Assembly: GCF_027944115.1 (NCBI RefSeq)
Contig: NZ_JAPJZI010000001.1
Span: forward strand, 124,001-188,000
Length of the DNA: 64,000 nucleotides
DNA from: Hoeflea prorocentri
GTDB taxonomy: Bacteria > Pseudomonadota > Alphaproteobacteria > Rhizobiales > Rhizobiaceae
Direction of reading: 5' to 3'
In this document: positions 1-64,000 of the stretch, in pieces
Position numbering within the stretch: position 1 is the first letter of the stretch
How the letters are laid out: the number at the start of each line of letters is the position of its first letter
The notes under the pieces: generated by a model
The model's input: only the letters and a program-made list of their open reading frames with translations
Databases searched by the model: none
What the model was told of the DNA's origin: nothing
Made by a program: the position numbers and the translations under genes

Positions 1-559
1 ATTGGAGGATTTTCAGGGCTGCAACCAGTTGCTGACGGGCATATTTGGAGCGTCGGCGATCCGCATAGGCGAGGGTTGCGAGGGCGCGGGGCACATAGTG
101 AAGGCGTTCGGGATAGTTGAAGACATTGCCGTAGCTCGATTCCATCGACCAGATGGCAAGCACAACGGAACGGTCTACGCCGAAGCGGCGTTCGATCTGC
201 GAGAGCACACGGTCGTAACGCTGCGCCATCTGCTGACCCGTCTCCACTGTCGTGAAGTGGACCCGCGTATCGACATAGCTCCAGACATCCTGTTTGAACT
301 CGGGCTGGAAACGGGCTTTGCGCAGCACTTCCGGGTCCGGTTCGCGCACACCGGCAAACGCCTTTTTGTAGGTTGATTTCTTGATGCCTGACTTGGCGGC
401 GACGGGATAAAAATCGTTGATCCACTTGCGGAATGCCGCATCGGCAGCCGCGGGCGGCGCTGAAGACAGCAAAGTGACCGCCAGCAGCAGCAAGGTGGCA
501 AGCGCTGCTTTGGCGTTGATCAGGTGTCTGGCATCTGCGATTCGTACAGGTCGTAACAT
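1..559 (-). CDS. Lytic murein transglycosylase, MltB/GH103-like (3' end beyond window)
   Basis: Only the first 186 codons are present; the gene runs off the left edge. The product opens with an arginine-containing N-terminus, a hydrophobic stretch at about residues 20-35 and an Ala-rich cleavage region near residue 39, so it is probably exported to the periplasm. The motif IWSMESSYG places the likely catalytic glutamate at residue 140, as in the MltB-type transglycosylases that cleave the glycan strand of peptidoglycan and form 1,6-anhydromuramyl ends. The ATG at 559 was chosen because the signal peptide begins directly after it. It is transcribed away from galU. The C-terminal part, where many rhizobial homologues carry a peptidoglycan-binding domain, cannot be seen. 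Confidence 0.85.
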   Translation of the reverse strand, partial: MLRPVRIADARHLINAKAALATLLLLAVTLLSSAPPAAADAAFRKWINDFYPVAAKSGIKKSTYKKAFAGVREPDPEVLRKARFQPEFKQDVWSYVDTRVHFTTVETGQQMAQRYDRVLSQIERRFGVDRSVVLAIWSMESSYGNVFNYPERLHYVPRALATLAYADRRRSKYARQQLVAALKILQ

Positions 560-802
560 GATTGGCAACAATAGCTGGGGCTCGGGGCGGAAAAAAGGCC
601 ACCCATGGCCGGTTTTCAACACTTCAGACACCAAATTAGCGTTGACGCATCAACAATCTCTTAACCATAAGAATGCACCGCTGCGGCCTCGGCCCGGCAA
701 GGGGCGGTTGCGGCTGGAGAATTCCAGCGCTACGGAATAGTGAAAGGCGCAATAGATCCGCCCCGTTGCGGGTTGGAAAAGGTAATGAAAGGCACGGGTT
801 CC

Positions 803-1690
803 ATGTCGCAAAGAGCCAAGGTCAGAAAAGCGGTTTTTCCGGTTGCGGGGCTTGGGACCCGGTTTTTGCCGGCAACCAAGGCAATACCGAAGGAAATGCT
901 GACCGTCGTCGACAAGCCGGTCATTCAATATGTTGTCGACGAGGCGCGGGCTGCCGGCATCGAGCACTTTATCTTCGTGACCGGCCGGAACAAGGCGGTC
1001 ATAGAAGACCATTTCGACATTCAGGTCGAGCTCTACGACACGCTGCGCAATCGCGGCAAGACGGACGAACTGAGCAATCTGCAGGCATTGCAGCCCAAAC
1101 CCGGTCAGACGAGCTTTACCCGTCAGCAGGAACCCCTGGGCCTTGGTCATGCTGTCTGGTGCGCCCGCGAACTGGTTGGCGATGAGCCTTTTGCGCTGCT
1201 TCTTCCCGATATGGTGATGCAGCATGAGCCCGGCTGTCTTTCCGGCATGGTCGATCTTTACGGCCGGGTTGGCGGTAATGTGATTTCCGTTGAAGAGGTT
1301 CCCGAGGAGGAAACGCACCGATACGGAATTGTCGGTGTGGGCGACGATATTGGCGCCGATGGCTTCCATATCAATGCCATGGTCGAAAAGCCGACACCGG
1401 GCACCGCGCCTTCGAACTACTTTATCAATGGGCGCTATATTCTGCAGCCGGAAATCTTCTCGATTCTGGAGACGCAGGAGCGCGGCGCCGGCAACGAGAT
1501 TCAAATCACCGATGCGATGCTCAAACTTGCCGAAGACCAGTCATTCTCCGCCTACCGTTTTCGCGGCAACACGTTTGATTGCGGTTCCAAGGAAGGCTTC
1601 ATCAAGGCGAATGTCTCCTTCGCGCTGACACGTAGCGATATACGGGAGAAGGTCGAGGATGATTTGAGGCGGATGGTGAGTGCGCTCTAG
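803..1690 (+). CDS. galU: UTP--glucose-1-phosphate uridylyltransferase
   Basis: The enzyme makes UDP-glucose from UTP and glucose 1-phosphate, supplying exopolysaccharide, LPS and, in this window, possibly the UDP-sugar used for sulfolipid. The N-terminal nucleotide-binding signature [19 protein letters not shown] lies near residues 13-31, followed by [15 protein letters not shown] and LPDMV further on are also family features. From the ATG at 803 the protein is 295 residues, normal for GalU, and the nine residues before the core match the short rhizobial N-terminus. An in-frame ATG at 785 is a possible alternative. The stop codon lies in a CTAG shared with the convergent barrel-protein gene. 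Confidence 0.93.
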
Positions 1691-3207
1691 CGCTGGATCT
1701 TGACGCCGAGGCCGACAAACAGATCGTCCTGGTCGGTTCCGCCATCGCTTGTGGTTTTTTCGTAGGTGATGTCGCCGTTCAGTGCGAAGTAGCGGTTCCA
1801 CCACCAGGTAAATCCTGCCCCGGCTCCGAAAATCGTTTCGTTCGGCGTTGCGCCCACATAGTCGCGCCAGCCGACGAACCCGCTTACATTCGCGCTCAGA
1901 TTGGCATGCAGCTGACGCGTGATTTCCATGGTCGCGGCGTAGAAGACAGACCCCGGCTCATTGGCGGTGGTTGAATCTTCCAGCGTTGTTGCAAGTCCCA
2001 TCAGCACATCGGTGCCGCGGCGCGGCGACCAGGTGGCGAAGCCGTCGACGGTGAAGGCCTGAATGGGCTCGAGCCTGCTGTCGTTGATGTCCCGCTGTGC
2101 ATAGCCGACCGCGATTTCGCCGGTGAGTTTTTCACCGAAATCCGCGGCGACGCCGGCGCGCAGCCCATAGGTGGTTGAGGACCGGTCGAAGCCGGATGCG
2201 TCGAGCGTATCGTCATAGATGATCTGTCCGCCGTCAGCCTCAAAGAAAGGCCGGTAGGCGGAGCCAGTTTCAAGCCCGGCGCGCAAGGTGAGTGTGTAGT
2301 TGCTCTGGTTTCTGTCCGCGAGCGAGACGAATGTTCCATCGGAAAGTTCGGCGCTGCCAAAGGTCGTGCGTCCGCCGTTTATCGTAGCGGTGCCGCGCCA
2401 GGAGCCAAACAGGTGGCTCAGCGAGCCGGCGGCAGCGAAATCATGGACTTCCGCCTGGGCAACGGCGTTGGTTACCGCATTCGCATCGGTCGGGTCCTCG
2501 CGGCCAAACTGATAGTCGAGACCGAGATTGGCCGTTGTCGTGGAGGACAGGTCGAGCCGCAGATCGGCGGCGACAGATGTGCTTGGATCTTCGGAACCAT
2601 CACCGCTGATGGTCCTGTCGATCACCTGTTCCGCGCCGATGACGAGCTGATGCCGGGACCAGTCGGATTCAAATTCGGTTTCCAGCACGGTCCTGCTGTA
2701 GGTCCTGGACGTATTGGACGACCCGTCGCTGTCACTCTCATGGGCGATTTGCTGTGTGATCGAGGGCCGCATGATGAATGTGCCGACCCGTATGCCAACC
2801 GGTTCGAACGGGTTGTCTTCATCGCGGCGGGCGGTTCCTTGAACGACCGGCTGGGTTGACGGGTTGATAGTGCCGCGGGTTTGTACCGGTTGTGCCGGGT
2901 TGAGAGTTTGCGGTTCATCGGGATCCGCTTCAAACGTCGCATTCGTTCCGGGATCGTCAATTCGATCGGTCCGCAGCGCGGTGCCTTCAGCTTCGTCGAT
3001 ATCGCGCAGTAGCCGCCGTCGCTCGTTATCGCTCAGGCCGCCTTCGTCGGTCAGGCCGCGCAATAGGAAGTCTTCGTCGGCGATGGCCTGCCCGCTGGCC
3101 GTTTGAACGCCGCTCAGGCTTGTGCATAAGGCGAGCAGGATAGCCCCGGCGCGCAGCGGATATTTATAAAAGCCTGAGCCGTATGAAGTGCGACAACGCG
3201 GCGCCAT
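1687..3207 (-). CDS. Outer membrane beta-barrel protein (BBP2-type porin-like)
   Basis: A 506-residue protein with a signal peptide (positive N-terminus, hydrophobic stretch at about 18-36, cleavage near ASGQA). Residues 40-150 are polar, rich in Asp, Glu and Pro and look disordered. From about residue 160 there are alternating strands with many Thr, Tyr, Phe and Gly, as in outer-membrane barrels, for example the segments around DYQFGRED and [20 protein letters not shown] assign it to the putative beta-barrel porin type found in rhizobia; substrate and role are unknown. It converges on galU and shares four bases with it at the stop codons. The last residue is not aromatic, which is atypical for a BAM substrate. 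Confidence 0.7.
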
Positions 3208-3276
3208 GGACAGGAAGCCTGAACGAAAGAGGTTTGAAATCTTGTCAAACCGTAAATCGTCATGGTTAAGGCTTCC

Positions 3277-3732
3277 TTACACCGGATCGACGCGCAGCTC
3301 CCGTCCGGTGCTTTCGACCACTTTCACGCGTGTACCGACGGGAAGGTCCGGTCCGCTGACGACCCAGGTGGTGTCATCAATGCGAATGCGGCCGCGACCC
3401 TCGTTGATCGGCTCGGATAATGTAGCGGTCCTGCCGACCAGGCTTTCACCCCTTTTGTTGAGCAGGGGCTCGTCGCTCTCGTCACTGCGTTTCATCATGC
3501 GGCGTCCGACGACTGCCGCCGCCACGGCCAGGATGGCGAACACAAGTATCTGCAGCTGCCAGGCCCAGAAAGGCTCCGACCAGAATACCAGAGAAATGGC
3601 GCCGACAATGATTGCGGCAATGCCGATCCAGATCAGGAATACGCCCGGCATCAGGATCTCGGCGGCGAGCAGAACCAGCCCCAGGACCATCCAGCTCCAG
3701 GGACCGAGTTCCTGTATGATGCGCTCTATCAT
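3277..3732 (-). CDS. NfeD family membrane protein
   Basis: A 151-residue protein with three hydrophobic segments in the first 75 residues (around [19 protein letters not shown] and [15 protein letters not shown]) and a soluble C-terminal half of about 70 residues that fits the OB-fold NfeD domain. It is the short form without the ClpP-like protease part. Its start overlaps the stop of the SPFH gene by four bases (ATGA), so the two are translationally coupled. NfeD proteins are regular partners of stomatin/QmcA-type SPFH proteins and are thought to help build membrane microdomain assemblies; that role here is inferred from the pairing. Confidence 0.85.
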
Positions 3733-4724
3733 GCGTCGTTGTCCCTATGTCCGGCGGTCGGCACCGAGCCGCTACGCCCGGAGGACGAAGACGACGGCGT
3801 GCCGCCGTCACTGAAGACTTCCTTGGCAATGGCGCCGATGCCGCCCAGCGACCCGATGAGCGATGAGGCCTCCATGGGCATCAGAACAATCTTCTGGTTC
3901 CTTGCCGTGCCGATGGATGCCAGCGCTTCGGTGTATTTCTGGGCGACGAAGTAGTTGATGGCCTGGACATCGCCGGCGGCAATGGCTTCGGAGACGACCT
4001 TGGTGGCCTTGGCTTCGGCTTCGGCCAGCCTCTCGCGTGCTTCAGCGTCGCGGAATGCCGCTTCCCTGGTGCCTTCGGCTTCCAGGATCGCTGCCTGTTT
4101 CGCGCCTTCGGCGCGTAGGATTTGGGCATTACGCGAGCCCTCCGCCTCAAGCACTTCAGCGCGTTTTTCACGTTCGGCCTTCATCTGACGGGCCATGGAA
4201 TCGACAAGGTCGTTCGGCGGATTGATATCCTTGATCTCCACGCGGGTGATCTTGATGCCCCAGGGACTCGCCGCTTCGTCGACAACCTTGAGCAGCCGGT
4301 CGTTGATGGCGTCACGGTTGGACAGCAGCTCATCAAGGTCCATGGATCCCATGACGGAACGGATGTTTGTCATGGTCAGGTTGAGCAGCGCAACTTCAAG
4401 CTGGTTCACCTGATAGGCTGCCTGCGGGGCGCTCAGCACCTGGTAAAAGGCCACGGCATCGGCGGCGACGCTTGCATTGTCCTTGGTGATCACTTCCTGG
4501 GTGGGTACGTCCAGGACCTGTTCCATCATGTTCATGCGGGCGCCGATCCGGTCGATGAACGGGACGATCAGGTTCAGCCCCGGCTCAAGGGTGCGCGTGT
4601 AGCGTCCGAACCGTTCGACCGTGTAGTTGAACCCCTGCGGAATCGTCTTGATACCGGCAAACAGGACGAAGATGACAAGGACAACAAACACAATGACTGC
4701 AATGTCGAGTCCGGCCAAGGGCAT
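3729..4724 (-). CDS. SPFH/band 7 (stomatin/QmcA-like) membrane protein
   Basis: A 331-residue protein with one N-terminal membrane helix (residues 9-24, [14 protein letters not shown]), an SPFH domain starting at [22 protein letters not shown], and a long Ala/Glu-rich coiled coil at about 180-250 with repeats of the type AEGxxxAxxLxAEG. This order is that of QmcA/stomatin proteins, which oligomerise at the inner membrane and modulate proteases or channels. The Ser-rich tail near residue 310 is probably flexible. It is first in a two-gene operon with nfeD. It is distinct from the second SPFH protein at 6807, which has a different N-terminal architecture. Confidence 0.9.
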
Positions 4725-4886
4725 GTTTTTTCTCCTGTTTGTTTCAACTTGAATGCGTGTTGCAGGGGATCATCCGGCCGGCCGAATCAGCCGTGCCTGT
4801 GTCCCCCTTTGCCTTAAGATGGGTGCAAGGGCGAAAAGTTGCAAATGGGGCGCATGCGCCATGTGGATTGAGGTTAAGCCATCGTG

Positions 4887-4909
4887 AAAACCGGCGAGGA
4901 TCCCGCCGG
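4887..4909 (-). terminator. Possible terminator after hemH
   Basis: On the minus strand, right after the hemH stop, a 6-bp GC stem (CCGGCG/CGCCGG) with a 7-base loop is followed by four T. The short T tract makes it a weak candidate. Confidence 0.45.
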
Positions 4910-4911
4910 GT

Positions 4912-5970
4912 TCAGATCCAGCCCTGAAGCTCGCGCCGCACCACGGTTTCGATCACCTGCATGCCGGCTTCGCCGTCATTAAGGCAAGGGATGTGGGTGA
5001 ACTTTTCCCCGCCATGTTCATGGAATATTTCGCCGGCCTCGCCGGCAATCTCTTCCAGGGTTTCCAGACAGTCCGAGACAAAGCCCGGATTGATCACGGC
5101 GATGCGTTTAACGCCTTCCTTGGCGAGTTTCTCGATCGTTTCATCCGTATAGGGCTGCAGCCATTCTTCCGGTCCGAAGCGTGACTGGAACGTGGTTATC
5201 AGCTTGTCCTTGTCCCAGCCGAGTTTCTCGCGCACAAGGCGCATCGTCTTCATGCAATGGCAGTGATAGGGATCGCCCTTGTCAAAGTAAGACTGCGGAA
5301 TGCCGTGGAACGAGGCAATAACCTTCTGCGGCTCCCAGTCGAGTGTCGACAGGTGTTCGGTAATGGAGTTGGCAATGGCCGATACATAGGCCGGGTCGTC
5401 ATGATAGGGCGGCACGGTGCGCAGTGCAGGTTGCCAGCGCATGTTCTGAAGCGTCTCGAAGGCCTTGTCGTTAACGGTGGCGGTCGTGCTTGCCGCATAT
5501 TGCGGATAGAGCGGGAAGATCAGTACGCGCTCGCAGCCCGAATCCTTAAGTGCCGTGAGCCGGTCTTTGATCGAAGGCTGGCCGTAGCGCATTGCCCAGT
5601 CGACCTGAACATTGGGGTGGCTCTGAAGGCTGCTTGCAAGGGCGACGGACTGGTTACGCGTGTAAGTCCGCAGATAGCTTTCATCGCGCTCCTTGTTCCA
5701 GATCGATTCATAGGCCTTGCCGACCCGGCCGGGCCGGGTATTGAGCACGATCCCGAACAGGATTGGATACCAAAGCACGCGCGGCCATTCGATGACCCGT
5801 TTGTCGGTCAGGAACTCGCGCAGATAGCGGCGCATGGAGGTGTAGTCGGTTCCGTCCGGCGTGCCGAGATTGACGATAAGCACGCCGACCTTGCCGAAGG
5901 CAACGGAAGGATGCCCATCCGGCAGCGGTGCGGCGGTGGATTCGATCTTGTTCTTGTCGGCGTGTTTCAT
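4912..5970 (-). CDS. hemH: Ferrochelatase
   Basis: Inserts ferrous iron into protoporphyrin IX, the last step of haem synthesis; peripheral to the inner membrane. The protein is 352 residues. The family signature SFHGIPQSYFDKGDPY lies near residue 215, with the metal-binding His, and VGVLIVNLGTPDG opens the first Rossmann-like lobe near residue 28. FPLYPQYAASTT and the C-terminal NPGFVSDCLETLEEI are also typical. It stands alone between the SPFH gene and the tRNA-like region. I did not find a convincing Irr or Fur site in the 270 bases upstream. Confidence 0.95.
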   Translation of the reverse strand: MKHADKNKIESTAAPLPDGHPSVAFGKVGVLIVNLGTPDGTDYTSMRRYLREFLTDKRVIEWPRVLWYPILFGIVLNTRPGRVGKAYESIWNKERDESYLRTYTRNQSVALASSLQSHPNVQVDWAMRYGQPSIKDRLTALKDSGCERVLIFPLYPQYAASTTATVNDKAFETLQNMRWQPALRTVPPYHDDPAYVSAIANSITEHLSTLDWEPQKVIASFHGIPQSYFDKGDPYHCHCMKTMRLVREKLGWDKDKLITTFQSRFGPEEWLQPYTDETIEKLAKEGVKRIAVINPGFVSDCLETLEEIAGEAGEIFHEHGGEKFTHIPCLNDGEAGMQVIETVVRRELQGWI

Positions 5971-6240
5971 GGAGCTCCCCGGTCTGTTCTCCGGAACATA
6001 TGCGCCGCGCCATCTTTTTCAAGCAGGCAGATATATGTTGCGAACGAGCAACAGTCCTTCGCCGAGAAAGCGAAAATCGAAAAACACTCATCGTACCGCT
6101 TGCAATCTGCAGGCGGCCTCAATAGAAGCCGCAACCCCGGCGTTAAACCGACGCGAGTGCTGGCGGCCCGAGTTCTGGATACTCGGCCGGCACGGTTTGC
6201 TCTGCATTGACCGTGTGCATGTACCGTAGAGGCCGTTGGG

Positions 6241-6312
6241 ACGCTTGTAGCTCAGTGGTAGAGCATCGGTCTCAAAAACCGAATGGCACGGGTTCAAATC
6301 CCGTCTAGCGCC
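6241..6312 (+). tRNA. tRNA-like gene, type I cloverleaf with anticodon CAA (not a normal tRNA-Leu)
   Basis: The D arm (GCTC/GAGC), anticodon arm (TCGGT/ACCGA, loop CTCAAAA at 6271-6277), 5-base variable loop and T arm (ACGGG/CCCGT, loop TTCAAAT) are all intact. The acceptor stem is poor: A-C at position 1:72 and T-T at 6:67. Anticodon CAA would read UUG (Leu), but bacterial tRNA-Leu has a long variable arm and this does not. The arms resemble tRNA-Trp with CCA changed to CAA. Pairing can extend past the acceptor stem: TTGG (6236-6239) pairs with CCAA (6311-6314) across a two-base bulge. That suits a tRNA-like module inside a longer RNA better than a translating tRNA. It may also be a decayed tRNA. 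Confidence 0.5.
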
Positions 6313-6385
6313 AATCTATAGCTCAATTGGTAGAGCACCAGACCGCGACTCTGGGGGTTGGGGGTTCGAATCCCTCTTGCCTGCA
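6312..6385 (+). ncRNA. Second, degenerate tRNA-like module
   Basis: It starts inside the 3' end of the first module. The D arm (GCTC/GAGC, 6321-6336), anticodon arm (CCAGA/TCTGG) and T arm (GGGGG/CCCTC, loop TTCGAAT) are conserved and the body resembles tRNA-Trp. The anticodon loop is CCGCGAC, with C instead of the near-universal T at position 33, and the acceptor (CAATCTA against TTGCCTG) pairs at only four of seven positions. A functional aminoacyl tRNA is unlikely. It could be a structural tRNA mimic or a pseudogene. The bases after it, GTCGAAGG at 6387, fit the pattern I recall for the Ro-binding element of bacterial Y RNAs, though eight bases can match by chance. Confidence 0.4.
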
Positions 6386-6806
6386 TGTCGAAGGGTATTT
6401 CGGAGCCGGCCGCGTAACCGGTTGAACCTGCTGCAACGACAATGTCGGTGCAGCGGCGCAGGCGGATGCGTCCTTGTGGCGGTCTGCGCCAGGTGATGAT
6501 GAAGGTGGGCCAGAGTCAGACGCACGGGGCGGCGTGCTGTCCCGCTCGGACTCCCCGACATCCGCTCTCCTGCGCACGCCGGCCAGAACGGCAGGTCGGC
6601 TTCGGAGCCCACATAAACCCCGACGCACAAGGTGTGGACGGACAAGATTTAAGAATCGGTCAAGGCCGCGTGCCCCGCAACCACCCCGGGGGAAACACAT
6701 AGGCCTTGTCTGCTGTAAACAGGGTGGACACCGGCCCCAATGGGGCAAAACGAAAGGAACGTTACAGCGCATGACATAGCGATGTTGACGACAAAAGGTG
6801 AATCTC
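6386..6806. other. Gene-free stretch between the tRNA-like modules and the slipin gene
   Basis: About 420 bases with no convincing reading frame. There is a local hairpin CTGCA...TGCAG enclosing CGAC/GTCG near 6431-6457 and GC-rich segments that could fold. The slipin ribosome binding site (AGGTGA, 6796-6801) is at the right end. The region could be the 3' part of a structured RNA or a long leader. No sigma-54 or clear sigma-70 promoter was found in it. Confidence 0.5.
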
Positions 6807-7949
6807 ATGATGAAGACAATTGGAAGGATGATCGGCTTCGATCGTGTCCTGATTAGAGAAAATGAGCGCGCCGTCGCGCTTCATAAAGGACGTTTCATGG
6901 GAATACTGGTTCCGGGTGAATACTGGCTGCGCAATGCGCGTGGTACGCTTCAGATTGAGGTGCATGACCTCAACGATCCGGAATTTGTTTCGTCGTTTGA
7001 CGATGCGTTGTTTCGGGTCATGCCTGACGTTGCCAGCGAGCATCTGACAGAAATCCGTACGGGCTCGATGGAGGTCGCAGTTATCCTCAGGGATGGTCGC
7101 TTCTTCAGTGTGCTCCCGCCGGACGGAAGAACTGTGGTCTGGACGCAGACCGGTCCTTGGAGCGTTGAGCGTTTCGACGTTTCGGAAACGATCGAGGTTC
7201 CCAGGGATGCGGCAAAAATGCTGCGTCGGGCAACGAAACACGCACGTGTTGTGCAGGCTGAGATTACACAGAATCAAACCGGTCTGCTCTACGTCGATGG
7301 TGAGTTTGTCCGCACCTATGGTCCCGGCGCCCATCTGTTCTGGGACGTTGGCCGCAAGGTGGACATGAGGCTTATCGACACACGTTGGCAGTCGGTTGAC
7401 GTTAGCGGTCAGGAGGTCCTGACCAAGGATCGTGTAACGATCCGCCTGAATGTCGCTGCTGACTACCGGGTCGTTGATCCGGTCAAGGCCGTTGCGTCGG
7501 TCCAGGACTTCTACGAGACCCTTTACAGGGCGCTGCAGTATGCGTTCCGGAAGGCCCTTGGCGCCAAGACGCTCGACCAGATCCTTGAAAACAAGGTGAC
7601 TGTCGATGATGAGGTGGCGAACAAGGTCAAGTCGCATATGGCCGAGATCGGCGTCCAGGTTGGCGAAATCGCTCTGAAGGACGTAATCCTGCCGGGCGAG
7701 ATGAGGGAAATCCTCAATCAGGTGGTCGCCGCGACCAAGGAAGCGGAGGCCAATGTTATCCGTCGGCGTGAGGAAACGAACGCTACGCGGTCACTGCTTA
7801 ACACTGCCAAGGTTATGGCGGAGAACCCGGTTATGCTCAGGCTTAAGGAACTTGAAGCCCTTGAGCAGATTGCCGGAAAGGTTGAGCGCCTGACTGTCCA
7901 CAGCGGGACAAACGGTCTGATGAATGACCTTGTCAGTCTGCGTGACTGA
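6807..7949 (+). CDS. Slipin family SPFH/band 7 protein
   Basis: A 380-residue protein with no obvious membrane helix at its N-terminus. It carries an N-terminal extension of about 150 residues that itself looks like a degenerate band-7 unit (RENERAVALHKGRFMGILVPGEYWL), followed by a full SPFH domain from about residue 160 (ITQNQTGLLYVDGEFVRTYGPGAH) and a C-terminal helix with EANVIRRREETNATRSLL. The ATG at 6807 follows AGGTGA at a good distance; the GTG at 6798 is less likely. Slipins of this long form are, as I recall, companions of RtcB/Ro-type RNA-repair operons in other proteobacteria. Neither rtcB, rtcA, rtcR nor a TROVE gene is in the window, so the role is open. Confidence 0.8.
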   Translation: MMKTIGRMIGFDRVLIRENERAVALHKGRFMGILVPGEYWLRNARGTLQIEVHDLNDPEFVSSFDDALFRVMPDVASEHLTEIRTGSMEVAVILRDGRFFSVLPPDGRTVVWTQTGPWSVERFDVSETIEVPRDAAKMLRRATKHARVVQAEITQNQTGLLYVDGEFVRTYGPGAHLFWDVGRKVDMRLIDTRWQSVDVSGQEVLTKDRVTIRLNVAADYRVVDPVKAVASVQDFYETLYRALQYAFRKALGAKTLDQILENKVTVDDEVANKVKSHMAEIGVQVGEIALKDVILPGEMREILNQVVAATKEAEANVIRRREETNATRSLLNTAKVMAENPVMLRLKELEALEQIAGKVERLTVHSGTNGLMNDLVSLRD

Positions 7950-7959
7950 TTAAAAACTG

Positions 7960-7994
7960 ACGCCGCTCCCATTCGGGGGCGGCGTTTCTTTTTT
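7960..7994 (+). terminator. Strong terminator after the slipin gene, usable on both strands
   Basis: An 11-bp stem (ACGCCGCTCCC/GGGGGCGGCGT with one T-G pair) and loop ATTC, followed by TTTCTTTTTT. On the other strand the same stem is followed, three bases on, by TTTTT, so it can also end the convergent 5'-nucleotidase transcript. Confidence 0.85.
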
Positions 7995-8002
7995 GTGGTC
8001 GG

Positions 8003-9862
8003 CTAGTTTGCCTTTGCAGGAATATTCAATTGCTGGCCGACCTCCAGCCGGTGTGGATTCTGGTCTGGGTTGGCCTTGGCGATATCGCCCCATTTGAACG
8101 GGTCGCCGAGATACTTTTCGGCCAGCGTCCATAGATTGTCGCCTTCCTTGACGATATGCCGGCCGGCATCGTCGACGGCTGTCTTCATGGCCGTGGCGTC
8201 TTCCTTGGCCATCTGTGAAGCAGATGCGGTTTTTTCGCTGCCCTTCGCCATGGTGTCCTTGGGCGTGACCTCTGTAATCCGCGTGCCGACATAGGGCTTG
8301 TAGGGAGAGTTGCTGGCCAGATAGGCCTGAACAACGTCTTCAAGACCGGGGCCGTAGTCATAGGCGTCGGTGGCTTTTTCGGCGAAGACTTTGTAGCCAT
8401 CGCCGCCGGCGCGCATGAAGTTGTTGGAAACCACGCCATAGGTGGCGTTCAGATCAATGGCTTCATAACTGCCGTTTTTCTCAACCATGACATTCGATGT
8501 ACGGCTGCCGGGAGGAAGTGACAGGTCGAAACTGTATTTCAGTCCGGAGACCTGCGGAAAACGGCCCGCGCCTTCCTCGACCTGACTGACGCCGTTCTCA
8601 AGCGCTGCAACGACGTCCGAGCCGATCAGCTTGAAGGTTGAAAGTGTGTTCTGGAAAGGCAGTACCGTGAAGACTTCACCGACGGTTATGTCACCTTCAT
8701 CGATCGAGGCGCGCAGCCCGCCGCCGTTTTGGATCGCAATGCTGATGCCTTGGGCGGAAACGCGGTCGAGCATGGCATCGGTCACCAGGTTGCCCATCTC
8801 GCATTCGCGGGCGCGGCAGCTTTCCCGGTTGCCGTCGATGGCAGCGGAGGCCATGGCGATCACTTCATCCATCTTCTCCTGAATCGGTGCCGCCATTTCC
8901 TCGATGCGTTTGACCATTTCCGGGTCGGGCGTCACGCTCGCATCAAGCAGGACCGGTTCACCGCTGGCGCTCTTGAGTGTGCCGTCGTCGGCGAACACAA
9001 GCGTCACATCGCCCAGATATTTCGAGTGCGCATAGGCATGCACCAGCGCGACCTGTTTACCTGACGGGCCCGTGAGCATGGTGGGGTAGGGGCCGTGCGC
9101 ATTGTCCGCCGTGTTGGACATGAGCGTATTGGAGTGGCCGCCGACAATCAGGTCGAGGCCGTCGACCTCAGCGGCAATTTTCTTGTCTTCCTCAACGCCG
9201 ACATGGGTAAGGGCGATGATCACCGTTGCACCTTCCGCCTTGACCGTCTCGACGGCATCGTTGAGGTAAAGAACAGGGTCCATAAAAAGGACCGCTTCAC
9301 TGGGCGAGGACAGTTCGACTGTGTCGGCAGTAACCGCACCGATCACTGCGACTTTTTCGTTGCCGAAGTCCTTCATCACATATTCGACCATCTTGCCGGC
9401 GAGCGGGCTGTTGGCGCCGATCAGCGCATTGCCGTAAATGGTCGGGAAATTGGTGTTGTCGAGGAAGCTCGCCAGTGCTTCGTCGCCATCGTCGAATTCA
9501 TGATTTCCGAGCACATTGGCGTCAAGGCCGATCAGGTCGAGAAACTCCGCTTCGGCTTTACCTTTGTACACCGTGTAGAACACCGACCCCTGAAAATTGT
9601 CGCCCGCCGACAGCACCAGGACGTTGTCGGATGCCTTGCGGCGCTGGTCGATGGCGGTCTTCAGCCGTGCAATCCCGCCGAAACATTTGCCCTCCGACCT
9701 GTCCTTTTCGGAACAGGTCGAATCATATTTGTTGATTGGCTCGATACGGCTGTGAAAATCGTTGAAGTGCAGGATGTTCAGTTCGAAATCGGCGAGCGCG
9801 ATACCCGTTGATCCTGCAAGAAACGCGACCGCAATGCAAAGGCGTTTCAATAGTTTTGGCAT
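8003..9862 (-). CDS. Periplasmic bifunctional metallophosphatase/5'-nucleotidase with C-terminal LysM
   Basis: A 619-residue UshA-type enzyme. After a signal peptide (cleavage near ALA at about 24) the metallophosphatase domain shows LHFNDFHSR, SAGDNFQGS, GNHEFDDGDEAL and GGHSNT, the metal-binding motifs of the family; the 5'-nucleotidase C domain follows at about 330-520. The last 50 residues (HIVKEGDNLWTLAEKYLG to the end) form a LysM domain, which binds peptidoglycan. It probably hydrolyses nucleotides or sugar nucleotides in the periplasm while held at the wall. The ATG at 9862 has AGGGAG upstream and directly precedes the signal peptide; a longer start at 9895 lacks this. A Thr/Ala/Lys-rich linker joins the two parts. 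Confidence 0.9.
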   Translation of the reverse strand: MPKLLKRLCIAVAFLAGSTGIALADFELNILHFNDFHSRIEPINKYDSTCSEKDRSEGKCFGGIARLKTAIDQRRKASDNVLVLSAGDNFQGSVFYTVYKGKAEAEFLDLIGLDANVLGNHEFDDGDEALASFLDNTNFPTIYGNALIGANSPLAGKMVEYVMKDFGNEKVAVIGAVTADTVELSSPSEAVLFMDPVLYLNDAVETVKAEGATVIIALTHVGVEEDKKIAAEVDGLDLIVGGHSNTLMSNTADNAHGPYPTMLTGPSGKQVALVHAYAHSKYLGDVTLVFADDGTLKSASGEPVLLDASVTPDPEMVKRIEEMAAPIQEKMDEVIAMASAAIDGNRESCRARECEMGNLVTDAMLDRVSAQGISIAIQNGGGLRASIDEGDITVGEVFTVLPFQNTLSTFKLIGSDVVAALENGVSQVEEGAGRFPQVSGLKYSFDLSLPPGSRTSNVMVEKNGSYEAIDLNATYGVVSNNFMRAGGDGYKVFAEKATDAYDYGPGLEDVVQAYLASNSPYKPYVGTRITEVTPKDTMAKGSEKTASASQMAKEDATAMKTAVDDAGRHIVKEGDNLWTLAEKYLGDPFKWGDIAKANPDQNPHRLEVGQQLNIPAKAN

Positions 9863-10074
9863 GTGCTGCTCCCTGGTCGATGTAGATGGTTCCACCAGCC
9901 ATTGCGGATGTCACGGGCCGGCGGGCTATGGCTCTGCGGCCGGATCATGCATGCAATATCATGCGCCGGCCCTGAACGAAGGCTACGTCATGTTTTCATC
10001 ATTCGTAACGTGTCGCAAGCTGTGCCGTCGGCATATCCGACGGCCTCACCGGTTCGAGCAGACAATGAAACGCC

Positions 10075-11325
10075 CTAGGCGTCGTAGTTGCGCTCGTCCG
10101 AGATCACCTTGCCGTCGTTTGGAAGCCCGTTATCTGCCAGAATCACATCACCTTTGAGCTTGGTGACATCGGCGAGGGTCTGTGTCAGTGCCGAAGGATT
10201 GGGTTCGGCCCCCGGCACAGGCTCGATATGAAGTGTCATGGCATCCTGGTCCCCCTCGCGGCGGACGACCAGCCGTGCACGGGCAACGTCGGCGTGACGG
10301 TCGACGATTGCTGCGACCTGTTTCGGGTCGACAAACATGCCCTTGATCTTGGTGCGCTGGTCGGCGCGTCCCATCCAGCCCTGGATGCGGGTGCCGGTCC
10401 GGCCGCAGGGTGATGCGCCTTCAAGCACAGCCGTCATGTCGCCGGTGCCGAAACGGATCAGCGGGTAGGCCGGGTTGAGCGAGGTGACGACAATTTCGCC
10501 GACCTCTCCGTCTGCTACCGGATCGCCGGTCCCCGGGCGGACGATTTCGACGATCAGATTCTCGTTGACGATCATGCCCGGATGAGGATTGCCCTCATCA
10601 TCGGCGCTTTCATAGGCGATCACGCCGATATCGGCCGTAGCGTAGGATTGCATGACGACGATGCCGCGGTTGCGGTATTCCTCGCGCAAGGACGGGAACA
10701 GTGCGCCGCCCGATACCATCGCCCGCTTGATCGATGAGATATCACAACCGGTTTCTTCGGCCTTGTCGAGCAGAACCTTCAGATAATCCGGCGTTCCCGT
10801 ATAGGCGGTCGGCTTCAGGGCCGCCGCCGCCTCAACCTGGGCTTCCGTATTGCCGATCCCTGCGGGAAAAACGAGGCAACCGAGCGCCCTTGCCCCTTCA
10901 TCGAGCACAAAGGCGCCCGGCGTCATGTGGTAGGAAAAGGTGTTATGGACAATGTCGCCGGAACGCAGTCCTGCTGCAAACAGGCTGCGTGCCGATTGCC
11001 AGGGGTCGGCTCCGAAGCCTTGCGGCTCCCAAACCGGTCCCGGTGACATGAAAACATGATTTCCGACAAGCGCATCGGGATCGGCGAGGCCTCCAAAGGG
11101 CGGTTTCGCGGCCTGCATCTGCATGAGTTCCGGTTTGCGCAGCACCGGTAACCGGGCAAGCGCTTCGCGGCTGGTGACCGCCATCGGGTCATGACCAGCC
11201 AACCATTCGCGAAGGCCCTCAGCCTTACTCATTGCGCCGGCAAGGAAGCTCGGAAGGCCTGCAAACAGGGATTCTTCGCGTTGACTGGGGCTCTGTGTCT
11301 CGAGATTATCAAAATATGACGTCAC
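10075..11325 (-). CDS. AMP-forming ligase related to phenylacetate-CoA ligase (PaaK-like)
   Basis: A 416-residue adenylate-forming enzyme. AMVSGGALFPSLREEY and SYATADIGVIAYES resemble the nucleotide- and substrate-binding part of PaaK-like enzymes, PLIRFGTGDMTAV is the conserved Asp region, and GRADQRTKIKGMFV is the hinge before the C-terminal lid. It would activate a carboxylic acid as acyl-AMP and probably pass it to CoA. The substrate is unknown, and no phenylacetate (paa) genes are near. It appears monocistronic, with Omp10 upstream on the same strand about 100 bases away. It is shorter and more divergent than the acyl-CoA synthetase at 26646. Confidence 0.75.
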   Translation of the reverse strand: MTSYFDNLETQSPSQREESLFAGLPSFLAGAMSKAEGLREWLAGHDPMAVTSREALARLPVLRKPELMQMQAAKPPFGGLADPDALVGNHVFMSPGPVWEPQGFGADPWQSARSLFAAGLRSGDIVHNTFSYHMTPGAFVLDEGARALGCLVFPAGIGNTEAQVEAAAALKPTAYTGTPDYLKVLLDKAEETGCDISSIKRAMVSGGALFPSLREEYRNRGIVVMQSYATADIGVIAYESADDEGNPHPGMIVNENLIVEIVRPGTGDPVADGEVGEIVVTSLNPAYPLIRFGTGDMTAVLEGASPCGRTGTRIQGWMGRADQRTKIKGMFVDPKQVAAIVDRHADVARARLVVRREGDQDAMTLHIEPVPGAEPNPSALTQTLADVTKLKGDVILADNGLPNDGKVISDERNYDA

Positions 11326-11427
11326 GATGCGCGGGTTCCTTACCTTACGTTAGTTAGAATTCTGTCTTCAGCACAAGGTAGGCCGGTTCAGCAGGATTGC
11401 CCCGGCCTTCTTTCGCCGCGTCCTTTG

Positions 11428-11790
11428 TCAGACCAGTCTGCGCGTCAGAGAAAACTGGTCGCCGCTGCTTGATGTGCAGTTCAGTCGCGTGGGCGACACC
11501 AGCGAGCAGTTTACCCGTGCGTTGGTGCCGCGAACCAGGGACCGGATGTCGACCTGCACCAGCCGCCTGTTGACATAGGTATATTTTCCCGTTGCCAGCA
11601 GGGTGTTGGTATCCGTCGTGCGGGTTTCAAAGCGGCCGGCAGTAAAGCGTGACTGAATTCCATTCGGATCGAGCCACTCTCCCTCAATTGAGTTCGGGTC
11701 ATATCCCGGACCCGGGCCGTAACCCGCCTGACATCCCGCCAGTCCAAGCGCTGTTGCCGCCAGGATTGCGAGCTTGATCCAATGCCGCAT
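11428..11790 (-). CDS. omp10: Outer membrane lipoprotein Omp10
   Basis: A 120-residue lipoprotein with a lipobox LAGC at about residues 17-20, so the mature protein begins at Cys20. The remainder closely follows what I recall of Brucella Omp10: IEGEWLDPNGI, FETRTTDTN, LVRGTNARVNC and the C-terminal NCTSSSGDQFSLTRR. Brucella Omp10 is a minor, surface-exposed outer membrane lipoprotein found across Hyphomicrobiales; its molecular function is not settled. The two remaining cysteines (VNCSL, LNCTS) may form a disulfide in the periplasm. It appears to be a single-gene unit. Confidence 0.9.
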   Translation of the reverse strand: MRHWIKLAILAATALGLAGCQAGYGPGPGYDPNSIEGEWLDPNGIQSRFTAGRFETRTTDTNTLLATGKYTYVNRRLVQVDIRSLVRGTNARVNCSLVSPTRLNCTSSSGDQFSLTRRLV

Positions 11791-11952
11791 TTCGAACCTC
11801 CGCGTTGCTGATATGGACCGGTACCGGGTATGCCGGTTCGGACAAGCCCCCTCAGTGTCCGATCCAAGTCTTACGCAACTGATAACACTGGCCGCGCCGA
11901 TCCTGCAACACGACCAGTCAACGAGGGCGGGTTTTGACGCCGATCGGCGTTG

Positions 11953-13398
11953 CTAATGCACGAGTACGTTGCGAAACTGCCACGCATCGGTTTCATCGAG
12001 GTCCTCGGGAAAGAGGCCGGGCCGTCCGGTCAGGGGTGTCCAGTCCGTATAGTGGCCTTCCACCGGTCCAAGGTAGGGCAATTGAACTTCCAGGCAGCGG
12101 CGGAAATCCATCTCGTCGGTTTCGACGATGCCGGCTTGCGGGTTTTCCAGGGCCCAGACCATGCCCGCCAGCACTGCGGAGGTCACCTGCAGGCCGGTCG
12201 CGTTCTGATAGGGCGCAATCTCCCGCGTTTCCTCGACTGACAGCCGCGAACCGAACCAATAGGCGTTCTTTGCGTGTCCGTAGAGCAGCACGCCGAGTTC
12301 ATCGACGCCGTCGGCAAGCTCGTGTTCGTCGAGAACATGCAGGACCGGCTGCTGAGTGCCGCCATTGCCGAACATCTCATGCAGGGACAGAACCGCGTCA
12401 TTGGCCGGGTGATAGGCGTAGTGGCAGGTCGGTCGGAAAGTCACGTCGCCGTTTGCGTCCTTCAGAGTGAAAAAATCGGCGATGGAGATCGACTCGTTGT
12501 GGGTGACGAGGAACCCGTATTGCGGGCCGGGTGTCGGACACCAGGTGCGCACGCGTGTATTGGCTCCCGGCTGATCGAGATAGATCGCCGCCTGGCATCC
12601 GGCCTCGTGGGAATGGGCGTTGTCGGGTTTCCATGTCTCGTGCGTGCCCCAGCCGAGTTCCGATGGCTGCAGGCCTTCCGATATGAAGCCCTCGGCGGAC
12701 CATGTGTTCCAGAACACGTTCAATGGCTTTGGCAGTATGGCCCTTTGCGTGTCGCGCTCGGCGATATGAATGCCCTTGACGCCGGCCCGCTGCATCAACT
12801 CGGCCCAACCGGCCCGGTCGTTCTGGTCGGGAACGGTGAACTCAAGGCCGAGATCGGAAGCCAGATTGACGAGTGCCTGTTTGACGAACCACGAGACCAT
12901 TCCCGGATTGGCGCCGCAGCACGAGACCGCCGTTGAGCCGCCGGGATTTGCAAGCTTTTCCTGCCGCACGGTTTCGCGCAATGCGTAATTGGTGCGTGCC
13001 GCATTGTCCGCGGATTCGTCGAAATAAAACCCCAGCCAGGGTTCGACCACAGTGTCGATATAGGGCACGCCCAGTTCGCGGCAGAATTTCATCAGCTCCA
13101 GCGAGGAGGTGTCGACTGAAAGGTTGACGCAAAAACCCTGTCCTTCGCCGTCGGTTAGAAGAGGGCCGAGAACATCACGATAGTTGTCCGGTGTCAGGGC
13201 TTTTCGCACATAGCGAACACCGTGCTGCTTCAGCAGTTCTTCATCATCATTGCGCGGATCGATGACGACCATGCGGGACCTGTCATAGTCGAAATGCCGT
13301 TCGATCAGCGGCAATGTGCCGCGGCCGATCGAGCCGAAGCCGATCATGACAATGGGTCCGTCGATTTTGCCGTAAACGGGATAGTCGGCATTCGCCAT
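11953..13398 (-). CDS. hss: Homospermidine synthase
   Basis: Makes sym-homospermidine from putrescine (or from putrescine plus spermidine) with NAD+, giving the characteristic polyamine of many alphaproteobacteria. The 481-residue length fits the bacterial enzyme. IVMIGFGSIGRGTLPLIERHF at about residues 17-37 is the dinucleotide-binding fold of the saccharopine-dehydrogenase-like family, followed by VVIDPRNDD. YIDTVVEPWLGFYFD and SCCGANPGMVSWFVK are further recognisable segments. It has no operon partner here and is transcribed toward Omp10. Confidence 0.92.
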   Translation of the reverse strand: MANADYPVYGKIDGPIVMIGFGSIGRGTLPLIERHFDYDRSRMVVIDPRNDDEELLKQHGVRYVRKALTPDNYRDVLGPLLTDGEGQGFCVNLSVDTSSLELMKFCRELGVPYIDTVVEPWLGFYFDESADNAARTNYALRETVRQEKLANPGGSTAVSCCGANPGMVSWFVKQALVNLASDLGLEFTVPDQNDRAGWAELMQRAGVKGIHIAERDTQRAILPKPLNVFWNTWSAEGFISEGLQPSELGWGTHETWKPDNAHSHEAGCQAAIYLDQPGANTRVRTWCPTPGPQYGFLVTHNESISIADFFTLKDANGDVTFRPTCHYAYHPANDAVLSLHEMFGNGGTQQPVLHVLDEHELADGVDELGVLLYGHAKNAYWFGSRLSVEETREIAPYQNATGLQVTSAVLAGMVWALENPQAGIVETDEMDFRRCLEVQLPYLGPVEGHYTDWTPLTGRPGLFPEDLDETDAWQFRNVLVH

Positions 13399-13492
13399 GG
13401 CTGGTCCTTTCAGCGGAATTGCGGGCCGTGCCCTTTTGCCGATCCTCTAGAGCAATTCTTTCGGGGATGGAAGCCGCGTGTCGGGTCCGGCT

Positions 13493-14125
13493 TCAATCGT
13501 TCAGAACCGCGGGCATCAGACCGCGCAGCGAGTTACCGATGTAAAGGGCACGTGCGCCACGCAAGTCGTCGAGCGTGAGAATGGCTTGCCTTGCCCTGCC
13601 TGTGTCGAGCAGATCTTGCCTTAGCACTCCGGCAAGCAGGCCACACTCGATCGATGGCGTCAGCAAGGGACCGGTATCGTCCGTTTGAATGAAGAGGCTG
13701 GTAATGGTGCCTTCGCAGACCTCGCCCCGTTCATTCAGCAAAAGAACCTCGTCGGCCTGGGTTGCCGGAAACTCCTCTCGGGCCGTTGTGTAATGATCCC
13801 TGAATGTCGTCTTGTGGCGCAGCAGCGTATTGGTTGAGTCGAGGCGTGTTGATGCGATGCCGAGGCGCCAGATTGTGCGGTCAGGGTCCGCGGGAAATTC
13901 AGACGTGATAACAATGCTTTTGCCGGACGGCGTCAGTTCGATGCGTATCCGGCGGTCCTCGCCCTCGGGATCGACAGCATCAAGCAAGTGGCCCAACCAC
14001 TGTGCGTCATAGGGTATCGATAGCGCTTGCGCCGATCGTTTCAGGCGGTTGAGATGCCTGTCCAGCCTGTCAATTGTTCGGTTGGCTCTCAGGCGCATCG
14101 TTTCGATCAGGCCGGGTGCATTCAC
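13493..14125 (-). CDS. pabC: Aminotransferase class IV, likely 4-amino-4-deoxychorismate lyase
   Basis: A 210-residue PLP fold-type IV protein. ETMRLRANRTIDRLDRHLNRL is the N-terminal signature of these lyases and EVCEGTITSLFIQ the phosphate-binding region. It would release pyruvate from aminodeoxychorismate to give p-aminobenzoate for folate. The start is taken as the GTG at 14125, whose GTGA overlaps the pabB stop; an upstream ATG at 14182 would extend deep into pabB. The overlap and the paired pathway support PabC over a branched-chain or D-amino-acid aminotransferase. It is shorter than E. coli PabC. Confidence 0.82.
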   Translation of the reverse strand: MNAPGLIETMRLRANRTIDRLDRHLNRLKRSAQALSIPYDAQWLGHLLDAVDPEGEDRRIRIELTPSGKSIVITSEFPADPDRTIWRLGIASTRLDSTNTLLRHKTTFRDHYTTAREEFPATQADEVLLLNERGEVCEGTITSLFIQTDDTGPLLTPSIECGLLAGVLRQDLLDTGRARQAILTLDDLRGARALYIGNSLRGLMPAVLND

Positions 14126-15294
14126 GATGCGATCTCCTGGCCCATTGCGCCGTCCAGTGCATAACGCGCCTTGATGCGGCATTCCTCATATTCCGCGTGG
14201 GCATCGGAATCGAAAATGATCCCGCCGCCGACGTTCAGAACTGCCTTGCCGCCTGGAAACAGGCTGATGGTGCGAATGGCGACATTGAACTCCATCATAC
14301 CGGACGGTGCGATCCAACCGATCGATCCGCAATAGATATTGCGGTCGGTGTCCTCGAGCGCATGGATAATTTCCATGGCACGTATCTTCGGAGCGCCGGT
14401 GATGGAGCCGCACGGGAAAATCGCCCGCATAATGTCGGTAATGGTTGCGCCCGGCTCCAGCTTTCCACGCACCCGGCTGATCATCTGATGGACTGTCGAG
14501 AAGGTCTCGACATGATAAAGCTCGGGAACGTGGACGCTACCGGCCGAGCAGATACGTGACAGGTCGTTGCGCAAAAGGTCGACGATCATAAGGTTTTCGC
14601 TGCGGCATTTCGGATCCTGTTCGAGCTGCCGCTTGAGTGCTGCGTCCTGCGAGGCGGTAGCGCCGCGTGGCGCGGTGCCTTTCATCGGTTTGCTGTCGAT
14701 CCAGCCGTCCCGGTCGACACGGAAAAAGAGTTCAGGCGAACGCGAGACGATTTCCGGCCCCTCGAGGCGGACAAGCGCGCTGTGTGCAACCGCCTGTCGT
14801 GCCCGCAGGCTGTTGAAAAGCGTAGTGCCGCCGCCATTGCAGTCCGCTTCAATTTCATAGGTCAGGTTGGCTTGAAAGCAGTCACCGGCATGAAGGTGGG
14901 AGCGCAGCGTGTCAAAACGGGATTCATAGGTTTCGAAGTCCCAACGGTGTTTGGCACTCGATACCGCGATGTTGTTACCAGGTACCGCGAGTATTTCGGC
15001 TGCGCGTGCCGGTGGTTGCGGTGTGTCAAACAGTCCGAAACACAAGAGCGGGCAGGAGCGCTTGTGATCTTCACGCGGCGCCAGTCGGGACACAAGGGCC
15101 GGCTCCAGCGCGATGCCTGCCTCGTAGGCAATGTATCCGGCGCTCCACAAACCGTCCTTCGCTGCCTGCTCCAAATTGTCGAGTGCGGGAACAACCTCGT
15201 CCTGTTCCCAGGCCGTGACCATGGACCGCGCGCCTGAAAAACACAGGTTCTCGCCGGTGAAATCGTTCCGGAAGAGGATGAGGTTTTCGTCCAT
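14122..15294 (-). CDS. pabB: Aminodeoxychorismate synthase component I
   Basis: A 390-residue chorismate-using enzyme of the TrpE/PabB family. DCFQANLTYEIEAD, SRSPELFF, KPMKGTAPRG, RSENLMIVDLLRNDLSRIC, PCGSITGAPKIRAMEII and GIIFDSDAHAEYEEC are the conserved blocks of the catalytic core, including the magnesium-binding acidic residues. The N-terminal anthranilate-synthase-I domain is short. It produces 4-amino-4-deoxychorismate using ammonia from a PabA glutaminase, which is not encoded nearby, so a shared TrpG/PabA elsewhere is likely. It is coupled to pabC by the GTGA overlap. Confidence 0.9.
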   Translation of the reverse strand: MDENLILFRNDFTGENLCFSGARSMVTAWEQDEVVPALDNLEQAAKDGLWSAGYIAYEAGIALEPALVSRLAPREDHKRSCPLLCFGLFDTPQPPARAAEILAVPGNNIAVSSAKHRWDFETYESRFDTLRSHLHAGDCFQANLTYEIEADCNGGGTTLFNSLRARQAVAHSALVRLEGPEIVSRSPELFFRVDRDGWIDSKPMKGTAPRGATASQDAALKRQLEQDPKCRSENLMIVDLLRNDLSRICSAGSVHVPELYHVETFSTVHQMISRVRGKLEPGATITDIMRAIFPCGSITGAPKIRAMEIIHALEDTDRNIYCGSIGWIAPSGMMEFNVAIRTISLFPGGKAVLNVGGGIIFDSDAHAEYEECRIKARYALDGAMGQEIAS

Positions 15295-15430
15295 GATAGG
15301 GTTGCCGCGCTCTTCCCATATTGGGCGCGGCCCATCTAGCGAGCGCCCTCACGCATAACTGGCCGACCTCTACAGCGCCATCCCGGCGAACGCAACAACT
15401 CGCCAGTGCCATCTCCTGCCGACAGCCAGC

Positions 15431-17299
15431 CTAGCTGTCGAGTGCGTCCAGTTCGTCGATCAGTCCTTCGATCATGGCAAGGCCCTGGCTCCAGAACGAC
15501 GGGTCGCTGGCGTCGAGGCCAAACGGTGCGAGAAGTTCCGAATGGTGTTTTGTGCCGCCGGCCTTCAGCATGTCGAAATAGCGTTCCTGAAAGCCGTCCT
15601 CGGCGTTTTGATAGACCGCATAGAGCGAGTTCACCAGGCAATCGCCGAAAGCGTAGGCGTAGACATAGAAAGGCGAATGGATGAAATGCGGGATATAGGC
15701 CCAGAAGGCGTCATAGCCTTCGGAAATCCGGATCGCCGGACCAAGGCTTTCACCCTGCACCGAAATCCACAGTTCACCGATCTGCTCCGAGGTCAGTTCA
15801 CCTTCGCGGCGCGCCGTGTGGACCTTTCTTTCGAACTGATAGAAGGCGATCTGGCGCACGACCGTGTTGATCATGTCTTCAACCTTCTGGGCCAGCATGG
15901 CCTTGCGTTCCTTCCGGTCTTCCGTGCTGTTCAGCAGAGTGCGGAAGGTCAGCATTTCCCCGAACACCGACGCCGTTTCGGCAAGAGTGAGCGGCGTTTG
16001 CGCCATCAGCGCGCCCTGTTCGCCGGCCAGCACCTGATGAACGCCATGGCCGAGTTCATGGGCAAGGGTCATCACATCGCGCGGCTTTCCCATATAGTTC
16101 AACAGAACGTAGGGATGCACCGACGGTACGGTCGGATGGGCAAAGGCCCCCGGCGCCTTGCCGGCCCGTACGGGCGCGTCGATCCAGTTGCGGTCGAAGA
16201 AGCGGCCGGCGATTTCCGCCATGCGAGGGTCGAAGTCACGATAGGCCGACAGGACCGTTTCTCGCGCCGTATCCCAGCCGATCAGCGCCTTGGGCGTTTC
16301 GGGAAGCGGTGCGTTACGGTCCCAGAAATCCATGACATCCATACCCAGCCATTTGGCCTTCATGGCGTAGTAGCGGTGCGACAGGCGCGGATAGGCCTCG
16401 GAGACCGCATCGGAAAGCGCATCGACCACCTGCCGTTCGACCCGGTTGGCCAGGTGGCGGCTGTCGGCAATATCGCTGAAGCCGCGCCAGCGATCGGAGA
16501 TTTCCTTGTCCTTGGCGAGCGTATTGGTGATCAGCGTGAAGGTGCGGATGTTTTCTGAAAACGTTTTTGAAAGGGCCATCGCCGCGTTGCGGCGTTCTTC
16601 GGGCTTTGCCGATTGCAGCCTGTTGAGTGCCGGCTCCAGCGTCAGTTCCTCGCCCTCGACATCGAATCGAAGCGAGGCCATGGTTTCGTCGAACAGGCGG
16701 TTCCATGCGCCATGACCGGTGACGGATTTTTCCAGGAAGAGCTGTTCGATCCTGTCTTCAAGCTGGTAGGGTTTGTCGAGGCGCAGGTCGACAAGCCATG
16801 GCCGGTAGTGTGCCGTTTGCGGATCGTCCTTAATGGCCGCGTCGATGACCGCATCGTCAATGCGGTTGATCTCCAGCGGAAAGAACAAAAGCCGGCTGCT
16901 TATGTCGGTGATGCTCGACTGCACGTCGCCGTAGAATTTGGCTCTTTCAGGATCGCTTGTGTCGGAAAAATAGGTCAGGCCCGCATAGGATACGATCCGG
17001 CCCATCAGTTCCTCGAGTGTTTCGTATTGACGCAGCGCCGCGCCAAGGCCTTTGTCGCCGCCAGCTTTGACGGCGGTCTCAATCCGGCCCTTCCAATGTT
17101 CTTCGAAGGCGGCGCTCTCGCTGGCGGCCCGTGCCAGATCGTCCTTTAGCTGTGGTGCATCCATCGCAGGATAAAGATCGTCCAGATCCCATTGCGGCAG
17201 CTGTCCGAGGGACCCATCCTGCCCGCCCGTTGCCTCGGTTTCGACAAGGGCGTGGTTGAGACCTGAAATGAAGTCATGAAAAGAGGGCGGTACCGGCAT
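15431..17299 (-). CDS. pepF: Oligoendopeptidase F, M3 family metallopeptidase
   Basis: A 622-residue zinc peptidase. TLAHELGHGVHQ near residue 410 gives the HExxH zinc site and LAETASVFGEM about 25 residues later supplies the third ligand glutamate. The whole length and the N-terminal helical domain (LPQWDLDDLYPAMDAP) fit the PepF/M3B group, which cleaves oligopeptides in the cytoplasm. The ATG at 17299 starts the family-typical N-terminus; the longer frame back to 17458 adds residues unlike any PepF. The gene is monocistronic and divergent from the DUF882 gene. Confidence 0.92.
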   Translation of the reverse strand: MPVPPSFHDFISGLNHALVETEATGGQDGSLGQLPQWDLDDLYPAMDAPQLKDDLARAASESAAFEEHWKGRIETAVKAGGDKGLGAALRQYETLEELMGRIVSYAGLTYFSDTSDPERAKFYGDVQSSITDISSRLLFFPLEINRIDDAVIDAAIKDDPQTAHYRPWLVDLRLDKPYQLEDRIEQLFLEKSVTGHGAWNRLFDETMASLRFDVEGEELTLEPALNRLQSAKPEERRNAAMALSKTFSENIRTFTLITNTLAKDKEISDRWRGFSDIADSRHLANRVERQVVDALSDAVSEAYPRLSHRYYAMKAKWLGMDVMDFWDRNAPLPETPKALIGWDTARETVLSAYRDFDPRMAEIAGRFFDRNWIDAPVRAGKAPGAFAHPTVPSVHPYVLLNYMGKPRDVMTLAHELGHGVHQVLAGEQGALMAQTPLTLAETASVFGEMLTFRTLLNSTEDRKERKAMLAQKVEDMINTVVRQIAFYQFERKVHTARREGELTSEQIGELWISVQGESLGPAIRISEGYDAFWAYIPHFIHSPFYVYAYAFGDCLVNSLYAVYQNAEDGFQERYFDMLKAGGTKHHSELLAPFGLDASDPSFWSQGLAMIEGLIDELDALDS

Positions 17300-17686
17300 T
17301 GTGGGGCCTCGCGGAAAAATGTCCCAATTCAAATAGGGCTGGTTGCGGCGTTCTCCAGACGGGTCGTCGGTCGTAGACGGGTATCGTATTTTCGGCAAAT
17401 ATTCACGATCTGTCCCAATCTGACACGATTCGAGATTAATAGAACTGGTTAAATTCACTCATTGTTAGAACTTTGTTCACTATAAATGTCATTTGACACG
17501 GACTGTGAGGGCTTTGCCTTGCTCTTACCGCAATTGTCGTACAGCAGTGCCCGGACGTTAATTCTGTTCCGATTTTGCCGGATAAACCAATACGATAGGT
17601 TGACCGGAGACCAGTTTAGCAGAATTATCTAGGGACAAGTTGGGGACGCAGGGATTTTTGGGAACTTGCCGAGTAAGTCTCAACGT

Positions 17687-19513
17687 ATGACCAGAGCTGT
17701 CAGCACACGCAGCCGGGCATTGGCCGCTGTGCTCGCAGCCTTAGTGTGTCTTGCCGCCGCTTCGCCGGCGTTCGCGGAAACGCGTTCCCTGAAATTGTAT
17801 TTCATTCACACCAAGGAACGGGCGACGATCACGTTCAAGAAGAACGGGCGCTATGTTCCCGGCGGGCTGAAGAAGCTCAACCGGTTCCTGCGCGACTGGC
17901 GTCAGAAAGAGGCCACCAAGATGGACCCGCGCCTGTTCGACCTGCTTTGGGAAGTCTATCAGGCCAGCGGCTCGCGGGATCATATCCACGTCGTCTCCGC
18001 CTACCGGTCTCCAAAGACAAACGCCATGCTTCGCAAGCGCTCGCGCGGGGTGGCAAAGAAGAGCCAGCACACTTTGGGCAAGGCCGTCGATTTCTACTTG
18101 CCCGATGTTCCGGTCAAGAAGGTTCGTCAGATCGGCATGAAATTCCAGGTTGGCGGGGTCGGTTACTATCCGAAATCCGGATCGCCCTTTGTTCACCTTG
18201 ATGTCGGCAGCGTCCGCTCGTGGCCCCGCATGGACCGCAAAGAACTGACCAGCCTGTTCCCGAAAGGCAAGACACTGCATCTGCCGAGGGATGGCAAGCC
18301 GTTGCCGGGCTACAATCAGGCTCTTGCCGATTACAAGAAGCGCGTCAGTTCGAACAGTATCCAGGTTGCCGGCAAGCGTTCGATCCGTCGGCCTTCGCGC
18401 GACAACAACAGCGGTGGTGGTAACCTTCTGGCCGGACTTTTCGGCGGCGGCAACAAGAAGGAAGAGCCAAGGCAGACACGTCAGACCGTTGTTGCAGCGG
18501 CTTCGGCGCCTCCGGGTGTTGAAGAGCGGGACAGCCTGACGCCTGATCTGGCTATCGTGCCGACGCCCCGCATACGGCCAACCGCACCTGTTCAGGATGT
18601 TCAGGTCGCTCTCGCCCCGGCCAGCGAACTGAGCCCCGAAGCAATTACGGCGGCATTCCGTCCGCGACTGCCGGCAGCGGCAATACCGCAGGACGGAAAT
18701 GTCGCTCTTGCCAGCGCCACGACGGGTGCTGATACCCTGCCGGTTCCGGCGCTTCGCACTGGCGGCTCCGAAAGTCAGGGTGGCGTTGAATTGGCATCGA
18801 CCGGTCCAACCTCCTCCGAGGTTGTGTTGGCCTCGTTGCTGGCTGAGCCGACCTATGCGGCAACCGGCAATCCCGGCCTGACACGGCAGGAGCTTGGACT
18901 TCAGCAAGGCATTGGAACGGAAGAAGAGGGCACGGTCACCAAGCTTGCCTATGTGCCGCGTCCCTCGCAACGGCCTGATTTGGTTTCGCCGGAGACTCAG
19001 GCTTTGGCTGCCGCGGTTGGCGAGGATGTGCCGGGCGGTCTGTCGTATGAGACAGTTTCGGGCATTCCGGTTCCGCGGCCATCGCCGTTCGGCTCGTCCG
19101 CGTCCGATGAAATGGTTGCGCTTGCACCGGTGCAGGTGGCGCTCGCCCCGCCTTCAGGCAATACGTCGGGTGCGCGGGTTGATGTTTTTGCACCGGCTTT
19201 GAAGCAGTCGGCCGGAAAACGCAGTCGTCCGACCATCGGCGATGCGATCGATGCGCGCCCGTCGGCCGTGCGCACCGAACCGGTTCTGACGCCGACGATG
19301 ATCACCCACACCGCTTTCGCCGCGCATAGCGTATCGGGCATGGATGCGCCGGTCAGCGCACCGCAGTTTGTTTCAAGCCTGATGCGCACTGCACCTGACA
19401 TGGTGCATGTCGACGGCTTCTCGACCGAAAACCGGATCGCCAGTGCGGACCGGTTCAGCGGAACGGCGGTCAACTTCCAGAGTGTTGCACGTTTCGAGGT
19501 GCGCGGCCGCTAG
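17687..19513 (+). CDS. DUF882 (M15A/YcbK-like) cell-wall peptidase with long repetitive tail
   Basis: A 608-residue exported protein. The signal peptide occupies about residues 1-30. The N-terminal 180 residues form the DUF882/peptidase M15A domain: VSAYRSPKTNAML, HTLGKAVDFYL and SPFVHLDVGS carry the zinc-binding His/Asp/His set, as in E. coli MepK-type endopeptidases acting on peptidoglycan cross-links. The following 400 residues are Ala/Pro/Val-rich and repeat a short VALAP or VALAS-like motif at least five times, probably an extended linker in the periplasm. ATG 17687 directly precedes the signal sequence; TTG 17666 in frame is an alternative with a slightly better ribosome site. Confidence 0.82.
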   Translation: MTRAVSTRSRALAAVLAALVCLAAASPAFAETRSLKLYFIHTKERATITFKKNGRYVPGGLKKLNRFLRDWRQKEATKMDPRLFDLLWEVYQASGSRDHIHVVSAYRSPKTNAMLRKRSRGVAKKSQHTLGKAVDFYLPDVPVKKVRQIGMKFQVGGVGYYPKSGSPFVHLDVGSVRSWPRMDRKELTSLFPKGKTLHLPRDGKPLPGYNQALADYKKRVSSNSIQVAGKRSIRRPSRDNNSGGGNLLAGLFGGGNKKEEPRQTRQTVVAAASAPPGVEERDSLTPDLAIVPTPRIRPTAPVQDVQVALAPASELSPEAITAAFRPRLPAAAIPQDGNVALASATTGADTLPVPALRTGGSESQGGVELASTGPTSSEVVLASLLAEPTYAATGNPGLTRQELGLQQGIGTEEEGTVTKLAYVPRPSQRPDLVSPETQALAAAVGEDVPGGLSYETVSGIPVPRPSPFGSSASDEMVALAPVQVALAPPSGNTSGARVDVFAPALKQSAGKRSRPTIGDAIDARPSAVRTEPVLTPTMITHTAFAAHSVSGMDAPVSAPQFVSSLMRTAPDMVHVDGFSTENRIASADRFSGTAVNFQSVARFEVRGR

Positions 19514-19528
19514 ACGCGTGCCCCGGCT

Positions 19529-19792
19529 TTATTCTTCCGGCGGGGCCTCGGCCATTCCAAGTGCGTGAAGATAGGTATCCAGCACCGCTTCCTGTTCCAT
19601 GCGCTCATTTTGATCGAGCTTGCGGATCGAAATCACCTTGCGCAGAACCTTGGTATCAAACCCCATGGATTTTGCCTCGCCGTAGACTTCTTTTATGTCA
19701 TCGGCGACGGTCTTTTTTTCTTCTTCCAGTCGTTCGATGCGCTCGACGAAGGAACGCAACTGATCCCTGGCTACTCCATGGGCTTCTGACAT
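19529..19792 (-). CDS. gapR: GapR family DNA-binding protein (DUF2312)
   Basis: An 87-residue all-helical protein. [30 protein letters not shown] is the coiled-coil half and [30 protein letters not shown] the second half. In Caulobacter, GapR is a nucleoid-associated protein that clamps AT-rich, overtwisted DNA ahead of forks and RNA polymerase and aids topoisomerases. The residues above match the family's conserved core. It lies convergent to the DUF882 gene and downstream of DUF1244, from which it is separated by a terminator, so it should have its own promoter in the 120-base gap. Confidence 0.9.
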
Positions 19793-19812
19793 AGGCGACT
19801 CTCCTGAACAGT

Positions 19813-19854
19813 AAAAAACGCCGCGGACAGGTGCCCCGACACGGGGCCCGCGTC
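19813..19854 (-). terminator. Terminator after the DUF1244 gene
   Basis: On the minus strand a two-part stem (CGCGG/CCGCG outer, GCCCCG/CGGGGC inner, loop of three) ends in TTTTTT. It lies between DUF1244 and gapR. Confidence 0.6.
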
Positions 19855-19915
19855 AAGGGGGCTGGAAAAATTGTTGTGAACTGTGCGCCTGATGCGACAG
19901 CCTGACCTGCCTTAA

Positions 19916-20221
19916 TCAGTGATCCTTGTGGGAATGAACGAAGGCGGCCTTCTGTTCCTCGGTTGCTTCCGTCTGATATTGGTCTCGCCACTCGTCATAG
20001 GGCATGCCGTAGACGATCTCGCGCGCTTCCGGTTTGGTCAACTCGACGCCTGCCTCGTTGGCGGCCTTCTGATACCAGTTCGAAAGGCAGTTGCGGCAAA
20101 AACCGCCGAGATTCATCAGATCGATATTCTGCACGTCGGTCCGTTCACGCAGATGTTCAACAAGCGTGCGGAATGCGGCTGCCTCGAATTCGGTGCGCTG
20201 GTCTTTGGTCAGTTCGGTCAT
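19916..20221 (-). CDS. DUF1244 family protein
   Basis: A 101-residue cytoplasmic protein of unknown role. The segment NIDLMNLGGFCRNCLSNWY holds a CxxC that is constant in DUF1244, and REIVYGMPYDEWRDQYQ is the other conserved block. The ATG at 20221 has GAGAAC upstream; the longer frame to 20401 adds a non-conserved extension reaching into the DUF1036 promoter region. It is divergent from the DUF1036-pyk pair. The C-terminus is His-rich (HSHKDH). No function can be given from sequence. Confidence 0.85.
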   Translation of the reverse strand: MTELTKDQRTEFEAAAFRTLVEHLRERTDVQNIDLMNLGGFCRNCLSNWYQKAANEAGVELTKPEAREIVYGMPYDEWRDQYQTEATEEQKAAFVHSHKDH

Positions 20222-20450
20222 CTTGTTCTCTGGCGTTGCTGATTGATACGGGACAACGGGTTTGAGCCGTTCATATGTTCTTATTGCTTTCGTATGAAAA
20301 CGACATAATGCGTCCGGGTTCAATAATCCACCGATGCCGCCCGCAAAACCGTTCGATGGGGAGTTGGCGTCAGCATGGCTTTTTGACATATTGCACGACA
20401 ATGGGGCACATAACGTAATAGCTTATCTCCAATGGGGTTTTGGGCGAGAA

Positions 20451-20903
20451 TTGACTGGTAAACGCAAAGCAGGCTGGCTCGGTGCCGTTGGCGCCTTGGT
20501 ATTTACGGGCAGTCTTTGGACAACACCGCAGGCACAGGCTGATTTTCGTGTCTGTAACGGAACACAAAACCTGGTGGGCGTTGCGATCGGGTACCGCAGC
20601 GATGACGGATGGATTTCCGAGGGCTGGTGGCAGATTTCGGCAACGTCCTGCGCAACGCTGATCGAAGGGCCCTTGGCCTCACGCTTTTACTATCTCTACG
20701 CCGAGGATGCGGCGCGCGGAGGCCGGTGGGGCGGAAATGTCGACATGTGTGTCGCCGAAGATGAGTTCAAAATCGTCGATGTTAAAAACTGCTTCACACG
20801 CGGCTTTTTGCGCATGGGCTTCAAGGAATATGATACCGGACAGCAATCAAGCTGGATGGTCCAGCTCTCCGATTCAACGGAAGTAGAGGAAGGTCAAAAT
20901 TAA
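20451..20903 (+). CDS. DUF1036 family exported protein
   Basis: From a TTG at 20451 the product is 150 residues and opens with a clear Sec signal peptide (GKRKAGWLGAVGALVFTGSLW, cleavage near AQA). The mature part has three or more Cys and many Trp/Tyr: FRVCNGTQNLVGVAIGY, EGWWQIS, SCATL, FYYLYAEDA, as in DUF1036. An ATG at 20334 is in frame but would bury the signal peptide 40 residues inside, so I prefer the TTG with GGGCGAG in front. The stop overlaps the pyk start by one base (TAATG), suggesting coupled translation. The function is unknown. Confidence 0.75.
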   Translation: MTGKRKAGWLGAVGALVFTGSLWTTPQAQADFRVCNGTQNLVGVAIGYRSDDGWISEGWWQISATSCATLIEGPLASRFYYLYAEDAARGGRWGGNVDMCVAEDEFKIVDVKNCFTRGFLRMGFKEYDTGQQSSWMVQLSDSTEVEEGQN

Positions 20904-22342
20904 TGAAGCGTCTGCGCAAAGTAAAAATCCTTGCAACGCTGGGCCCCGCCTCCTCCGAAGAAGATATGATCCAGAAACTGCATGAGGCCGGTGCGGACCT
21001 CTTCCGGATCAACATGAGCCATGCAAGTCACGATCTTATGCGCACGCTGATCGAGCGGATACGCAAGGTTGAAAAACGGTGCGGGCGCCCCATCGGTATC
21101 CTGGCCGACCTTCAAGGCCCGAAGCTGCGCGTCGGAAAGTTTGCCGACGGTGCGCTGGAGCTTGTTCCCGGCCAGACCTTTACGCTGGACAAAAATGAAA
21201 AACCCGGCGACGCAAGCCGCGTCCATCTTCCGCACCCCGAGATATTCGAGGCGGTGGAAGCCGGACACCGGCTGCTGATCGACGACGGGCGCTTGCAGCT
21301 CCGGGCTGAAAAATCGGACGGTGACAAAATCGTCTGCACCGTGGTTTCAGGCACAAAAATATCCGATCGGAAAGGTGTCAGCCTGCCGGACACGACCCTT
21401 GGCGTCGGCGCTCTGACCGACAAAGACCGCGCCGACCTCGAAGCGGTGCTTGCGACCGACGATGTGGACTGGCTGGCGCTGTCCTTCATTCAGCGGCCCG
21501 AGGATCTGGCCGACGTGCGCAAGGTTGCGCGATCAAGGGTCGGCCTCATGGCCAAGATTGAAAAACCGCAGGCGATCGAGCGGATCGATGAAATTATCGA
21601 GTTGTCCGACGCACTGATGGTGGCGCGCGGCGATCTTGGTGTCGAAATGCCGATCGAGTCGGTACCTGGACTGCAAAAACAGCTGACGCGTGCCTGTCGT
21701 AAGGCGGGTAAGCCTGTTGTTGTCGCGACGCAGATGCTGGAATCGATGATCTCCGCGCCGGTGCCGACGCGGGCCGAGGTGTCGGATGTTGCCACCGCTG
21801 TCTTCGAGGGGGCGGATGCTGTCATGCTTTCGGCGGAATCGGCCGCTGGCGATTATCCGGTCGAAGCGGTTTCGACCATGGCCTCGATTGCGCGCAAGGT
21901 GGAACGCGATCCGAACTATACCAGCATTGTGCATGCACAGCGTTCGCAGCCGGAAGCAACCGGTGCGGATGCGATCTCCTTGGCGGCGCGGCAAATCGCC
22001 GAGACTTTGAAACTGTCGGCGATCGTTTGCTACACCTCTTCCGGGACGACGGGAATGCGCGCCTCGCGCGAACGCCCGCAAGTGCCGATCATTGCTCTCT
22101 CGCCGGTAATCCAGACGGCCCGGCGGCTTTCAGTCGTCTGGGGTCTTCATTGTGTGGTCACCGAGGATGCGCGCGATCTTGATGATATGGTCGATCGCGC
22201 CTGCCGGATCGCCTTCCGGGAAGAGTTCGGCAAACCCGGCGACAGGCTCATCATTTCAGCCGGGGTTCCGCTCGGAACGCCGGGAGCAACAAACATGTTG
22301 CGTATCGCCTATATCGGCTCGGACGGCATGACCGGAATCTGA
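20903..22342 (+). CDS. pyk: Pyruvate kinase
   Basis: Converts phosphoenolpyruvate and ADP to pyruvate and ATP at the end of glycolysis. The 479-residue protein shows KILATLGPASSEEDMI at the N-terminus, FRINMSHAS, the substrate-site block LMAKIEKPQAIERIDEII with the active Lys, MVARGDLGVEMP, TQMLESM and VMLSAESAAGDYP. The C-terminal allosteric domain is complete. AGGAAGG lies about 8 bases before the ATG. It follows DUF1036 without a gap and its 3' end overlaps the convergent hydrolase gene by 34 bases. Confidence 0.96.
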   Translation: MKRLRKVKILATLGPASSEEDMIQKLHEAGADLFRINMSHASHDLMRTLIERIRKVEKRCGRPIGILADLQGPKLRVGKFADGALELVPGQTFTLDKNEKPGDASRVHLPHPEIFEAVEAGHRLLIDDGRLQLRAEKSDGDKIVCTVVSGTKISDRKGVSLPDTTLGVGALTDKDRADLEAVLATDDVDWLALSFIQRPEDLADVRKVARSRVGLMAKIEKPQAIERIDEIIELSDALMVARGDLGVEMPIESVPGLQKQLTRACRKAGKPVVVATQMLESMISAPVPTRAEVSDVATAVFEGADAVMLSAESAAGDYPVEAVSTMASIARKVERDPNYTSIVHAQRSQPEATGADAISLAARQIAETLKLSAIVCYTSSGTTGMRASRERPQVPIIALSPVIQTARRLSVVWGLHCVVTEDARDLDDMVDRACRIAFREEFGKPGDRLIISAGVPLGTPGATNMLRIAYIGSDGMTGI

Positions 22343-23391
22343 TTGATCGCCGAGGACCGTTTGGGGATCGAGGGCGGCGGATTGGTCGTCTCACCACCGG
22401 CATTAATGTCACGCTCCACCTTTCGGGCAATTGCAGCAAGGTCCACTTCTTTGCCGCCCAGCTTTTCCATGGCCGCGATACACACCTCCGTAGCCGCATA
22501 GTCGGGTTTGTGACCGACGCCCCTAAGCACATGCAACTCGGCGCGCTCGATTTGCCGGGTCAGCGCGCGCGAGTGGATCTCCGTTGAGACAACAAAGTCT
22601 TCGTCACCGGCCACGACGATAGTCGGACGGTCTATCTCGCCGTAACGCGGTGATGTCCTGACGATATGGTCGTAAAGGCTTGCTACATCGTGGGCATTGT
22701 ATTTGAAGGTCCAGGGTCGCAGAACGAGTGCAGTTCCTGAGCGGGCAAGGTAGTCGGGCGGATAGTGGTTCGGACTGAAAACGCAGCGTGCGGCGCGGCT
22801 GATGCGCAAAAGCCCGGCAGGCATTGCAATGAGCCAGGCTGCCAGCCTGCCGATAAACGGTGTTGTGGCGAGGTGATAATGCCAGTCGATGCCGCCGGGC
22901 CAAGGGTGCGACACCGTTGCCAGCAACAGAAGACTGTCCACCTTCTCCGGTGTTTCCAAGGCCATATTGGCCGCAATTACGCCGCCGAAGGAGTGGCCGA
23001 CAATCAGTCCGCTCTTGATGCCTTTTCGTTCCATCAATTCGGCGACCGCACGGGCCTGGGCATCGGGAAGGGCGTTTTGCCCGCCGCCGCGATCCGACCA
23101 TCCGTGACCCGGCCGGTCGACGAAAAGCAGTTCGGCGCGGCCTTCGAGGTCCTGGCGGAACGCTTCCACCTGATCTCTCAGATTCCCGCTGGCGCCATGG
23201 AGAAAAACAATGGCAGGCAGATCGGCGTCTGCGGCTGCTGGAATATGCAGGGCGTGCAAGCGGTATCCGCCGACGTCCACAAACTCACCGATGGGAGGGT
23301 AAAGCCGTTCGATCCGCCTGCTTTGTATCCAGGAAAACAGGATCAGCCCTGTCGCTATGACCGTAACCGTTATGAAGGGAAATGCGTACAA
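22309..23391 (-). CDS. Alpha/beta hydrolase, membrane-anchored
   Basis: A 360-residue protein with one N-terminal membrane helix (about residues 3-22) and an alpha/beta hydrolase domain. LPAIVFLHGASGNLRDQ is the oxyanion region, VGHSFGGVIAANMAL the nucleophile elbow with the Ser, VVAGDEDFVVS the acidic residue region and GVGHKPDY the catalytic His. The last 40 residues are polar and low in complexity. The substrate is unknown. It follows the TPR gene by 20 bases on the same strand. Its 3' end is antisense to the last 34 bases of pyk. Confidence 0.85.
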   Translation of the reverse strand: MYAFPFITVTVIATGLILFSWIQSRRIERLYPPIGEFVDVGGYRLHALHIPAAADADLPAIVFLHGASGNLRDQVEAFRQDLEGRAELLFVDRPGHGWSDRGGGQNALPDAQARAVAELMERKGIKSGLIVGHSFGGVIAANMALETPEKVDSLLLLATVSHPWPGGIDWHYHLATTPFIGRLAAWLIAMPAGLLRISRAARCVFSPNHYPPDYLARSGTALVLRPWTFKYNAHDVASLYDHIVRTSPRYGEIDRPTIVVAGDEDFVVSTEIHSRALTRQIERAELHVLRGVGHKPDYAATEVCIAAMEKLGGKEVDLAAIARKVERDINAGGETTNPPPSIPKRSSAINQIPVMPSEPI

Positions 23392-23411
23392 TGCGATGGC
23401 AACCCGTTGGA

Positions 23412-24032
23412 TCAGATCTCGTCGCCGGTCAGTTCCTCGGACAGCTCACCGACGCGTTTTTGAGCCTCGCGCATGGCCGGATAGACTTCAAGCACTTTGA
23501 GATAGGTGCCAAGCGCGGCTTCATCCGAGCCTGCAGCCGTCAAGATGGATGCCATCCCCATCAGAGCGCCAAAATGTCGGGGCTCAAGCTGAAGCACCAC
23601 ATGGATGTCAGCCATCGACTTGGCGTGATTGTCCATCATGAAGTGAAGCGTGGCGCGGCGGTTCCAGCCCTCGGCGAACTCCGGAGACAGGACCGTGACC
23701 TGATCGAGCAGGTCGAGCGCCGTGTAATAGCGCTTGTCGCGTATGGCGTCATTGGCCCATTGCATGAGCTGATTGGACGTCGCACTGTCCGATTTGCGCC
23801 ACTCCGCCCAGATTCGGTCTGCAATCCGCCTTGCCGAAGCCGCCTGAGGCTCGCGTTTCAACTCCACGAAATATTCGTCAATGCGTTCGGAACGGCTCTT
23901 GGTAACGGTGGTTGCGACTTCATCCGTGGCGGGTTCATCGCTTTGTGCTTTTGCGGGACCTATTCCGGCAAAAACCGCAGAAGCAATCAAGATGGCCCAG
24001 AGCAGGCTGTATAAAAATGCAAATCGGCGCAT
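23412..24032 (-). CDS. Exported tetratricopeptide-repeat protein
   Basis: A 206-residue protein with a hydrophobic N-terminus (FAFLYSLLWAILIASAVFAG) that is a signal peptide or anchor. Helical repeats follow, with TPR-like spacing around YYTALDLLDQVTVLSPEFAEGWNRRATLHFMM and RHFGALMGMASILTAAGSDEAALGTYLKVLEVYPAM, two to three units. It probably acts as a periplasmic or membrane-bound scaffold. It is first in a two-gene unit with the hydrolase. The partner is unknown. Confidence 0.82.
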   Translation of the reverse strand: MRRFAFLYSLLWAILIASAVFAGIGPAKAQSDEPATDEVATTVTKSRSERIDEYFVELKREPQAASARRIADRIWAEWRKSDSATSNQLMQWANDAIRDKRYYTALDLLDQVTVLSPEFAEGWNRRATLHFMMDNHAKSMADIHVVLQLEPRHFGALMGMASILTAAGSDEAALGTYLKVLEVYPAMREAQKRVGELSEELTGDEI

Positions 24033-24106
24033 GCCATAAACATATGGCTCATGCGCCGGTGGTCAAACGCAAATTTTGGTGAACTGTGTACGCCGACTGG
24101 CGGCGC

Positions 24107-24232
24107 TCAGCCCTGCCGCGCTTTAAAGCGGGGGTTCTGCTTATTAATAATGTAGACACGGCCCTTCCGGCGCACCAGGCGGTTCTCGCGGTGACGTGTC
24201 TTCAGCGCTTTGAGCGAATTCTTGATCTTCAT
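24107..24232 (-). CDS. rpmJ: Ribosomal protein bL36, type B (zinc-free)
   Basis: A 41-residue protein: [18 protein letters not shown] at the start and [15 protein letters not shown] at the end are those of the YkgO/type-B L36. It has no cysteine, so it is the zinc-independent form. It is transcribed away from purK's 3' end and ends about 75 bases from the TPR gene start. Length and composition (very basic) fit a large-subunit protein. Confidence 0.95.
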
Positions 24233-24287
24233 TGTTCCGTACCCGTGGTCAGCGCCCGCTGCGAACAGCCAATGGGCAGCTACACAA

Positions 24288-24312
24288 TCAAAAGCGCGCC
24301 TCGCGGCGCGCT
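24288..24312 (-). terminator. Terminator after purEK
   Basis: An 8-bp perfect stem (AGCGCGCC/GGCGCGCT on the minus strand) with GNRA-type loop GCGA, followed by TTTGATT. It lies 40 bases after the purK stop. Confidence 0.65.
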
Positions 24313-24353
24313 CAATTCGTTGGGGATGCGTTTACCCGCAACGTTTCATAGTG

Positions 24354-25436
24354 TCAACCGCCGCCGGCCTGTTTTGCAGGCCCGTTCAATCGTGTGACAT
24401 GGCCCATTTTCCGGCCCGGACGGATCTCCAGTTTGCCGTATAGATGAACCAGCGTATCGGGCTGACTCAGATAGGTCTTTAAATTGTCGACATCGCTGCC
24501 GATCAGATTGTCCATTTCGCAGTCGCTGTGCCTGGTGCAATCGGCGAGCGGAAGGTTACAGATTGCGCGCACATGCTGTTCAAACTGGGAAACGGTGCAG
24601 GCCGCTTCGGTCCAATGGCCGGAATTGTGTACACGCGGCGCGAACTCGTTGACCAGGACCTCGCCATTGTCGAGCACGAAGAACTCGACGCCGATGACGC
24701 CGACATAATCGAGGCGGGCGAGTATCGTTTCCGTTGCGGCCCTTGCGGCGTCGATTGATGCTTGCGCAACACCCGAAGGCACCACAGAGCGCCGCAAAAT
24801 TCCCTCACTATGATGGTTGCGGCTCGGATCGTAGCTGACGATCGTGCCGTCCATCGCCCGTGCTGCAATGACCGATATCTCATCGGTGAACGGGACAAGC
24901 CTTTCCAGAATGAGCGGCACGCCGCCGAGTGCGGCATGAGCACCGCTGGCGTTGGAGCTTTGGGCGTTGAAAAACCGCTGGCCCTTTCCGTCATAACCCA
25001 GACGGCGGGTCTTCAGAACGGCTTTGCCTGCGAAATTTTCCAGTGCTTCGTCGATCTCGCGTTGGCTGTCGATGGCGACGAAGTCGGCGGTGGCCACGCC
25101 ACATTCCTTCAGAAACCGCTTTTCCAATAAGCGGTCCTGCGAAATCTCAAGCGCGGCAGGCGGCGGATAAACGGGTTTTCTGGCTGCGAGACGGCGTGCA
25201 GTTTCGACCGGCACATTTTCGAATTCGTAGGTGATCACGTCGCTGAGCACCGCCAGGGTATCCAATGCGTCGGCGTCGCCATAGTCAGCGGTAATCTGGC
25301 TGCCGGCCACCTGGGCGGCCGGGCATTTTTCCTGGGGCTCGAGGATAATGGTGGCAAAGCCGAGGCGCGCGGCGGCCATGGCAAGCATGCGCCCGAGCTG
25401 TCCGCCGCCGACTATGCCGATCGTATGCCCGCTCAT
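24354..25436 (-). CDS. purK: 5-(carboxyamino)imidazole ribonucleotide synthase
   Basis: An ATP-grasp enzyme that carboxylates AIR to N5-CAIR in purine synthesis. The 360-residue protein begins with HTIGIVGGGQLGRMLAMAAA. DLLEKRFLKE-like contacts and VLKTRRLGYDGKGQ, YDPSRNHHSEGILRRS and GVEFFVLDNGEVLVNEFAPRVHNSGHWT are the ATP-grasp blocks. The start at 25436 lies two bases after the purE stop; the longer frame to 25493 would run into purE. It is the second gene of purE-purK. Confidence 0.95.
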   Translation of the reverse strand: MSGHTIGIVGGGQLGRMLAMAAARLGFATIILEPQEKCPAAQVAGSQITADYGDADALDTLAVLSDVITYEFENVPVETARRLAARKPVYPPPAALEISQDRLLEKRFLKECGVATADFVAIDSQREIDEALENFAGKAVLKTRRLGYDGKGQRFFNAQSSNASGAHAALGGVPLILERLVPFTDEISVIAARAMDGTIVSYDPSRNHHSEGILRRSVVPSGVAQASIDAARAATETILARLDYVGVIGVEFFVLDNGEVLVNEFAPRVHNSGHWTEAACTVSQFEQHVRAICNLPLADCTRHSDCEMDNLIGSDVDNLKTYLSQPDTLVHLYGKLEIRPGRKMGHVTRLNGPAKQAGGG

Positions 25437-25438
25437 TG

Positions 25439-25933
25439 TCAGCTCTCGTCTTCGGGACGGTTTGCGACCGCATCGGAGCGGGCCTGGCGCCATTGATCCA
25501 GGCGTGCCGCGAGCTCGTCATCGGAAAGGGCCAAAACGGCCGCCGCAAGCAGGGCGGCATTGGTGGCGCCGGCCTCGCCGATGGCCAGCGTGCCGACGGG
25601 GATGCCTGCCGGCATCTGCACGATAGACAGCAGGCTGTCCTGACCCGAAAGTGCCCTGGAACGGATCGGAACGCCAAACACGGGCAGGGGCGTCAGTGAT
25701 GCGGTCATGCCAGGAAGATGTGCAGCCCCGCCCGCCCCGGCGATGATCGTTCGGAAACCGTTTTCGCGTGCGGTTTTTGCAAATTCGACCATTCGCTCCG
25801 GTGTGCGGTGCGCCGAAACGATCAGCGCTTCGTAGCCGATGCCCAGCTCATCCAGCGTCAGCGCCGCATGTTTCATTGTCGGCCAATCGGATTGGCTGCC
25901 CATTATGATTGCCACCGGCACCGTCGTGCTCAT
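25439..25933 (-). CDS. purE: N5-carboxyaminoimidazole ribonucleotide mutase
   Basis: Moves the carboxylate from N5-CAIR to C4, giving CAIR. The 164-residue length is that of class I Pur[17 protein letters not shown] near residue 9 and [10 protein letters not shown] near 40 are the substrate-binding signatures; [14 protein letters not shown] and the block with [14 protein letters not shown] follow. The gene is immediately upstream of purK, as in most bacteria. Confidence 0.96.
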
Positions 25934-25948
25934 GGTTCTGCCCCGTCT

Positions 25949-26152
25949 TCAAGCGATAATGTCAGGAATGATCTGGTCTTCAACCTTGGCGATCTTGTCC
26001 TTGATCGCAAGTTTCTTCTTTTTCATGCGCTGTACCTGAAGCGCGTCACAACCCACGGTTAGCATGGCCTTGATCGCGGCGTCGAAGTCCTCATGTTCCT
26101 GGCGCAAGCGTGCGGCCTTTAAGCGCAGTTCTGCCTGTTCCTGGTCCGACAT
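25949..26152 (-). CDS. DUF465 (YdcH) family small protein
   Basis: A 67-residue helical, charged protein with coiled-coil character: LRLKAARLRQEHEDFDAAIKAM, then QRMKKKKLAIKDKIAKVEDQI. The KKxKLxxKDxI core near the C-terminus is the DUF465 mark. Its function is unknown. It lies 15 bases upstream of purE on the same strand and could be read with purEK. A second DUF465 gene is divergent across a 222-base gap. Confidence 0.8.
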   Translation of the reverse strand: MSDQEQAELRLKAARLRQEHEDFDAAIKAMLTVGCDALQVQRMKKKKLAIKDKIAKVEDQIIPDIIA

Positions 26153-26374
26153 GCCATCTCCCCGTCGTCAGCATGATTGCAAGCCCTTCTAATCCCGGCG
26201 GTTGAAGAACATGCGGCATGCTCTAGCACTTTGTTGGATTCGGCAAAACAGCAATCGTCATAAAGTTATCCACGGTCTTGAAATTAGTCTTCGACAACAT
26301 CCATATTTTAATGGCACAATCTTAAGTCGCTGCCCTAGCCGGCGGCATGACAGGCAAAGAAAAGGAGTTGTTCT

Positions 26375-26572
26375 ATGGCAATCCACGCTCGTCTTGAAAC
26401 GCTTGAAAAGAAACACGGCGCTCTGGAAGAGGAACTCCATCTGGCTCTCAATCATCCATCTTACGATGATACGACGATAAACGACATCAAGCGGCGCAAG
26501 CTACGATTAAAAGACGAGATCGAGCGATTGCGAGGAGAAATGTCTGAAACATCGCGTATGGAGCTGAACTAG
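26375..26572 (+). CDS. DUF465 (YdcH) family small protein
   Basis: A 65-residue helical protein: ARLETLEKKHGALEEELHLAL, then INDIKRRKLRLKDEIERLRGE, with the same KxxKLxLKDEI core as the neighbour at 25949. AAAGGAG precedes the ATG by a short distance. It is a single-gene unit ending in a good terminator. The function is unknown. Confidence 0.82.
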   Translation: MAIHARLETLEKKHGALEEELHLALNHPSYDDTTINDIKRRKLRLKDEIERLRGEMSETSRMELN

Positions 26573-26580
26573 TCTAATCC

Positions 26581-26623
26581 CGGAGCTGCCGCTGGTCCGC
26601 AATGCGGCGGCTCCGTCTTTCTT
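26581..26623 (+). terminator. Terminator after the second DUF465 gene
   Basis: A 12-bp stem (CGGAGCTGCCGC/GCGGCGGCTCCG, one T-G pair) and 11-base loop, followed by TCTTTCTT. It lies 9 bases after the stop codon. Confidence 0.65.
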
Positions 26624-26645
26624 CCCGTTGCTGCAGCGTTCGCCT

Positions 26646-28292
26646 TTACTGGGCGTTTTTGACCTGCTCGCGAAGGACGAATTTTTGTATTTTTCCGGTC
26701 GATGTCTTGGGCACGTCCTGAAAAACCACATATCGCGGGCACTTGAAATGAGCGAGCAGTCCGCGGCAATGCTGGATCATCTCATCGGCTGATGCTTCCA
26801 TGCCGGGCTTGAGTTCAACAAAAGCGCAAGGGGTTTCACCCCATTTGTCATCCGGCTGCGCGACAACAGCCGCCGCCTGCACCGCGGGGTGTTTGTAGAG
26901 GGCATCCTCCACCTCGATGGACGAGATGTTCTCTCCGCCCGAGATGATGATGTCCTTCGAGCGGTCCTTGAGCTGAATATAGCCATCCGGGTGCATGACG
27001 CCGAGGTCGCCGGAGTGGAACCAGCCGCCGGCAAAGGCTTCCGCGCTGGCGTCGGGATTCTTCAGGTAGCCCTTCATCACAATGTTGCCGCGAAACATGA
27101 CCTCGCCGATGGTCTCACCGTCTGGCGGGACCGGCTCCATGGTCTGCGGATCGCGGACCGACAGGTCTTCCAGCGCCGTATAACGCACACCCTGGCGGGC
27201 TTTCATGGCAATGCGCCGCTGCTGATCCAGCTCGTCCCACTCACGGTGCCATTCATTGACGACGGCCGGGCCGTAGGTTTCCGTCAGGCCATAAAGATGA
27301 ACGACCTCAAATCCGGCCTCGGCCATCTGGGCGAGAACGGATTCGGGCGGTGGCGCTGCGGCCGTGTTGAAGGAGACGGTCTGGCTGAAGGGGCGTTTTT
27401 CTTCTTGCGGCGCATTCAGCAATGTCGCCATGACGATGGGCGCGCCGCACAGATGGGTTATGCCATGCTCGGCAATGGCGTCGTACATCGCGCCGGCGCG
27501 CACCCATCGGAGACACACATGGGTTCCTGCGACAACGCTGAGCGTCCAGGGAAAACACCACCCGTTGCAGTGAAACATCGGCAGTGTCCAAAGATAGACC
27601 GGATGCCTGCCCATGCCGGACGCGACGACGTTGGCGTAACCCATGAGTGCGGCTCCGCGATGATGGTAGACCACGCCCTTGGGGTTTCCGGTGGTGCCGG
27701 ATGTGTAATTAAGTGAAATCGAATCCCACTCATCACCCGGCATGTGCCAGTCATAGTCGGGATCGCCTTGCGAGATGAACGCCTCATAATCTTCCGTGCC
27801 GATCCTTTCACCCTTTGCAAATGGCGTGTTTTCGCCGAATTCGGGATCGTCGTAATCAATGACCAGAGGGTCGACGGAAGCGATGTCCAGGGCCTCTTTC
27901 ACCACGCCGGAGAACTCGCGGTCGACAATCAGTATCTTTACGTCCGCATGGTCGAGCTGAAATGCGATGATCGCCGCATCGAGGCGGGTATTCATTGAAT
28001 GCAGGACGGCGCCTGTCATCGGAACACCGTGATGGGCCTCCAGCATGGCCGGGGTGTTGGATAACATCACCGAAACCGTGTCGCCCTTGTCGATGCCGCG
28101 ATTGGCGAGCGCCGAGGCGAGCTGGCGGGAACGGGCGTAGAAGGTCCGGTAGGTCATCCGCAACGAACCGTGGATCACCGCGATGTGGTCCGGATAGACG
28201 CTTGCCGCACGCGCCAGATGTGTAAGCGGCGTCAAGGGCTGATAATTGGCGGGGTTGCGGTCGAGATCGGTCTCATACGGATTGACAGTCAT
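26646..28292 (-). CDS. Acyl-CoA synthetase (AMP-forming)
   Basis: A 548-residue adenylate-forming enzyme. LNYTSGTTGNPKGVVYHHRGA is the P-loop-like AMP motif, LYGLTETYGPAVV the acyl-binding region, WFHSGDLGVMHPDGYIQLKDRSKDIIISGGENISS the hinge region, and PKTSTGKIQKFVLR the C-terminal lysine motif. These place it with medium/long-chain fatty-acid-CoA ligases. The exact chain preference cannot be read from sequence. The TSUP gene lies 27 bases upstream on the same strand, so the two may be cotranscribed. Confidence 0.88.
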   Translation of the reverse strand: MTVNPYETDLDRNPANYQPLTPLTHLARAASVYPDHIAVIHGSLRMTYRTFYARSRQLASALANRGIDKGDTVSVMLSNTPAMLEAHHGVPMTGAVLHSMNTRLDAAIIAFQLDHADVKILIVDREFSGVVKEALDIASVDPLVIDYDDPEFGENTPFAKGERIGTEDYEAFISQGDPDYDWHMPGDEWDSISLNYTSGTTGNPKGVVYHHRGAALMGYANVVASGMGRHPVYLWTLPMFHCNGWCFPWTLSVVAGTHVCLRWVRAGAMYDAIAEHGITHLCGAPIVMATLLNAPQEEKRPFSQTVSFNTAAAPPPESVLAQMAEAGFEVVHLYGLTETYGPAVVNEWHREWDELDQQRRIAMKARQGVRYTALEDLSVRDPQTMEPVPPDGETIGEVMFRGNIVMKGYLKNPDASAEAFAGGWFHSGDLGVMHPDGYIQLKDRSKDIIISGGENISSIEVEDALYKHPAVQAAAVVAQPDDKWGETPCAFVELKPGMEASADEMIQHCRGLLAHFKCPRYVVFQDVPKTSTGKIQKFVLREQVKNAQ

Positions 28293-28319
28293 GCTTCCTC
28301 CCCGAAAGTCTGATCCTGA

Positions 28320-29093
28320 TCAGTGCAATAGCGCATTCATGCCATCTGCAACAAGTTTGACCGATGTCGCCAGGATCGTCAGGTACATCAGCGGATAGAA
28401 AACCTCGGGACGCAGGCGTTTGACGATCCAGGCCCCGGCGAGTGTTGCCAGCGGCGCCAGTGGCATCAGGACAAATGATGCGCTCAAATTGCTGGCGTCA
28501 AACTGGCCAAGGGCAAAATAGGGGATCAGCTTGACCGCATTGACGATCGCAAAGTAGCGGGTGCTGGTGCCGACATAGACTTTGGGATCAAGGCGCAGCG
28601 GCAAGGTGTAGATCTGGAACGGCGGCCCGCCGGCGTGGGTGACGAAACTGGTGAAGCCGGAAATTGTCGCCCAGAATGTGCCCTTGACAGGCTGTTGGGG
28701 CCTGGGTGGTGGCTCCTTGCCGCGACGTGCCTTGTAGCGTTCGTAGACGTATAGACCAACGAACCAGATGGCGATGAGGCCAACGAGGAGCCGGATCAGT
28801 TCCGTTGACACCAGCGAAGCGGTCAGCCAGCCGATACCGATACCGATCATGGCGCCGGGCAACATTACCTTCAGCGTTGTTGCGTCATTGTAGTGACGCC
28901 AGATCCAAAGGCTGAAAATATCCATGACGATCATGATCGGCAGCAAGATCGCGGCGGCCTGGACGGGCGATATGACCAGTGCCAGGATCGGGACACCCAT
29001 CAGCGCAAAGGCGCCGCCAAGACCACCCTTGGACAGTCCGACGAGGATTACGGCAGGAACGGCTGCTGCGTAGAAGATGAAATCTGTGGGCAT
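28320..29093 (-). CDS. TSUP family sulfite/anion exporter (TauE/SafE)
   Basis: A 257-residue inner-membrane protein with about eight hydrophobic helices. VPAVILVGLSKGGLGGAFALMGVPILAL, near the N-terminus, is the conserved half-repeat of the TauE/SafE family, and the second half has GFTSFVTHAGGPPFQIYTLP. Members move sulfite, sulfoacetate or other sulfonates across the membrane; substrate is unknown here. It is upstream of the acyl-CoA synthetase and divergent from the thiE-like gene. Confidence 0.85.
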   Translation of the reverse strand: MPTDFIFYAAAVPAVILVGLSKGGLGGAFALMGVPILALVISPVQAAAILLPIMIVMDIFSLWIWRHYNDATTLKVMLPGAMIGIGIGWLTASLVSTELIRLLVGLIAIWFVGLYVYERYKARRGKEPPPRPQQPVKGTFWATISGFTSFVTHAGGPPFQIYTLPLRLDPKVYVGTSTRYFAIVNAVKLIPYFALGQFDASNLSASFVLMPLAPLATLAGAWIVKRLRPEVFYPLMYLTILATSVKLVADGMNALLH

Positions 29094-29200
29094 AGGCGCT
29101 GTTGATCCGAACTCCCGCGTGGTCTATCGGGAACCGAACAAAAAGGCGAGAGCTTCGTACGGATATACACCGTCCGGCCTCATCGGGTCAGTGAGTATTC

Positions 29201-29854
29201 ATGTCAGATATTGAAAACAGGTGCAGGCTTGTTCTGATCGCACCACCCATGGACGACCCCGACGCTGCGCGCGAACTCATTGCCGGCGCGCTGCGCGGCG
29301 GAGATGTCGCGTCGGTCATTCTTCCGCAATATGGACTTGACGAACGCGCTTTTCAGGACGTTGCGGAGGCGGTTGTGCCGCTGGTGCAGAAAGCCGGGGC
29401 AGCAGCGATGGTCGCAGGAGACAGCAGGATAGCCGCGCGCTCGAAGGCGGATGGGCTGCATGTCGACGGCGGCCGGGATGTGCTTGCGGACGCGATCGAG
29501 CGTTTTTCTCCCGGCATGATGGTCGGCGCGGGCAGGGCCAAGGATCGCCATTCAGCCCTTGAGATCGGTGAATTGCGGCCCGATTACGTGTTTTTCGGGA
29601 AACTGGACGGCGACATCAAGGCCGAACCGCATCCCAGGAACCTGGCGCTTGCCGAGTGGTGGGCCTCAATGGTGGAAATTCCATGCATCGTCATGGGCGG
29701 GCGGGACATTTCATCGGTGGTTGAGATTGCGCAAAGCGGAGCAGAGTTCGTCGCGCTGCGGGACGCCGTCTTTGCCGAACCCGGTGCGGCGGCCATCAAG
29801 GTCACTGAGGCGAACGCGCTGCTCGACGAAAAAGCGCCACGGTTTGGAGATTAG
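29201..29854 (+). CDS. thiE: Thiamine phosphate synthase family protein
   Basis: A 217-residue TIM-barrel protein: CRLVLIAPPMDDPDAA at the start, GADGLHVDGG-like (KADGLHVDGGRDVL) in the middle and PCIVMGGRDISSVVEIAQSGAEFVALRDAVF at the end, the last matching the phosphate-binding region of ThiE. It would join the pyrimidine and thiazole halves of thiamine phosphate. It is a divergent ThiE and has no thi neighbours, so the reaction is less certain than the fold. It is followed 8 bases later by the Sel1 gene. Confidence 0.72.
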   Translation: MSDIENRCRLVLIAPPMDDPDAARELIAGALRGGDVASVILPQYGLDERAFQDVAEAVVPLVQKAGAAAMVAGDSRIAARSKADGLHVDGGRDVLADAIERFSPGMMVGAGRAKDRHSALEIGELRPDYVFFGKLDGDIKAEPHPRNLALAEWWASMVEIPCIVMGGRDISSVVEIAQSGAEFVALRDAVFAEPGAAAIKVTEANALLDEKAPRFGD

Positions 29855-29862
29855 GTGTCGTT

Positions 29863-30864
29863 ATGACGAGATTTGGGATCATAACTGCAGCACTTGCCAT
29901 CCTGTTTGCCGCAATCGGCGCGGCCAAAGCCGTTGAAAGCGAAGATGCGACGGCTGCGCCGAGCTCCGGGATAGCTGCGGAAGCTGCCGGTTCGGAAGGC
30001 GTGGAGGCGGATGGTCCCGAGGCCGAACCCGTGACCGAAAGCGATGCGGCCTACGGTGCGTTCCAGCGCGGCCTTTATCTGACGGCTTTTCAATTGGCAC
30101 TGCCGAGAGCGAAGCTTGGAGACCCGGCCGCCCAGACCCTTGTTGCGGAAATCTACGCGCGTGGCCTCGGTGTTCCCCGCAGTATGAAGGACGCGGCATT
30201 CTGGTATGAAAACGCTGCAAACAGCGGAGACACGGCGGCACAGTTGAAATATGCGCTGATGCTGCTGGAGGGGCGGCACGTAAAGGGCGATCGCGACAGG
30301 GCGCGTGAACTGATGAAACAGGCGGCCGATGCCGGCAATTCGTCCGCTCAATTCAACTATGGTCAGATGCTCATAACCGACCAACCGGGCAATGAAGGTG
30401 TCCAAAAGGCGCTTCCCTATATGACGCAGGCGGCCAGCAGCGGAATTGCCGACGCCCAGTTTGCTCTGGCGCAGATTTATGCTTACGGCACAGGGATCGA
30501 GGCCCACCCGGAAAAGGCGCGCATGTGGATGATCCGCGCGGCGCGGTCGGGCTTCGATACCGCACAGCTTGATCTTGCCGTCTGGCTGATTGACGGTATC
30601 GGCGGCGACATCGACTATCAGGCCGGTTTCGGCTGGATGCGCCGTGCCGCCAATCTCGGCAACGTCATGGCGCAGAACCGCCTGTCGCATCTTTATATCA
30701 ACGCAATCGGGACACGGCCGGATCCGATCGAAGCAGCCAAGTGGTATATTCTGTCGCGCCGTGCCGGCCTTGACGATGGCCGCCTTGAGGATTTCTTCCA
30801 GGGGCTGACGGCGGACGAGCAGAAAGCCGGTATCGAGGCGGCGAACAATTTCCGCTCGCGTTAG
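29863..30864 (+). CDS. Exported Sel1-repeat (TPR-like) protein
   Basis: A 333-residue protein with a signal peptide (about 1-25) and an Ala/Glu-rich spacer to residue 60. From there six to seven Sel1-like repeats of about 36 residues follow, for example GDPAAQTLVAEIYARGLGVPRS, GDTAAQLKYALMLLEGRHV and GNSSAQFNYGQMLI, each with the A-x-G turn. Such proteins act as periplasmic scaffolds; in rhizobia the exoR protein has a similar architecture, but I cannot equate the two. It follows thiE directly and probably shares its transcript. Confidence 0.8.
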   Translation: MTRFGIITAALAILFAAIGAAKAVESEDATAAPSSGIAAEAAGSEGVEADGPEAEPVTESDAAYGAFQRGLYLTAFQLALPRAKLGDPAAQTLVAEIYARGLGVPRSMKDAAFWYENAANSGDTAAQLKYALMLLEGRHVKGDRDRARELMKQAADAGNSSAQFNYGQMLITDQPGNEGVQKALPYMTQAASSGIADAQFALAQIYAYGTGIEAHPEKARMWMIRAARSGFDTAQLDLAVWLIDGIGGDIDYQAGFGWMRRAANLGNVMAQNRLSHLYINAIGTRPDPIEAAKWYILSRRAGLDDGRLEDFFQGLTADEQKAGIEAANNFRSR

Positions 30865-30977
30865 CTGGCTTCCCATGGAACGCCTTAAATCCTGCCAGCG
30901 CCTGCTGCCCGGGCTTGCATGTCCTGCGCAATTGTGTTCTTGAGGCGCCGAATTGACAGAAGACCGGAAACGCTCCC

Positions 30978-31541
30978 ATGAAAATAAACGGAAATGAGAT
31001 TCGCCCTGGAAACGTCATCGAGCACAATGGCGGGCTGTGGGTGGCCGTCAAGACGAACGCCGTCAAACCCGGAAAGGGCGGCGCGTTCAATCAGGTCGAA
31101 TTGAAGAACCTTATCGATGGAACGAAGCTCAATGAACGGTTTCGGGCGTCGGAGACGGTCGAGAAAGTACGGCTGGAGCAAAAAGATTTCCAGTACCTGT
31201 ACGAGCAGGGCGAGATGCTCGTTTTCATGGACAATGAAACCTATGAGCAGCTCGAATTGCCGCAGGATTTTGTCGGTGACCGGGCAAAGTTCCTGCAGGA
31301 CGGCATGATGGTGACGGTGGAGCTCTACGAGGAAAAGCCGATCGGCATTTCGCTCCCGGACCAGGTCAGCCTGACGATCACGGAAGCAGACCCGGTTGTC
31401 AAAGGCCAGACGGCTGCGTCTTCCTATAAGCCAGCGGTTATGGAAAACGGCGTGCGTGTCATGGTGCCGCCCTTCATCGAGGCCGGTGAGCGCATTCTGG
31501 TCGATACAAACGAAATTACCTATATCCGCCGGGCGGACTGA
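30978..31541 (+). CDS. efp: Elongation factor P
   Basis: A 187-residue protein that relieves ribosome stalling at proline runs. [24 protein letters not shown] opens domain [17 protein letters not shown] holds the loop lysine (about residue 35) that is post-translationally modified in many bacteria. Domains II and III follow, with YIRRAD at the end. No epmA or epmB is close. The gene is followed by suhB 36 bases downstream. Confidence 0.95.
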
Positions 31542-31577
31542 ACCGTCCGGGCTTTTCAAACCTCATAAGGCATCGCA

Positions 31578-32372
31578 ATGGCCCGTTCAGCGCTACTCAA
31601 CGTCATGGTACAGGCCGCTCTGAAGGCAGGCCGGTCCCTTTCCCGTGATTTCGGAGAGGTTCAGAACCTTCAGGTATCCCTGAAGGGCCCCAGCGACTAT
31701 GTCAGCCAGGCCGACCACAAGGCCGAAGAAGTGATCCTTGGCGAGCTGCGCCGGGCGCGACCGACCTACGGGGTGCTGGCGGAAGAAAGCGGCGAGGACA
31801 AGGGAACGGACGGTCAGCACAGATGGATTGTCGATCCGCTTGACGGGACCACCAATTTTCTCCACGGCATTCCGCTTTTCTCGGTATCGATCGCGCTTGA
31901 AAGGGCGGGCGAGATTGTCGCCGGCGTTGTCTATAACCCGGCAATGGACGAGCTTTATTCGGCCGAACGGGGTGGCGGCGCCTTCCTGAACGACAGACGG
32001 ATGCGTGTCGCAGGGCGAAGGCAGCTTTCAGACTGTGTCGTGGGCACAGGCGTTCCGCATCTCGGCCGCGGCCAGCATGGCCAATATCTTATCGAGCTGA
32101 GCCATATGATGGGCGAGGTTGCCGGGATCCGGCGTCTCGGATCGGCCGCGCTGGACCTTGCCTATGTGGCCGCCGGACGTATGGATGGCTACTGGGAAGA
32201 TCATCTCTCTCCCTGGGACCTGGCCGCTGGTGTCATCCTTGTGCGGGAGGCGGGCGGTTTTGTATCGGATCGCGATGGGGGCGGTAAAATCTTTGAAAAG
32301 AAGAGTATCGTCGCCGGTAATGAACGCGTGCAAAAAGAGTTGTTGTCCTTGCTCAAGCGACCGGCAAAATAG
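31578..32372 (+). CDS. suhB: Inositol monophosphatase family protein
   Basis: A 264-residue magnesium-dependent phosphatase. GVLAEESGED is the first metal site, WIVDPLDGTTNFLHGIPLF the second, and GYWEDHLSPWDLAAGVILVREAGG the C-terminal one. Members hydrolyse inositol 1-phosphate and related phosphates; SuhB also binds the transcription machinery in E. coli. It lies directly after efp on the same strand. Confidence 0.92.
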   Translation: MARSALLNVMVQAALKAGRSLSRDFGEVQNLQVSLKGPSDYVSQADHKAEEVILGELRRARPTYGVLAEESGEDKGTDGQHRWIVDPLDGTTNFLHGIPLFSVSIALERAGEIVAGVVYNPAMDELYSAERGGGAFLNDRRMRVAGRRQLSDCVVGTGVPHLGRGQHGQYLIELSHMMGEVAGIRRLGSAALDLAYVAAGRMDGYWEDHLSPWDLAAGVILVREAGGFVSDRDGGGKIFEKKSIVAGNERVQKELLSLLKRPAK

Positions 32373-32891
32373 GGTCGTATTTTCGTTCTAGGTGCTAGAG
32401 CGTGTCTTGTTTAAATTGAAGCATTTGATGGCGGAAAACCGGTCCACTCGGCAAGGCGCGTCGCGCAACGCTATGTGGTGCATCGGGCAAGCGGCGCAAC
32501 GCTGCCGATGGGCCGATTTCCCGCCACCCCTGAAAGGACTGTTTTTTTGAAACACAGATATAGATCGGCCAGGCGATTTTGCCCTCTGACTGCGTTGGCT
32601 CGCGCTTGTGGTGGGACAGCACCACGGCGCGCAATCCGCCTTGTCAGTGACCAAAATCGCCCCGGTCATATGCATTAATTTGAACACGACATGCTCTAAT
32701 CTTGCCTTCCGGTCTTTCCTTTCTTCGTTGTTTTTGTTTAGTTTCATGAAGATTGATTTGAGGGCGCGACAAGAGCAATGCCGGGCAAGCGGTCTATGAC
32801 CGATGGTGATTTGCCCGTGTAAGAGGGAAGCGGACCGCGTGAGCCTATGCAAGGCAGCACCGCGGTGCCGAAAAGGTAGGGTACACGGCTT
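32373..32891. other. Long intergenic region between suhB and the MotA-like gene
   Basis: About 520 bases without a gene. Three-fifths is the inverted-repeat element. The remainder, 32698-32891, is less GC-rich at first and then purine-rich and should carry the promoter of the MotA-like operon; I could not pick a clear -35/-10 pair. Confidence 0.7.
32397..32697. repeat. 300-bp inverted-repeat element with internal hairpins (MITE-like)
   Basis: The ends at 32397-32424 and 32670-32697 are inverted copies matching at 23 of 28 positions, outer AGAGC, inner ATGC. Inside are two nested fold-backs: TCGGCA (32448) with TGCCGA (32503), and GGCGATTTTG (32572) with CAAAATCGCC (32652), which encloses CTGAC/GTCAG and GTGGTG/CACCAC. 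No open reading frame fits a transposase. It looks like a rhizobial intergenic repeat or a MITE. No direct target duplication is obvious. Confidence 0.7.
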
Positions 32892-33953
32892 ATGGCAAAG
32901 CTAAGACTGTCGGGCTGGGGCTTGTCGGAACAGGATTTGGGGGTCGAGCCGCACCGCTTGTCGAGCCCGCTGGTGTTTTTCTGGAGCCAGGTCATCTTCC
33001 TTATCATGACGGGCTTCCTGGCTGCCATTCTCTATCGTCAGATATCAAGCGCATTCTTTGCAAATCCGGGCCTTAACGGCCTCATTTTGTTTGTGTTGGC
33101 CATCGGTGTGCTGCTGGCGGTCAATCAGGTTTTGCGGCTTCGGCCCGAGGTCAGCTGGGTCAATTCCTTTCGCCAGGGCAGCGACCGGATGCGCGGCTCA
33201 CGCAGTCCGACGCTTCTGGCGCCGATGCGCGTGCTGCTTGGGCGCAAGCAATCCATGTCGCTTTCGACCACGTCCCTGCGGTCGATCCTCGATTCCATTG
33301 CGACACGGCTGGACGAGTCGCGTGATACCTCCCGTTACATGATCGGGCTGTTGGTGTTCCTCGGTCTGCTTGGAACATTCTGGGGACTGCTTCAGACGAT
33401 TGCATCGATCAATGATGTGATTCAGGCGCTTGATCCGAGCTCAGGCAATACAAACGATGTCCTGCAGGAACTGAAGGACGGACTGGAAGCGCCGCTTGCC
33501 GGCATGGGAACGGCATTTTCGTCATCCCTGTTCGGACTTGCCGGATCGCTTGTTCTGGGGTTTCTCGACCTGCAGGCGGGCCGGGCGCAGAACCGCTTTT
33601 ATACCGAGCTTGAGAACTGGCTCTCAACGGTGACGGATCCCGACTTCGATATTGCAGCACCGGAGATGGCGGGAGGCGCCGAATCCTCGGAGGATATCCG
33701 CCGCCTCTCCGAAACCGTCCAGACCATGGCGCAGGCCGGCGGCGGCATCAATCAACGATCCACCGCTGCCATGGCCAATCTTGCCGAAGGCATTCAGGGT
33801 CTTGTGAAAAATATGCGCAGCGAGCAGCAGATGCTGCGCGACTGGATTGAAGCGCAGCAATCCGAATCCAAGGCCATGCGACAGACCCTGGACTCGCTCA
33901 GCGAGGAAATCGGCAAGATGGACGGCAACGGCAAGAAATCCAAGGGCGGTTAG
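32892..33953 (+). CDS. MotA/TolQ/ExbB-type channel protein, non-flagellar
   Basis: A 353-residue membrane protein with four helices at about residues 26-47, 61-83, 149-173 and 204-226; the last two (TSRYMIGLLVFLGLLGTFWG and GMGTAFSSSLFGLAGSLVLG) carry the MotA/TolQ channel pattern. The 120 C-terminal residues are polar with heptad-like patterns and probably lie in the cytoplasm. It is paired with an OmpA/MotB-like protein whose gene starts three bases later, so they should form a stator-like proton or sodium channel. No flagellar or Tol genes are adjacent, and the role is unknown. Confidence 0.85.
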   Translation: MAKLRLSGWGLSEQDLGVEPHRLSSPLVFFWSQVIFLIMTGFLAAILYRQISSAFFANPGLNGLILFVLAIGVLLAVNQVLRLRPEVSWVNSFRQGSDRMRGSRSPTLLAPMRVLLGRKQSMSLSTTSLRSILDSIATRLDESRDTSRYMIGLLVFLGLLGTFWGLLQTIASINDVIQALDPSSGNTNDVLQELKDGLEAPLAGMGTAFSSSLFGLAGSLVLGFLDLQAGRAQNRFYTELENWLSTVTDPDFDIAAPEMAGGAESSEDIRRLSETVQTMAQAGGGINQRSTAAMANLAEGIQGLVKNMRSEQQMLRDWIEAQQSESKAMRQTLDSLSEEIGKMDGNGKKSKGG

Positions 33954-33956
33954 ACA

Positions 33957-34988
33957 ATGGCGCTGGCGCGAAACCGACGCGGCGACCGGGGAGTCGATTA
34001 CTGGCCCGGATTTGTCGATGCCCTGTCGACGCTGCTTCTTGCCATCATGTTTCTGCTGTCGGTCTTCGTGATCGCGCAGTTCCTCTTGAGCCGTGAAATC
34101 AGCGGCCGTGACGAGGTCTTGAACAGGCTCAACTCGCAGATCAATGAGCTCACCCAGCTTCTTGCGCTTGAGCAATCGGGGCGGCAGGACCTGGAAGATG
34201 CGCTTGCCAATATGCAGGCCACGCTGAACGATGCAGAGAGCGAACGGTCGCGGCTACAGGAGCTTCTGGCGCGCGGTGCAGGGGCCTCCAGCGCAGCGGA
34301 AGCGCAGGTCGGCGTACTGAGCCAGTCGCTCGATGAGGAACGCCAGATCAGCCAGCGCGCGCTTTCGCAGGTGGAATTGCTTAATCAGCAGATTGCCGCG
34401 CTGCGCCGCCAAATCGCCGCACTCGAAGACGCGCTTGATGCCTCCGAAGCCAAGGACAGAGAATCGCAGACAAAGATAGCCGACCTTGGCCGGCGGTTGA
34501 ATGTTGCCCTTGCCCAACGGGTTCAGGAGCTGAACCGTTATCGCTCCGATTTCTTTGGGCGGTTGCGTGAAATCCTGTCGGACCGCGAAAATATCCGCAT
34601 TGTCGGCGACCGCTTCGTGTTCCAGTCCGAAGTGCTTTTCCCGTCAGGCAGCGATCAGCTCAACGCCGAAGGGCAGCAGGAGATGGCAAAGCTTGCCAGC
34701 GCCCTGCAGGATCTTGCCCGGGAAATCCCGGAGGATATCAACTGGGTTTTGCGCGTTGACGGTCATACGGACAATGTTCCGCTATCGGGCACCGGACGCT
34801 TTGCCGACAACTGGGAACTGTCCTCGGCGCGCGCAACATCCGTGGTGAAATATCTTATCAGCAGGGGTGTGCCGGCCAATCGTCTGGTTGCCGCAGGCTT
34901 CGGGGAGTTCCAACCGATCGAACCAGGCAATTCGACCGAGGCCCGTGCGACCAACCGCCGTATCGAGCTCAAATTGACCGAGCGCTGA
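33957..34988 (+). CDS. OmpA/MotB-like peptidoglycan-binding protein
   Basis: A 343-residue protein. One membrane helix at about 19-42 (GFVDALSTLLLAIMFLLSVF) has an Asp at its start that could carry the proton, as in MotB. A long coiled coil, residues 60-190 (many Gln, Glu, Leu; ALEDALDASEAKD), leads to a C-terminal OmpA domain: VDGHTDNVPLSGTGRFADNWELSSARATSVV and GFGEFQPI, ending NRRIELKL. The domain binds peptidoglycan. It is the partner of the MotA-like protein upstream. Compared with flagellar MotB the coiled coil is much longer. Confidence 0.87.
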   Translation: MALARNRRGDRGVDYWPGFVDALSTLLLAIMFLLSVFVIAQFLLSREISGRDEVLNRLNSQINELTQLLALEQSGRQDLEDALANMQATLNDAESERSRLQELLARGAGASSAAEAQVGVLSQSLDEERQISQRALSQVELLNQQIAALRRQIAALEDALDASEAKDRESQTKIADLGRRLNVALAQRVQELNRYRSDFFGRLREILSDRENIRIVGDRFVFQSEVLFPSGSDQLNAEGQQEMAKLASALQDLAREIPEDINWVLRVDGHTDNVPLSGTGRFADNWELSSARATSVVKYLISRGVPANRLVAAGFGEFQPIEPGNSTEARATNRRIELKLTER

Positions 34989-35048
34989 CGATTTGGTCGA
35001 ACCTGCTATCGGTTCCGATTGTCGCCAGTCGAGGGCATTGGAGGAAAG

Positions 35049-36698
35049 ATGGATTGTGACGTCATCGTCGTGGGCGCCGGCCTTGCGGGACTCGTTGCTG
35101 CAGCTGAGCTTGCCGATGCGGGCAAATCGGTCATCATTGTCGACCAGGAAAACGAGAACAATATCGGCGGTCAGGCCTTCTGGTCCTTCGGAGGCCTGTT
35201 TTTTGTCGATTCACCTGAACAGCGGCGGCTGCGTATTCGCGACAGCCATGCACTCGCCTGGCAGGACTGGCAGGGATCTGCTGGTTTCGACCGGGAGGAA
35301 GATCACTGGCCGCGCCGCTGGGCCGAAGCTTATGTCGATTTTGCCGCCGGTGAGAAACGCCCTTGGCTTCACCAGCAGGGCGTTCGCTGGTTCCCGGTTG
35401 TAGGATGGGCCGAACGCGGCGGTGCGTTGTCCGACGGTCACGGCAATTCGGTTCCCCGCTTCCATATCACCTGGGGTACTGGCCCCGGCCTTCTCGCCCC
35501 GTTCGAACGGCGGGTCCGCGAGGGTGTTGCACGCGGCAAGGTGCGACTGTGTTTCCGCCATCAGGTGGACGACATTGTCGTAACGGATGGCCGGGTGACG
35601 GGCGTCAGCGGCAGTTTGCTGGAAGAAACGGATGCGCCGCGGGCCGTGCAATCTTCTCGTGAAGTGACCGGGACATTCTCTTTCGCTGCCGGCGCGGTGA
35701 TCGTCACGTCCGGTGGCATTGGCGGAAATCATGACCTGGTGCGCAAAAACTGGCCGCGCGAACGCCTTGGCGAACCGCCATCAACGATGGTGTCAGGCGT
35801 GCCGCATCATGTCGACGGCAGAATGCTGCAGATCAGCGAGGATGCGGGTGCAGCGATCATCAATTCAGACCGCATGTGGCACTACACCGAAGGCGTGAAG
35901 AACTGGGATCCTATCTGGCCGAAACACGGCATCCGTGTTCTGCCCGGTCCATCCTCGTTCTGGTGTGATGCAAAGGGCAACCGGATGCCGATCCCGTGCC
36001 TGCCGGGTTTCGATACGCTGTCCACCCTGGGTCACATCATGAAGACCGGCTATGACTACAGCTGGTTCGTTCTGACCCAATCGATCATCGAAAAGGAATT
36101 CGCGCTTTCCGGTTCGGAGCAGAACCCCGATCTCACGGAAAAGAGCATTGCGAAGGTTTTGCAACGGGTGCGCAAGGGCGCCCCGGCACCGGTGGAAGCC
36201 TTCAAGGAAAAGGGAGAAGACTTCGTCGTTCGTGATACGCTTGATGCGCTGGTGGATGGAATGAATGCGCTCACGGGAGAAGATCTGATCAATCTCGACC
36301 ATCTGCTTGCGCAAATCGAAGGACGCGACCGCGAGATAGAAAACCCGTATTCCAAGGATCTTCAGATTGTCGCCATGCGTGGCGCCCGCAACTTTATCGG
36401 CGACAAGCTTATCCGCACGGCAAAGCCGCATCGCCTCCTCGATCCGAAACATGGGCCGCTCATTGCGGTGCGGCTGAACATTTTGACCCGCAAGACGCTT
36501 GGCGGCATCCACACCGATCTTTCCGCCCGGGTACTGGACCGGACCGGTAATGTGATCGAGGGCCTTTATGCAGCCGGCGAAGCGGCAGGTTTTGGCGGCG
36601 GCGGCATGCACGGTTACAATGCGCTCGAAGGAACCTTCCTCGGCGGCTGCATCTTTTCAGGCCGCACGGCCGGACGGGCGGCATCCGGCGCTGTCTGA
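35049..36698 (+). CDS. FAD-binding dehydrogenase (fumarate reductase/KstD-like)
   Basis: A 549-residue flavoprotein. VIVVGAGLAGLVAAAELADAG is the FAD beta-alpha-beta fold, NNIGGQAFWSFGGLF the conserved block after it, and LYAAGEAAGFGGGGMHGYNALEGTFLGG the C-terminal FAD contact. It fits the FAD-binding_2 family of ketosteroid and succinate/fumarate-type dehydrogenases. The substrate is unknown. GGAGGAAAG just before the ATG at 35049 fixes the start; the frame to 35019 lacks one. It follows the MotB-like gene and precedes a cupin gene, perhaps as one unit. Confidence 0.82.
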   Translation: MDCDVIVVGAGLAGLVAAAELADAGKSVIIVDQENENNIGGQAFWSFGGLFFVDSPEQRRLRIRDSHALAWQDWQGSAGFDREEDHWPRRWAEAYVDFAAGEKRPWLHQQGVRWFPVVGWAERGGALSDGHGNSVPRFHITWGTGPGLLAPFERRVREGVARGKVRLCFRHQVDDIVVTDGRVTGVSGSLLEETDAPRAVQSSREVTGTFSFAAGAVIVTSGGIGGNHDLVRKNWPRERLGEPPSTMVSGVPHHVDGRMLQISEDAGAAIINSDRMWHYTEGVKNWDPIWPKHGIRVLPGPSSFWCDAKGNRMPIPCLPGFDTLSTLGHIMKTGYDYSWFVLTQSIIEKEFALSGSEQNPDLTEKSIAKVLQRVRKGAPAPVEAFKEKGEDFVVRDTLDALVDGMNALTGEDLINLDHLLAQIEGRDREIENPYSKDLQIVAMRGARNFIGDKLIRTAKPHRLLDPKHGPLIAVRLNILTRKTLGGIHTDLSARVLDRTGNVIEGLYAAGEAAGFGGGGMHGYNALEGTFLGGCIFSGRTAGRAASGAV

Positions 36699-36733
36699 TT
36701 CCAACCGACGAAAAGACTTGGAGACTGCAGGTG

Positions 36734-37237
36734 ATGCGTAAGAACCCTGGTCCCGTTGCCCGGATTGCCGATCTTGAACGTGAGCCTTTCAGTCAGGGCA
36801 CGTCATATGAGAGCCAGGATACGCCGCTTGGCGAGCGGCTTGGTCTGACCGCGATCGGCGCGACCTATATTGAAGTTCCGCCCGGCAAATCCAGCTGCCC
36901 GTTTCACAACCATCACATGGAAGACGAGATGTTCGTCATTCTTGGGGGACAGGCTGAGTACCGTTTTGGCGACCGGAGTTTCGAGGTCAAAGCCGGTGAT
37001 GTGCTTGGCGCGCCGAGAGGTGGTCCCGAAACGGCCCACAAGCTGACCAACACGGGCGAAGCTGTGTTGCGCTATATCGCTGTTTCCAGCAAGGCCGATG
37101 TGGAATTGTGCGAATACCCCGACAGCGGCAAGTTTCTTGTCAGCGACAGGCGCGATCCGACAGGGCCAGCCAGTTTCCGTCATATCGGCCGGGCAGATAG
37201 CAGTCTTGACTATTGGGACGGCGAGGACGGCTCCTGA
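36734..37237 (+). CDS. Cupin-domain protein
   Basis: A 167-residue protein with one cupin barrel. CPFHNHHMEDEMFVILGGQAEYRFGD is cupin motif 1 (two to three His and a Glu for a metal), and GDVLGAPRGGPETAHKLTN motif 2. It could be a small metal-dependent isomerase, dioxygenase or sugar-binding protein; sequence does not decide. It lies about 35 bases after the FAD dehydrogenase and could act in the same pathway. An in-frame GTG at 36731 may also be used. Confidence 0.75.
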   Translation: MRKNPGPVARIADLEREPFSQGTSYESQDTPLGERLGLTAIGATYIEVPPGKSSCPFHNHHMEDEMFVILGGQAEYRFGDRSFEVKAGDVLGAPRGGPETAHKLTNTGEAVLRYIAVSSKADVELCEYPDSGKFLVSDRRDPTGPASFRHIGRADSSLDYWDGEDGS

Positions 37238-37251
37238 GTGCGCCAGGCCAA

Positions 37252-37728
37252 CTATGCCTGACGATGGGAAAGCCTGTCGCCGATCAATGCCGCGCGCTCG
37301 CGATCTTTTTTGCGGCCGAAACGCAAAAACAGCGTGTGCTGTTCTTCAAGCGAAGGTACAAACACCGTTGCACCGGCCCAATCGACCGCAATCCGGCTTT
37401 CCAGCCTTACCGGATTCCAATGGCCGTTTTCATGAAGATGCAGATCGGCGAGCAGATCGATGGGCAGCAGGCCCTCGATACAGATGCGAGCAAACGGGTC
37501 TGATCGGAAATGCGGATCGGGCTGGGGAGGCGGGACCGGCTGTTTCCAGTAATCCAGGAACACGAGCGCCGAAGCACGATCGGTGAAAAGGTCAATATCG
37601 TGCGGTTCACCGATATCGATCCCGCTCAAGACAAGCGCGCCGCTGCCGATGATCCACCAGTTGCCGCTGGCGGCCGGAGCCGCATTTGCGATGGCGTGCA
37701 GCGTTTCGGCGAGCCTTTGCCCCGGCAT
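37252..37728 (-). CDS. Nucleotidyltransferase-fold protein of unknown function
   Basis: A 158-residue protein. WWIIGSGALVLSGIDIGEPHDIDLFTD has the GS/GG...DxD pattern of the minimal nucleotidyltransferase fold, as in MNT and AbiEii-like proteins, with the acidic pair at DID. The C-terminal half has LPIDLLADLHLHENG and VFVPSLEEQHTLFLRFGRKKDRERAALI, similar to the helical region of these proteins. The ATG at 37728 abuts the TAG of the ABC exporter, so it is cotranscribed with it. No HEPN or other toxin partner is next to it. Confidence 0.65.
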   Translation of the reverse strand: MPGQRLAETLHAIANAAPAASGNWWIIGSGALVLSGIDIGEPHDIDLFTDRASALVFLDYWKQPVPPPQPDPHFRSDPFARICIEGLLPIDLLADLHLHENGHWNPVRLESRIAVDWAGATVFVPSLEEQHTLFLRFGRKKDRERAALIGDRLSHRQA

Positions 37729-39531
37729 CTATTGCGCCGCTTCGGTTTCGGATGGCTCGTCGTGGTGAAACTGCAGCCGGGCAAGGCGTGCATACATGCC
37801 GCCTTTCTTCACGAGGCTTGCATGGTTGCCTTCCTCAACGATCCGACCGTGATCCATGACCAGGATACGATCTGCCTTTTTGACGGTCGCCAGCCGGTGC
37901 GCAACCACGAGGGTGGTGCGTCCCTTCATCAGGGCATTGAGAGCCGTTTGCACAAGCGTTTCGCTCTCCGCGTCCAGTGCCGATGTCGCCTCGTCAAGGA
38001 GAAGGATCGGTGCGTCTTTCAAAAGCGCCCGGGCAATGGCGATGCGCTGGCGCTGTCCGCCCGAAAGCGTGATGCCGCGCTCTCCGACAAGCGTGTCATA
38101 TCCGTTTTCCATGCGGGCGATGAACGGGTCGGCCAATGCGGCTTTAGCGGCGTCCAGTATGTCTGCTTCGGTGGCATCGGGCCTGCCGAAAGCAATATTG
38201 TCCCTGATCGAACTTGCAAAAATCGCAACATCCTGCGGCACGCTGGCGAGGCGCTGGCGGACGGCAACAGGATCGGCCTGCTTTACATCAACGTCATCCA
38301 ACAGGATTGCACCGCTCTCGGGATCGTAGAAACGGCTGATCAGGGAAAACAGCGTGCTCTTTCCCGCTCCCGACGGCCCGACGATCGCGACAGTCTCCCC
38401 TGGCTGAATGGAAAAAGACAGGCCGTCCAGAATTGGTTCGTCAGGGCGCGCCGGATAGGAGAACACAACGTCGCGAAAGGCGACGGAACCAAGCGGCGGC
38501 TCAGGCAGCGGCTTGGGGTGCGGCGGCGCTGCGATGGCCGGTGCTTCGTCAAGCAGCTCCGTCAACCGTTCGGCGGCCCCTGCTGCCTGTGAGACCTCGC
38601 CCCAGACCTCAGACAGGGAGCCCAGGCTCGAAGCGGCAAGGATCGAATAGAGCAGGAACTGGCCCAGCGTTCCGGCCGACATTTCGCCGCCAAGAACGCT
38701 GTGCGCCCCGAACCAGAGGATGCCGACAATGCTGCCGAAAATCATCAAAATCGCGAAACCGGTCAGGAATGCCCGGGCGCGTACCGCTGCACGTGCAGCT
38801 ATGAAGGCGCTTTCGACCGCATCGGCATATCGTCTGTTGGCCGTCGGTTCGCCGTTGAAGGCCTGCACGGTTCGCGATGCGCCGATTGCCTCGCTTGCGT
38901 AGGCCGTCGCGTCGGCAAGGGTATCCTGTGCTTCGCGAGAGCGGCCACGAACTGACCGGCCAAAGCCCACGAGCGGGAAGACGATGATCGGAATGGCAAT
39001 CAGCACCAGGCCGGACAGGCCCGGGCTGGTGACGATCATCATGACCACCGCGCCGAGACACAGGATTGTGTTGCGCAGAGCCATGGAGGCGGTGGCGCCT
39101 ACCGCGGACTTGATTTGTGTGGTGTCGGCGCTCAGTCGCGAGACAATTTCGCCGGATTTGTTGGCGTCGAAGAAGGATGGCGACAACTCGGTGACATGGC
39201 TGAACACATCGCGCCTGAGATCGGAGACGACCCGCTCTCCAATCGTGATCACGAAGTAGTAGCGCATGGCGCTGGCGAGCGCGAGAAGCGACGCGATAAC
39301 CAGGAGCATGGTGAAATAGTTGTTGATGAAACCGACATCGGCATCGGTGAAGCCATGGTCAATCATGCGCCGCACTGCGAGCGGCAGGGCAAGGGTCGTT
39401 CCGGCGGCAAGAAGCAATGCCACTATCGCCCCGCTGACCAGTCCGCGATACCGGAGAATATAGGGAAATAATCGCGCGAGCGGTCTCATCGACCGCATGC
39501 GGCTGGCGTTGTCACGAGTATTTTCCGCCAA
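37729..39531 (-). CDS. ABC exporter, fused permease and ATPase (MsbA-like)
   Basis: A 600-residue half-transporter. Six membrane helices occupy residues 25-310. The ATPase domain carries GPSGAGKSTLFSL (Walker A), LSGGQRQRIAIARALLKD (signature), ILLLDEATSALDAESE (Walker B/D-loop) and VVAHRLATVKKADRI (H-loop). Domain order and length match lipid A/lipid and multidrug exporters. It likely works as a homodimer in the inner membrane. The next gene on the strand is the nucleotidyltransferase-like one. The substrate is unknown. Confidence 0.92.
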   Translation of the reverse strand: MAENTRDNASRMRSMRPLARLFPYILRYRGLVSGAIVALLLAAGTTLALPLAVRRMIDHGFTDADVGFINNYFTMLLVIASLLALASAMRYYFVITIGERVVSDLRRDVFSHVTELSPSFFDANKSGEIVSRLSADTTQIKSAVGATASMALRNTILCLGAVVMMIVTSPGLSGLVLIAIPIIVFPLVGFGRSVRGRSREAQDTLADATAYASEAIGASRTVQAFNGEPTANRRYADAVESAFIAARAAVRARAFLTGFAILMIFGSIVGILWFGAHSVLGGEMSAGTLGQFLLYSILAASSLGSLSEVWGEVSQAAGAAERLTELLDEAPAIAAPPHPKPLPEPPLGSVAFRDVVFSYPARPDEPILDGLSFSIQPGETVAIVGPSGAGKSTLFSLISRFYDPESGAILLDDVDVKQADPVAVRQRLASVPQDVAIFASSIRDNIAFGRPDATEADILDAAKAALADPFIARMENGYDTLVGERGITLSGGQRQRIAIARALLKDAPILLLDEATSALDAESETLVQTALNALMKGRTTLVVAHRLATVKKADRILVMDHGRIVEEGNHASLVKKGGMYARLARLQFHHDEPSETEAAQ

Positions 39532-39717
39532 TGCTTTGTTCCGTTGTAAACCGGCGGCAAAAAACCGCTGTCCCTCTTGTCAGTTTTCAGCCCTTCATGT
39601 ATAGGCTCGCCATCGAATTGGGAAGCCGTGACCTTTCGGGTATGCGGCTTTGTTTATGACATGGGCCGGTTTGCCGCAGTTGTCTGCGCCCGGGCCGGAC
39701 TTTTGCAGGACATAGCA

Positions 39718-39939
39718 ATGAAAGCTGATATCCATCCCGACTATCACATGATCAAAGTGGTCATGACCGATGGCACAGAATATGAGACGCGCTCGACCTG
39801 GGGTGCTGAAGGTGACACGATGACACTGGAAATCGATCCGAAGGCCCATCCGGCCTGGACCGGCGGTCATCAGCATCTGCTTGATCGCGGCGGTCGCGTT
39901 TCGAAGTTCAAGAAGCGGTTTGAAGGTCTCGGACTGTAA
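39718..39939 (+). CDS. rpmE: Ribosomal protein bL31 (zinc-free)
   Basis: A 73-residue protein: [19 protein letters not shown] at the start and [18 protein letters not shown] at the end. It has no cysteine, so it is the zinc-independent type. The ATG at 39718 is the conserved start; the longer frame back to 39577 is not family-like. It is divergent from the ABC exporter and ends in a strong terminator. Confidence 0.95.
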
Positions 39940-39971
39940 AACGCGTTTCCGGCATACGCCGGTCTGAACAG

Positions 39972-40003
39972 AAAACCCCGCTCGAAACGAGCGGGGTTTT
40001 TTT
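39972..40003 (+). terminator. Terminator after rpmE
   Basis: A perfect 11-bp stem (AACCCCGCTCG/CGAGCGGGGTT) with loop AAA, followed by a run of seven T. Confidence 0.92.
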
Positions 40004-40036
40004 GTTTGCCGGAACGCTGCCGGCAATTTGAATTTT

Positions 40037-40555
40037 CTAGTTGTTGCCGAAGGCCGTCTTCAGAAGCGAGAGTTGCGCCTGGACCGAATTCTCATTGTCC
40101 GGTGTGGACGGCGTATTGCTCTTGCGATGATAGATTTCCTTGTCCAGAAGTGCGACGCGCGCCTGGAGGCGCAGCGAACGTTCGACAAGGTCGCGAAATG
40201 CTTCGGGCAGATCGTCCCAGCCCGGTGCGCTGCGGTCGCAGGCAAAACCGTCGAGGCGGACCTTGGTCTTTTCGGCAATCACCTGTTCGCGGGTCATCTC
40301 GCCATTGTTGACGGCGCGCTGCAAGAGCAGCCAGGACGCCATCTGCATCAGGCGCGTGGTCAGGCGCATGGATTCAGCGGCATAAAGCACGGACGCCATG
40401 CGCGGGAGCGCTTTGGCAGCCACGCGGCCCGTTCCGTCCAGATAGGCGGCCGTTTCCTCAACCAGTCCCATTCCTTCCGAATAAAGCGTGCGGAAGGAAG
40501 CGGACGATGTGATGCGCTCCGCAAACTGGATTGTATTCTTGTTGGTATCAGCCAT
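40037..40555 (-). CDS. rcdA: DUF1465 protein, RcdA-like regulator of CtrA degradation
   Basis: A 172-residue helical protein. FRTLYSEGMGLVEETAAYLDG and MASVLYAAESMRLTTRLMQMASWLLLQRAV are the conserved DUF1465 helices. In Caulobacter the family member RcdA is an adaptor that helps ClpXP degrade CtrA. The C-terminal tail (about 140-172) is polar and probably flexible, also as in RcdA. The long gap upstream holds two perfect CtrA boxes. The symbol is given on the family resemblance and the function is inferred. Confidence 0.75.
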   Translation of the reverse strand: MADTNKNTIQFAERITSSASFRTLYSEGMGLVEETAAYLDGTGRVAAKALPRMASVLYAAESMRLTTRLMQMASWLLLQRAVNNGEMTREQVIAEKTKVRLDGFACDRSAPGWDDLPEAFRDLVERSLRLQARVALLDKEIYHRKSNTPSTPDNENSVQAQLSLLKTAFGNN

Positions 40556-40681
40556 GCCCAATGCCTCGTTCGGTGCGAATAATACAATAATATAAACACA
40601 ACAAGCCGCAGCTCCGCCGTACCCGTACCGCCGCTTGCCGCCTCACAGTGGGGCTTGCCGGCTTGCAACGCAAGGCAATTC

Positions 40682-40696
40682 TTAAGGAAGGGTTAA
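40682..40696 (-). promoter_or_regulatory. CtrA box, TTAA-N7-TTAA (proximal)
   Basis: Reads TTAAGGAAGGGTTAA, followed by C: a perfect match to the alphaproteobacterial CtrA consensus. It lies about 130 bases upstream of the rcdA-like start codon, downstream of the DUF1192 terminator. Confidence 0.7.
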
Positions 40697-40762
40697 CGGC
40701 TTTCAGCCTCTGATAACCAAAGTGCAACAGCCCGTTTTTTGCTGAAAATTGAGGCTTTGGGC

Positions 40763-40789
40763 AAAAAAAAAGAGCCGCGACGCGGCTCT
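40763..40789 (-). terminator. Terminator after the DUF1192 gene
   Basis: On the minus strand an AGAGCCGCG/CGCGGCTCT stem with a very short loop runs into nine T. It separates DUF1192 from the rcdA-like gene. Confidence 0.8.
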
Positions 40790-40884
40790 CAGAAGTTTAA
40801 CAGGGAGGCATCAAACAGAATGACATCTTGTCACTCAGTCCGAATCCAGAAGAACTGGATGTATATGATAATGATCCGTAAAGC

Positions 40885-40899
40885 TTAACGCAGGGTTAA
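40885..40899 (-). promoter_or_regulatory. CtrA box, TTAA-N7-TTAA (distal)
   Basis: Reads TTAACGCAGGGTTAA, followed by C. It is 330 bases upstream of the rcdA-like start and 60 bases past the DUF1192 stop, beyond the terminator, so its role is less clear than the proximal one. Confidence 0.55.
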
Positions 40900-40958
40900 C
40901 GGCCTTAAGAAAATGCGAATTTTTAAAAGCTGTTTACCATCCTGCGCGCCCGGTGCCG

Positions 40959-41147
40959 CTAGCGAAACAGCGATTCCGCGGCGTTCTTGCTTTTCTCCTT
41001 TGAGGACCTTTCAGTCTCCAGCCGCTCGATCTCCTGTTGCAGCATCGAAATGCGCTCCTGCAGCTCATCCACGGAAATCATGGACAGATCGCAGCCGATT
41101 TCATGGGTCAGGGGCTTTTTCTGCGGCTCGTCCTCAAAAATAGACAT
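40959..41147 (-). CDS. DUF1192 small protein
   Basis: A 62-residue protein: FEDEPQKKPLTHEIGCDLSMISVDELQERI, then a coiled coil QQEIERLETERSSKE. The first part, with the HEIGxDLSxxSVxEL pattern, is the DUF1192 core. The ATG at 41147 follows GGAGGAAA. It is divergent from the quinone oxidoreductase gene. The function is unknown; in this order the gene commonly lies near DUF1465 and rpmE. Confidence 0.87.
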   Translation of the reverse strand: MSIFEDEPQKKPLTHEIGCDLSMISVDELQERISMLQQEIERLETERSSKEKSKNAAESLFR

Positions 41148-41240
41148 CGTTTCCTCCATGGGCATTGCTGATTTTGAATGATATGGGAAATGCAAAAGGG
41201 AATCCAACCAGACTGGGCGGGCAGGAGCCGCCGGACAATC

Positions 41241-42221
41241 ATGAAAGCCATTGAAATCCGTGAACCGGGAGGACCGGAAGTTCTCGTCGCCGTCGAGCGA
41301 CCGATGCCGGAGCCGGCCGCCGGTGAACTGCTGATTGCCGTCAAGGCTGCCGGTGTCAACCGTCCCGACTGTCTGCAGCGCATGGGTGCATATCCACCGC
41401 CACCGGGCGCGCCGGACATACCGGGCCTGGAGGTCGCGGGACTGGTTGAGGCGGTGGGCGATGGTGTCGGCGCTTTCAAGGTCGGTGATCCGGTCTGTGC
41501 GCTGGTGCCGGGGGGTGGCTATGCCGAATACTGCACGGTGCATGAAACCAACGCGCTCCCCGTTCCCGCCGGCTTCAGCTTCGGTGAAGCAGCGGCGATC
41601 CCGGAAACCTACTTCACCGTGTGGAACAATGTCTTCCAGCGTGGCGGGCTGCAATCCGGCGAGACCCTGCTGGTCCATGGCGGCTCGTCTGGAATCGGAA
41701 CGACGGCGATACAGCTTGCCAGGCATTTCGGGGCCAAGGTGATGGTGACCGCAGGCTCAAAGGACAAATGCAAGGCCTGTCTTGATCTCGGCGCCGATCT
41801 CGCCATCAATTACCGCGAGGACGATTTTGTTGCCGTTGTCAAGGAAGAGACGGGAGGTGAGGGGGCAGATCTCATTCTCGATATGGTGGGCGGGGACTAT
41901 ATCTCCCGCAACTATGACGTTGCAGCGGTAGAGGGGCGGATCGTTCAGATCGCCTTTTTGCAGGGCGCCCGGGTCGAGGCGGATTTTTCAAAGCTGATGA
42001 TGAAACGGCTCGTGCATACCGGCTCCACCCTTCGTGCGCGCTCCGTCGTCTTCAAATCCGATATTGCCTCGGAGCTCAGACGTAAAGTCTGGCCTCTGCT
42101 TTCCAGGCGCGCCGTTGCGCCCGTCATGGACACGATGTTTCCGCTTGAGCGTGCATCCGCGGCCCATGCCCGCATGGAAGAGGGCGATCATATCGGCAAG
42201 ATCGTTCTCGACGTTGGATAG
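41241..42221 (+). CDS. NAD(P)H-quinone oxidoreductase (zinc-free MDR family)
   Basis: A 326-residue medium-chain reductase of the quinone-oxidoreductase/PIG3 type. NRPDCLQRMGAYPPPPGAPDIPGLEVAG and GDGVGAFKVGDPVCALVPGGGYAEY form the GroES-like half; LLVHGGSSGIGTTAIQLARHFGAKV is the NADP fold. It lacks the zinc ligand set of alcohol dehydrogenases. It probably reduces quinones or enones. The ATG at 41241 is chosen as the family start; the frame to 41178 has no family-like residues. A small membrane-protein gene follows 9 bases later. Confidence 0.88.
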   Translation: MKAIEIREPGGPEVLVAVERPMPEPAAGELLIAVKAAGVNRPDCLQRMGAYPPPPGAPDIPGLEVAGLVEAVGDGVGAFKVGDPVCALVPGGGYAEYCTVHETNALPVPAGFSFGEAAAIPETYFTVWNNVFQRGGLQSGETLLVHGGSSGIGTTAIQLARHFGAKVMVTAGSKDKCKACLDLGADLAINYREDDFVAVVKEETGGEGADLILDMVGGDYISRNYDVAAVEGRIVQIAFLQGARVEADFSKLMMKRLVHTGSTLRARSVVFKSDIASELRRKVWPLLSRRAVAPVMDTMFPLERASAAHARMEEGDHIGKIVLDVG

Positions 42222-42230
42222 CGGGCGGCC

Positions 42231-42386
42231 ATGACCAAAGTAATTGCAATCGTTCTTCTGCTGGCGATGATCGCCCATCTGATCAGGCCGCTGGGTCTTC
42301 CGGGTCTCAAGCGGCGTGGTGACTTCTGGAAGATCGCGGTCTTTGCATTTCTGGCGATGATGGTTGTGGTCGTTTTCCAGCTTTAG
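42231..42386 (+). CDS. Small two-helix membrane protein
   Basis: A 51-residue protein: KVIAIVLLLAMIAHLI as the first helix, GLPGLKRRGDFWK as a short basic loop, and IAVFAFLAMMVVVVFQL as the second. It begins 9 bases after the oxidoreductase stop and overlaps nothing. Membership in a known family is not clear to me, but the reading frame is used right to the edge of the convergent SGNH gene and fits codon use here. The role is unknown. Confidence 0.65.
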   Translation: MTKVIAIVLLLAMIAHLIRPLGLPGLKRRGDFWKIAVFAFLAMMVVVVFQL

Positions 42387-42390
42387 GCTG

Positions 42391-43158
42391 CTATTGTGCC
42401 GCCTCGGCGTGTTCCGTTTTCGTCGTGGCTGGCTCGCCTGCATCTTCCAGAATCGTGTCGGCAAGAAGCTCGGCCCAATACCGATAGCCGGCGGCGCCGG
42501 CATGAAAGCCGTCTTCGGAAAAGCCGGCGGGATCATGGGGATAGAGTTGCGCCGCCGCCATGGCGAAACGCTCCTTGCAGAGCTGCCTTCCCATGCGATT
42601 GATGATCGAGGCGCGCATGTGAAGGATGTGCGCAAGCAGCGGCGGCAGGCTTGGCACCATCCGCATATCGATAACCGGGGACCACAGGATAACAGCTTCC
42701 GGCCATTTGGCCCGAAGGGCGTAGAGCAGTCCGCCGAAGCCGCGCTTGAACTTCTTTGCCGTCACGAAGTTCTTTGCGTCATTTGTACCGGCAGCGATAA
42801 TGATGTGTGTGTAATCGATCCGTTCAAGATTTGGCACGACATGATCACGGATCTCGGCGCAGACGGCCGAATTGGCACCGGCGTTGCGCCAGCTTACGCT
42901 CTTGCCGGTCCGCTCATAGAGAATTGCTGCAAGTTGTGCTCCGACGGTTTCCGATACATCGTCGACACCGACGCCGGCGGCAGACGAATCTCCCACGACA
43001 AGCAGGCGCAACGGTGCAATATCTGCCTGCCCGGCGACACCGAACGGCCTGCCTTGAGGCGGGCTGAGGCGCGGCGTGCCTGCCCGCACCCGAAGGCCTG
43101 ACACAATGGCGACCGGCGCGAGCAGCCAACTCGCAATGCCATAAAAGAGATGTTTCAT
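42391..43158 (-). CDS. SGNH/GDSL hydrolase
   Basis: A 255-residue esterase-type protein. LLVVGDSSAAGVGVDDV has the nucleophile Ser in a GDS block; the Gly and AGTND in HIIIAAGTNDAKNF are blocks II and III; DGFHAGAAGY near the C-terminus has the Asp and His of block V. The N-terminal 20 residues (FYGIASWLLAPVAIVSGL) form a membrane helix or signal anchor. It may deacetylate a cell-surface polymer or a lipid; the target is unknown. Confidence 0.87.
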   Translation of the reverse strand: MKHLFYGIASWLLAPVAIVSGLRVRAGTPRLSPPQGRPFGVAGQADIAPLRLLVVGDSSAAGVGVDDVSETVGAQLAAILYERTGKSVSWRNAGANSAVCAEIRDHVVPNLERIDYTHIIIAAGTNDAKNFVTAKKFKRGFGGLLYALRAKWPEAVILWSPVIDMRMVPSLPPLLAHILHMRASIINRMGRQLCKERFAMAAAQLYPHDPAGFSEDGFHAGAAGYRYWAELLADTILEDAGEPATTKTEHAEAAQ

Positions 43159-43265
43159 CGCTCGCCAAAAGCCCTCTGCTCGCGGCCCGCCATTTCAAGG
43201 CAGGCCGTAAGCCATGACGCCCCAGCTTGCAGGTGCTGTCAAGCGTGCCGGGTGTGGCTGTGGTC

Positions 43266-44291
43266 TCAGGCAGCCTGTTCGAGGTCGCGATTCCAGTTGC
43301 CGGTGGCGGCAAGGCCGTTCATGCGGGCGCGATGCGAGAAGGCACGCTGGCCGGCTGCTACATTTTCAGGCTTGCCGCCCCAGGCTTGGAGACATGCGGC
43401 CTGAAGGGCACGCCCATAGGAGAAGGTCAGCTGCCAGGGCATATCGTAAGCCGCGTTCATGGCAGACAGATGCGCGGTTGCTTCTTCGTCCGACTGACCG
43501 CCGGACAGGAATGCAATCCCGGGCACGGATGCCGGAACGGTGGCACGCAGGCAACGGACGGTTTTTTCCGCGATTTCTTCGACGCTTGCCTTGCGGGCAT
43601 TCTTGCCGTCGATCACCATATTCGGCTTCAGGACCATGCCTTCCAGGCTGACACGGGCGTTGAAGAGTTCGGCAAATACGGCGCGAAGCACCTCTTGCGT
43701 CACCTCATAGCAACGGTCGACGGAATGGTCGCCCGGCTCGCCGTCCATGAGGATTTCAGGTTCAACAATCGGCACGATGCCGGCTTCCTGGCAAAGCGCT
43801 GCATAGCGTGCGAGCGCCTGGGCATTGGCGCGAACCGCGCCCCGGTTCGGCAGGACATCCGAAATGGCAATAACACCGCGCCATTTGGCAAAGCGCGCGC
43901 CAAGGCCGTAATACTCGGAAAGCCGGTCCCGCAAACCATCAAGACCTTCGGTAACCTTTTCGCCCGGAAATGCGGCCAGATCCTTTGCACCGCCGTCGAC
44001 CTTGATGCCGGGTACAGCGCCGGTATTGCGAATGATCTCGACGAGCGGCGTGCCATCGGCTGCCTTCTGGCGCAGCGTTTCATCGAATAGGATCACGCCG
44101 GAGATGTATTTGCGCATTGCCTCGTCGGCGCGAAAGAGCATTTCGCGGTAATCGCGGCGGTTTTCCTCGGTCGATTCAACGCCGATTGAATCGAACCGTT
44201 TCTTGATGGTGCCGCTGGATTCATCGGCCGCCAATATTCCCTTGCCGCTCGCTACCATTGCCCCGGCGATGTCTTCCAGGCGTTCACTCAT
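43266..44291 (-). CDS. fbaB: Fructose-bisphosphate aldolase, class I
   Basis: A 341-residue Schiff-base aldolase. GILAADESSGTIKKRFDSIGVESTEENRRDYREMLF is the N-terminal class I signature, VPIVEPEILMDG the middle, and VSLEGMVLKPNMVIDG holds the active-site lysine. It cleaves fructose 1,6-bisphosphate in glycolysis and condenses trioses in gluconeogenesis. It stands downstream of pgk but across a 413-base gap with its own twin palindromes, so it is probably separately controlled. Confidence 0.94.
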   Translation of the reverse strand: MSERLEDIAGAMVASGKGILAADESSGTIKKRFDSIGVESTEENRRDYREMLFRADEAMRKYISGVILFDETLRQKAADGTPLVEIIRNTGAVPGIKVDGGAKDLAAFPGEKVTEGLDGLRDRLSEYYGLGARFAKWRGVIAISDVLPNRGAVRANAQALARYAALCQEAGIVPIVEPEILMDGEPGDHSVDRCYEVTQEVLRAVFAELFNARVSLEGMVLKPNMVIDGKNARKASVEEIAEKTVRCLRATVPASVPGIAFLSGGQSDEEATAHLSAMNAAYDMPWQLTFSYGRALQAACLQAWGGKPENVAAGQRAFSHRARMNGLAATGNWNRDLEQAA

Positions 44292-44704
44292 CGATTGCTC
44301 TCCTTGCTTGCGGGCCGCAGCGCCGGTTCAAACGGCTGCATGGGGCGGTTCTTTTCATCGTGTTTGCGAAATTTCCCATGCCGATACCAGAAGACAGAGG
44401 ACAGGAAAATGCCGCGCGTGGTGATTGAATCGATTGAATGTGCTTCAATCGATTGAAATCCTCAGATGTTTTTCGTCATGGTTTATGAGCCCTTTGGCTT
44501 TGAAGCCAGGAAGACGTCTGCGTAGTGGTATCCGCGAGGTGCTGAAAGCAGCAGAAAACCCGCAATGTCTACAACCGGCGGGCTCGCACATGTTGCGCTG
44601 CTGCCAAAAGCCGATCAAGGTCTTCATGCCGGCAGCCGAACGACCCGGCAGGGCCGTTTCATCTGATCCCGTGTCAGCGGTCCGTGCCTGTCGGCTTCAG
44701 GCAC
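44292..44704. other. Control region between pgk and fbaB
   Basis: About 410 bases with no gene. It holds two AATCGATT-centred palindromes (44425-44457) 135 bases upstream of fbaB. The part nearer pgk has only weak stems and no T tract. Confidence 0.7.
44425..44457. promoter_or_regulatory. Twin AATCGATT palindromes upstream of fbaB
   Basis: TTCAATCGATTGAA (44444-44457) is a perfect 14-base palindrome. TTGAATCGATTGAA (44425-44438) differs at one position. The centres are 19 bases apart, close to two helical turns. A CG-centred palindrome of this kind suits a LacI-family dimer. Confidence 0.6.
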
Positions 44705-45901
44705 TCAAGCCTTGAGCGCATCAACGCCCGGCAGCGGTTTGCCTTCCATCCACTCAAGGAATGCTCCACCAGCGGTGGATACATAGCTGAAATCCTTGGC
44801 AACGCCGGCGTGATTGAGCGCTGCGACAGTGTCGCCGCCGCCCGCTACGGAAACCAGGAGACCTTCCCTGGTGCGCTCGGCGGCATATTTGGCGGCAGCG
44901 ACGGTTGCTGCATCAAAGGGGGCAATCTCGAATGCGCCAAGCGGGCCGTTCCACACAAGCGTATTTGCCTTGTGGATCCAGTCATTGACGGCCTCGATGG
45001 ATTTGGGGCCCAAGTCGAGGATCATGCCGTCCGCCGGTATGGCGTTGATGCTGACAGTCTCGTTCTCGGCACCTGCTGCAAATTCCTTCGCGACGACACC
45101 GTCAACCGGCAGCACGATTGCGCAATTGTTGGAGGCCGCTTCAATCATGATCTGCTTGGCGGTTGCCGCAAGATCGTGTTCGCAAAGCGATTTGCCGACA
45201 TCGGTCCCCTTGGCGGCGAGAAACGTATTGGCCATGCCGCCGCCGATCACCAGGGCATCCACCTTGCCGACAAGGTTCATCAACAGGTCCAGTTTGGTCG
45301 ACACCTTGGCCCCGCCGACAATGGCGACAACCGGGCGTGCCGGGCTTCCGAGGCCTTTCTCCAGAGCCTCCAGTTCCGCCTGCATGGTGCGTCCCGCATA
45401 GGACGGCAGAATATGCGCCAGACCCTCGGTCGAAGCGTGGGCGCGGTGGGCTGCCGAAAAGGCATCATCGACATAGATATCGCCGTTTTCGGCAAGCAGT
45501 TTGGCGAATTGCGGATCGTTCGCTTCCTCGCCAGCGTGAAAGCGGACATTTTCCAGCAGCAGGATATCGCCGTTTGACATGGCGTTGACCGCGTCCAATG
45601 CGGGCTGCCCGACGCAATCGGCGGCAAAGTGCACCCGATGGTCGATGATCTCCTCGACCGTGTGGGCGATCGGCTGCAGCGACATGCTGCCTACCACCTC
45701 CCCCTTGGGCCGGCCGAAATGGGCGAGCAGGATAACCTTGGCGCCCTTTTTCGACAGTTCGATCAAGGTGGGGCACACACGTTCGATGCGTGTTGTATCG
45801 GTGACGGCACCGTCTTTAACCGGAACGTTGAGGTCGACGCGGGTCAAAATCCGTTTCCCGGCGACGTCGGTCAGTGAATCCAGGGTTTTGAATTGGCTCA
45901 T
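44705..45901 (-). CDS. pgk: Phosphoglycerate kinase
   Basis: Makes ATP from 1,3-bisphosphoglycerate. The 398-residue protein shows [37 protein letters not shown]-type hinge segments, [34 protein letters not shown] and the C-terminal [13 protein letters not shown] nucleotide loop. It starts two bases after the DUF1272 stop, and is thus cotranscribed with DUF1272 and gap. Confidence 0.96.
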
Positions 45902-45903
45902 GG

Positions 45904-46212
45904 TCAGCGCTCTCGTGGCGGGGTATCTTTCAGGCGGTGGATAAATTCGGCCAGCTTCTCACGGTCATGCTTCAGATGCATCCGCTTGGCTGAGGCCGGC
46001 GCATTGCCGAGGCCTGTTCCGTTCCGGTATGCGTTTTTCGGACGGATCGGCCGTTTCTCAAATCCGCCCCCGCAGTTGGGGCAGACATTGTGCAACCGGG
46101 TTTCCACGCAGTTTGCGCAGAAGGTGCATTCATAGCTGCATATCATGGCATCGGGCGCATCCGCGAGCAGGTCGATATCGCAGTATTCGCAATTCGGCCT
46201 GATTGTCAGCAT
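45904..46212 (-). CDS. DUF1272 small cysteine-rich protein
   Basis: A 102-residue protein with several CxxC-type pairs: [22 protein letters not shown] and [10 protein letters not shown], enough for one or two zinc sites in a ribbon fold, then a basic 40-residue tail. DUF1272 function is unknown. It is inserted between gap and pgk (16 and 2 bases), so it is made together with glycolytic enzymes, though whether it acts on them is not known. Confidence 0.88.
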
Positions 46213-46228
46213 GCGCCCTTTGCCTCTT

Positions 46229-47230
46229 CTATATCAGCTTACCCATGGCGATGGCGGTATCCAACATACGGTTGGAGAAACCCCATTCATTGTCGTACCA
46301 GGTCAGAATCCGCACGAATGTGCCGTCCAGGACCTTCGTCTGGTCCATGTGGAAAATGGACGAGTGCGGGTCATGATTGAGGTCCACGGACACAAGCGGC
46401 TCGTCCGTATAACCGAGAATACCCTTCAGATCGCCGTCGGCGGCAGTGCGGATTGCGGCATTGACCTCTTCAACACTTGTCTCGCGCGATGCGATGAAGT
46501 TCAGATCGACGACCGATACATTCGGCGTCGGCACGCGGATGGCAACACCGTCAAGCTTGCCGTTGAGTTCGGGAAGGACAAGACCGACCGCCTTGGCAGC
46601 GCCCGTCGAAGTCGGAATCATCGACATGGCGGCAGCGCGGGCCCGATAAAGATCCTTGTGCATCGTGTCCAGCGTCGGCTGGTCGCCCGTATAGGAGTGG
46701 ATCGTCGTCATGAAGCCCTTTTCCATGCCGATGGCATTGTTGAGCACATAGGCAACGGGCGAAAGGCAGTTGGTGGTGCACGAGGCGTTGGAGACGACAA
46801 GGTCCTCGGCCGTCAGGGCGTCGTCATTGACGCCGAAAACAATGGTCTTGTCGGCGCCGCTTGCCGGCGCGGAAACCAGAACGCGGCTGGAGCCGTTCTC
46901 AAGGTGCATGGCCGCCTTGTCGCGTGCCGTAAATATGCCGGTACACTCAAGAGCGACGTCCACATCTGCCCAGGGAAGCTCTTTCGGGTCGCGGATAGCC
47001 GTGACCTTGATGGGGCCGCGGCCGACATCAATGGTGTCGCCCTCAACCGTCACTGTTCCGGGGAAGCGGCCATGAACGCTGTCGTAACGGATCAGATGCG
47101 CGTTCGTTTCCACCGGTCCCAGATCGTTGATTGCAACAACCTCGATATCAGTGCGGCCCGATTCGATGAGGGCACGCAGCACATTGCGGCCGATGCGGCC
47201 AAATCCGTTGATGGCGACTTTGACGGTCAT
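46229..47230 (-). CDS. gap: Glyceraldehyde-3-phosphate dehydrogenase, type I
   Basis: The 333-residue enzyme oxidises glyceraldehyde 3-phosphate with NAD+ (or the reverse). [21 protein letters not shown] is the NAD fold, [18 protein letters not shown] has the catalytic Cys, and [21 protein letters not shown] and [14 protein letters not shown]-like [13 protein letters not shown] follow. The Asp-type residue after the first strand is compatible with NAD use. It lies 71 bases after tkt on the same strand. Confidence 0.96.
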
Positions 47231-47301
47231 GGATAGTCTCCCGTAAATAATACCTATGGTCCCGGACAGCAGCCTCGCGGGGCTGATCCGTGTGCAGAAA
47301 A

Positions 47302-49305
47302 TCAGGCGGCGTCGCCGGCCAGGCTTTCCAACTTTGCTTCGACGGCTTCGAATGCTGCATCGGCCGTGATGCCGAAATGGCCATACAATTCCTTATAAGG
47401 CGCGGAGGCCCCAAAGGAACTCATGCCGACGAAAATTCCATCATTTCCGATAAAGCGGTCCCAACCCTGACGCACACCCGCCTCAATGGCGACCTTTACC
47501 GGCGAGTTGCCCAGGATCGCTTCCTTGTATTCCTCGGTCTGCTCTTCAAACAGTTCGAAAGACGGCACTGAAACGACGCGCGTCGTGTGTCCGGCAGCTT
47601 CGATCTTCTCGCGGGCCTCCAGGGCGATCTCAACCTCGGAGCCGGATGCGAAAATGGTCACGTCCGCGTCGCTCGCGGGGGCGATGTCGTAGGCGCCGAA
47701 TGCACACATATTCTCTTCGATATAGGAGGTGCGGACTGCCGGCAGGTTCTGGCGCGTCAAGGCGATGCCGGAGGGCCTTGCCTCCGACTCAAGGGCAAGC
47801 TGCCAGCACTCGGCGGTTTCGGTGGCATCCGCCGGCCGGAAGACAAGCAGGTTCGGCATGGCGCGCAACGACGCCAGGTGCTCGACCGGCTGATGGGTGG
47901 GGCCATCTTCGCCAAGCCCGATGGAATCGTGCGTCAACACGTGGATCACCCGAATGCCCATCAGTGCGGCAAGCCTGATCGACGGTCGGCAGTAATCGGA
48001 AAAGATGAGAAATCCGCCGGAATAGGGGATGAGGCCGCCGTGCAAGGCGATCCCGTTCATTGCAGCCGCCATTCCATGTTCGCGAATGCCGTAATGGATG
48101 TAACGGCCGGAAAAATCGTCAGGCGTAATGGCCGGCGTGTGTTCGGTCTTTGTGTTGTTGGAGCCGGTCAGGTCTGCCGAGCCGCCAAGCGTTTCAGGCA
48201 CCACACCGTTTATGACATTCAGCGCCGCTTCCGATGCCTTGCGGGTTGCGACTGTGGGTTTGTCTTCGGCGAGCTTTTTCTTGTACTCGTCTATGGCGCT
48301 GTCGAAGCCGCCGGGCAGTTCGCCGCTCATGCGTCGGACAAAGGCGGCGCGCTGTCCGGCATCGGCCTGTTCTACTTTTTCTTCCCAGGCCTTGCGTTCC
48401 TTGGTGGAGCGCAGCCCGGCAAGACGCCAGCAGTCTAGAACGTCGGACGGCACGTCGAAGGCTTCGTGCGGCCAATCGAGCTTTGCGCGAACACCCTCGA
48501 TTTCCTCCGCGCCGAGCGGTGAGCCATGGGCTTTGGCCGTGCCGGCCTTTGTCGGTGCGCCGTAGCCGATGGTCGTCTTGCAGGCGATCATGGTTGGTCT
48601 GTCGGACGTTTTGGCTCTCTCGATTGCCTCGGCAATGGCATCTGGATCATGACCGTCAATGCTGATCGTATTCCAGCCGCTGGCCTCGAAACGTGTCACC
48701 TGGTCGGTGGAATCGGAAAGGCTGATAGCACCGTCGATCGAAATATCGTTGTCGTCCCAAAACACAATCAGCTTGTTGAGCTTGAGATGACCGGCAAGCG
48801 CAATGGCCTCCTGGCTGATGCCTTCCATGAGGCATCCGTCGCCGGCAAGCACATAAGTGTGGTGATCCATGAGATCGCTGCCGAATTCGTCGGCCAGCTT
48901 GCGTTCGGCGATCGCCATGCCGACGGCATTTGCCAGACCCTGCCCGAGCGGTCCGGTTGTTGTTTCGATGCCGGCTGCGTGGCCGTATTCAGGGTGCCCG
49001 GCGGTCTTGTATCCAAGCTGCCTGAAATTCTTGATCTCCTCGAGCGTGATGTCTTCATATCCGAGGAGATAAAGAAGGGAATAAATCAGCATCGAACCAT
49101 GGCCGGCTGACAGCACGAAGCGGTCGCGATTCGGCCAGTCCGGGCTCTTTGGGTCGAAGGTCATGAAACGCGTGAACAGGACGGTCGCAATGTCGGCGGC
49201 GCCCATGGGAAGTCCCGGGTGTCCGGACTTGGCCTTTTCGACTGCATCCATGGAAAGAAAACGGATTGCGTTTGCCATCCGATCGTGTTTTTCGCGTGGG
49301 ATCAT
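47302..49305 (-). CDS. tkt: Transketolase
   Basis: A 667-residue thiamine diphosphate enzyme of the pentose phosphate pathway. [47 protein letters not shown] and [13 protein letters not shown] (TPP motif) occur in the N-terminal domain; [16 protein letters not shown]-like [38 protein letters not shown] and RPADATET in the middle. The ATG at 49305 begins the family-like [18 protein letters not shown]. It heads the tkt-gap-DUF1272-pgk run. Confidence 0.95.
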
Positions 49306-49540
49306 GATTTTTTTCGGCTTTATCAGGGTATCGAGAAGCGACCCTGCGCGGTCGCCCGTTGAAAGCACGTGACACATAGCAGGTGGCGTCGCGGAGTCAA
49401 CAAACGAGGCTGCCTATCGGCCTTATGGCGGCGCAATTGAGCCCGCCTGCGGATCTGTTGCCGCCATGAGGGCGCAGGCCGATGTGTGTCGAGCGCGACG
49501 GGTTATCCCCAATCGAATAGCGCAAGAAGTGCAACAATAT

Positions 49541-49568
49541 TTGACGCCTGCTTCCTGCACCGCATAAT
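49541..49568 (+). promoter_or_regulatory. Sigma-70-type promoter for DUF4164-zapA
   Basis: TTGACG (49541-49546) and CATAAT (49563-49568) are spaced 16 bases, a close match to consensus, and lie 60 bases upstream of the DUF4164 start. The site is in the divergent gap between tkt and DUF4164. Confidence 0.5.
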
Positions 49569-49629
49569 CTTCGTACGGTAAGTGCCCGAGAATCAAACGA
49601 ATTGTGAACTCGAAGGCATAAGGCAGAGC

Positions 49630-49902
49630 ATGTCAGGCGAGAAAACAGCAAAATCAGCGCTCGAGGATCTCAGCAAGGCTTTGTCGCGGCTTGAGAACTC
49701 TGTGGATGGACGCCTTGAGAAAGAGCGCGACTTTGCTGATGCGGAAGAAGAAGTCCAACGACTGAATTCCGACAGGTCGCGTCTTGCACAGGAGCTCGAC
49801 CAGTCCGAGGAACGGGCAGGCCGGCTTGAGGAGGCGAATCGCGAGGTGTCCCGCAGGCTCGTAACGGCAATGGAGACGATCCGCGCGGTCTTGGATCGAT
49901 AG
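49630..49902 (+). CDS. DUF4164 coiled-coil protein
   Basis: A 90-residue protein that is nearly all coiled coil: ALEDLSKALSRLENSVDGRL, then ADAEEEVQRLNSDRSRLAQEL and RAGRLEEANREVSRRL. DUF4164 has no assigned function. It is three bases upstream of zapA, and the pair is probably one operon, so a role near division is a guess. The ATG at 49630 is used, not the upstream one at 49582, because the core begins just after it. Confidence 0.8.
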   Translation: MSGEKTAKSALEDLSKALSRLENSVDGRLEKERDFADAEEEVQRLNSDRSRLAQELDQSEERAGRLEEANREVSRRLVTAMETIRAVLDR

Positions 49903-49905
49903 GCG

Positions 49906-50265
49906 ATGGCACAGGTCACGGTGAACATTGACGGCAAGGCCTATCGAATGGCCTGCGAGGAAGGCCAGGAGCCTCACCTGACGGAGCTTGCGAGCAAATT
50001 CGACCAGTATGTCGGACATCTGAAGGGTGAGTTCGGAGAAATCGGTGACTTGCGCATCACGGTGATGGCCGGGATTCTGGTCATGGATGAGCTCAGCGAG
50101 GCACAGCGCAAGCTGCACGGATTGGAAAGCGAAGTCGGCAGTCTGAAAAAGACCCGCGATACGGCGCTTGCGCGCGTCGACGATGCGGATTCGACGCTGG
50201 CCGACACGGTCTCCAAGATCACCGAGCAAATCGAGCGCATTACCGAAAAGATCGAAAAAAGTTGA
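49906..50265 (+). CDS. zapA: Cell division protein ZapA
   Basis: A 119-residue protein that bundles FtsZ filaments at the Z ring. VTVNIDGKAYRMACEEGQEPHLTELASKFDQYV is the N-terminal head and LRITVMAGILVMDELSEAQ continues it; a coiled-coil tail follows (about 65-119). It is followed directly by 6S RNA and the cyclo-ligase gene, the usual alphaproteobacterial and enterobacterial order. Confidence 0.92.
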   Translation: MAQVTVNIDGKAYRMACEEGQEPHLTELASKFDQYVGHLKGEFGEIGDLRITVMAGILVMDELSEAQRKLHGLESEVGSLKKTRDTALARVDDADSTLADTVSKITEQIERITEKIEKS

Positions 50266-50321
50266 ATACCGCGACATTGTGAACCGCGGGGCTGGCGCAT
50301 CATCCACGCCGACACTATATT

Positions 50322-50480
50322 CCCGCGGCGGTCTGCGCCTCTCGGTTGGAAAAACAATCCCCGGGGCCTTAATCGATCCTAAGGGAGCTGTCCCTGTTTA
50401 GACTCGTGGGTTTTTACACACGGCGCCCACCTACGCTGTAGGTTCCCGGGATCGTAAACCTCCGCCGGTTGCCGCGGACC
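50322..50480 (+). ncRNA. ssrS: 6S RNA
   Basis: The gap between zapA and the 5-FCL gene holds the standard 6S features: a GC-rich closing stem (CCGCGG at 50323 with CCGCGG at 50472), the block ATCCCCGGGGCCTTAATCGA on the 5' side of the central bubble, AAGGGAGCTGTCCCT near the apical loop and GCGCCCACCTACG...GGTTCCCGGGATCG on the 3' side. 6S RNA binds sigma-70 RNA polymerase by mimicking an open promoter. A TATATT at 50316 may be the -10 box, so the exact 5' end (50322-50328) and 3' end (50475-50480) are estimates. Confidence 0.85.
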
Positions 50481-50501
50481 GCTCCGCAACAGGCCAGTCT
50501 C

Positions 50502-51092
50502 ATGTCCGAAAAGAAACTCAAATCAGAAATCCGCCGCACTGTGCTTGCCGCGCGTGATGCGCTCGATGCGCAGTGGCGCATTGAGGCAAGCCTTGCAATA
50601 GATACGGCTGGTGCTGAGGCAATCGTGTTGAACAAAGGCGCGGTGATCTCCGGCTTCTGGCCGATCCGTTCGGAGGTCGATGTGCGTCCGCTCATGTTCT
50701 CGCTGCGGGAAAAAGGCGCAAGACTGTGTCTTCCCACCATCGTTGACAAAACGACGATCGTGTTCAGGGAATTGCTGCGCGGCGCGCCGATGGTCGATAC
50801 GGGTTTTGGAACCGCCGGGCCCGGGCCGGAGGCAGCCATTGTGGACCCGACGGTCATGCTTGTGCCGCTGGCGGCTTTCGACCGCCGGGGCCACCGTATC
50901 GGATACGGGGCGGGCTACTATGACCGGGCGATTGCCAATCTGCGCAAAAAGGGAATAGAACCGCTGCTGATCGGCGTCGCGTTCGAGGCGCAGGAAGTGG
51001 AGCAGATACCGAGCGAGGCGCATGATGTGGCGCTGTCGGCGGTCCTGACGGAAAGGGGGCTTCGCCTTATGCCTGAGGTCAGCGGTTCATGA
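50502..51092 (+). CDS. fau: 5-formyltetrahydrofolate cyclo-ligase
   Basis: Converts 5-formyl-THF to 5,10-methenyl-THF with ATP. The 196-residue protein has KSEIRRTVLAARDAL, GFWPIRSEVDVRPLM and VPLAAFDRRGHRIGYGAGYYDRAI, the last with the GYGxGYYD nucleotide loop. The ATG at 50502 begins the family's start; the frame to 50469 enters the 6S RNA. It follows 6S RNA as in many proteobacteria and overlaps the next gene by four bases. Confidence 0.93.
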   Translation: MSEKKLKSEIRRTVLAARDALDAQWRIEASLAIDTAGAEAIVLNKGAVISGFWPIRSEVDVRPLMFSLREKGARLCLPTIVDKTTIVFRELLRGAPMVDTGFGTAGPGPEAAIVDPTVMLVPLAAFDRRGHRIGYGAGYYDRAIANLRKKGIEPLLIGVAFEAQEVEQIPSEAHDVALSAVLTERGLRLMPEVSGS

Positions 51093-51907
51093 GGCTATTA
51101 TTTCTCGGCGATATGGTCGGCCGGAGCGGACGCACGGCCGTTTGGGACAAGCTGCCCGGACTGATCGAGGAGTTCAGCTTCGATTTTGTCGTCGTTAACG
51201 GCGAAAACGCGGCCGGTGGCTTCGGCATCACCGAAGAGATATTCCTGCGCACGATCGAGAGCGGGGCGGACGTGGTGACGACGGGCAACCATGTGTGGGA
51301 CCAGCGCGAGGCGCTAAGCTTTTGCGAGCGCCACGATCGTTTCGTCAGGCCGGCGAATTTTCCCGGGGGAACGCCGGGGCGCGGCTCGGGTGTTTATGTC
51401 GCGCGCAACGGCGCGCGGGTCCTCGTCAGCAACATTATGGGCCGGATTTTCATGCATCCGGATCTTGACGATCCTTTCATGACGGCCGAGCGTGAGCTTG
51501 CGGCCTGCCCGTTGGGGGAACAGGCCGATGCCGTCATCATCGACTTTCATGCCGAGGCAACCAGCGAAAAACAGTGTTTCGGCCATTTCGTCGATGGACG
51601 GGCCAGTCTTGTCGTTGGAACGCACACCCATATTCCGACGGCTGACCACCAGGTGCTGAACGGCGGGACAGCCTATATCTCGGACGCCGGCATGTGTGGT
51701 GATTTTGATTCATCGCTTGGCATGGACAAGGAAGAGCCGATCAACAGGTTTGTCTCCAAGATACCGAAGGGCCGGTTTGAAGCGGCGACCGGTCCGGCAA
51801 CCCTTTGTGGCGTTGCCGTGGAGATTTCCGAGCGAACCGGGCTGGCAGAATCCATCCAGCCGCTGCGCATCGGCCCGCGGCTGGAAGAGTGCCTGCCGGT
51901 CTACTAA
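51089..51907 (+). CDS. YmdB-like metallophosphoesterase (TIGR00282 family)
   Basis: A 272-residue phosphoesterase. LFLGDMVGRSGRTAVW is the first metal site, VVNGENAAGGFGITEEI and TTGNHVWDQREA the GNH motif, and VVGTHTHIPTADHQVLNGG the last metal His pair. Members hydrolyse 2',3'-cyclic nucleotides. Its ATGA overlap with the cyclo-ligase gene shows cotranscription. An unfilled role: what cNMP it works on in this group is not known. Confidence 0.9.
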   Translation: MRLLFLGDMVGRSGRTAVWDKLPGLIEEFSFDFVVVNGENAAGGFGITEEIFLRTIESGADVVTTGNHVWDQREALSFCERHDRFVRPANFPGGTPGRGSGVYVARNGARVLVSNIMGRIFMHPDLDDPFMTAERELAACPLGEQADAVIIDFHAEATSEKQCFGHFVDGRASLVVGTHTHIPTADHQVLNGGTAYISDAGMCGDFDSSLGMDKEEPINRFVSKIPKGRFEAATGPATLCGVAVEISERTGLAESIQPLRIGPRLEECLPVY

Positions 51908-51914
51908 AGCGTGT

Positions 51915-52766
51915 TCAAACGCCCTGCAGAATAATGATCGTCGGCTGTTTGGGCAGATCCCTGAGCGTTACGGTCAGATTGTCCTGCTCCCTGAACTGAC
52001 GGTCGAAATCCTCGCCAAACAGATCGAGAAAAGCGTTGATCGGCGTGCCGCGTCGATGCATCGGAAGGATGACTGAGGCGCGAAGCCGCTTGACGATGTC
52101 GCTCATCCGTTCGTGTCCGACCGTCAGTCCGCCGTCGATGGGAACCATGACGACGTCCAGACGCCCGATCTGCGCAATATGGCGATCTTCCAGATCATGG
52201 TGCAGGTGACCCAGATGGCCGATGCAAAGACCGGCGACTTCGAAGATGAAGATCGAGTTGGCGTCGGCCTCACGGCTGCCGAACCCGGACCGAATGTCGG
52301 TTGTCACATTGCGGATATAGGTGTCGCTGACGACGACATCATGATCGATGGGCCCGCCATTCGGATTCCATCCAGGCAAAACATTCTCGATGGCCGGGTC
52401 CGGTTTGAGGGTGTAGTGGCTGGAATGGGCCTTGTTCATCGTCACGACGGTCGGCGCATCGTTGTTTCCGATATAGCCGTTGTAATCCGTTGCGATCGTC
52501 ACGCCCTCTGGTGTTTCGATCAGGTAGGTGGAATGGCCGATAAAGGATATGCGGACCTGCTCGCGGTTCACTGGCTTTGCCGACGCAAGCTGTACCTTAT
52601 CTGACTGCCACCCTTCCGCGACCGCCTGACAGGTGGAAACCGGAAGCGGCTCTCTGTCGCTGCTGGCCTCCGTTGGCTTCACATGTGCAAGTTTCAGCCC
52701 GCCGGCAACGGCAATGACAGCCGGCATGACACATATAAAACTGATAAAGCCCCAATGTAATTTCAT
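51915..52766 (-). CDS. Exported MBL-fold metallo-hydrolase
   Basis: A 283-residue protein with an N-terminal hydrophobic segment (WGFISFICVMPAVIAVAGGL), so it is anchored or exported. ISFIGHSTYLIETPEGVTIATDYNGY is the first MBL block and LCIGHLGHLHHDLEDRHI and VPIDGGLTVGHERM further metal-binding parts. The pattern is nearest to the UlaG/UPF0173 type. The substrate is unknown. It converges on the phosphoesterase. The ATG at 52766 precedes the membrane helix; the frame to 52904 has an unlikely polar extension. Confidence 0.82.
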   Translation of the reverse strand: MKLHWGFISFICVMPAVIAVAGGLKLAHVKPTEASSDREPLPVSTCQAVAEGWQSDKVQLASAKPVNREQVRISFIGHSTYLIETPEGVTIATDYNGYIGNNDAPTVVTMNKAHSSHYTLKPDPAIENVLPGWNPNGGPIDHDVVVSDTYIRNVTTDIRSGFGSREADANSIFIFEVAGLCIGHLGHLHHDLEDRHIAQIGRLDVVMVPIDGGLTVGHERMSDIVKRLRASVILPMHRRGTPINAFLDLFGEDFDRQFREQDNLTVTLRDLPKQPTIIILQGV

Positions 52767-53097
52767 TGTTTTGCCCCGTAAAAATTCAAAATCTTGATCC
52801 GACAAAACCTGCCGGTCATCGCGCGCCTGATTTTTCCGTTTTACGCCGGAGGCTGTTTCCGTATGGACGTTGCCACCTTCGTAATGGTGGGTTCCGGTCG
52901 TCATACCGCTTCAGTCTTTTAGGCCAGTGGCCAAGTTTTTTTGATTCCCACCGGCTTCAATATAACTTGCCCGCGCCCCCATATGAAGCGTGCATGTTCA
53001 CAGCTGCGCAGAGGCGCCGGTGACCCAATGTCTGGACGATCCCGGTTGCTTTGCCTATAAGGCGCGCAATCGCGAAACGGTATTGTGGACAGGTGCC

Positions 53098-53847
53098 ATG
53101 GCAGGCCATTCAAAATTCAAGAACATCATGCACCGCAAGGGCCGGCAGGACGCGGTACGCTCCAAGCTGTTCTCCAAGCTTTCCAAGGAGCTGACGGTCG
53201 CGGCAAAAATGGGTGGAGCGGATATCGAAGGCAATCCGAGGCTGCGCCTTGCCGTGCAGAACGCCAAGGGCCAGTCCATGCCCAAGGACAATATCCAACG
53301 CGCAATCAACAAAGGTGCCGGCGGCGACAGCGAAGACTACGAGGAAATCCGCTACGAAGGTTACGGCCCGGGTGGTGTTGCCGTGATTGTCGAGGTGCTG
53401 ACGGACAACCGCAATCGTTCCGCTTCAAATGTGCGTGCCTGTTTCACCAAAAACGGCGGAACGCTGGGTGAGACCGGATCGGTTGGTTTCATGTTCGACC
53501 GGGTCGGTGAAATCATCTACAAGCCCGAGGCCGGAGATGAGGATACCGTCATGGAAGCGGCCATCGATGCCGGCGCCGACGATGTTCAGTCCGGGGAAGA
53601 AGGCCATACGATCATGTGCGCGTTCGAATCAATCGGAGACGTCTCGACCGCGCTTGAAACGAGCCTTGGAGAGCCCGAATCCGTCAAGCCGATCTGGAAG
53701 CCGCAAACCAGCACCGAGGTTGACGAGCAGAAGGCCGGAACGCTTTTGAAGCTGATCGACGCACTCGAAGACGATGACGATGTGCAGAACGTCTATGCGA
53801 ATTTCGACATATCCGACGATGTTATGGCCAAGCTTGCCGAAGCTTGA
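53098..53847 (+). CDS. yebC: YebC/PmpR family protein
   Basis: A 249-residue protein of the YebC family, which acts as DNA-binding regulator or as a translation factor at polyproline stalls. [27 protein letters not shown] is the conserved N-terminus, [24 protein letters not shown] the next block, and [22 protein letters not shown] the third. The ATG at 53098 is the family start; the frame from 52990 is not. It precedes ruvC, as in many alphaproteobacteria. Confidence 0.93.
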
Positions 53848-53874
53848 GGTGCGCGACCCCGATGATTGATTGAG

Positions 53875-53900
53875 ACCCGGATCATCGATCCGGGTTTTTT
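53875..53900 (+). terminator. Terminator after yebC
   Basis: A perfect 9-bp stem (ACCCGGATC/GATCCGGGT) with loop ATC, followed by TTTTT. It separates yebC from ruvCAB. Confidence 0.88.
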
Positions 53901-53978
53901 GTTGTTATTTACGAAATGTTTTTGTTTTGTTCGCTTATCTGTGGCATAGCTCGAAAGCGGCAATTCACGGACGGGGAC

Positions 53979-54509
53979 ATGGCTCATAGCGAGACAACAC
54001 GCATTATCGGTATCGACCCGGGCTTGCGCAGAACCGGTTGGGGCCTGGTTGAGAGTGTCGGCAACTCGTTACGCTTCATAGCTTCGGGGACGGTGCGCTC
54101 CGATGGTGACAGCGATCTGGCGAGCCGGCTATGCCAGCTTCACGACGGCCTTTCGGATGTGCTGCACAGCCACAGTCCGCACGAGGCGGCGGTCGAGGCG
54201 ACATTCGTCAACAAGGACGCGACCGCAACGCTCAAGCTCGGCCAGGCGCGAGGCATTGCCATGCTCGTACCGGCACTGGCGGGTCTTGCTGTTGCCGAAT
54301 ATGCGCCCAATGCCGTGAAGAAAGCGGTGATCGGTGTCGGGCATGGCGACAAGAAGCAGATCCACATGATGGTCAAGGTGCTGATGCCCAAGGCGCAGTT
54401 CGATACGGATGATGCGGCAGACGCGCTCGCCATTGCCATTTGCCACGCCCATCACAGGCAAAGTGCGGCGGGACGCTTGCGGCTCGCCGCCAAGGCGGGT
54501 GCGGCATGA
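53979..54509 (+). CDS. ruvC: Crossover junction endodeoxyribonuclease RuvC
   Basis: A 176-residue Holliday-junction resolvase. [18 protein letters not shown] has the first catalytic Asp, [22 protein letters not shown] the Glu, and [21 protein letters not shown] and [18 protein letters not shown] the last Asp residues. It cleaves junctions made by RecA recombination with RuvAB. The ATG at 53979 is used; earlier in-frame Met at 53916 is in the terminator region. Its stop overlaps the ruvA start (ATGA). Confidence 0.96.
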
Positions 54510-55123
54510 TTGGCAAGCTCAAGGGAACCATTGACGAGATCGGTGAGGATCACGTGCTGATCGACGTGCATGGCGTTTGTTACGTCGCGTTCTGTTCGGC
54601 CCGCACGCTGGCAGGTCTGGGGCAGGCCGGCGAGGCGGCAGTGCTTCATATCGAGACATTCGTGCGGGAGGACCAGCTCAAGCTCTATGGATTTTCCTCT
54701 GCAATGGAACGCGAGTGGTTCCGCCTTCTTCAAAGTGTTCAGGGCGTGGGTGCCAAGGTGGCCCTTGCTGTTCTTTCGACGCTGTCGTCCGCCGATCTTG
54801 CCAATGCCATCGCCCTTCAGGACAAGGCAATGGTTGCCCGCGCGCCGGGGATCGGGCCGAAGGTCGCTCAGCGCATTGTGACCGAGCTGAAGAACAAGGC
54901 GCCCGCCATTTCCGGCGAGGCGCCGGCGGGGCTTGGTCTCAAGCAGGAGCTTGGAGAGGGTGCGGCCAGCGGTCCTGTGACGGATGCGGTTTCGGCCTTG
55001 TCCAATCTCGGATATTCCCGCGATCAGGCAGCCGGCGCAGTGGCTGCGGCGATGAAAACAGCCGGAGAGACTGCCGATTCAGCAACGTTGATCCGGCTTG
55101 GCCTGAAGGAACTGTCGCAATGA
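54506..55123 (+). CDS. ruvA: Holliday junction DNA helicase subunit RuvA
   Basis: A 205-residue protein that grips the four-way junction. [35 protein letters not shown] is the OB-fold domain; [19 protein letters not shown] and [20 protein letters not shown] are the two helix-hairpin-helix motifs; the C-terminal domain that touches RuvB is at 155-205. Its ATG lies in the ruvC stop. Confidence 0.96.
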
Positions 55124-55148
55124 AACCTCATCAGCCATGCGGGAATGA

Positions 55149-56195
55149 ATGATGAGCGACCATGACAGGATCGTATCCGCCGACATGCGCGGAGAGGATG
55201 CCGAGGCCAGCCTGCGTCCACAAAGCCTGGACGAGTTTACCGGTCAGGCCGAAGCCCGCTCAAACCTGAAGATTTTTATCGAGGCCGCAAAGGCGCGGGG
55301 CGAGGCGCTTGACCATGTCCTTTTCGTTGGCCCGCCCGGTTTGGGTAAGACAACGCTTGCCCAGATCATGGCGAAAGAACTGGGCGTCAATTTCCGCTCG
55401 ACATCGGGACCGGTGATCGCCAAGGCTGGCGATCTGGCAGCCCTGCTTACCAATCTTGAAGAGCGTGACGTGCTCTTCATCGACGAAATCCACCGTCTCA
55501 ACCCGGCGGTGGAGGAAATCCTCTACCCGGCGATGGAAGATTACCAGCTTGATCTCATCATCGGCGAAGGACCGGCGGCCCGGTCGGTCAAGATCGATCT
55601 GGCGAAGTTTACCCTGGTGGCGGCCACGACACGGCTCGGCCTGTTGACGACACCGTTGCGCGACCGTTTCGGCATTCCGGTGCGGCTCAATTTTTACACG
55701 GTGGAGGAACTCGAGCAGATCGTGCGCCGCGGCGCCCGGTTGGTAGGGCTTTCCATGACGGATGAGGGCGCGCAGGAGATCGCGCGGCGCGCGCGCGGGA
55801 CACCGCGCATTGCGGGCCGCCTGTTGCGGCGCGTCAGGGATTTTGCCGAAGTCGCCAAGGCGGAAGCGGTCACCCGGCAAATCGCCGATGAGGCACTGAC
55901 CCGCCTTTCGGTCGACAATAAGGGATTGGATCAGCTCGACGCGCGCTATCTGACGATGATCGCACACAGTTTCGGTGGCGGTCCGGTGGGCGTTGAAACG
56001 ATTGCAGCAGGCCTTTCGGAGCCGCGCGATGCGATCGAAGACATTATAGAGCCCTATCTCATCCAGCAGGGCCTCATCCAGCGCACGCCGCGCGGACGGT
56101 TGCTGACAGCCAATGCTTGGCGGCACCTGGGACTGGACGTGCCGAAGGACCTGGCGCAGCAGCAGACAAGCCTGTTTGAGGAAGGCGATGACTAG
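55149..56195 (+). CDS. ruvB: Holliday junction branch-migration ATPase RuvB
   Basis: A 348-residue AAA+ motor. [12 protein letters not shown] is the N-terminal signature, [19 protein letters not shown] the Walker [26 protein letters not shown] the Walker B, and [19 protein letters not shown] the sensor. The C-terminal winged-helix follows, ending [10 protein letters not shown]. Two adjacent ATGs (55149, 55152) are possible starts. Its stop lies four bases from the convergent sqdC stop. Confidence 0.97.
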
Positions 56196-56198
56196 GGT

Positions 56199-57101
56199 TT
56201 AGTCCGCTTGTTCAATCAGCCTGGAGACCTCCGCCCGCAGCAGTGGTTCACCTCCCGGCTTCCAGCCGAGCGCGGCGATCTTTGTTGTATCCATGATGTT
56301 GTAGCCGCGCCGGTCAGCGGGCTTCGGCAGGGTGTTGGCACTGCCGGTCTGCGCCTGGACCAGCTTGAGGAGGTCATGCCGGTCGATCAAGAGATCCGAC
56401 ACGTTGAACACCCCGGCGCGCACCTGCTTGTCCTTTGCCTCCAGCATCAGCCGGATGGCGCTTGCGACATCGCGACCGTGGACCTCCGTCCCGCACCGCG
56501 GCTCGACAGGCTTGCCTTCAAGATAGTCAGAAAAGAGAGTGGACCATTTGTGCGTGCCTCCGGCCGCGGTGGCTCCATACACTCCCGTTACCCGCAGGCT
56601 TGCAACACAGAGGCCGGTTCCGCTTGCCAGTTGCGACAGGTGACGCTCGCAGGCGTGCTTGATCGCTCCGTAATGTGTGTCGGGCCGGCATTCGGTCTGC
56701 TCAAAGAGCCGTGCCCCGCGTCGTTGTTTGCCATAGGCAGCCCGGCTGGACAGAAAGACCGCACGTTTAACACCGCAATGCGCCGCGGCCTGAAAGAGAA
56801 GCAGCGTTGCAAGGAAATTATGCCGCCAGAAGCCGGACGGATTGTCGCCTTCGCCGCCACGATAGAGCCCGGGCTCATGCGAAAACCCGGCATGGACCAG
56901 TTGATCGAACCCGTTGACGATGGCCTGAAAGCGGGTTTTGGGATCAAGCGTCATTGCAATATGGTCAGGCGGCTTGAGAAAGAGGCTTTTATCAGGCGGC
57001 GTCCGGCTGGCGATCGTAACGTCGTAGCCCTTCTTCGAAAGCTCCTCGACAACGAAGCGACCGACGATCCCGCTGCCGCCGGTGACAAGAAGTTTTGTCA
57101 C
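56199..57101 (-). CDS. sqdC: SqdC-like NAD(P)-dependent reductase
   Basis: A 300-residue extended short-chain dehydrogenase. KLLVTGGSGIVGRFVVEELSKKG is the dinucleotide fold, VFLSSRAAYG the Ser region, and YGAIKHACE the YxxxK pair. In Rhodobacter sphaeroides SqdC acts late in sulfolipid synthesis; a mutant collects sulfoquinovosyl-dihydroxyacetone, consistent with a missing reduction. The identification rests on the SDR fold plus position after sqdB and sqdD, with an ATGA overlap with sqdD. Alone, the sequence would be only an SDR. Confidence 0.75.
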   Translation of the reverse strand: MTKLLVTGGSGIVGRFVVEELSKKGYDVTIASRTPPDKSLFLKPPDHIAMTLDPKTRFQAIVNGFDQLVHAGFSHEPGLYRGGEGDNPSGFWRHNFLATLLLFQAAAHCGVKRAVFLSSRAAYGKQRRGARLFEQTECRPDTHYGAIKHACERHLSQLASGTGLCVASLRVTGVYGATAAGGTHKWSTLFSDYLEGKPVEPRCGTEVHGRDVASAIRLMLEAKDKQVRAGVFNVSDLLIDRHDLLKLVQAQTGSANTLPKPADRRGYNIMDTTKIAALGWKPGGEPLLRAEVSRLIEQAD

Positions 57102-57952
57102 GTGCTGTCTGCCGGGTTTTTCAGTGTGCTCAGATCCGGGATGGCCTTGCCGTTGTAGTAGGCTTGCCAGAGTTCGATCAGCGGGGCGAGCGCCTTAGAT
57201 TTGGGGTGGTCCTGCTCCCAGGGTTTTTCATATTGATAATGCAGCACGTTGATGGAGGACCAGTCCCACAGTTCCGGAAGGTTGAACCACACATATTGCA
57301 GCATATTGTCGAAGACCGGCAAGCCGTGCCATTGCGGAAAATAGCTCTCCAGAAAGGTTTGGTCCGTGCGGCGCCAGAATTTTTCCGGCTCGTCGAGCCT
57401 GTCGAGCATATCGCGGAAGGTTCCGGCCGACGGCTGTGCCACGAAGACACCGGAATTCAGCCGGTGAAAATCGGCAAGCGATTCATAGACATTGGAGGCG
57501 GCCGAGAATTGCGGATAGGAAAACAGGCGGTCGATATTGCGCAGCACCAGCGCATCGGCGTCGATAAAGACGCAGCGCTCATATTCCTCCAACTGCCACA
57601 GCCGCAGCTTGGCAAAATTGTCCAACGGCGTATGGAAGGCGGGCTTGCGGCCCTTTGTAAAGGGTGCACCGGCGTGCAGGGACTTGCGCGCATGCCGCTC
57701 ATTGAAGACGTCCGATGTCGGCAGAAGGTCGGCCCGCATCAGCCGCGCGCCGAGTGCTTCCAGCCCGGCAAGCTGAGCGCGTGTGACGGCACCGGTATGA
57801 AGCACCACCATATCTGCCGACGTTTCGGTCATTGTGATCGATCGGATCAGCGCCTCAGCGCCCATAACATAGTCGCTGTTGGTAACCAGCGTGACATAGG
57901 CAAAGGGGTTCGCGGCGGATTGTCCGCCGGTCTGTCTCGGGTGGTCACTCAC
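57098..57952 (-). CDS. sqdD: SqdD-like glycosyltransferase, family 8
   Basis: A 284-residue GT8 (glycogenin-type) enzyme. AYVTLVTNSDYVMGAEALIRSI starts the domain, VFIDADALVLRNIDRLFSY has the DxD metal motif, and RLNSGVFVAQPSAGTFRDM is the next conserved segment. In Rhodobacter SqdD transfers sulfoquinovose from its UDP form. The assignment is supported by position: 16 bases after sqdB and overlapping sqdC. Without this context I would call it only a GT8 family protein. Confidence 0.82.
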   Translation of the reverse strand: MSDHPRQTGGQSAANPFAYVTLVTNSDYVMGAEALIRSITMTETSADMVVLHTGAVTRAQLAGLEALGARLMRADLLPTSDVFNERHARKSLHAGAPFTKGRKPAFHTPLDNFAKLRLWQLEEYERCVFIDADALVLRNIDRLFSYPQFSAASNVYESLADFHRLNSGVFVAQPSAGTFRDMLDRLDEPEKFWRRTDQTFLESYFPQWHGLPVFDNMLQYVWFNLPELWDWSSINVLHYQYEKPWEQDHPKSKALAPLIELWQAYYNGKAIPDLSTLKNPADST

Positions 57953-57968
57953 AGGCAGGCTGACCCAA

Positions 57969-59189
57969 TCAGGATGCCGATTTCAGTGATTTGCCTTCCG
58001 GATCGCGGTTGATGGTCGGCTCGATATCCTTGGTCCAGGCCGATACGGCCGGGATACGGCTGCGGTCGACGCGGTAGGCGTATTTACGGGCAACCTCGAC
58101 CACCTCTTCCAGGAGACCTTCTTCTAGCGTGATCGGGTTGAGCCCGAGGCTCAGGAACTGCTCATTGTGAACGACAAGGTCGTTTTCCGCCGCCTCCTTG
58201 CGTGGATTGGGCAGGTAGGCGACGTCCGTTCCAGTCAGCCGCGAGACCAGTTCGGCAAGATCCTTGACCCGATGCGTTTCTGTCATCTGGTTGAAGATCT
58301 TGACCTTGTCGCCGGCCTCCGGCGGGTTCTGCAGCGCCAGATCAATGCAGCGCACCGAATCCTGAATGTGAATGAAGGCGCGTGTCTGGCCGCCGGTGCC
58401 GTGGACGGTCAGCGGAAAGCCGATCGCCGCCTGGATGAGGAAACGGTTGAGGACTGTACCGTAGTCGCCGTCATAGTCGAACCGGTTGATCAGTTGCTCG
58501 TGGCGCCGTGTTTGTTCGGTATGCGTGCCCCAGACAATCCCCTGGTGCAGATCGGTCACGCGCAGGCCGTCATTCTTCGCATAGAACTGGAAGAGCAACT
58601 GATCCAGGCACTTGGTCATGTGGTAGATCGACCCCGGATTGGCCGGGTAAAGGATATCCTGCTTGACCGTCTGGCCATCCATCGTCTCGATACCGACGGG
58701 AAGATAGCCTTCAGGGATCGCGGCGCCGACGGTCGAATAGCCGTAGACACCCATTGTGCCGAGGTGAACCAGATGCGCATCGACGCCGGTCTCGACCATG
58801 GCGTTGAGCAGATTATGCGTGGCGTTGACGTTGTTGTTGACCGTGTAATTCTTGTGGCGGTCGGATTTCATCGAATAGGGCGCGGCGCGCTGTTCGGCGA
58901 AATGGACAATCGCGTCCGGCTTGTGTTCGGCCAGCCAGCCCTTGAAGACATCATAGTCGCGGGCAATGTCGATCAGGTGGAAATGGATGCGGCGGCCCGT
59001 CTCCTGGTGCCAGATGCGTGTGCGCTCCTGGATTGAGTCCATCGGTGTCAAAGATTGAACGCCCAGTTCCGTATCAATCCAGCGTCTGGAGAGATTATCG
59101 AGGATATGAACATCATGCCCTTGCTCCGACAGATGCAGCGATGTTGGCCAACCGACAAATCCGTCTCCGCCGAGAACCGCAATCTTCAT
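57969..59189 (-). CDS. sqdB: UDP-sulfoquinovose synthase
   Basis: A 406-residue SDR that converts UDP-glucose and sulfite to UDP-sulfoquinovose. KIAVLGGDGFVGWPTSLHLSEQGHDV is the NAD fold; HFAEQRAAPYSMKSD, LGTMGVYG and GSIYHMTKCLDQLLF (YxxxK) are characteristic of SqdB, as is TRAFIHIQDSVRC. The ATG at 59189 precedes this; the frame to 59372 has a non-family N-terminal 61 residues. It heads sqdB-sqdD-sqdC, producing the sulfolipid SQDG, used by some rhizobia when phosphate is short. Confidence 0.92.
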   Translation of the reverse strand: MKIAVLGGDGFVGWPTSLHLSEQGHDVHILDNLSRRWIDTELGVQSLTPMDSIQERTRIWHQETGRRIHFHLIDIARDYDVFKGWLAEHKPDAIVHFAEQRAAPYSMKSDRHKNYTVNNNVNATHNLLNAMVETGVDAHLVHLGTMGVYGYSTVGAAIPEGYLPVGIETMDGQTVKQDILYPANPGSIYHMTKCLDQLLFQFYAKNDGLRVTDLHQGIVWGTHTEQTRRHEQLINRFDYDGDYGTVLNRFLIQAAIGFPLTVHGTGGQTRAFIHIQDSVRCIDLALQNPPEAGDKVKIFNQMTETHRVKDLAELVSRLTGTDVAYLPNPRKEAAENDLVVHNEQFLSLGLNPITLEEGLLEEVVEVARKYAYRVDRSRIPAVSAWTKDIEPTINRDPEGKSLKSAS

Positions 59190-59347
59190 GGCTAAACCCT
59201 CCATTGGCGACTTGGTGCGAGCGTTAGCCCGCAAATGTGACAGGATTGCAATGGCCGGTGGACAATTGCCCTGTGCGTGTGATGAAACACCATTGCTGTG
59301 GCAACAGATTTGAGCCGCGTCAACCGCGGCGGTCCCTATAGTTGTTG

Positions 59348-59794
59348 ATGGAGAACGTGTTGGCTGAATCACTTGCCGGGGAACTGGTTGGAAACGGACA
59401 CAGGCTTTTTCAGCGGGTCTACTATGAAGATACCGACTTTTCAGGTGTGGTTTATCACGCCCGCTACCTGCATTTCCTGGAACGAGGACGCACGGACTAT
59501 CTCCGCTGCCTCGGCATCAATCAAAGTGAACTTGCCAATGCGTCCGAGGGCAAGGGGCTCGCCTTTGTGGTCTATCACATGGATATCGGCTTTCGCGGCG
59601 CGGCGCGCATGGATGACGTGATCGAGATCCTGACTGAGCCCAAAAGGGCTACCGGTGTGCGCTTCGTTCTGGACCAGACGATCAGGTCCGGCGATCGCAT
59701 GTTGATCAAGGCGACGGTTACCGTCGCCATCGTCGACAGACAGGGGCGTCTGACGCGCTTGCCTGAGGACGTTGCGGCCAGGTTCGGTCTCTAG
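59348..59794 (+). CDS. ybgC: Tol-Pal-associated acyl-CoA thioesterase YbgC
   Basis: A 148-residue hotdog-fold thioesterase. QRVYYEDTDFSGVVYHARYLHFLERGRTDYLR has the active Asp of the 4HBT family. It is commonly first in the tol-pal cluster, as here (300 bases before tolQ). The ATG at 59348 is used; TTG codons at 59342 and 59345 are in frame. It is divergent from sqdB. Confidence 0.9.
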   Translation: MENVLAESLAGELVGNGHRLFQRVYYEDTDFSGVVYHARYLHFLERGRTDYLRCLGINQSELANASEGKGLAFVVYHMDIGFRGAARMDDVIEILTEPKRATGVRFVLDQTIRSGDRMLIKATVTVAIVDRQGRLTRLPEDVAARFGL

Positions 59795-60094
59795 GCGGCT
59801 TCCGGCCGCCATAATCGCGCGATTTGCAGCCGTTTTCACGTTCCTGTCATTGCACCCTCTTTGCGCTTGCCTTATTTCCTAACCTGTCATTAACCATAAC
59901 CGTGCCTTAATGAGATGTGAGGAACCGGGCGTTTCGTACGCCTTCCTTTGACCAAAATTAGCCGTAACAAGGCAGGCCGGGTGAGTGAGACGGTACAGGC
60001 AACCACAGCGAAACCGGACCGCATGTTGCGGCAGTCATTGCGGTTTCCCGGCTTGAATGAAGCGGGACACTTGAACATCTAGGATCGGAATAGA
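59795..60094. other. Gap between ybgC and tolQ
   Basis: 300 bases with no gene. It contains TTAACCATAACCGTGCCTTAA at 59889-59911 region, where the two TTAA are 13 apart instead of the CtrA spacing of 7, so I do not call a CtrA box. tolQ may be read from its own promoter here. Confidence 0.55.
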
Positions 60095-60811
60095 ATGGAA
60101 CAGGTAGGTCTGGCCGCCACGAGCGAGGTGACGCTTTGGGCGTTATTCGTTGAGGCCGGTTTCGTGGTCAAGCTCGTTATGATCGGGCTTGTGGCCGCGT
60201 CGATCTGGACGTGGGCAATTATCATCGACAAGAGTGTCAACTATGCTCGGGCACGCCGTCAGTTCGACCGTTTCGAACAGGTCTTCTGGTCGGGGCAGTC
60301 GCTTGAGGATCTCTATCAGATGCTCACGGACCGCAACACGAGCGGGATGAGCTCTATCTTTGTTGCCGCCATGGGCGAATGGAAAAAGTCCTTCGAACGG
60401 GGGGCACGCTCGCCGATGGGGCTGCAAATGCGTATCGACAAGTCGATGGACGTGACGCTTGCCCGTGAATCGGAAAAGCTGGAGGCACGGCTTGGTTCGC
60501 TGGCCTCGATCGGCTCGGCAGCGCCGTTTATCGGCCTTTTCGGCACCGTGGTGGGCATCATGACGTCCTTCCAGGCCATTGCCGGGTCCAAGTCGACCAA
60601 TCTGGCTGTTGTTGCACCCGGCATTGCCGAGGCATTGCTGGCGACGGCCATGGGTCTGCTGGCCGCAATCCCCGCGGTGATTGCCTATAACAAGTTCTCT
60701 TCCGATGCCGGCAAGCTGACCGGGCGGATGGAGGGGTTTGCCGACGAATTCTCCGGCATCCTGTCGCGTCAGATCGACGAAAAGCTGCAACAGCGGCAGG
60801 CGGCCGAGTAG
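60095..60811 (+). CDS. tolQ: Tol-Pal system protein TolQ
   Basis: A 238-residue inner-membrane channel subunit with three helices: ALFVEAGFVVKLVMIGLVAASIW (N-terminal), GSLASIGSAAPFIGLFGTVVGIM and GIAEALLATAMGLLAAIPAVIAY. The latter two are the ExbB/TolQ signature. TolQ and TolR use the proton gradient to energise TolA in outer-membrane constriction during division. It lies 10 bases before tolR. Confidence 0.95.
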   Translation: MEQVGLAATSEVTLWALFVEAGFVVKLVMIGLVAASIWTWAIIIDKSVNYARARRQFDRFEQVFWSGQSLEDLYQMLTDRNTSGMSSIFVAAMGEWKKSFERGARSPMGLQMRIDKSMDVTLARESEKLEARLGSLASIGSAAPFIGLFGTVVGIMTSFQAIAGSKSTNLAVVAPGIAEALLATAMGLLAAIPAVIAYNKFSSDAGKLTGRMEGFADEFSGILSRQIDEKLQQRQAAE

Positions 60812-60821
60812 GAGAACCGCC

Positions 60822-61283
<462 letters not shown>

Positions 61284-61292
61284 TCGGCAGCC

Positions 61293-62348
61293 ATGAAGCT
61301 CGGCGTCTTCATATCGGGTTTGTTCCACGCGGTTTTTCTGAGCTGGGGGCTTTTCTGGCTCTCTGCGCCCGAATCGCATGAGACCCTGGCAATTGATGCT
61401 GTGCCGGTCGACATCATCCCGGTGTCTTCCATCACCCAGATCCAGCAGGGCGACCGGACCGCTGCCGTCGCGGAGCGTGCTGCACCGAAGCCGACCAGCA
61501 GACCAAAACCGGTGGAAGATGCGCAGAATGTCGGTGATAACACCGTGGACCTGAAACCGACACCGGCAGAACAGCCGTCCGAGCGCACGGTCGAAGCGGC
61601 CGCAGAGCCAGAAAAATCCAAGATAGCCGAACCGACACCGACGACCGAACCTGAGGCGCCGCCGCGGCCGGCGGAAAAACCGGAACCGGTTCCTGCTACC
61701 GAAGTCGCCGCGCTGCCTGAACCGCAGCAGCAGGTCGCACCCGATCCGGTTGCCGAGGCCATAACGCAAGCGGAAACCGTGAAGCCGGAATTCGAGCCTC
61801 TGCCCGAAAAGGTGCCGACGCCGACGGTCAAACCCTCCCCGCCGAAAGCGCAGACCGCAAAAACACCGGAACGCAGGAACAATGAGGCGAGAAGCCAGTC
61901 CGCAAGCGCCGCCTCGACCCGCGAAAGCGACTTTAACGCTGACGAGATCGCGGCCTTGTTGAACCGCGATGACGCACGCGGTGGCGGGGCAAGGCGCAGT
62001 GAGCAAGAAGCGGCACTCGGGGGACAAAGCACGAGCGCCGGTCAGGAACTTTCGCAAAGCGAAATGGATGCCCTGCGGGGTCAGATCCAGCGTTGCTGGC
62101 AAATCGTTCCGGGACTGAGCGACGGGGGAGAAGTCCGGGTTCAGGTCAGTATGCGCCTCGACCGCTCCGGTGCCATTGAGGGGCAGCCCGATGTTCAGGC
62201 GAGGGGTGGAACCGAACAGGTGCGCCGTGTGCTGGCCGGTGGGGCGCGACGCGCCGTGCTGCGCTGCGCGCCCTATAATCTGCCCGCGGAAAAATACGAG
62301 ACCTGGTCCGAAGTCGTTGTGAACTTCGATCCAAGCAAGATGTTCTGA
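61293..62348 (+). CDS. tolA: Tol-Pal system protein TolA
   Basis: A 351-residue protein with one N-terminal helix (about 5-23, [19 protein letters not shown]), a long Pro/Glu/Ala-rich stretch from 60 to 200 that can span the periplasm, and a C-terminal domain from about 245 ([27 protein letters not shown]). TolA links TolQR to Pal and TolB. The helical domain II seen in enteric TolA is replaced by this Pro-rich segment, which is usual in rhizobia. Confidence 0.88.
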
Positions 62349-62358
62349 GGAAAGTGTC

Positions 62359-63705
62359 TTGAGCGAAACATATACAAACAGCATTCATCCCAAACTTGGT
62401 CGCCTCCACGGCCTCTTCATCCTGTGTTTTGCAGTTGCCGGCTGTGTGCTGACATTCGCGCGTCCGGCCTACGCCTTGGTCGAGATCGACATAAACCAGG
62501 CCAATGTCGAGCCCCTGCCGATGGCGGTGACCGATTTCATCTCCGAGGACGATCTCGGACCGAAGATTTCCGATGTCATTGCAAGTGACCTGCGGCGGTC
62601 CGGACTGTTTGCGCCAATCAACAAGCAGGCCTTCATTCAGAAGATTTCCAATCCTGACGTTTCGCCTCGATTTGAGGATTGGCGGGTGATCAATGCGCAG
62701 GCCCTGGTCGTCGGCCGGGTCAGCAAGGAGGCGGACGGGCGGCTGCGTGCCGAGTTCCGCCTTTGGGACACGTTTGCAGGCGATCAGCTCATCGGTCAGC
62801 AGTTTTTTACGCAGCCTGAAAACTGGCGCCGCGTCGCGCATATAATCGCCGATGCGATCTATGAGCGGCTGACCGGCGAAAGCGGCTATTTCGATACCCG
62901 CGTGGTTTTCGTTTCGGAAACCGGTCCTCGCAATGAGCGGCAGAAGCAGCTTGCGATCATGGATCAGGACGGCGAGAACCTGCGCTTCCTGACCCAGGGC
63001 AACGATCTTGTGCTGACGCCGCGCTTTTCGCCAAGCCGTCAGGAGGTCACTTACATGTCCTTCGCTGACGGACAGCCGCGCGTCTACCTGCTTCAGCTCG
63101 AAACGGGCCAGCGTGAAATCGTCGGCAATTTCCCGGGCATGACATTCTCACCACGCTTTTCGCCGGACGGGCAAAAAGTGATCATGAGCCTGCAGCAGGA
63201 CGGGAATGCAAATATCTACACAATGGACCTGCGCACCCGCGCGACCACCCGTCTCACGGACACGGCAGCGATCGATACCTCGCCATCCTATGCACCGGAT
63301 GGCAACCAGATCGTATTTGAGTCCGACCGGGGCGGGCGTCAGCAGCTCTACGTAATGAATGCGGACGGGTCCAACCAGCGCCGCATTTCGTTTGGCGATG
63401 GCTCCTATTCAACGCCGGTCTGGTCCCCGCGAGGCGATCTGATCGCCTTTACCAAGCAGTCCGGGGGCAAGTTTTCCATCGGCGTGATGCGGCCGGACGG
63501 GTCCGGCGAGCGTATTTTGACAACCGGATTTCACAATGAGGGACCGACCTGGTCGCCGAACGGGCGGGTCATCATGTTCTTCCGCCAGCCGGCAGGGGCT
63601 TCAGGCCCGCAACTCTATTCAATCGACCTGACCGGCTATAACGAAATAAGGGTGGAAACACCGAATTTCGGATCAGATCCGGCGTGGTCGCCATTGCTGA
63701 AATAG
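62359..63705 (+). CDS. tolB: Tol-Pal system protein TolB
   Basis: A 448-residue periplasmic protein. The signal peptide is at about 16-40 ([21 protein letters not shown]). The N-terminal domain includes [26 protein letters not shown]; a six-blade beta-propeller follows from about 200 with the [34 protein letters not shown] and [26 protein letters not shown]40 repeats. It binds Pal. TTG at 62359 with GAGGAAAG upstream is the likely start; no ATG occurs before the signal peptide. Confidence 0.94.
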
Positions 63706-63806
63706 TATCGCAAGGAAACCGTATTCTGCTGTATAAGGAGAAAGCGGCGTATGACCGTGCACCCCGGCAGATTAACGAAAGTGTCGTCATAACGAGGAGA
63801 TCGACC

Positions 63807-64000
63807 ATGACAATGATGATGAGCTTAGCGCGCAGTCCGGCCGTGCTTGCGCTGGCCGTAGCGCTGGCCGTTGCCGGCTGCTCGTCCAAAAGATCGCTAC
63901 CCAACAGCCCGGGTGAACTTGGACTTGCCGGCGGCGGCGCAGTTCCCGGTTCGCAACAGGATCTGACCCTGAATGTCGGCGACAGGATTTTCTTTGATAC
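63807..64000 (+). CDS. pal: Peptidoglycan-associated lipoprotein Pal (3' end beyond window)
   Basis: Only 64 codons are visible. The start has GAGGAG upstream. A lipobox VAGC (about residues 22-25) sets the lipid-anchored Cys, followed by a Ser/Gly-rich linker and the first strand of the OmpA domain (LTLNVGDRIFFD). Pal ties the outer membrane to peptidoglycan and is the last gene of the cluster, 101 bases after tolB. Confidence 0.93.
   Translation, partial: MTMMMSLARSPAVLALAVALAVAGCSSKRSLPNSPGELGLAGGGAVPGSQQDLTLNVGDRIFFD

What the first reader, a model, noticed from the sequence alone, without database searches (positions are those of the whole stretch)
6231..6394. Two overlapping tRNA-like modules before an orphan slipin gene
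Seen: two type I cloverleaf cores in tandem. Their D, anticodon and T arms are intact but their acceptors are faulty. The 3' extension of module 1 (CCAA 6311-6314) overlaps the 5' acceptor of module 2. Module 1 can extend its stem outward (TTGG/CCAA across a two-base bulge), uses CAA without a long variable arm, and module 2 lacks T33. Both bodies look tRNA-Trp-derived. Known, from memory: bacterial Y RNAs mimic tRNAs, and slipin genes accompany some rsr/rtcB RNA-repair operons. Inference: this is a tRNA-mimic RNA paired with the slipin gene, perhaps a Y RNA-like or decoy RNA that senses damaged tRNA. GTCGAAGG at 6387 fits the recalled Ro-binding pattern but is short.
Basis: partly seen in the sequence, partly recalled or inferred. 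Interest (0 to 1): 0.78.

Follow-up and report, generated by a model that had tools for sequence, protein, structure and literature searches.

The report
tRNA-mimic leader RNA before SPFH gene
The stretch is a conserved non-coding RNA that imitates transfer RNAs and seems to form the start of the message for a protein of a ring-forming family; in relatives its imitation anticodons change rapidly between species, which suggests a bait for enzymes that attack transfer RNA, although this has not been tested.

Summary
Two tandem cloverleaf cores lie at 6240-6313 and 6312-6384; the genome has 40 other tRNA genes. At least one such core lies about 0.3-0.6 kb upstream of the same SPFH gene in 78 of 80 named relatives, and the stems covary strongly. 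RtcB-linked loci outside the alphaproteobacteria mostly have them too.

New: (1) 13 of 30 nonredundant loci carry extra hairpins whose loops match real tRNA anticodon loops, but only 2 of 10 outside the class; (2) in 46 Mesorhizobium-group loci module 2's anticodon and T stems are invariant while its loop has 16 versions; (3) module 1 often has the alanine identity pair G3:U70 on a disabled anticodon loop; (4) a Shine-Dalgarno plus two-codon ORF precedes the gene; (5) the 'slipin' is predicted soluble, with three tandem beta units.

The genome has no RtcB, RtcR or TROVE match, so Y RNA is not supported; nor is tRNA-Trp descent. I recall that Burroughs and Aravind (2016) link SPFH genes to a tRNA-like RNA; I could not read it.

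Best guess: a bait or sensor for tRNA-attacking enzymes coupled to the SPFH protein. The window's own copy is partly degenerate. No transcript or function was tested.

The parts
6099..6127 (+). promoter-like stretch (CTTGCAA ... ATAGAA) at the start of the conserved region; transcription start inferred near 6135
   Evidence: by eye, a TTG- and a TATA-like stretch in nearly all of 34 aligned leaders; the consensus scan did not report it
6130..6229 (+). structured 5' element of the leader
   Evidence: RNAalifold on 34 alphaproteobacterial leaders: 20 pairs, 12 with two-sided changes, 95.1% of cells paired (structure predicted from the same alignment)
6241..6314 (+). tRNA-like module 1 (loop CUCAAAA 6271-6277; acceptor 5 of 7 pairs; ends CAA)
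6312..6384 (+). tRNA-like module 2 (loop CCGCGAC 6343-6349, no U33; acceptor 4 of 7 pairs)
6385..6461 (+). place where many relatives carry anticodon-stem-loop mimics; none recognised in the window copy
6753..6758 (+). Shine-Dalgarno-like AAAGGA of the minigene
6764..6785 (+). possible small hairpin ACAGCGC-[AUGACAUA]-GCGAUGU that holds the minigene
   Evidence: best-stem search, not tested against a null
6771..6779 (+). two-codon ORF AUG ACA UAG
   Evidence: pattern in 75 of 84 alphaproteobacterial leaders (12 of 19 nonredundant; shuffles mean 0.48, max 3 of 200)
6807..7949 (+). predicted soluble SPFH (Band_7) protein gene, 380 aa
   Evidence: Pfam Band_7 E 1e-29; structure model; no strongly hydrophobic segment
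7959..7986 (+). terminator-like hairpin after the gene; the scan lists no + strand terminator-like site between module 2 and the gene

Best explanation
Shown by comparison: the two modules belong to a conserved, structured RNA region upstream of a predicted soluble SPFH gene, most likely its leader. In most alphaproteobacterial relatives module 1 is a tRNA mimic with an odd anticodon loop, an encoded CCA and the alanine identity pair. Module 2 keeps its stems and swaps its anticodon loop between species. Extra free hairpins in many relatives copy further anticodon loops. A Shine-Dalgarno plus a two-codon ORF stands before the SPFH start codon. Inferred mechanism: the array is bait. Enzymes that cut or bind anticodon loops (toxins, phage- or host-encoded anticodon nucleases) meet loops of changing identity on a non-decoding RNA. 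Binding or cleavage either spares real tRNAs or alters the leader so that the SPFH protein, a likely ring- or cage-former, is made; the two-codon ORF couples that to translation. In RtcB-linked relatives the ligase would reseal the damage; in this RtcB-less lineage only bait and SPFH protein remain.
For: At least one core upstream in 78 of 80 loci. Covariation: 22 of 40 pairs with two-sided changes, 96.2% of cells paired, 0 of 500 shuffles as high, slid partners at most 49.0% paired (shuffles do not keep relatedness). Free hairpins with a loop identical at nt 33-38 to a real tRNA loop of this genome: 13 of 30 nonredundant loci, shuffle mean 0.42, max 4 of 200; control blocks 0 of 86. Of 42 unique U33 loops 21 match real loops (one recalled Ile loop added to the reference set); column permutation reached that 0 of 5000 times, permuting nt 37-38 alone 2 of 5000. 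Mesorhizobium group: module 2 anticodon and T stems invariant in 46 loci, 16 loop versions, at least 23 loop changes on the gene tree. G3:U70 in 49 of 70 alphaproteobacterial M1 with 5 or more acceptor pairs, 10 of 15 nonredundant, against 1 of 40 ordinary tRNAs, tRNA-Ala. Minigene. RtcB within about 4 kb in 14 of 14 genomes outside the class, absent in 8 of 9 inside it. [quoted passage not shown]
Against: No transcript, binding, cleavage or charging was tested. The window copy itself lacks G3:U70, the encoded CCA, U33 in module 2 and the free hairpins, so here the RNA may be decaying. Outside the alphaproteobacteria only 2 of 10 nonredundant loci have a free hairpin with a real tRNA loop, and both belong to one family. 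Seventeen of 81 seven-nt module 2 loops have lost U33. In the Salmonella study fragments of YrlA were not detected. No flanking gene is shared by more than 7 of 31 alphaproteobacterial loci, so no nuclease is linked to the locus. The hairpin idea was formed after looking at the loci, before the counts.
Confidence: 0.4

Rival explanations
1. Scaffold RNA: the tRNA-like bodies are handles by which the SPFH ring binds the RNA, as Y RNA with Ro or vault RNA with the vault; the loops are not read by any nuclease and vary for want of constraint.
For: D and T arms are far more conserved than anticodon loops. The cores go with the same SPFH family. SPFH proteins as a family form rings (abstract of PMC12624060, search listing), and the model has three beta units, the last entering the SPFH domain.
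Against: Loops mostly keep U33 and a purine at 37 and match real tRNA loops beyond permutation; free anticodon-type hairpins recur outside the modules.
Confidence: 0.27
2. Cis-regulatory leader: processing at module 1 (RNase P, RNase E, CCA) or charging of module 1 with alanine, together with the two-codon ORF, sets SPFH translation according to the state of the translation machinery; the anticodon loops are incidental.
For: No terminator-like site between module 2 and the gene in the window. Minigene conserved. G3:U70 and encoded CCA common. A two-codon ORF raises txe expression in cis in the axe-txe operon (PMC8708949, abstract read). In Anabaena a slipin gene, rtcB and a tRNA operon lie under the repressor TrcR, which is relieved by translation inhibitors (PMC10272220, passages read; homology of that slipin to this family not tested).
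Against: Does not explain the loop diversity or the free hairpins. Leaders outside the alphaproteobacteria that I read by eye show the array without an evident minigene (not counted).
Confidence: 0.2
3. Relic: leftovers of a tRNA cluster drifting to decay.
For: The window copy is degenerate in both acceptors and in module 2's loop; module 1 loops are not 7 nt long in 68 of 79 parsed loci, many of them near relatives.
Against: Two-sided compensation in 22 of 40 pairs; presence across classes; invariant module 2 anticodon and T stems in 46 Mesorhizobium-group loci.
Confidence: 0.1
4. Ordinary charged tRNA-Leu(CAA) and tRNA-Arg(GCG) genes.
For: ARAGORN and Rfam call them tRNA.
Against: A long-arm tRNA-Leu(CAA) is at C2:305575, and tRNA-Arg(ACG), (CCG), (CCT) and (TCT) are present. 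The called anticodon differs between relatives. Acceptors are broken.
Confidence: 0.02

Closest known systems
SPFH/Band-7 gene with a tRNA-like RNA in RtcB RNA-repair loci (Burroughs and Aravind 2016, NAR; recalled, paper not held)
   Same: an SPFH gene with a tRNA-like RNA next to it; outside the alphaproteobacteria RtcB lies within about 4 kb
   Different: no RtcB or RtcR found in this genome; here the RNA is resolved into a tandem plus, in many relatives, free anticodon hairpins, with changing loops, an alanine identity pair and a minigene. Whether that paper reports any of these I do not know
Bacterial Y RNA (YrlA, RF02553)
   Same: a tRNA-like RNA found in RNA-repair loci (PMC8394870, passages read)
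   Different: 21.7 bits against a cut-off of 69; no TROVE match in the genome; two cloverleaves rather than a stem with one tRNA-like domain
tmRNA tRNA-like domain
   Same: alanine identity pair on a tRNA-like body that mostly cannot decode, in many relatives
   Different: the window copy lacks the pair; no tag ORF recognised; embedded upstream of an mRNA
Major vault protein / vault particle
   Same: tandem beta units, SPFH-like shoulder, long helix; of the 50 listed rows only vault chains (six of ten) align from residue 12-14 on, for example 9z4w_1 Z 11.5, 229 aligned, rmsd 5.3
   Different: three units, not nine (nine: PMC13347060, passages read); no vault family in the Pfam listing; the N-terminal part alone resembles the first SPFH unit of membrane SPFH proteins (Z up to 5.8) more than vault repeats (Z 3.4-3.7), all low
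Two-codon minigene of axe-txe (PMC8708949, abstract)
   Same: two-codon ORF upstream of the regulated gene
   Different: here conserved across many genera of one class, behind a tRNA-mimic array; effect on expression untested

Membership tests
ordinary tRNA gene | complete 7-bp acceptor with CCA end | tested here: not met
   window module 1 5 of 7 pairs ending CAA, module 2 4 of 7
ordinary tRNA gene | anticodon kept between related genomes | tested here: not met
   16 loop versions of module 2 in 46 Mesorhizobium-group loci
ordinary tRNA gene | 7-nt anticodon loop with U33 | tested here: not met
   module 2 CCGCGAC; window module 1, CUCAAAA, does meet it
bacterial Y RNA (YrlA) | Rfam RF02553 gathering score | tested here: not met
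   21.7 against 69 bits; no YrlA match above gathering in 14 related loci
bacterial Y RNA (YrlA) | Ro60/TROVE partner in the genome | tested here: not met
   PF05731 no match in this genome; rang in 1 of 14 control genomes
RtcB-linked SPFH plus tRNA-like RNA | SPFH gene with tRNA-like RNA upstream | tested here: met
RtcB-linked SPFH plus tRNA-like RNA | RtcB ligase in the locus | tested here: not met
   PF01139 no match in the whole genome; rang in 9 of 14 control genomes
RtcB-linked SPFH plus tRNA-like RNA | RtcR regulator | tested here: not met
   PF06956 no match in this genome; rang in 1 of 14 control genomes, E. coli
slipin (membrane stomatin-like protein) | SPFH domain | tested here: met
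   Band_7 in 20 of 20 members
slipin (membrane stomatin-like protein) | N-terminal membrane segment | tested here: not met
   prediction only: maximum 19-residue hydropathy 0.99 in the window protein (20 members 0.99-1.71) against 3.12 in the neighbouring SPFH protein
major vault protein | Pfam vault-repeat or shoulder match | tested here: not met
   no vault family among the 12 families listed at E 10 or better for 20 members
major vault protein | beta repeats, shoulder and cap helix in one chain | tested here: inconclusive
   whole model aligns to six vault chains from residue 12-14, N-terminal part alone only Z 3.4-3.7
tmRNA-type alanine mimic | G3:U70 in the acceptor | tested here: not met
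   window G-C; alphaproteobacterial copies with 5 or more pairs 49 of 70
tmRNA-type alanine mimic | charging by alanyl-tRNA synthetase | not testable with these tools
   needs biochemistry

The most novel reading that the evidence does not exclude
A hypervariable library of anticodon mimics: a bacterial mRNA leader that displays interchangeable anticodon loops on fixed tRNA-like frames, kept changing by an arms race with anticodon-cutting enzymes, and paired with a soluble, stacked-beta SPFH protein that may build a small vault-like cage for RNA.
Probability: 0.23. Interest if true: 0.92.

Novelty: new variant of a known kind. Interest (0 to 1): 0.74.

Why it matters
If the bait reading is right, these bacteria carry a fast-changing record of which tRNAs are under attack, written in the loops of one RNA, and a form of it that works without a ligase. 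It would turn an unexplained gene association into testable questions: what cuts or binds the loops, whether module 1 is charged with alanine, and what a soluble stacked-beta SPFH protein does with RNA.

Tried and rejected
Y RNA; tRNA-Trp descent; ordinary tRNAs; known defence families (PADLOC, 0 matches for the two SPFH proteins); phage carriers (1 weak partial hit). A conserved neighbour gene in alphaproteobacteria: a first crude clustering merged ORFs that overlap the SPFH gene and could not be read cleanly; a second one without overlapping ORFs found no flanking ORF shared by more than 7 of 31 loci, within about 4 kb. The UGG/CCA clamp stays unsettled. A homologue of the Citrobacter nucleotidyltransferase was not found in this genome, without a positive control.

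Covariance model R1 separates many tandems from single tRNAs in the 44 sources given (L157, not used to build it, 149.8 bits; single ordinary tRNAs at most 63). It is not specific in whole genomes: 388 of 398 passed 1e-14, which I take to be mostly ordinary adjacent tRNA genes (not checked one by one). So I do not claim that the RNA never occurs without the SPFH gene. Several loci with the SPFH gene score no better than single tRNAs: L075 63.7, L143 61.1, L160 59.3, L173 57.5, L132 55.9, L137 54.5, L045 50.7, L174 38.7, L166 30.3; L046, L113, L156, L175 and L176 gave no hit (L113 and L156 are cut short).

Rows dropped: 92 of 106 loci had two T arms 60-82 nt apart and entered the loop counts; the 14 others are listed. 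Six of 52 Mesorhizobium-group loci are for this reason missing; one of the 46 is recorded only as 'Bacterium'. Nonredundant sets: 30, 34, 19, 15. The minigene count leaves out L127, whose stated match starts inside the gene. The minigene hairpin was looked for in 25 chosen leaders, found in 24 in some form, with no null test; single-sequence folds often differ. The named-genome scan kept the best 80 of 172 relatives.

Full report
What is there. The two cloverleaf cores are real: ARAGORN places them at 6240-6313 and 6312-6384, and both score above the Rfam tRNA cut-off. The genome has 40 further tRNA hits, including a long-arm tRNA-Leu(CAA) on the second contig and Arg tRNAs ACG, CCG, CCT and TCT. 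In the window copy module 1 has 5 of 7 acceptor pairs and ends CAA; module 2 has 4 of 7 and lacks U33.

A conserved leader. The named-genome scan kept 80 of 172 relatives of the SPFH gene, at 57-76% identity. ARAGORN finds at least one tRNA-like gene just upstream in 78 of 80; the exceptions are L113, whose contig is cut short, and L149, where a direct parse finds two modules. The anticodon called differs from genome to genome. An alignment of 34 alphaproteobacterial pairs gives 22 of 40 base pairs with changes on both sides, 96.2% of cells paired, and 0 of 500 shuffles as high on any of five measures; sliding the partners drops pairing to 49.0% or less. Shuffles do not keep relatedness, so this is strong but not a probability. 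Module 1 keeps a 7-bp acceptor (91.9% paired), module 2 only three solid acceptor pairs. A 5' element upstream folds with 12 of 20 pairs compensated, on a structure predicted from the same alignment. The scan lists no + strand terminator-like site between module 2 and the gene, and one after it. I infer one transcript from about 6135 to about 7990; the promoter is inferred by eye from the alignment and was not reported by the consensus scan.

Anticodon mimics. After module 2 many relatives carry short hairpins with 7-nt loops that read as anticodon loops. In 85 nt after the T arm, 13 of 30 nonredundant loci have a hairpin whose loop is identical at nt 33-38 to a real tRNA loop of this genome (shuffle mean 0.42, max 4 in 200; control blocks further downstream 0 of 86); with a looser anticodon-loop consensus it is 19 of 30 against 1.43. 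I had formed the idea by looking at loci, so I also counted the 14 nonredundant loci of the later panel, part of which I had seen: 6 of 14 against 0.17 (max 3 of 300). Four of these six are alphaproteobacterial; outside the class it is 2 of 10, both in one family. Half of 42 unique U33 loops (21) match real loops; no column permutation of 5000 reached that, and 2 of 5000 did when only nt 37-38 were permuted. In 46 Mesorhizobium-group loci the module 2 anticodon stem and T stem do not vary, while the loop has 16 versions and at least 23 changes on a quick tree of the SPFH gene; the second free hairpin, found in 39 of 46, has at least 19. I recognise none of the free hairpins in the window copy.

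Module 1 as an alanine mimic. Its loop has 7 nt in only 11 of 79 parsed loci, 29 of which share one 6-nt loop. Yet pair 3:70 is G:U in 49 of 70 alphaproteobacterial copies with at least 5 acceptor pairs (10 of 15 nonredundant), and CCA is encoded in 61 of 70. Among 40 ordinary tRNAs of this genome only tRNA-Ala has G3:U70. That this pair is the main identity element for alanyl-tRNA synthetase is established knowledge, recalled here. The window copy has G:C.

Minigene. Before the gene stands a Shine-Dalgarno and a two-codon ORF (6771-6779, AUG ACA UAG). The pattern occurs in 75 of 84 alphaproteobacterial leaders and 12 of 19 nonredundant ones (shuffle mean 0.48, max 3 of 200; control blocks 1 of 95), with changing second codon, AUG or GUG start and UGA or UAG stop. 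Three leaders instead have UUG and three CGA codons before the stop, and one has AUG UGA. It can be drawn within a small hairpin in 24 of 25 leaders examined, without a null test.

The protein. Relatives are annotated slipin, but no membrane segment is predicted: maximum 19-residue hydropathy is 0.99 here and 0.99-1.71 in 20 members, against 3.12 in the neighbouring SPFH protein, and 0.93-1.78 in 14 further members. The model (mean pLDDT 81.8) shows three tandem five-stranded units, supported by profile comparison of units 1 and 3 (probability 91.8, E 7e-7; the other two pairs 52 and 47), then the rest of the SPFH domain and a long helix. Stomatin, HflK/C, prohibitin, erlin and flotillin rows align from residue 124 or later; six of ten vault rows align from residue 12-14, the other four from 142-149. 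The N-terminal part alone resembles the first SPFH unit (Z up to 5.8) more than vault repeats (Z 3.4-3.7), all low values, so a vault link is weak. A 2009 survey of prokaryotic SPFH proteins notes two soluble subfamilies (PMC2636767, passages read); whether this family is one of them was not tested.

Company. In a panel of 398 genomes of the phylum, 23 have this SPFH family at E 1e-60 or better. All 14 outside the class have RtcB within about 4 kb; of the 9 inside it 8 have no RtcB match and one only a distant hit on another contig. Upstream of the 14 outside, ARAGORN calls a tRNA-like gene in 10 and two suitably spaced T arms are found in 13. This genome has no match to RtcB, RtcR or TROVE. 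The Citrobacter record shows rtcR and a nucleotidyltransferase gene beside the SPFH gene. The P. aeruginosa rtc locus also holds an SPFH gene (PMC13086221, one passage). No flanking gene is shared by more than 7 of 31 alphaproteobacterial loci.

How it may work. What is shown is anatomy and evolution. The function is inferred: loops that change while frames stay fixed, and that mostly keep to the rules of real anticodon loops, look like bait for enzymes that recognise anticodon loops. Nearby RtcB in other lineages and the known response of an rtc operon to cut tRNA (PMC7790460) point the same way. The weakness outside the class and the degenerate window copy point the other way. The scaffold and cis-regulation readings stay open.

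What is in print. I recall that Burroughs and Aravind (2016) name a novel tRNA-like molecule as the partner of SPFH modules; the paper is not held. My searches of the open library returned no paper that, from the listing or the passages read, describes the anticodon mimics, the G3:U70 module or the minigene of this locus; most listed papers I saw only in the listing.

Noticed in passing
window 3277-4724 (-): A second SPFH gene (3729-4724), with a strongly hydrophobic N-terminus and a short gene after it, lies on the other side of hemH (4912-5970); I take the short gene for NfeD by size and place, not by a family search.
   Followed up: partly
L072:3416-3488 and window 6343-6349: The odd loop CCGCGAC sits in module 1 of the nearest named relative but in module 2 of the window, as if loops had been exchanged between modules.
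   Followed up: no
L075, L116, L132, L137, L147, L150 upstream of the SPFH gene: By eye these loci carry an additional T-arm-like unit without a clear D arm after a tRNA-like core.
   Followed up: partly
L132, L137, L143 just before the SPFH gene: Instead of a two-codon ORF there is UUG followed by three CGA codons and a stop.
   Followed up: no
L175 and L176 upstream of the SPFH gene: In E. coli and Citrobacter only one T-arm-like hairpin was found, 189 and 188 nt upstream, with an SPFH-nucleotidyltransferase gene pair.
   Followed up: partly
whole genome G000: No tRNA-Ile(GAT) or tRNA-Ala(TGC) was among the 42 Rfam tRNA hits; they may lie in rRNA operons that the search did not show.
   Followed up: no
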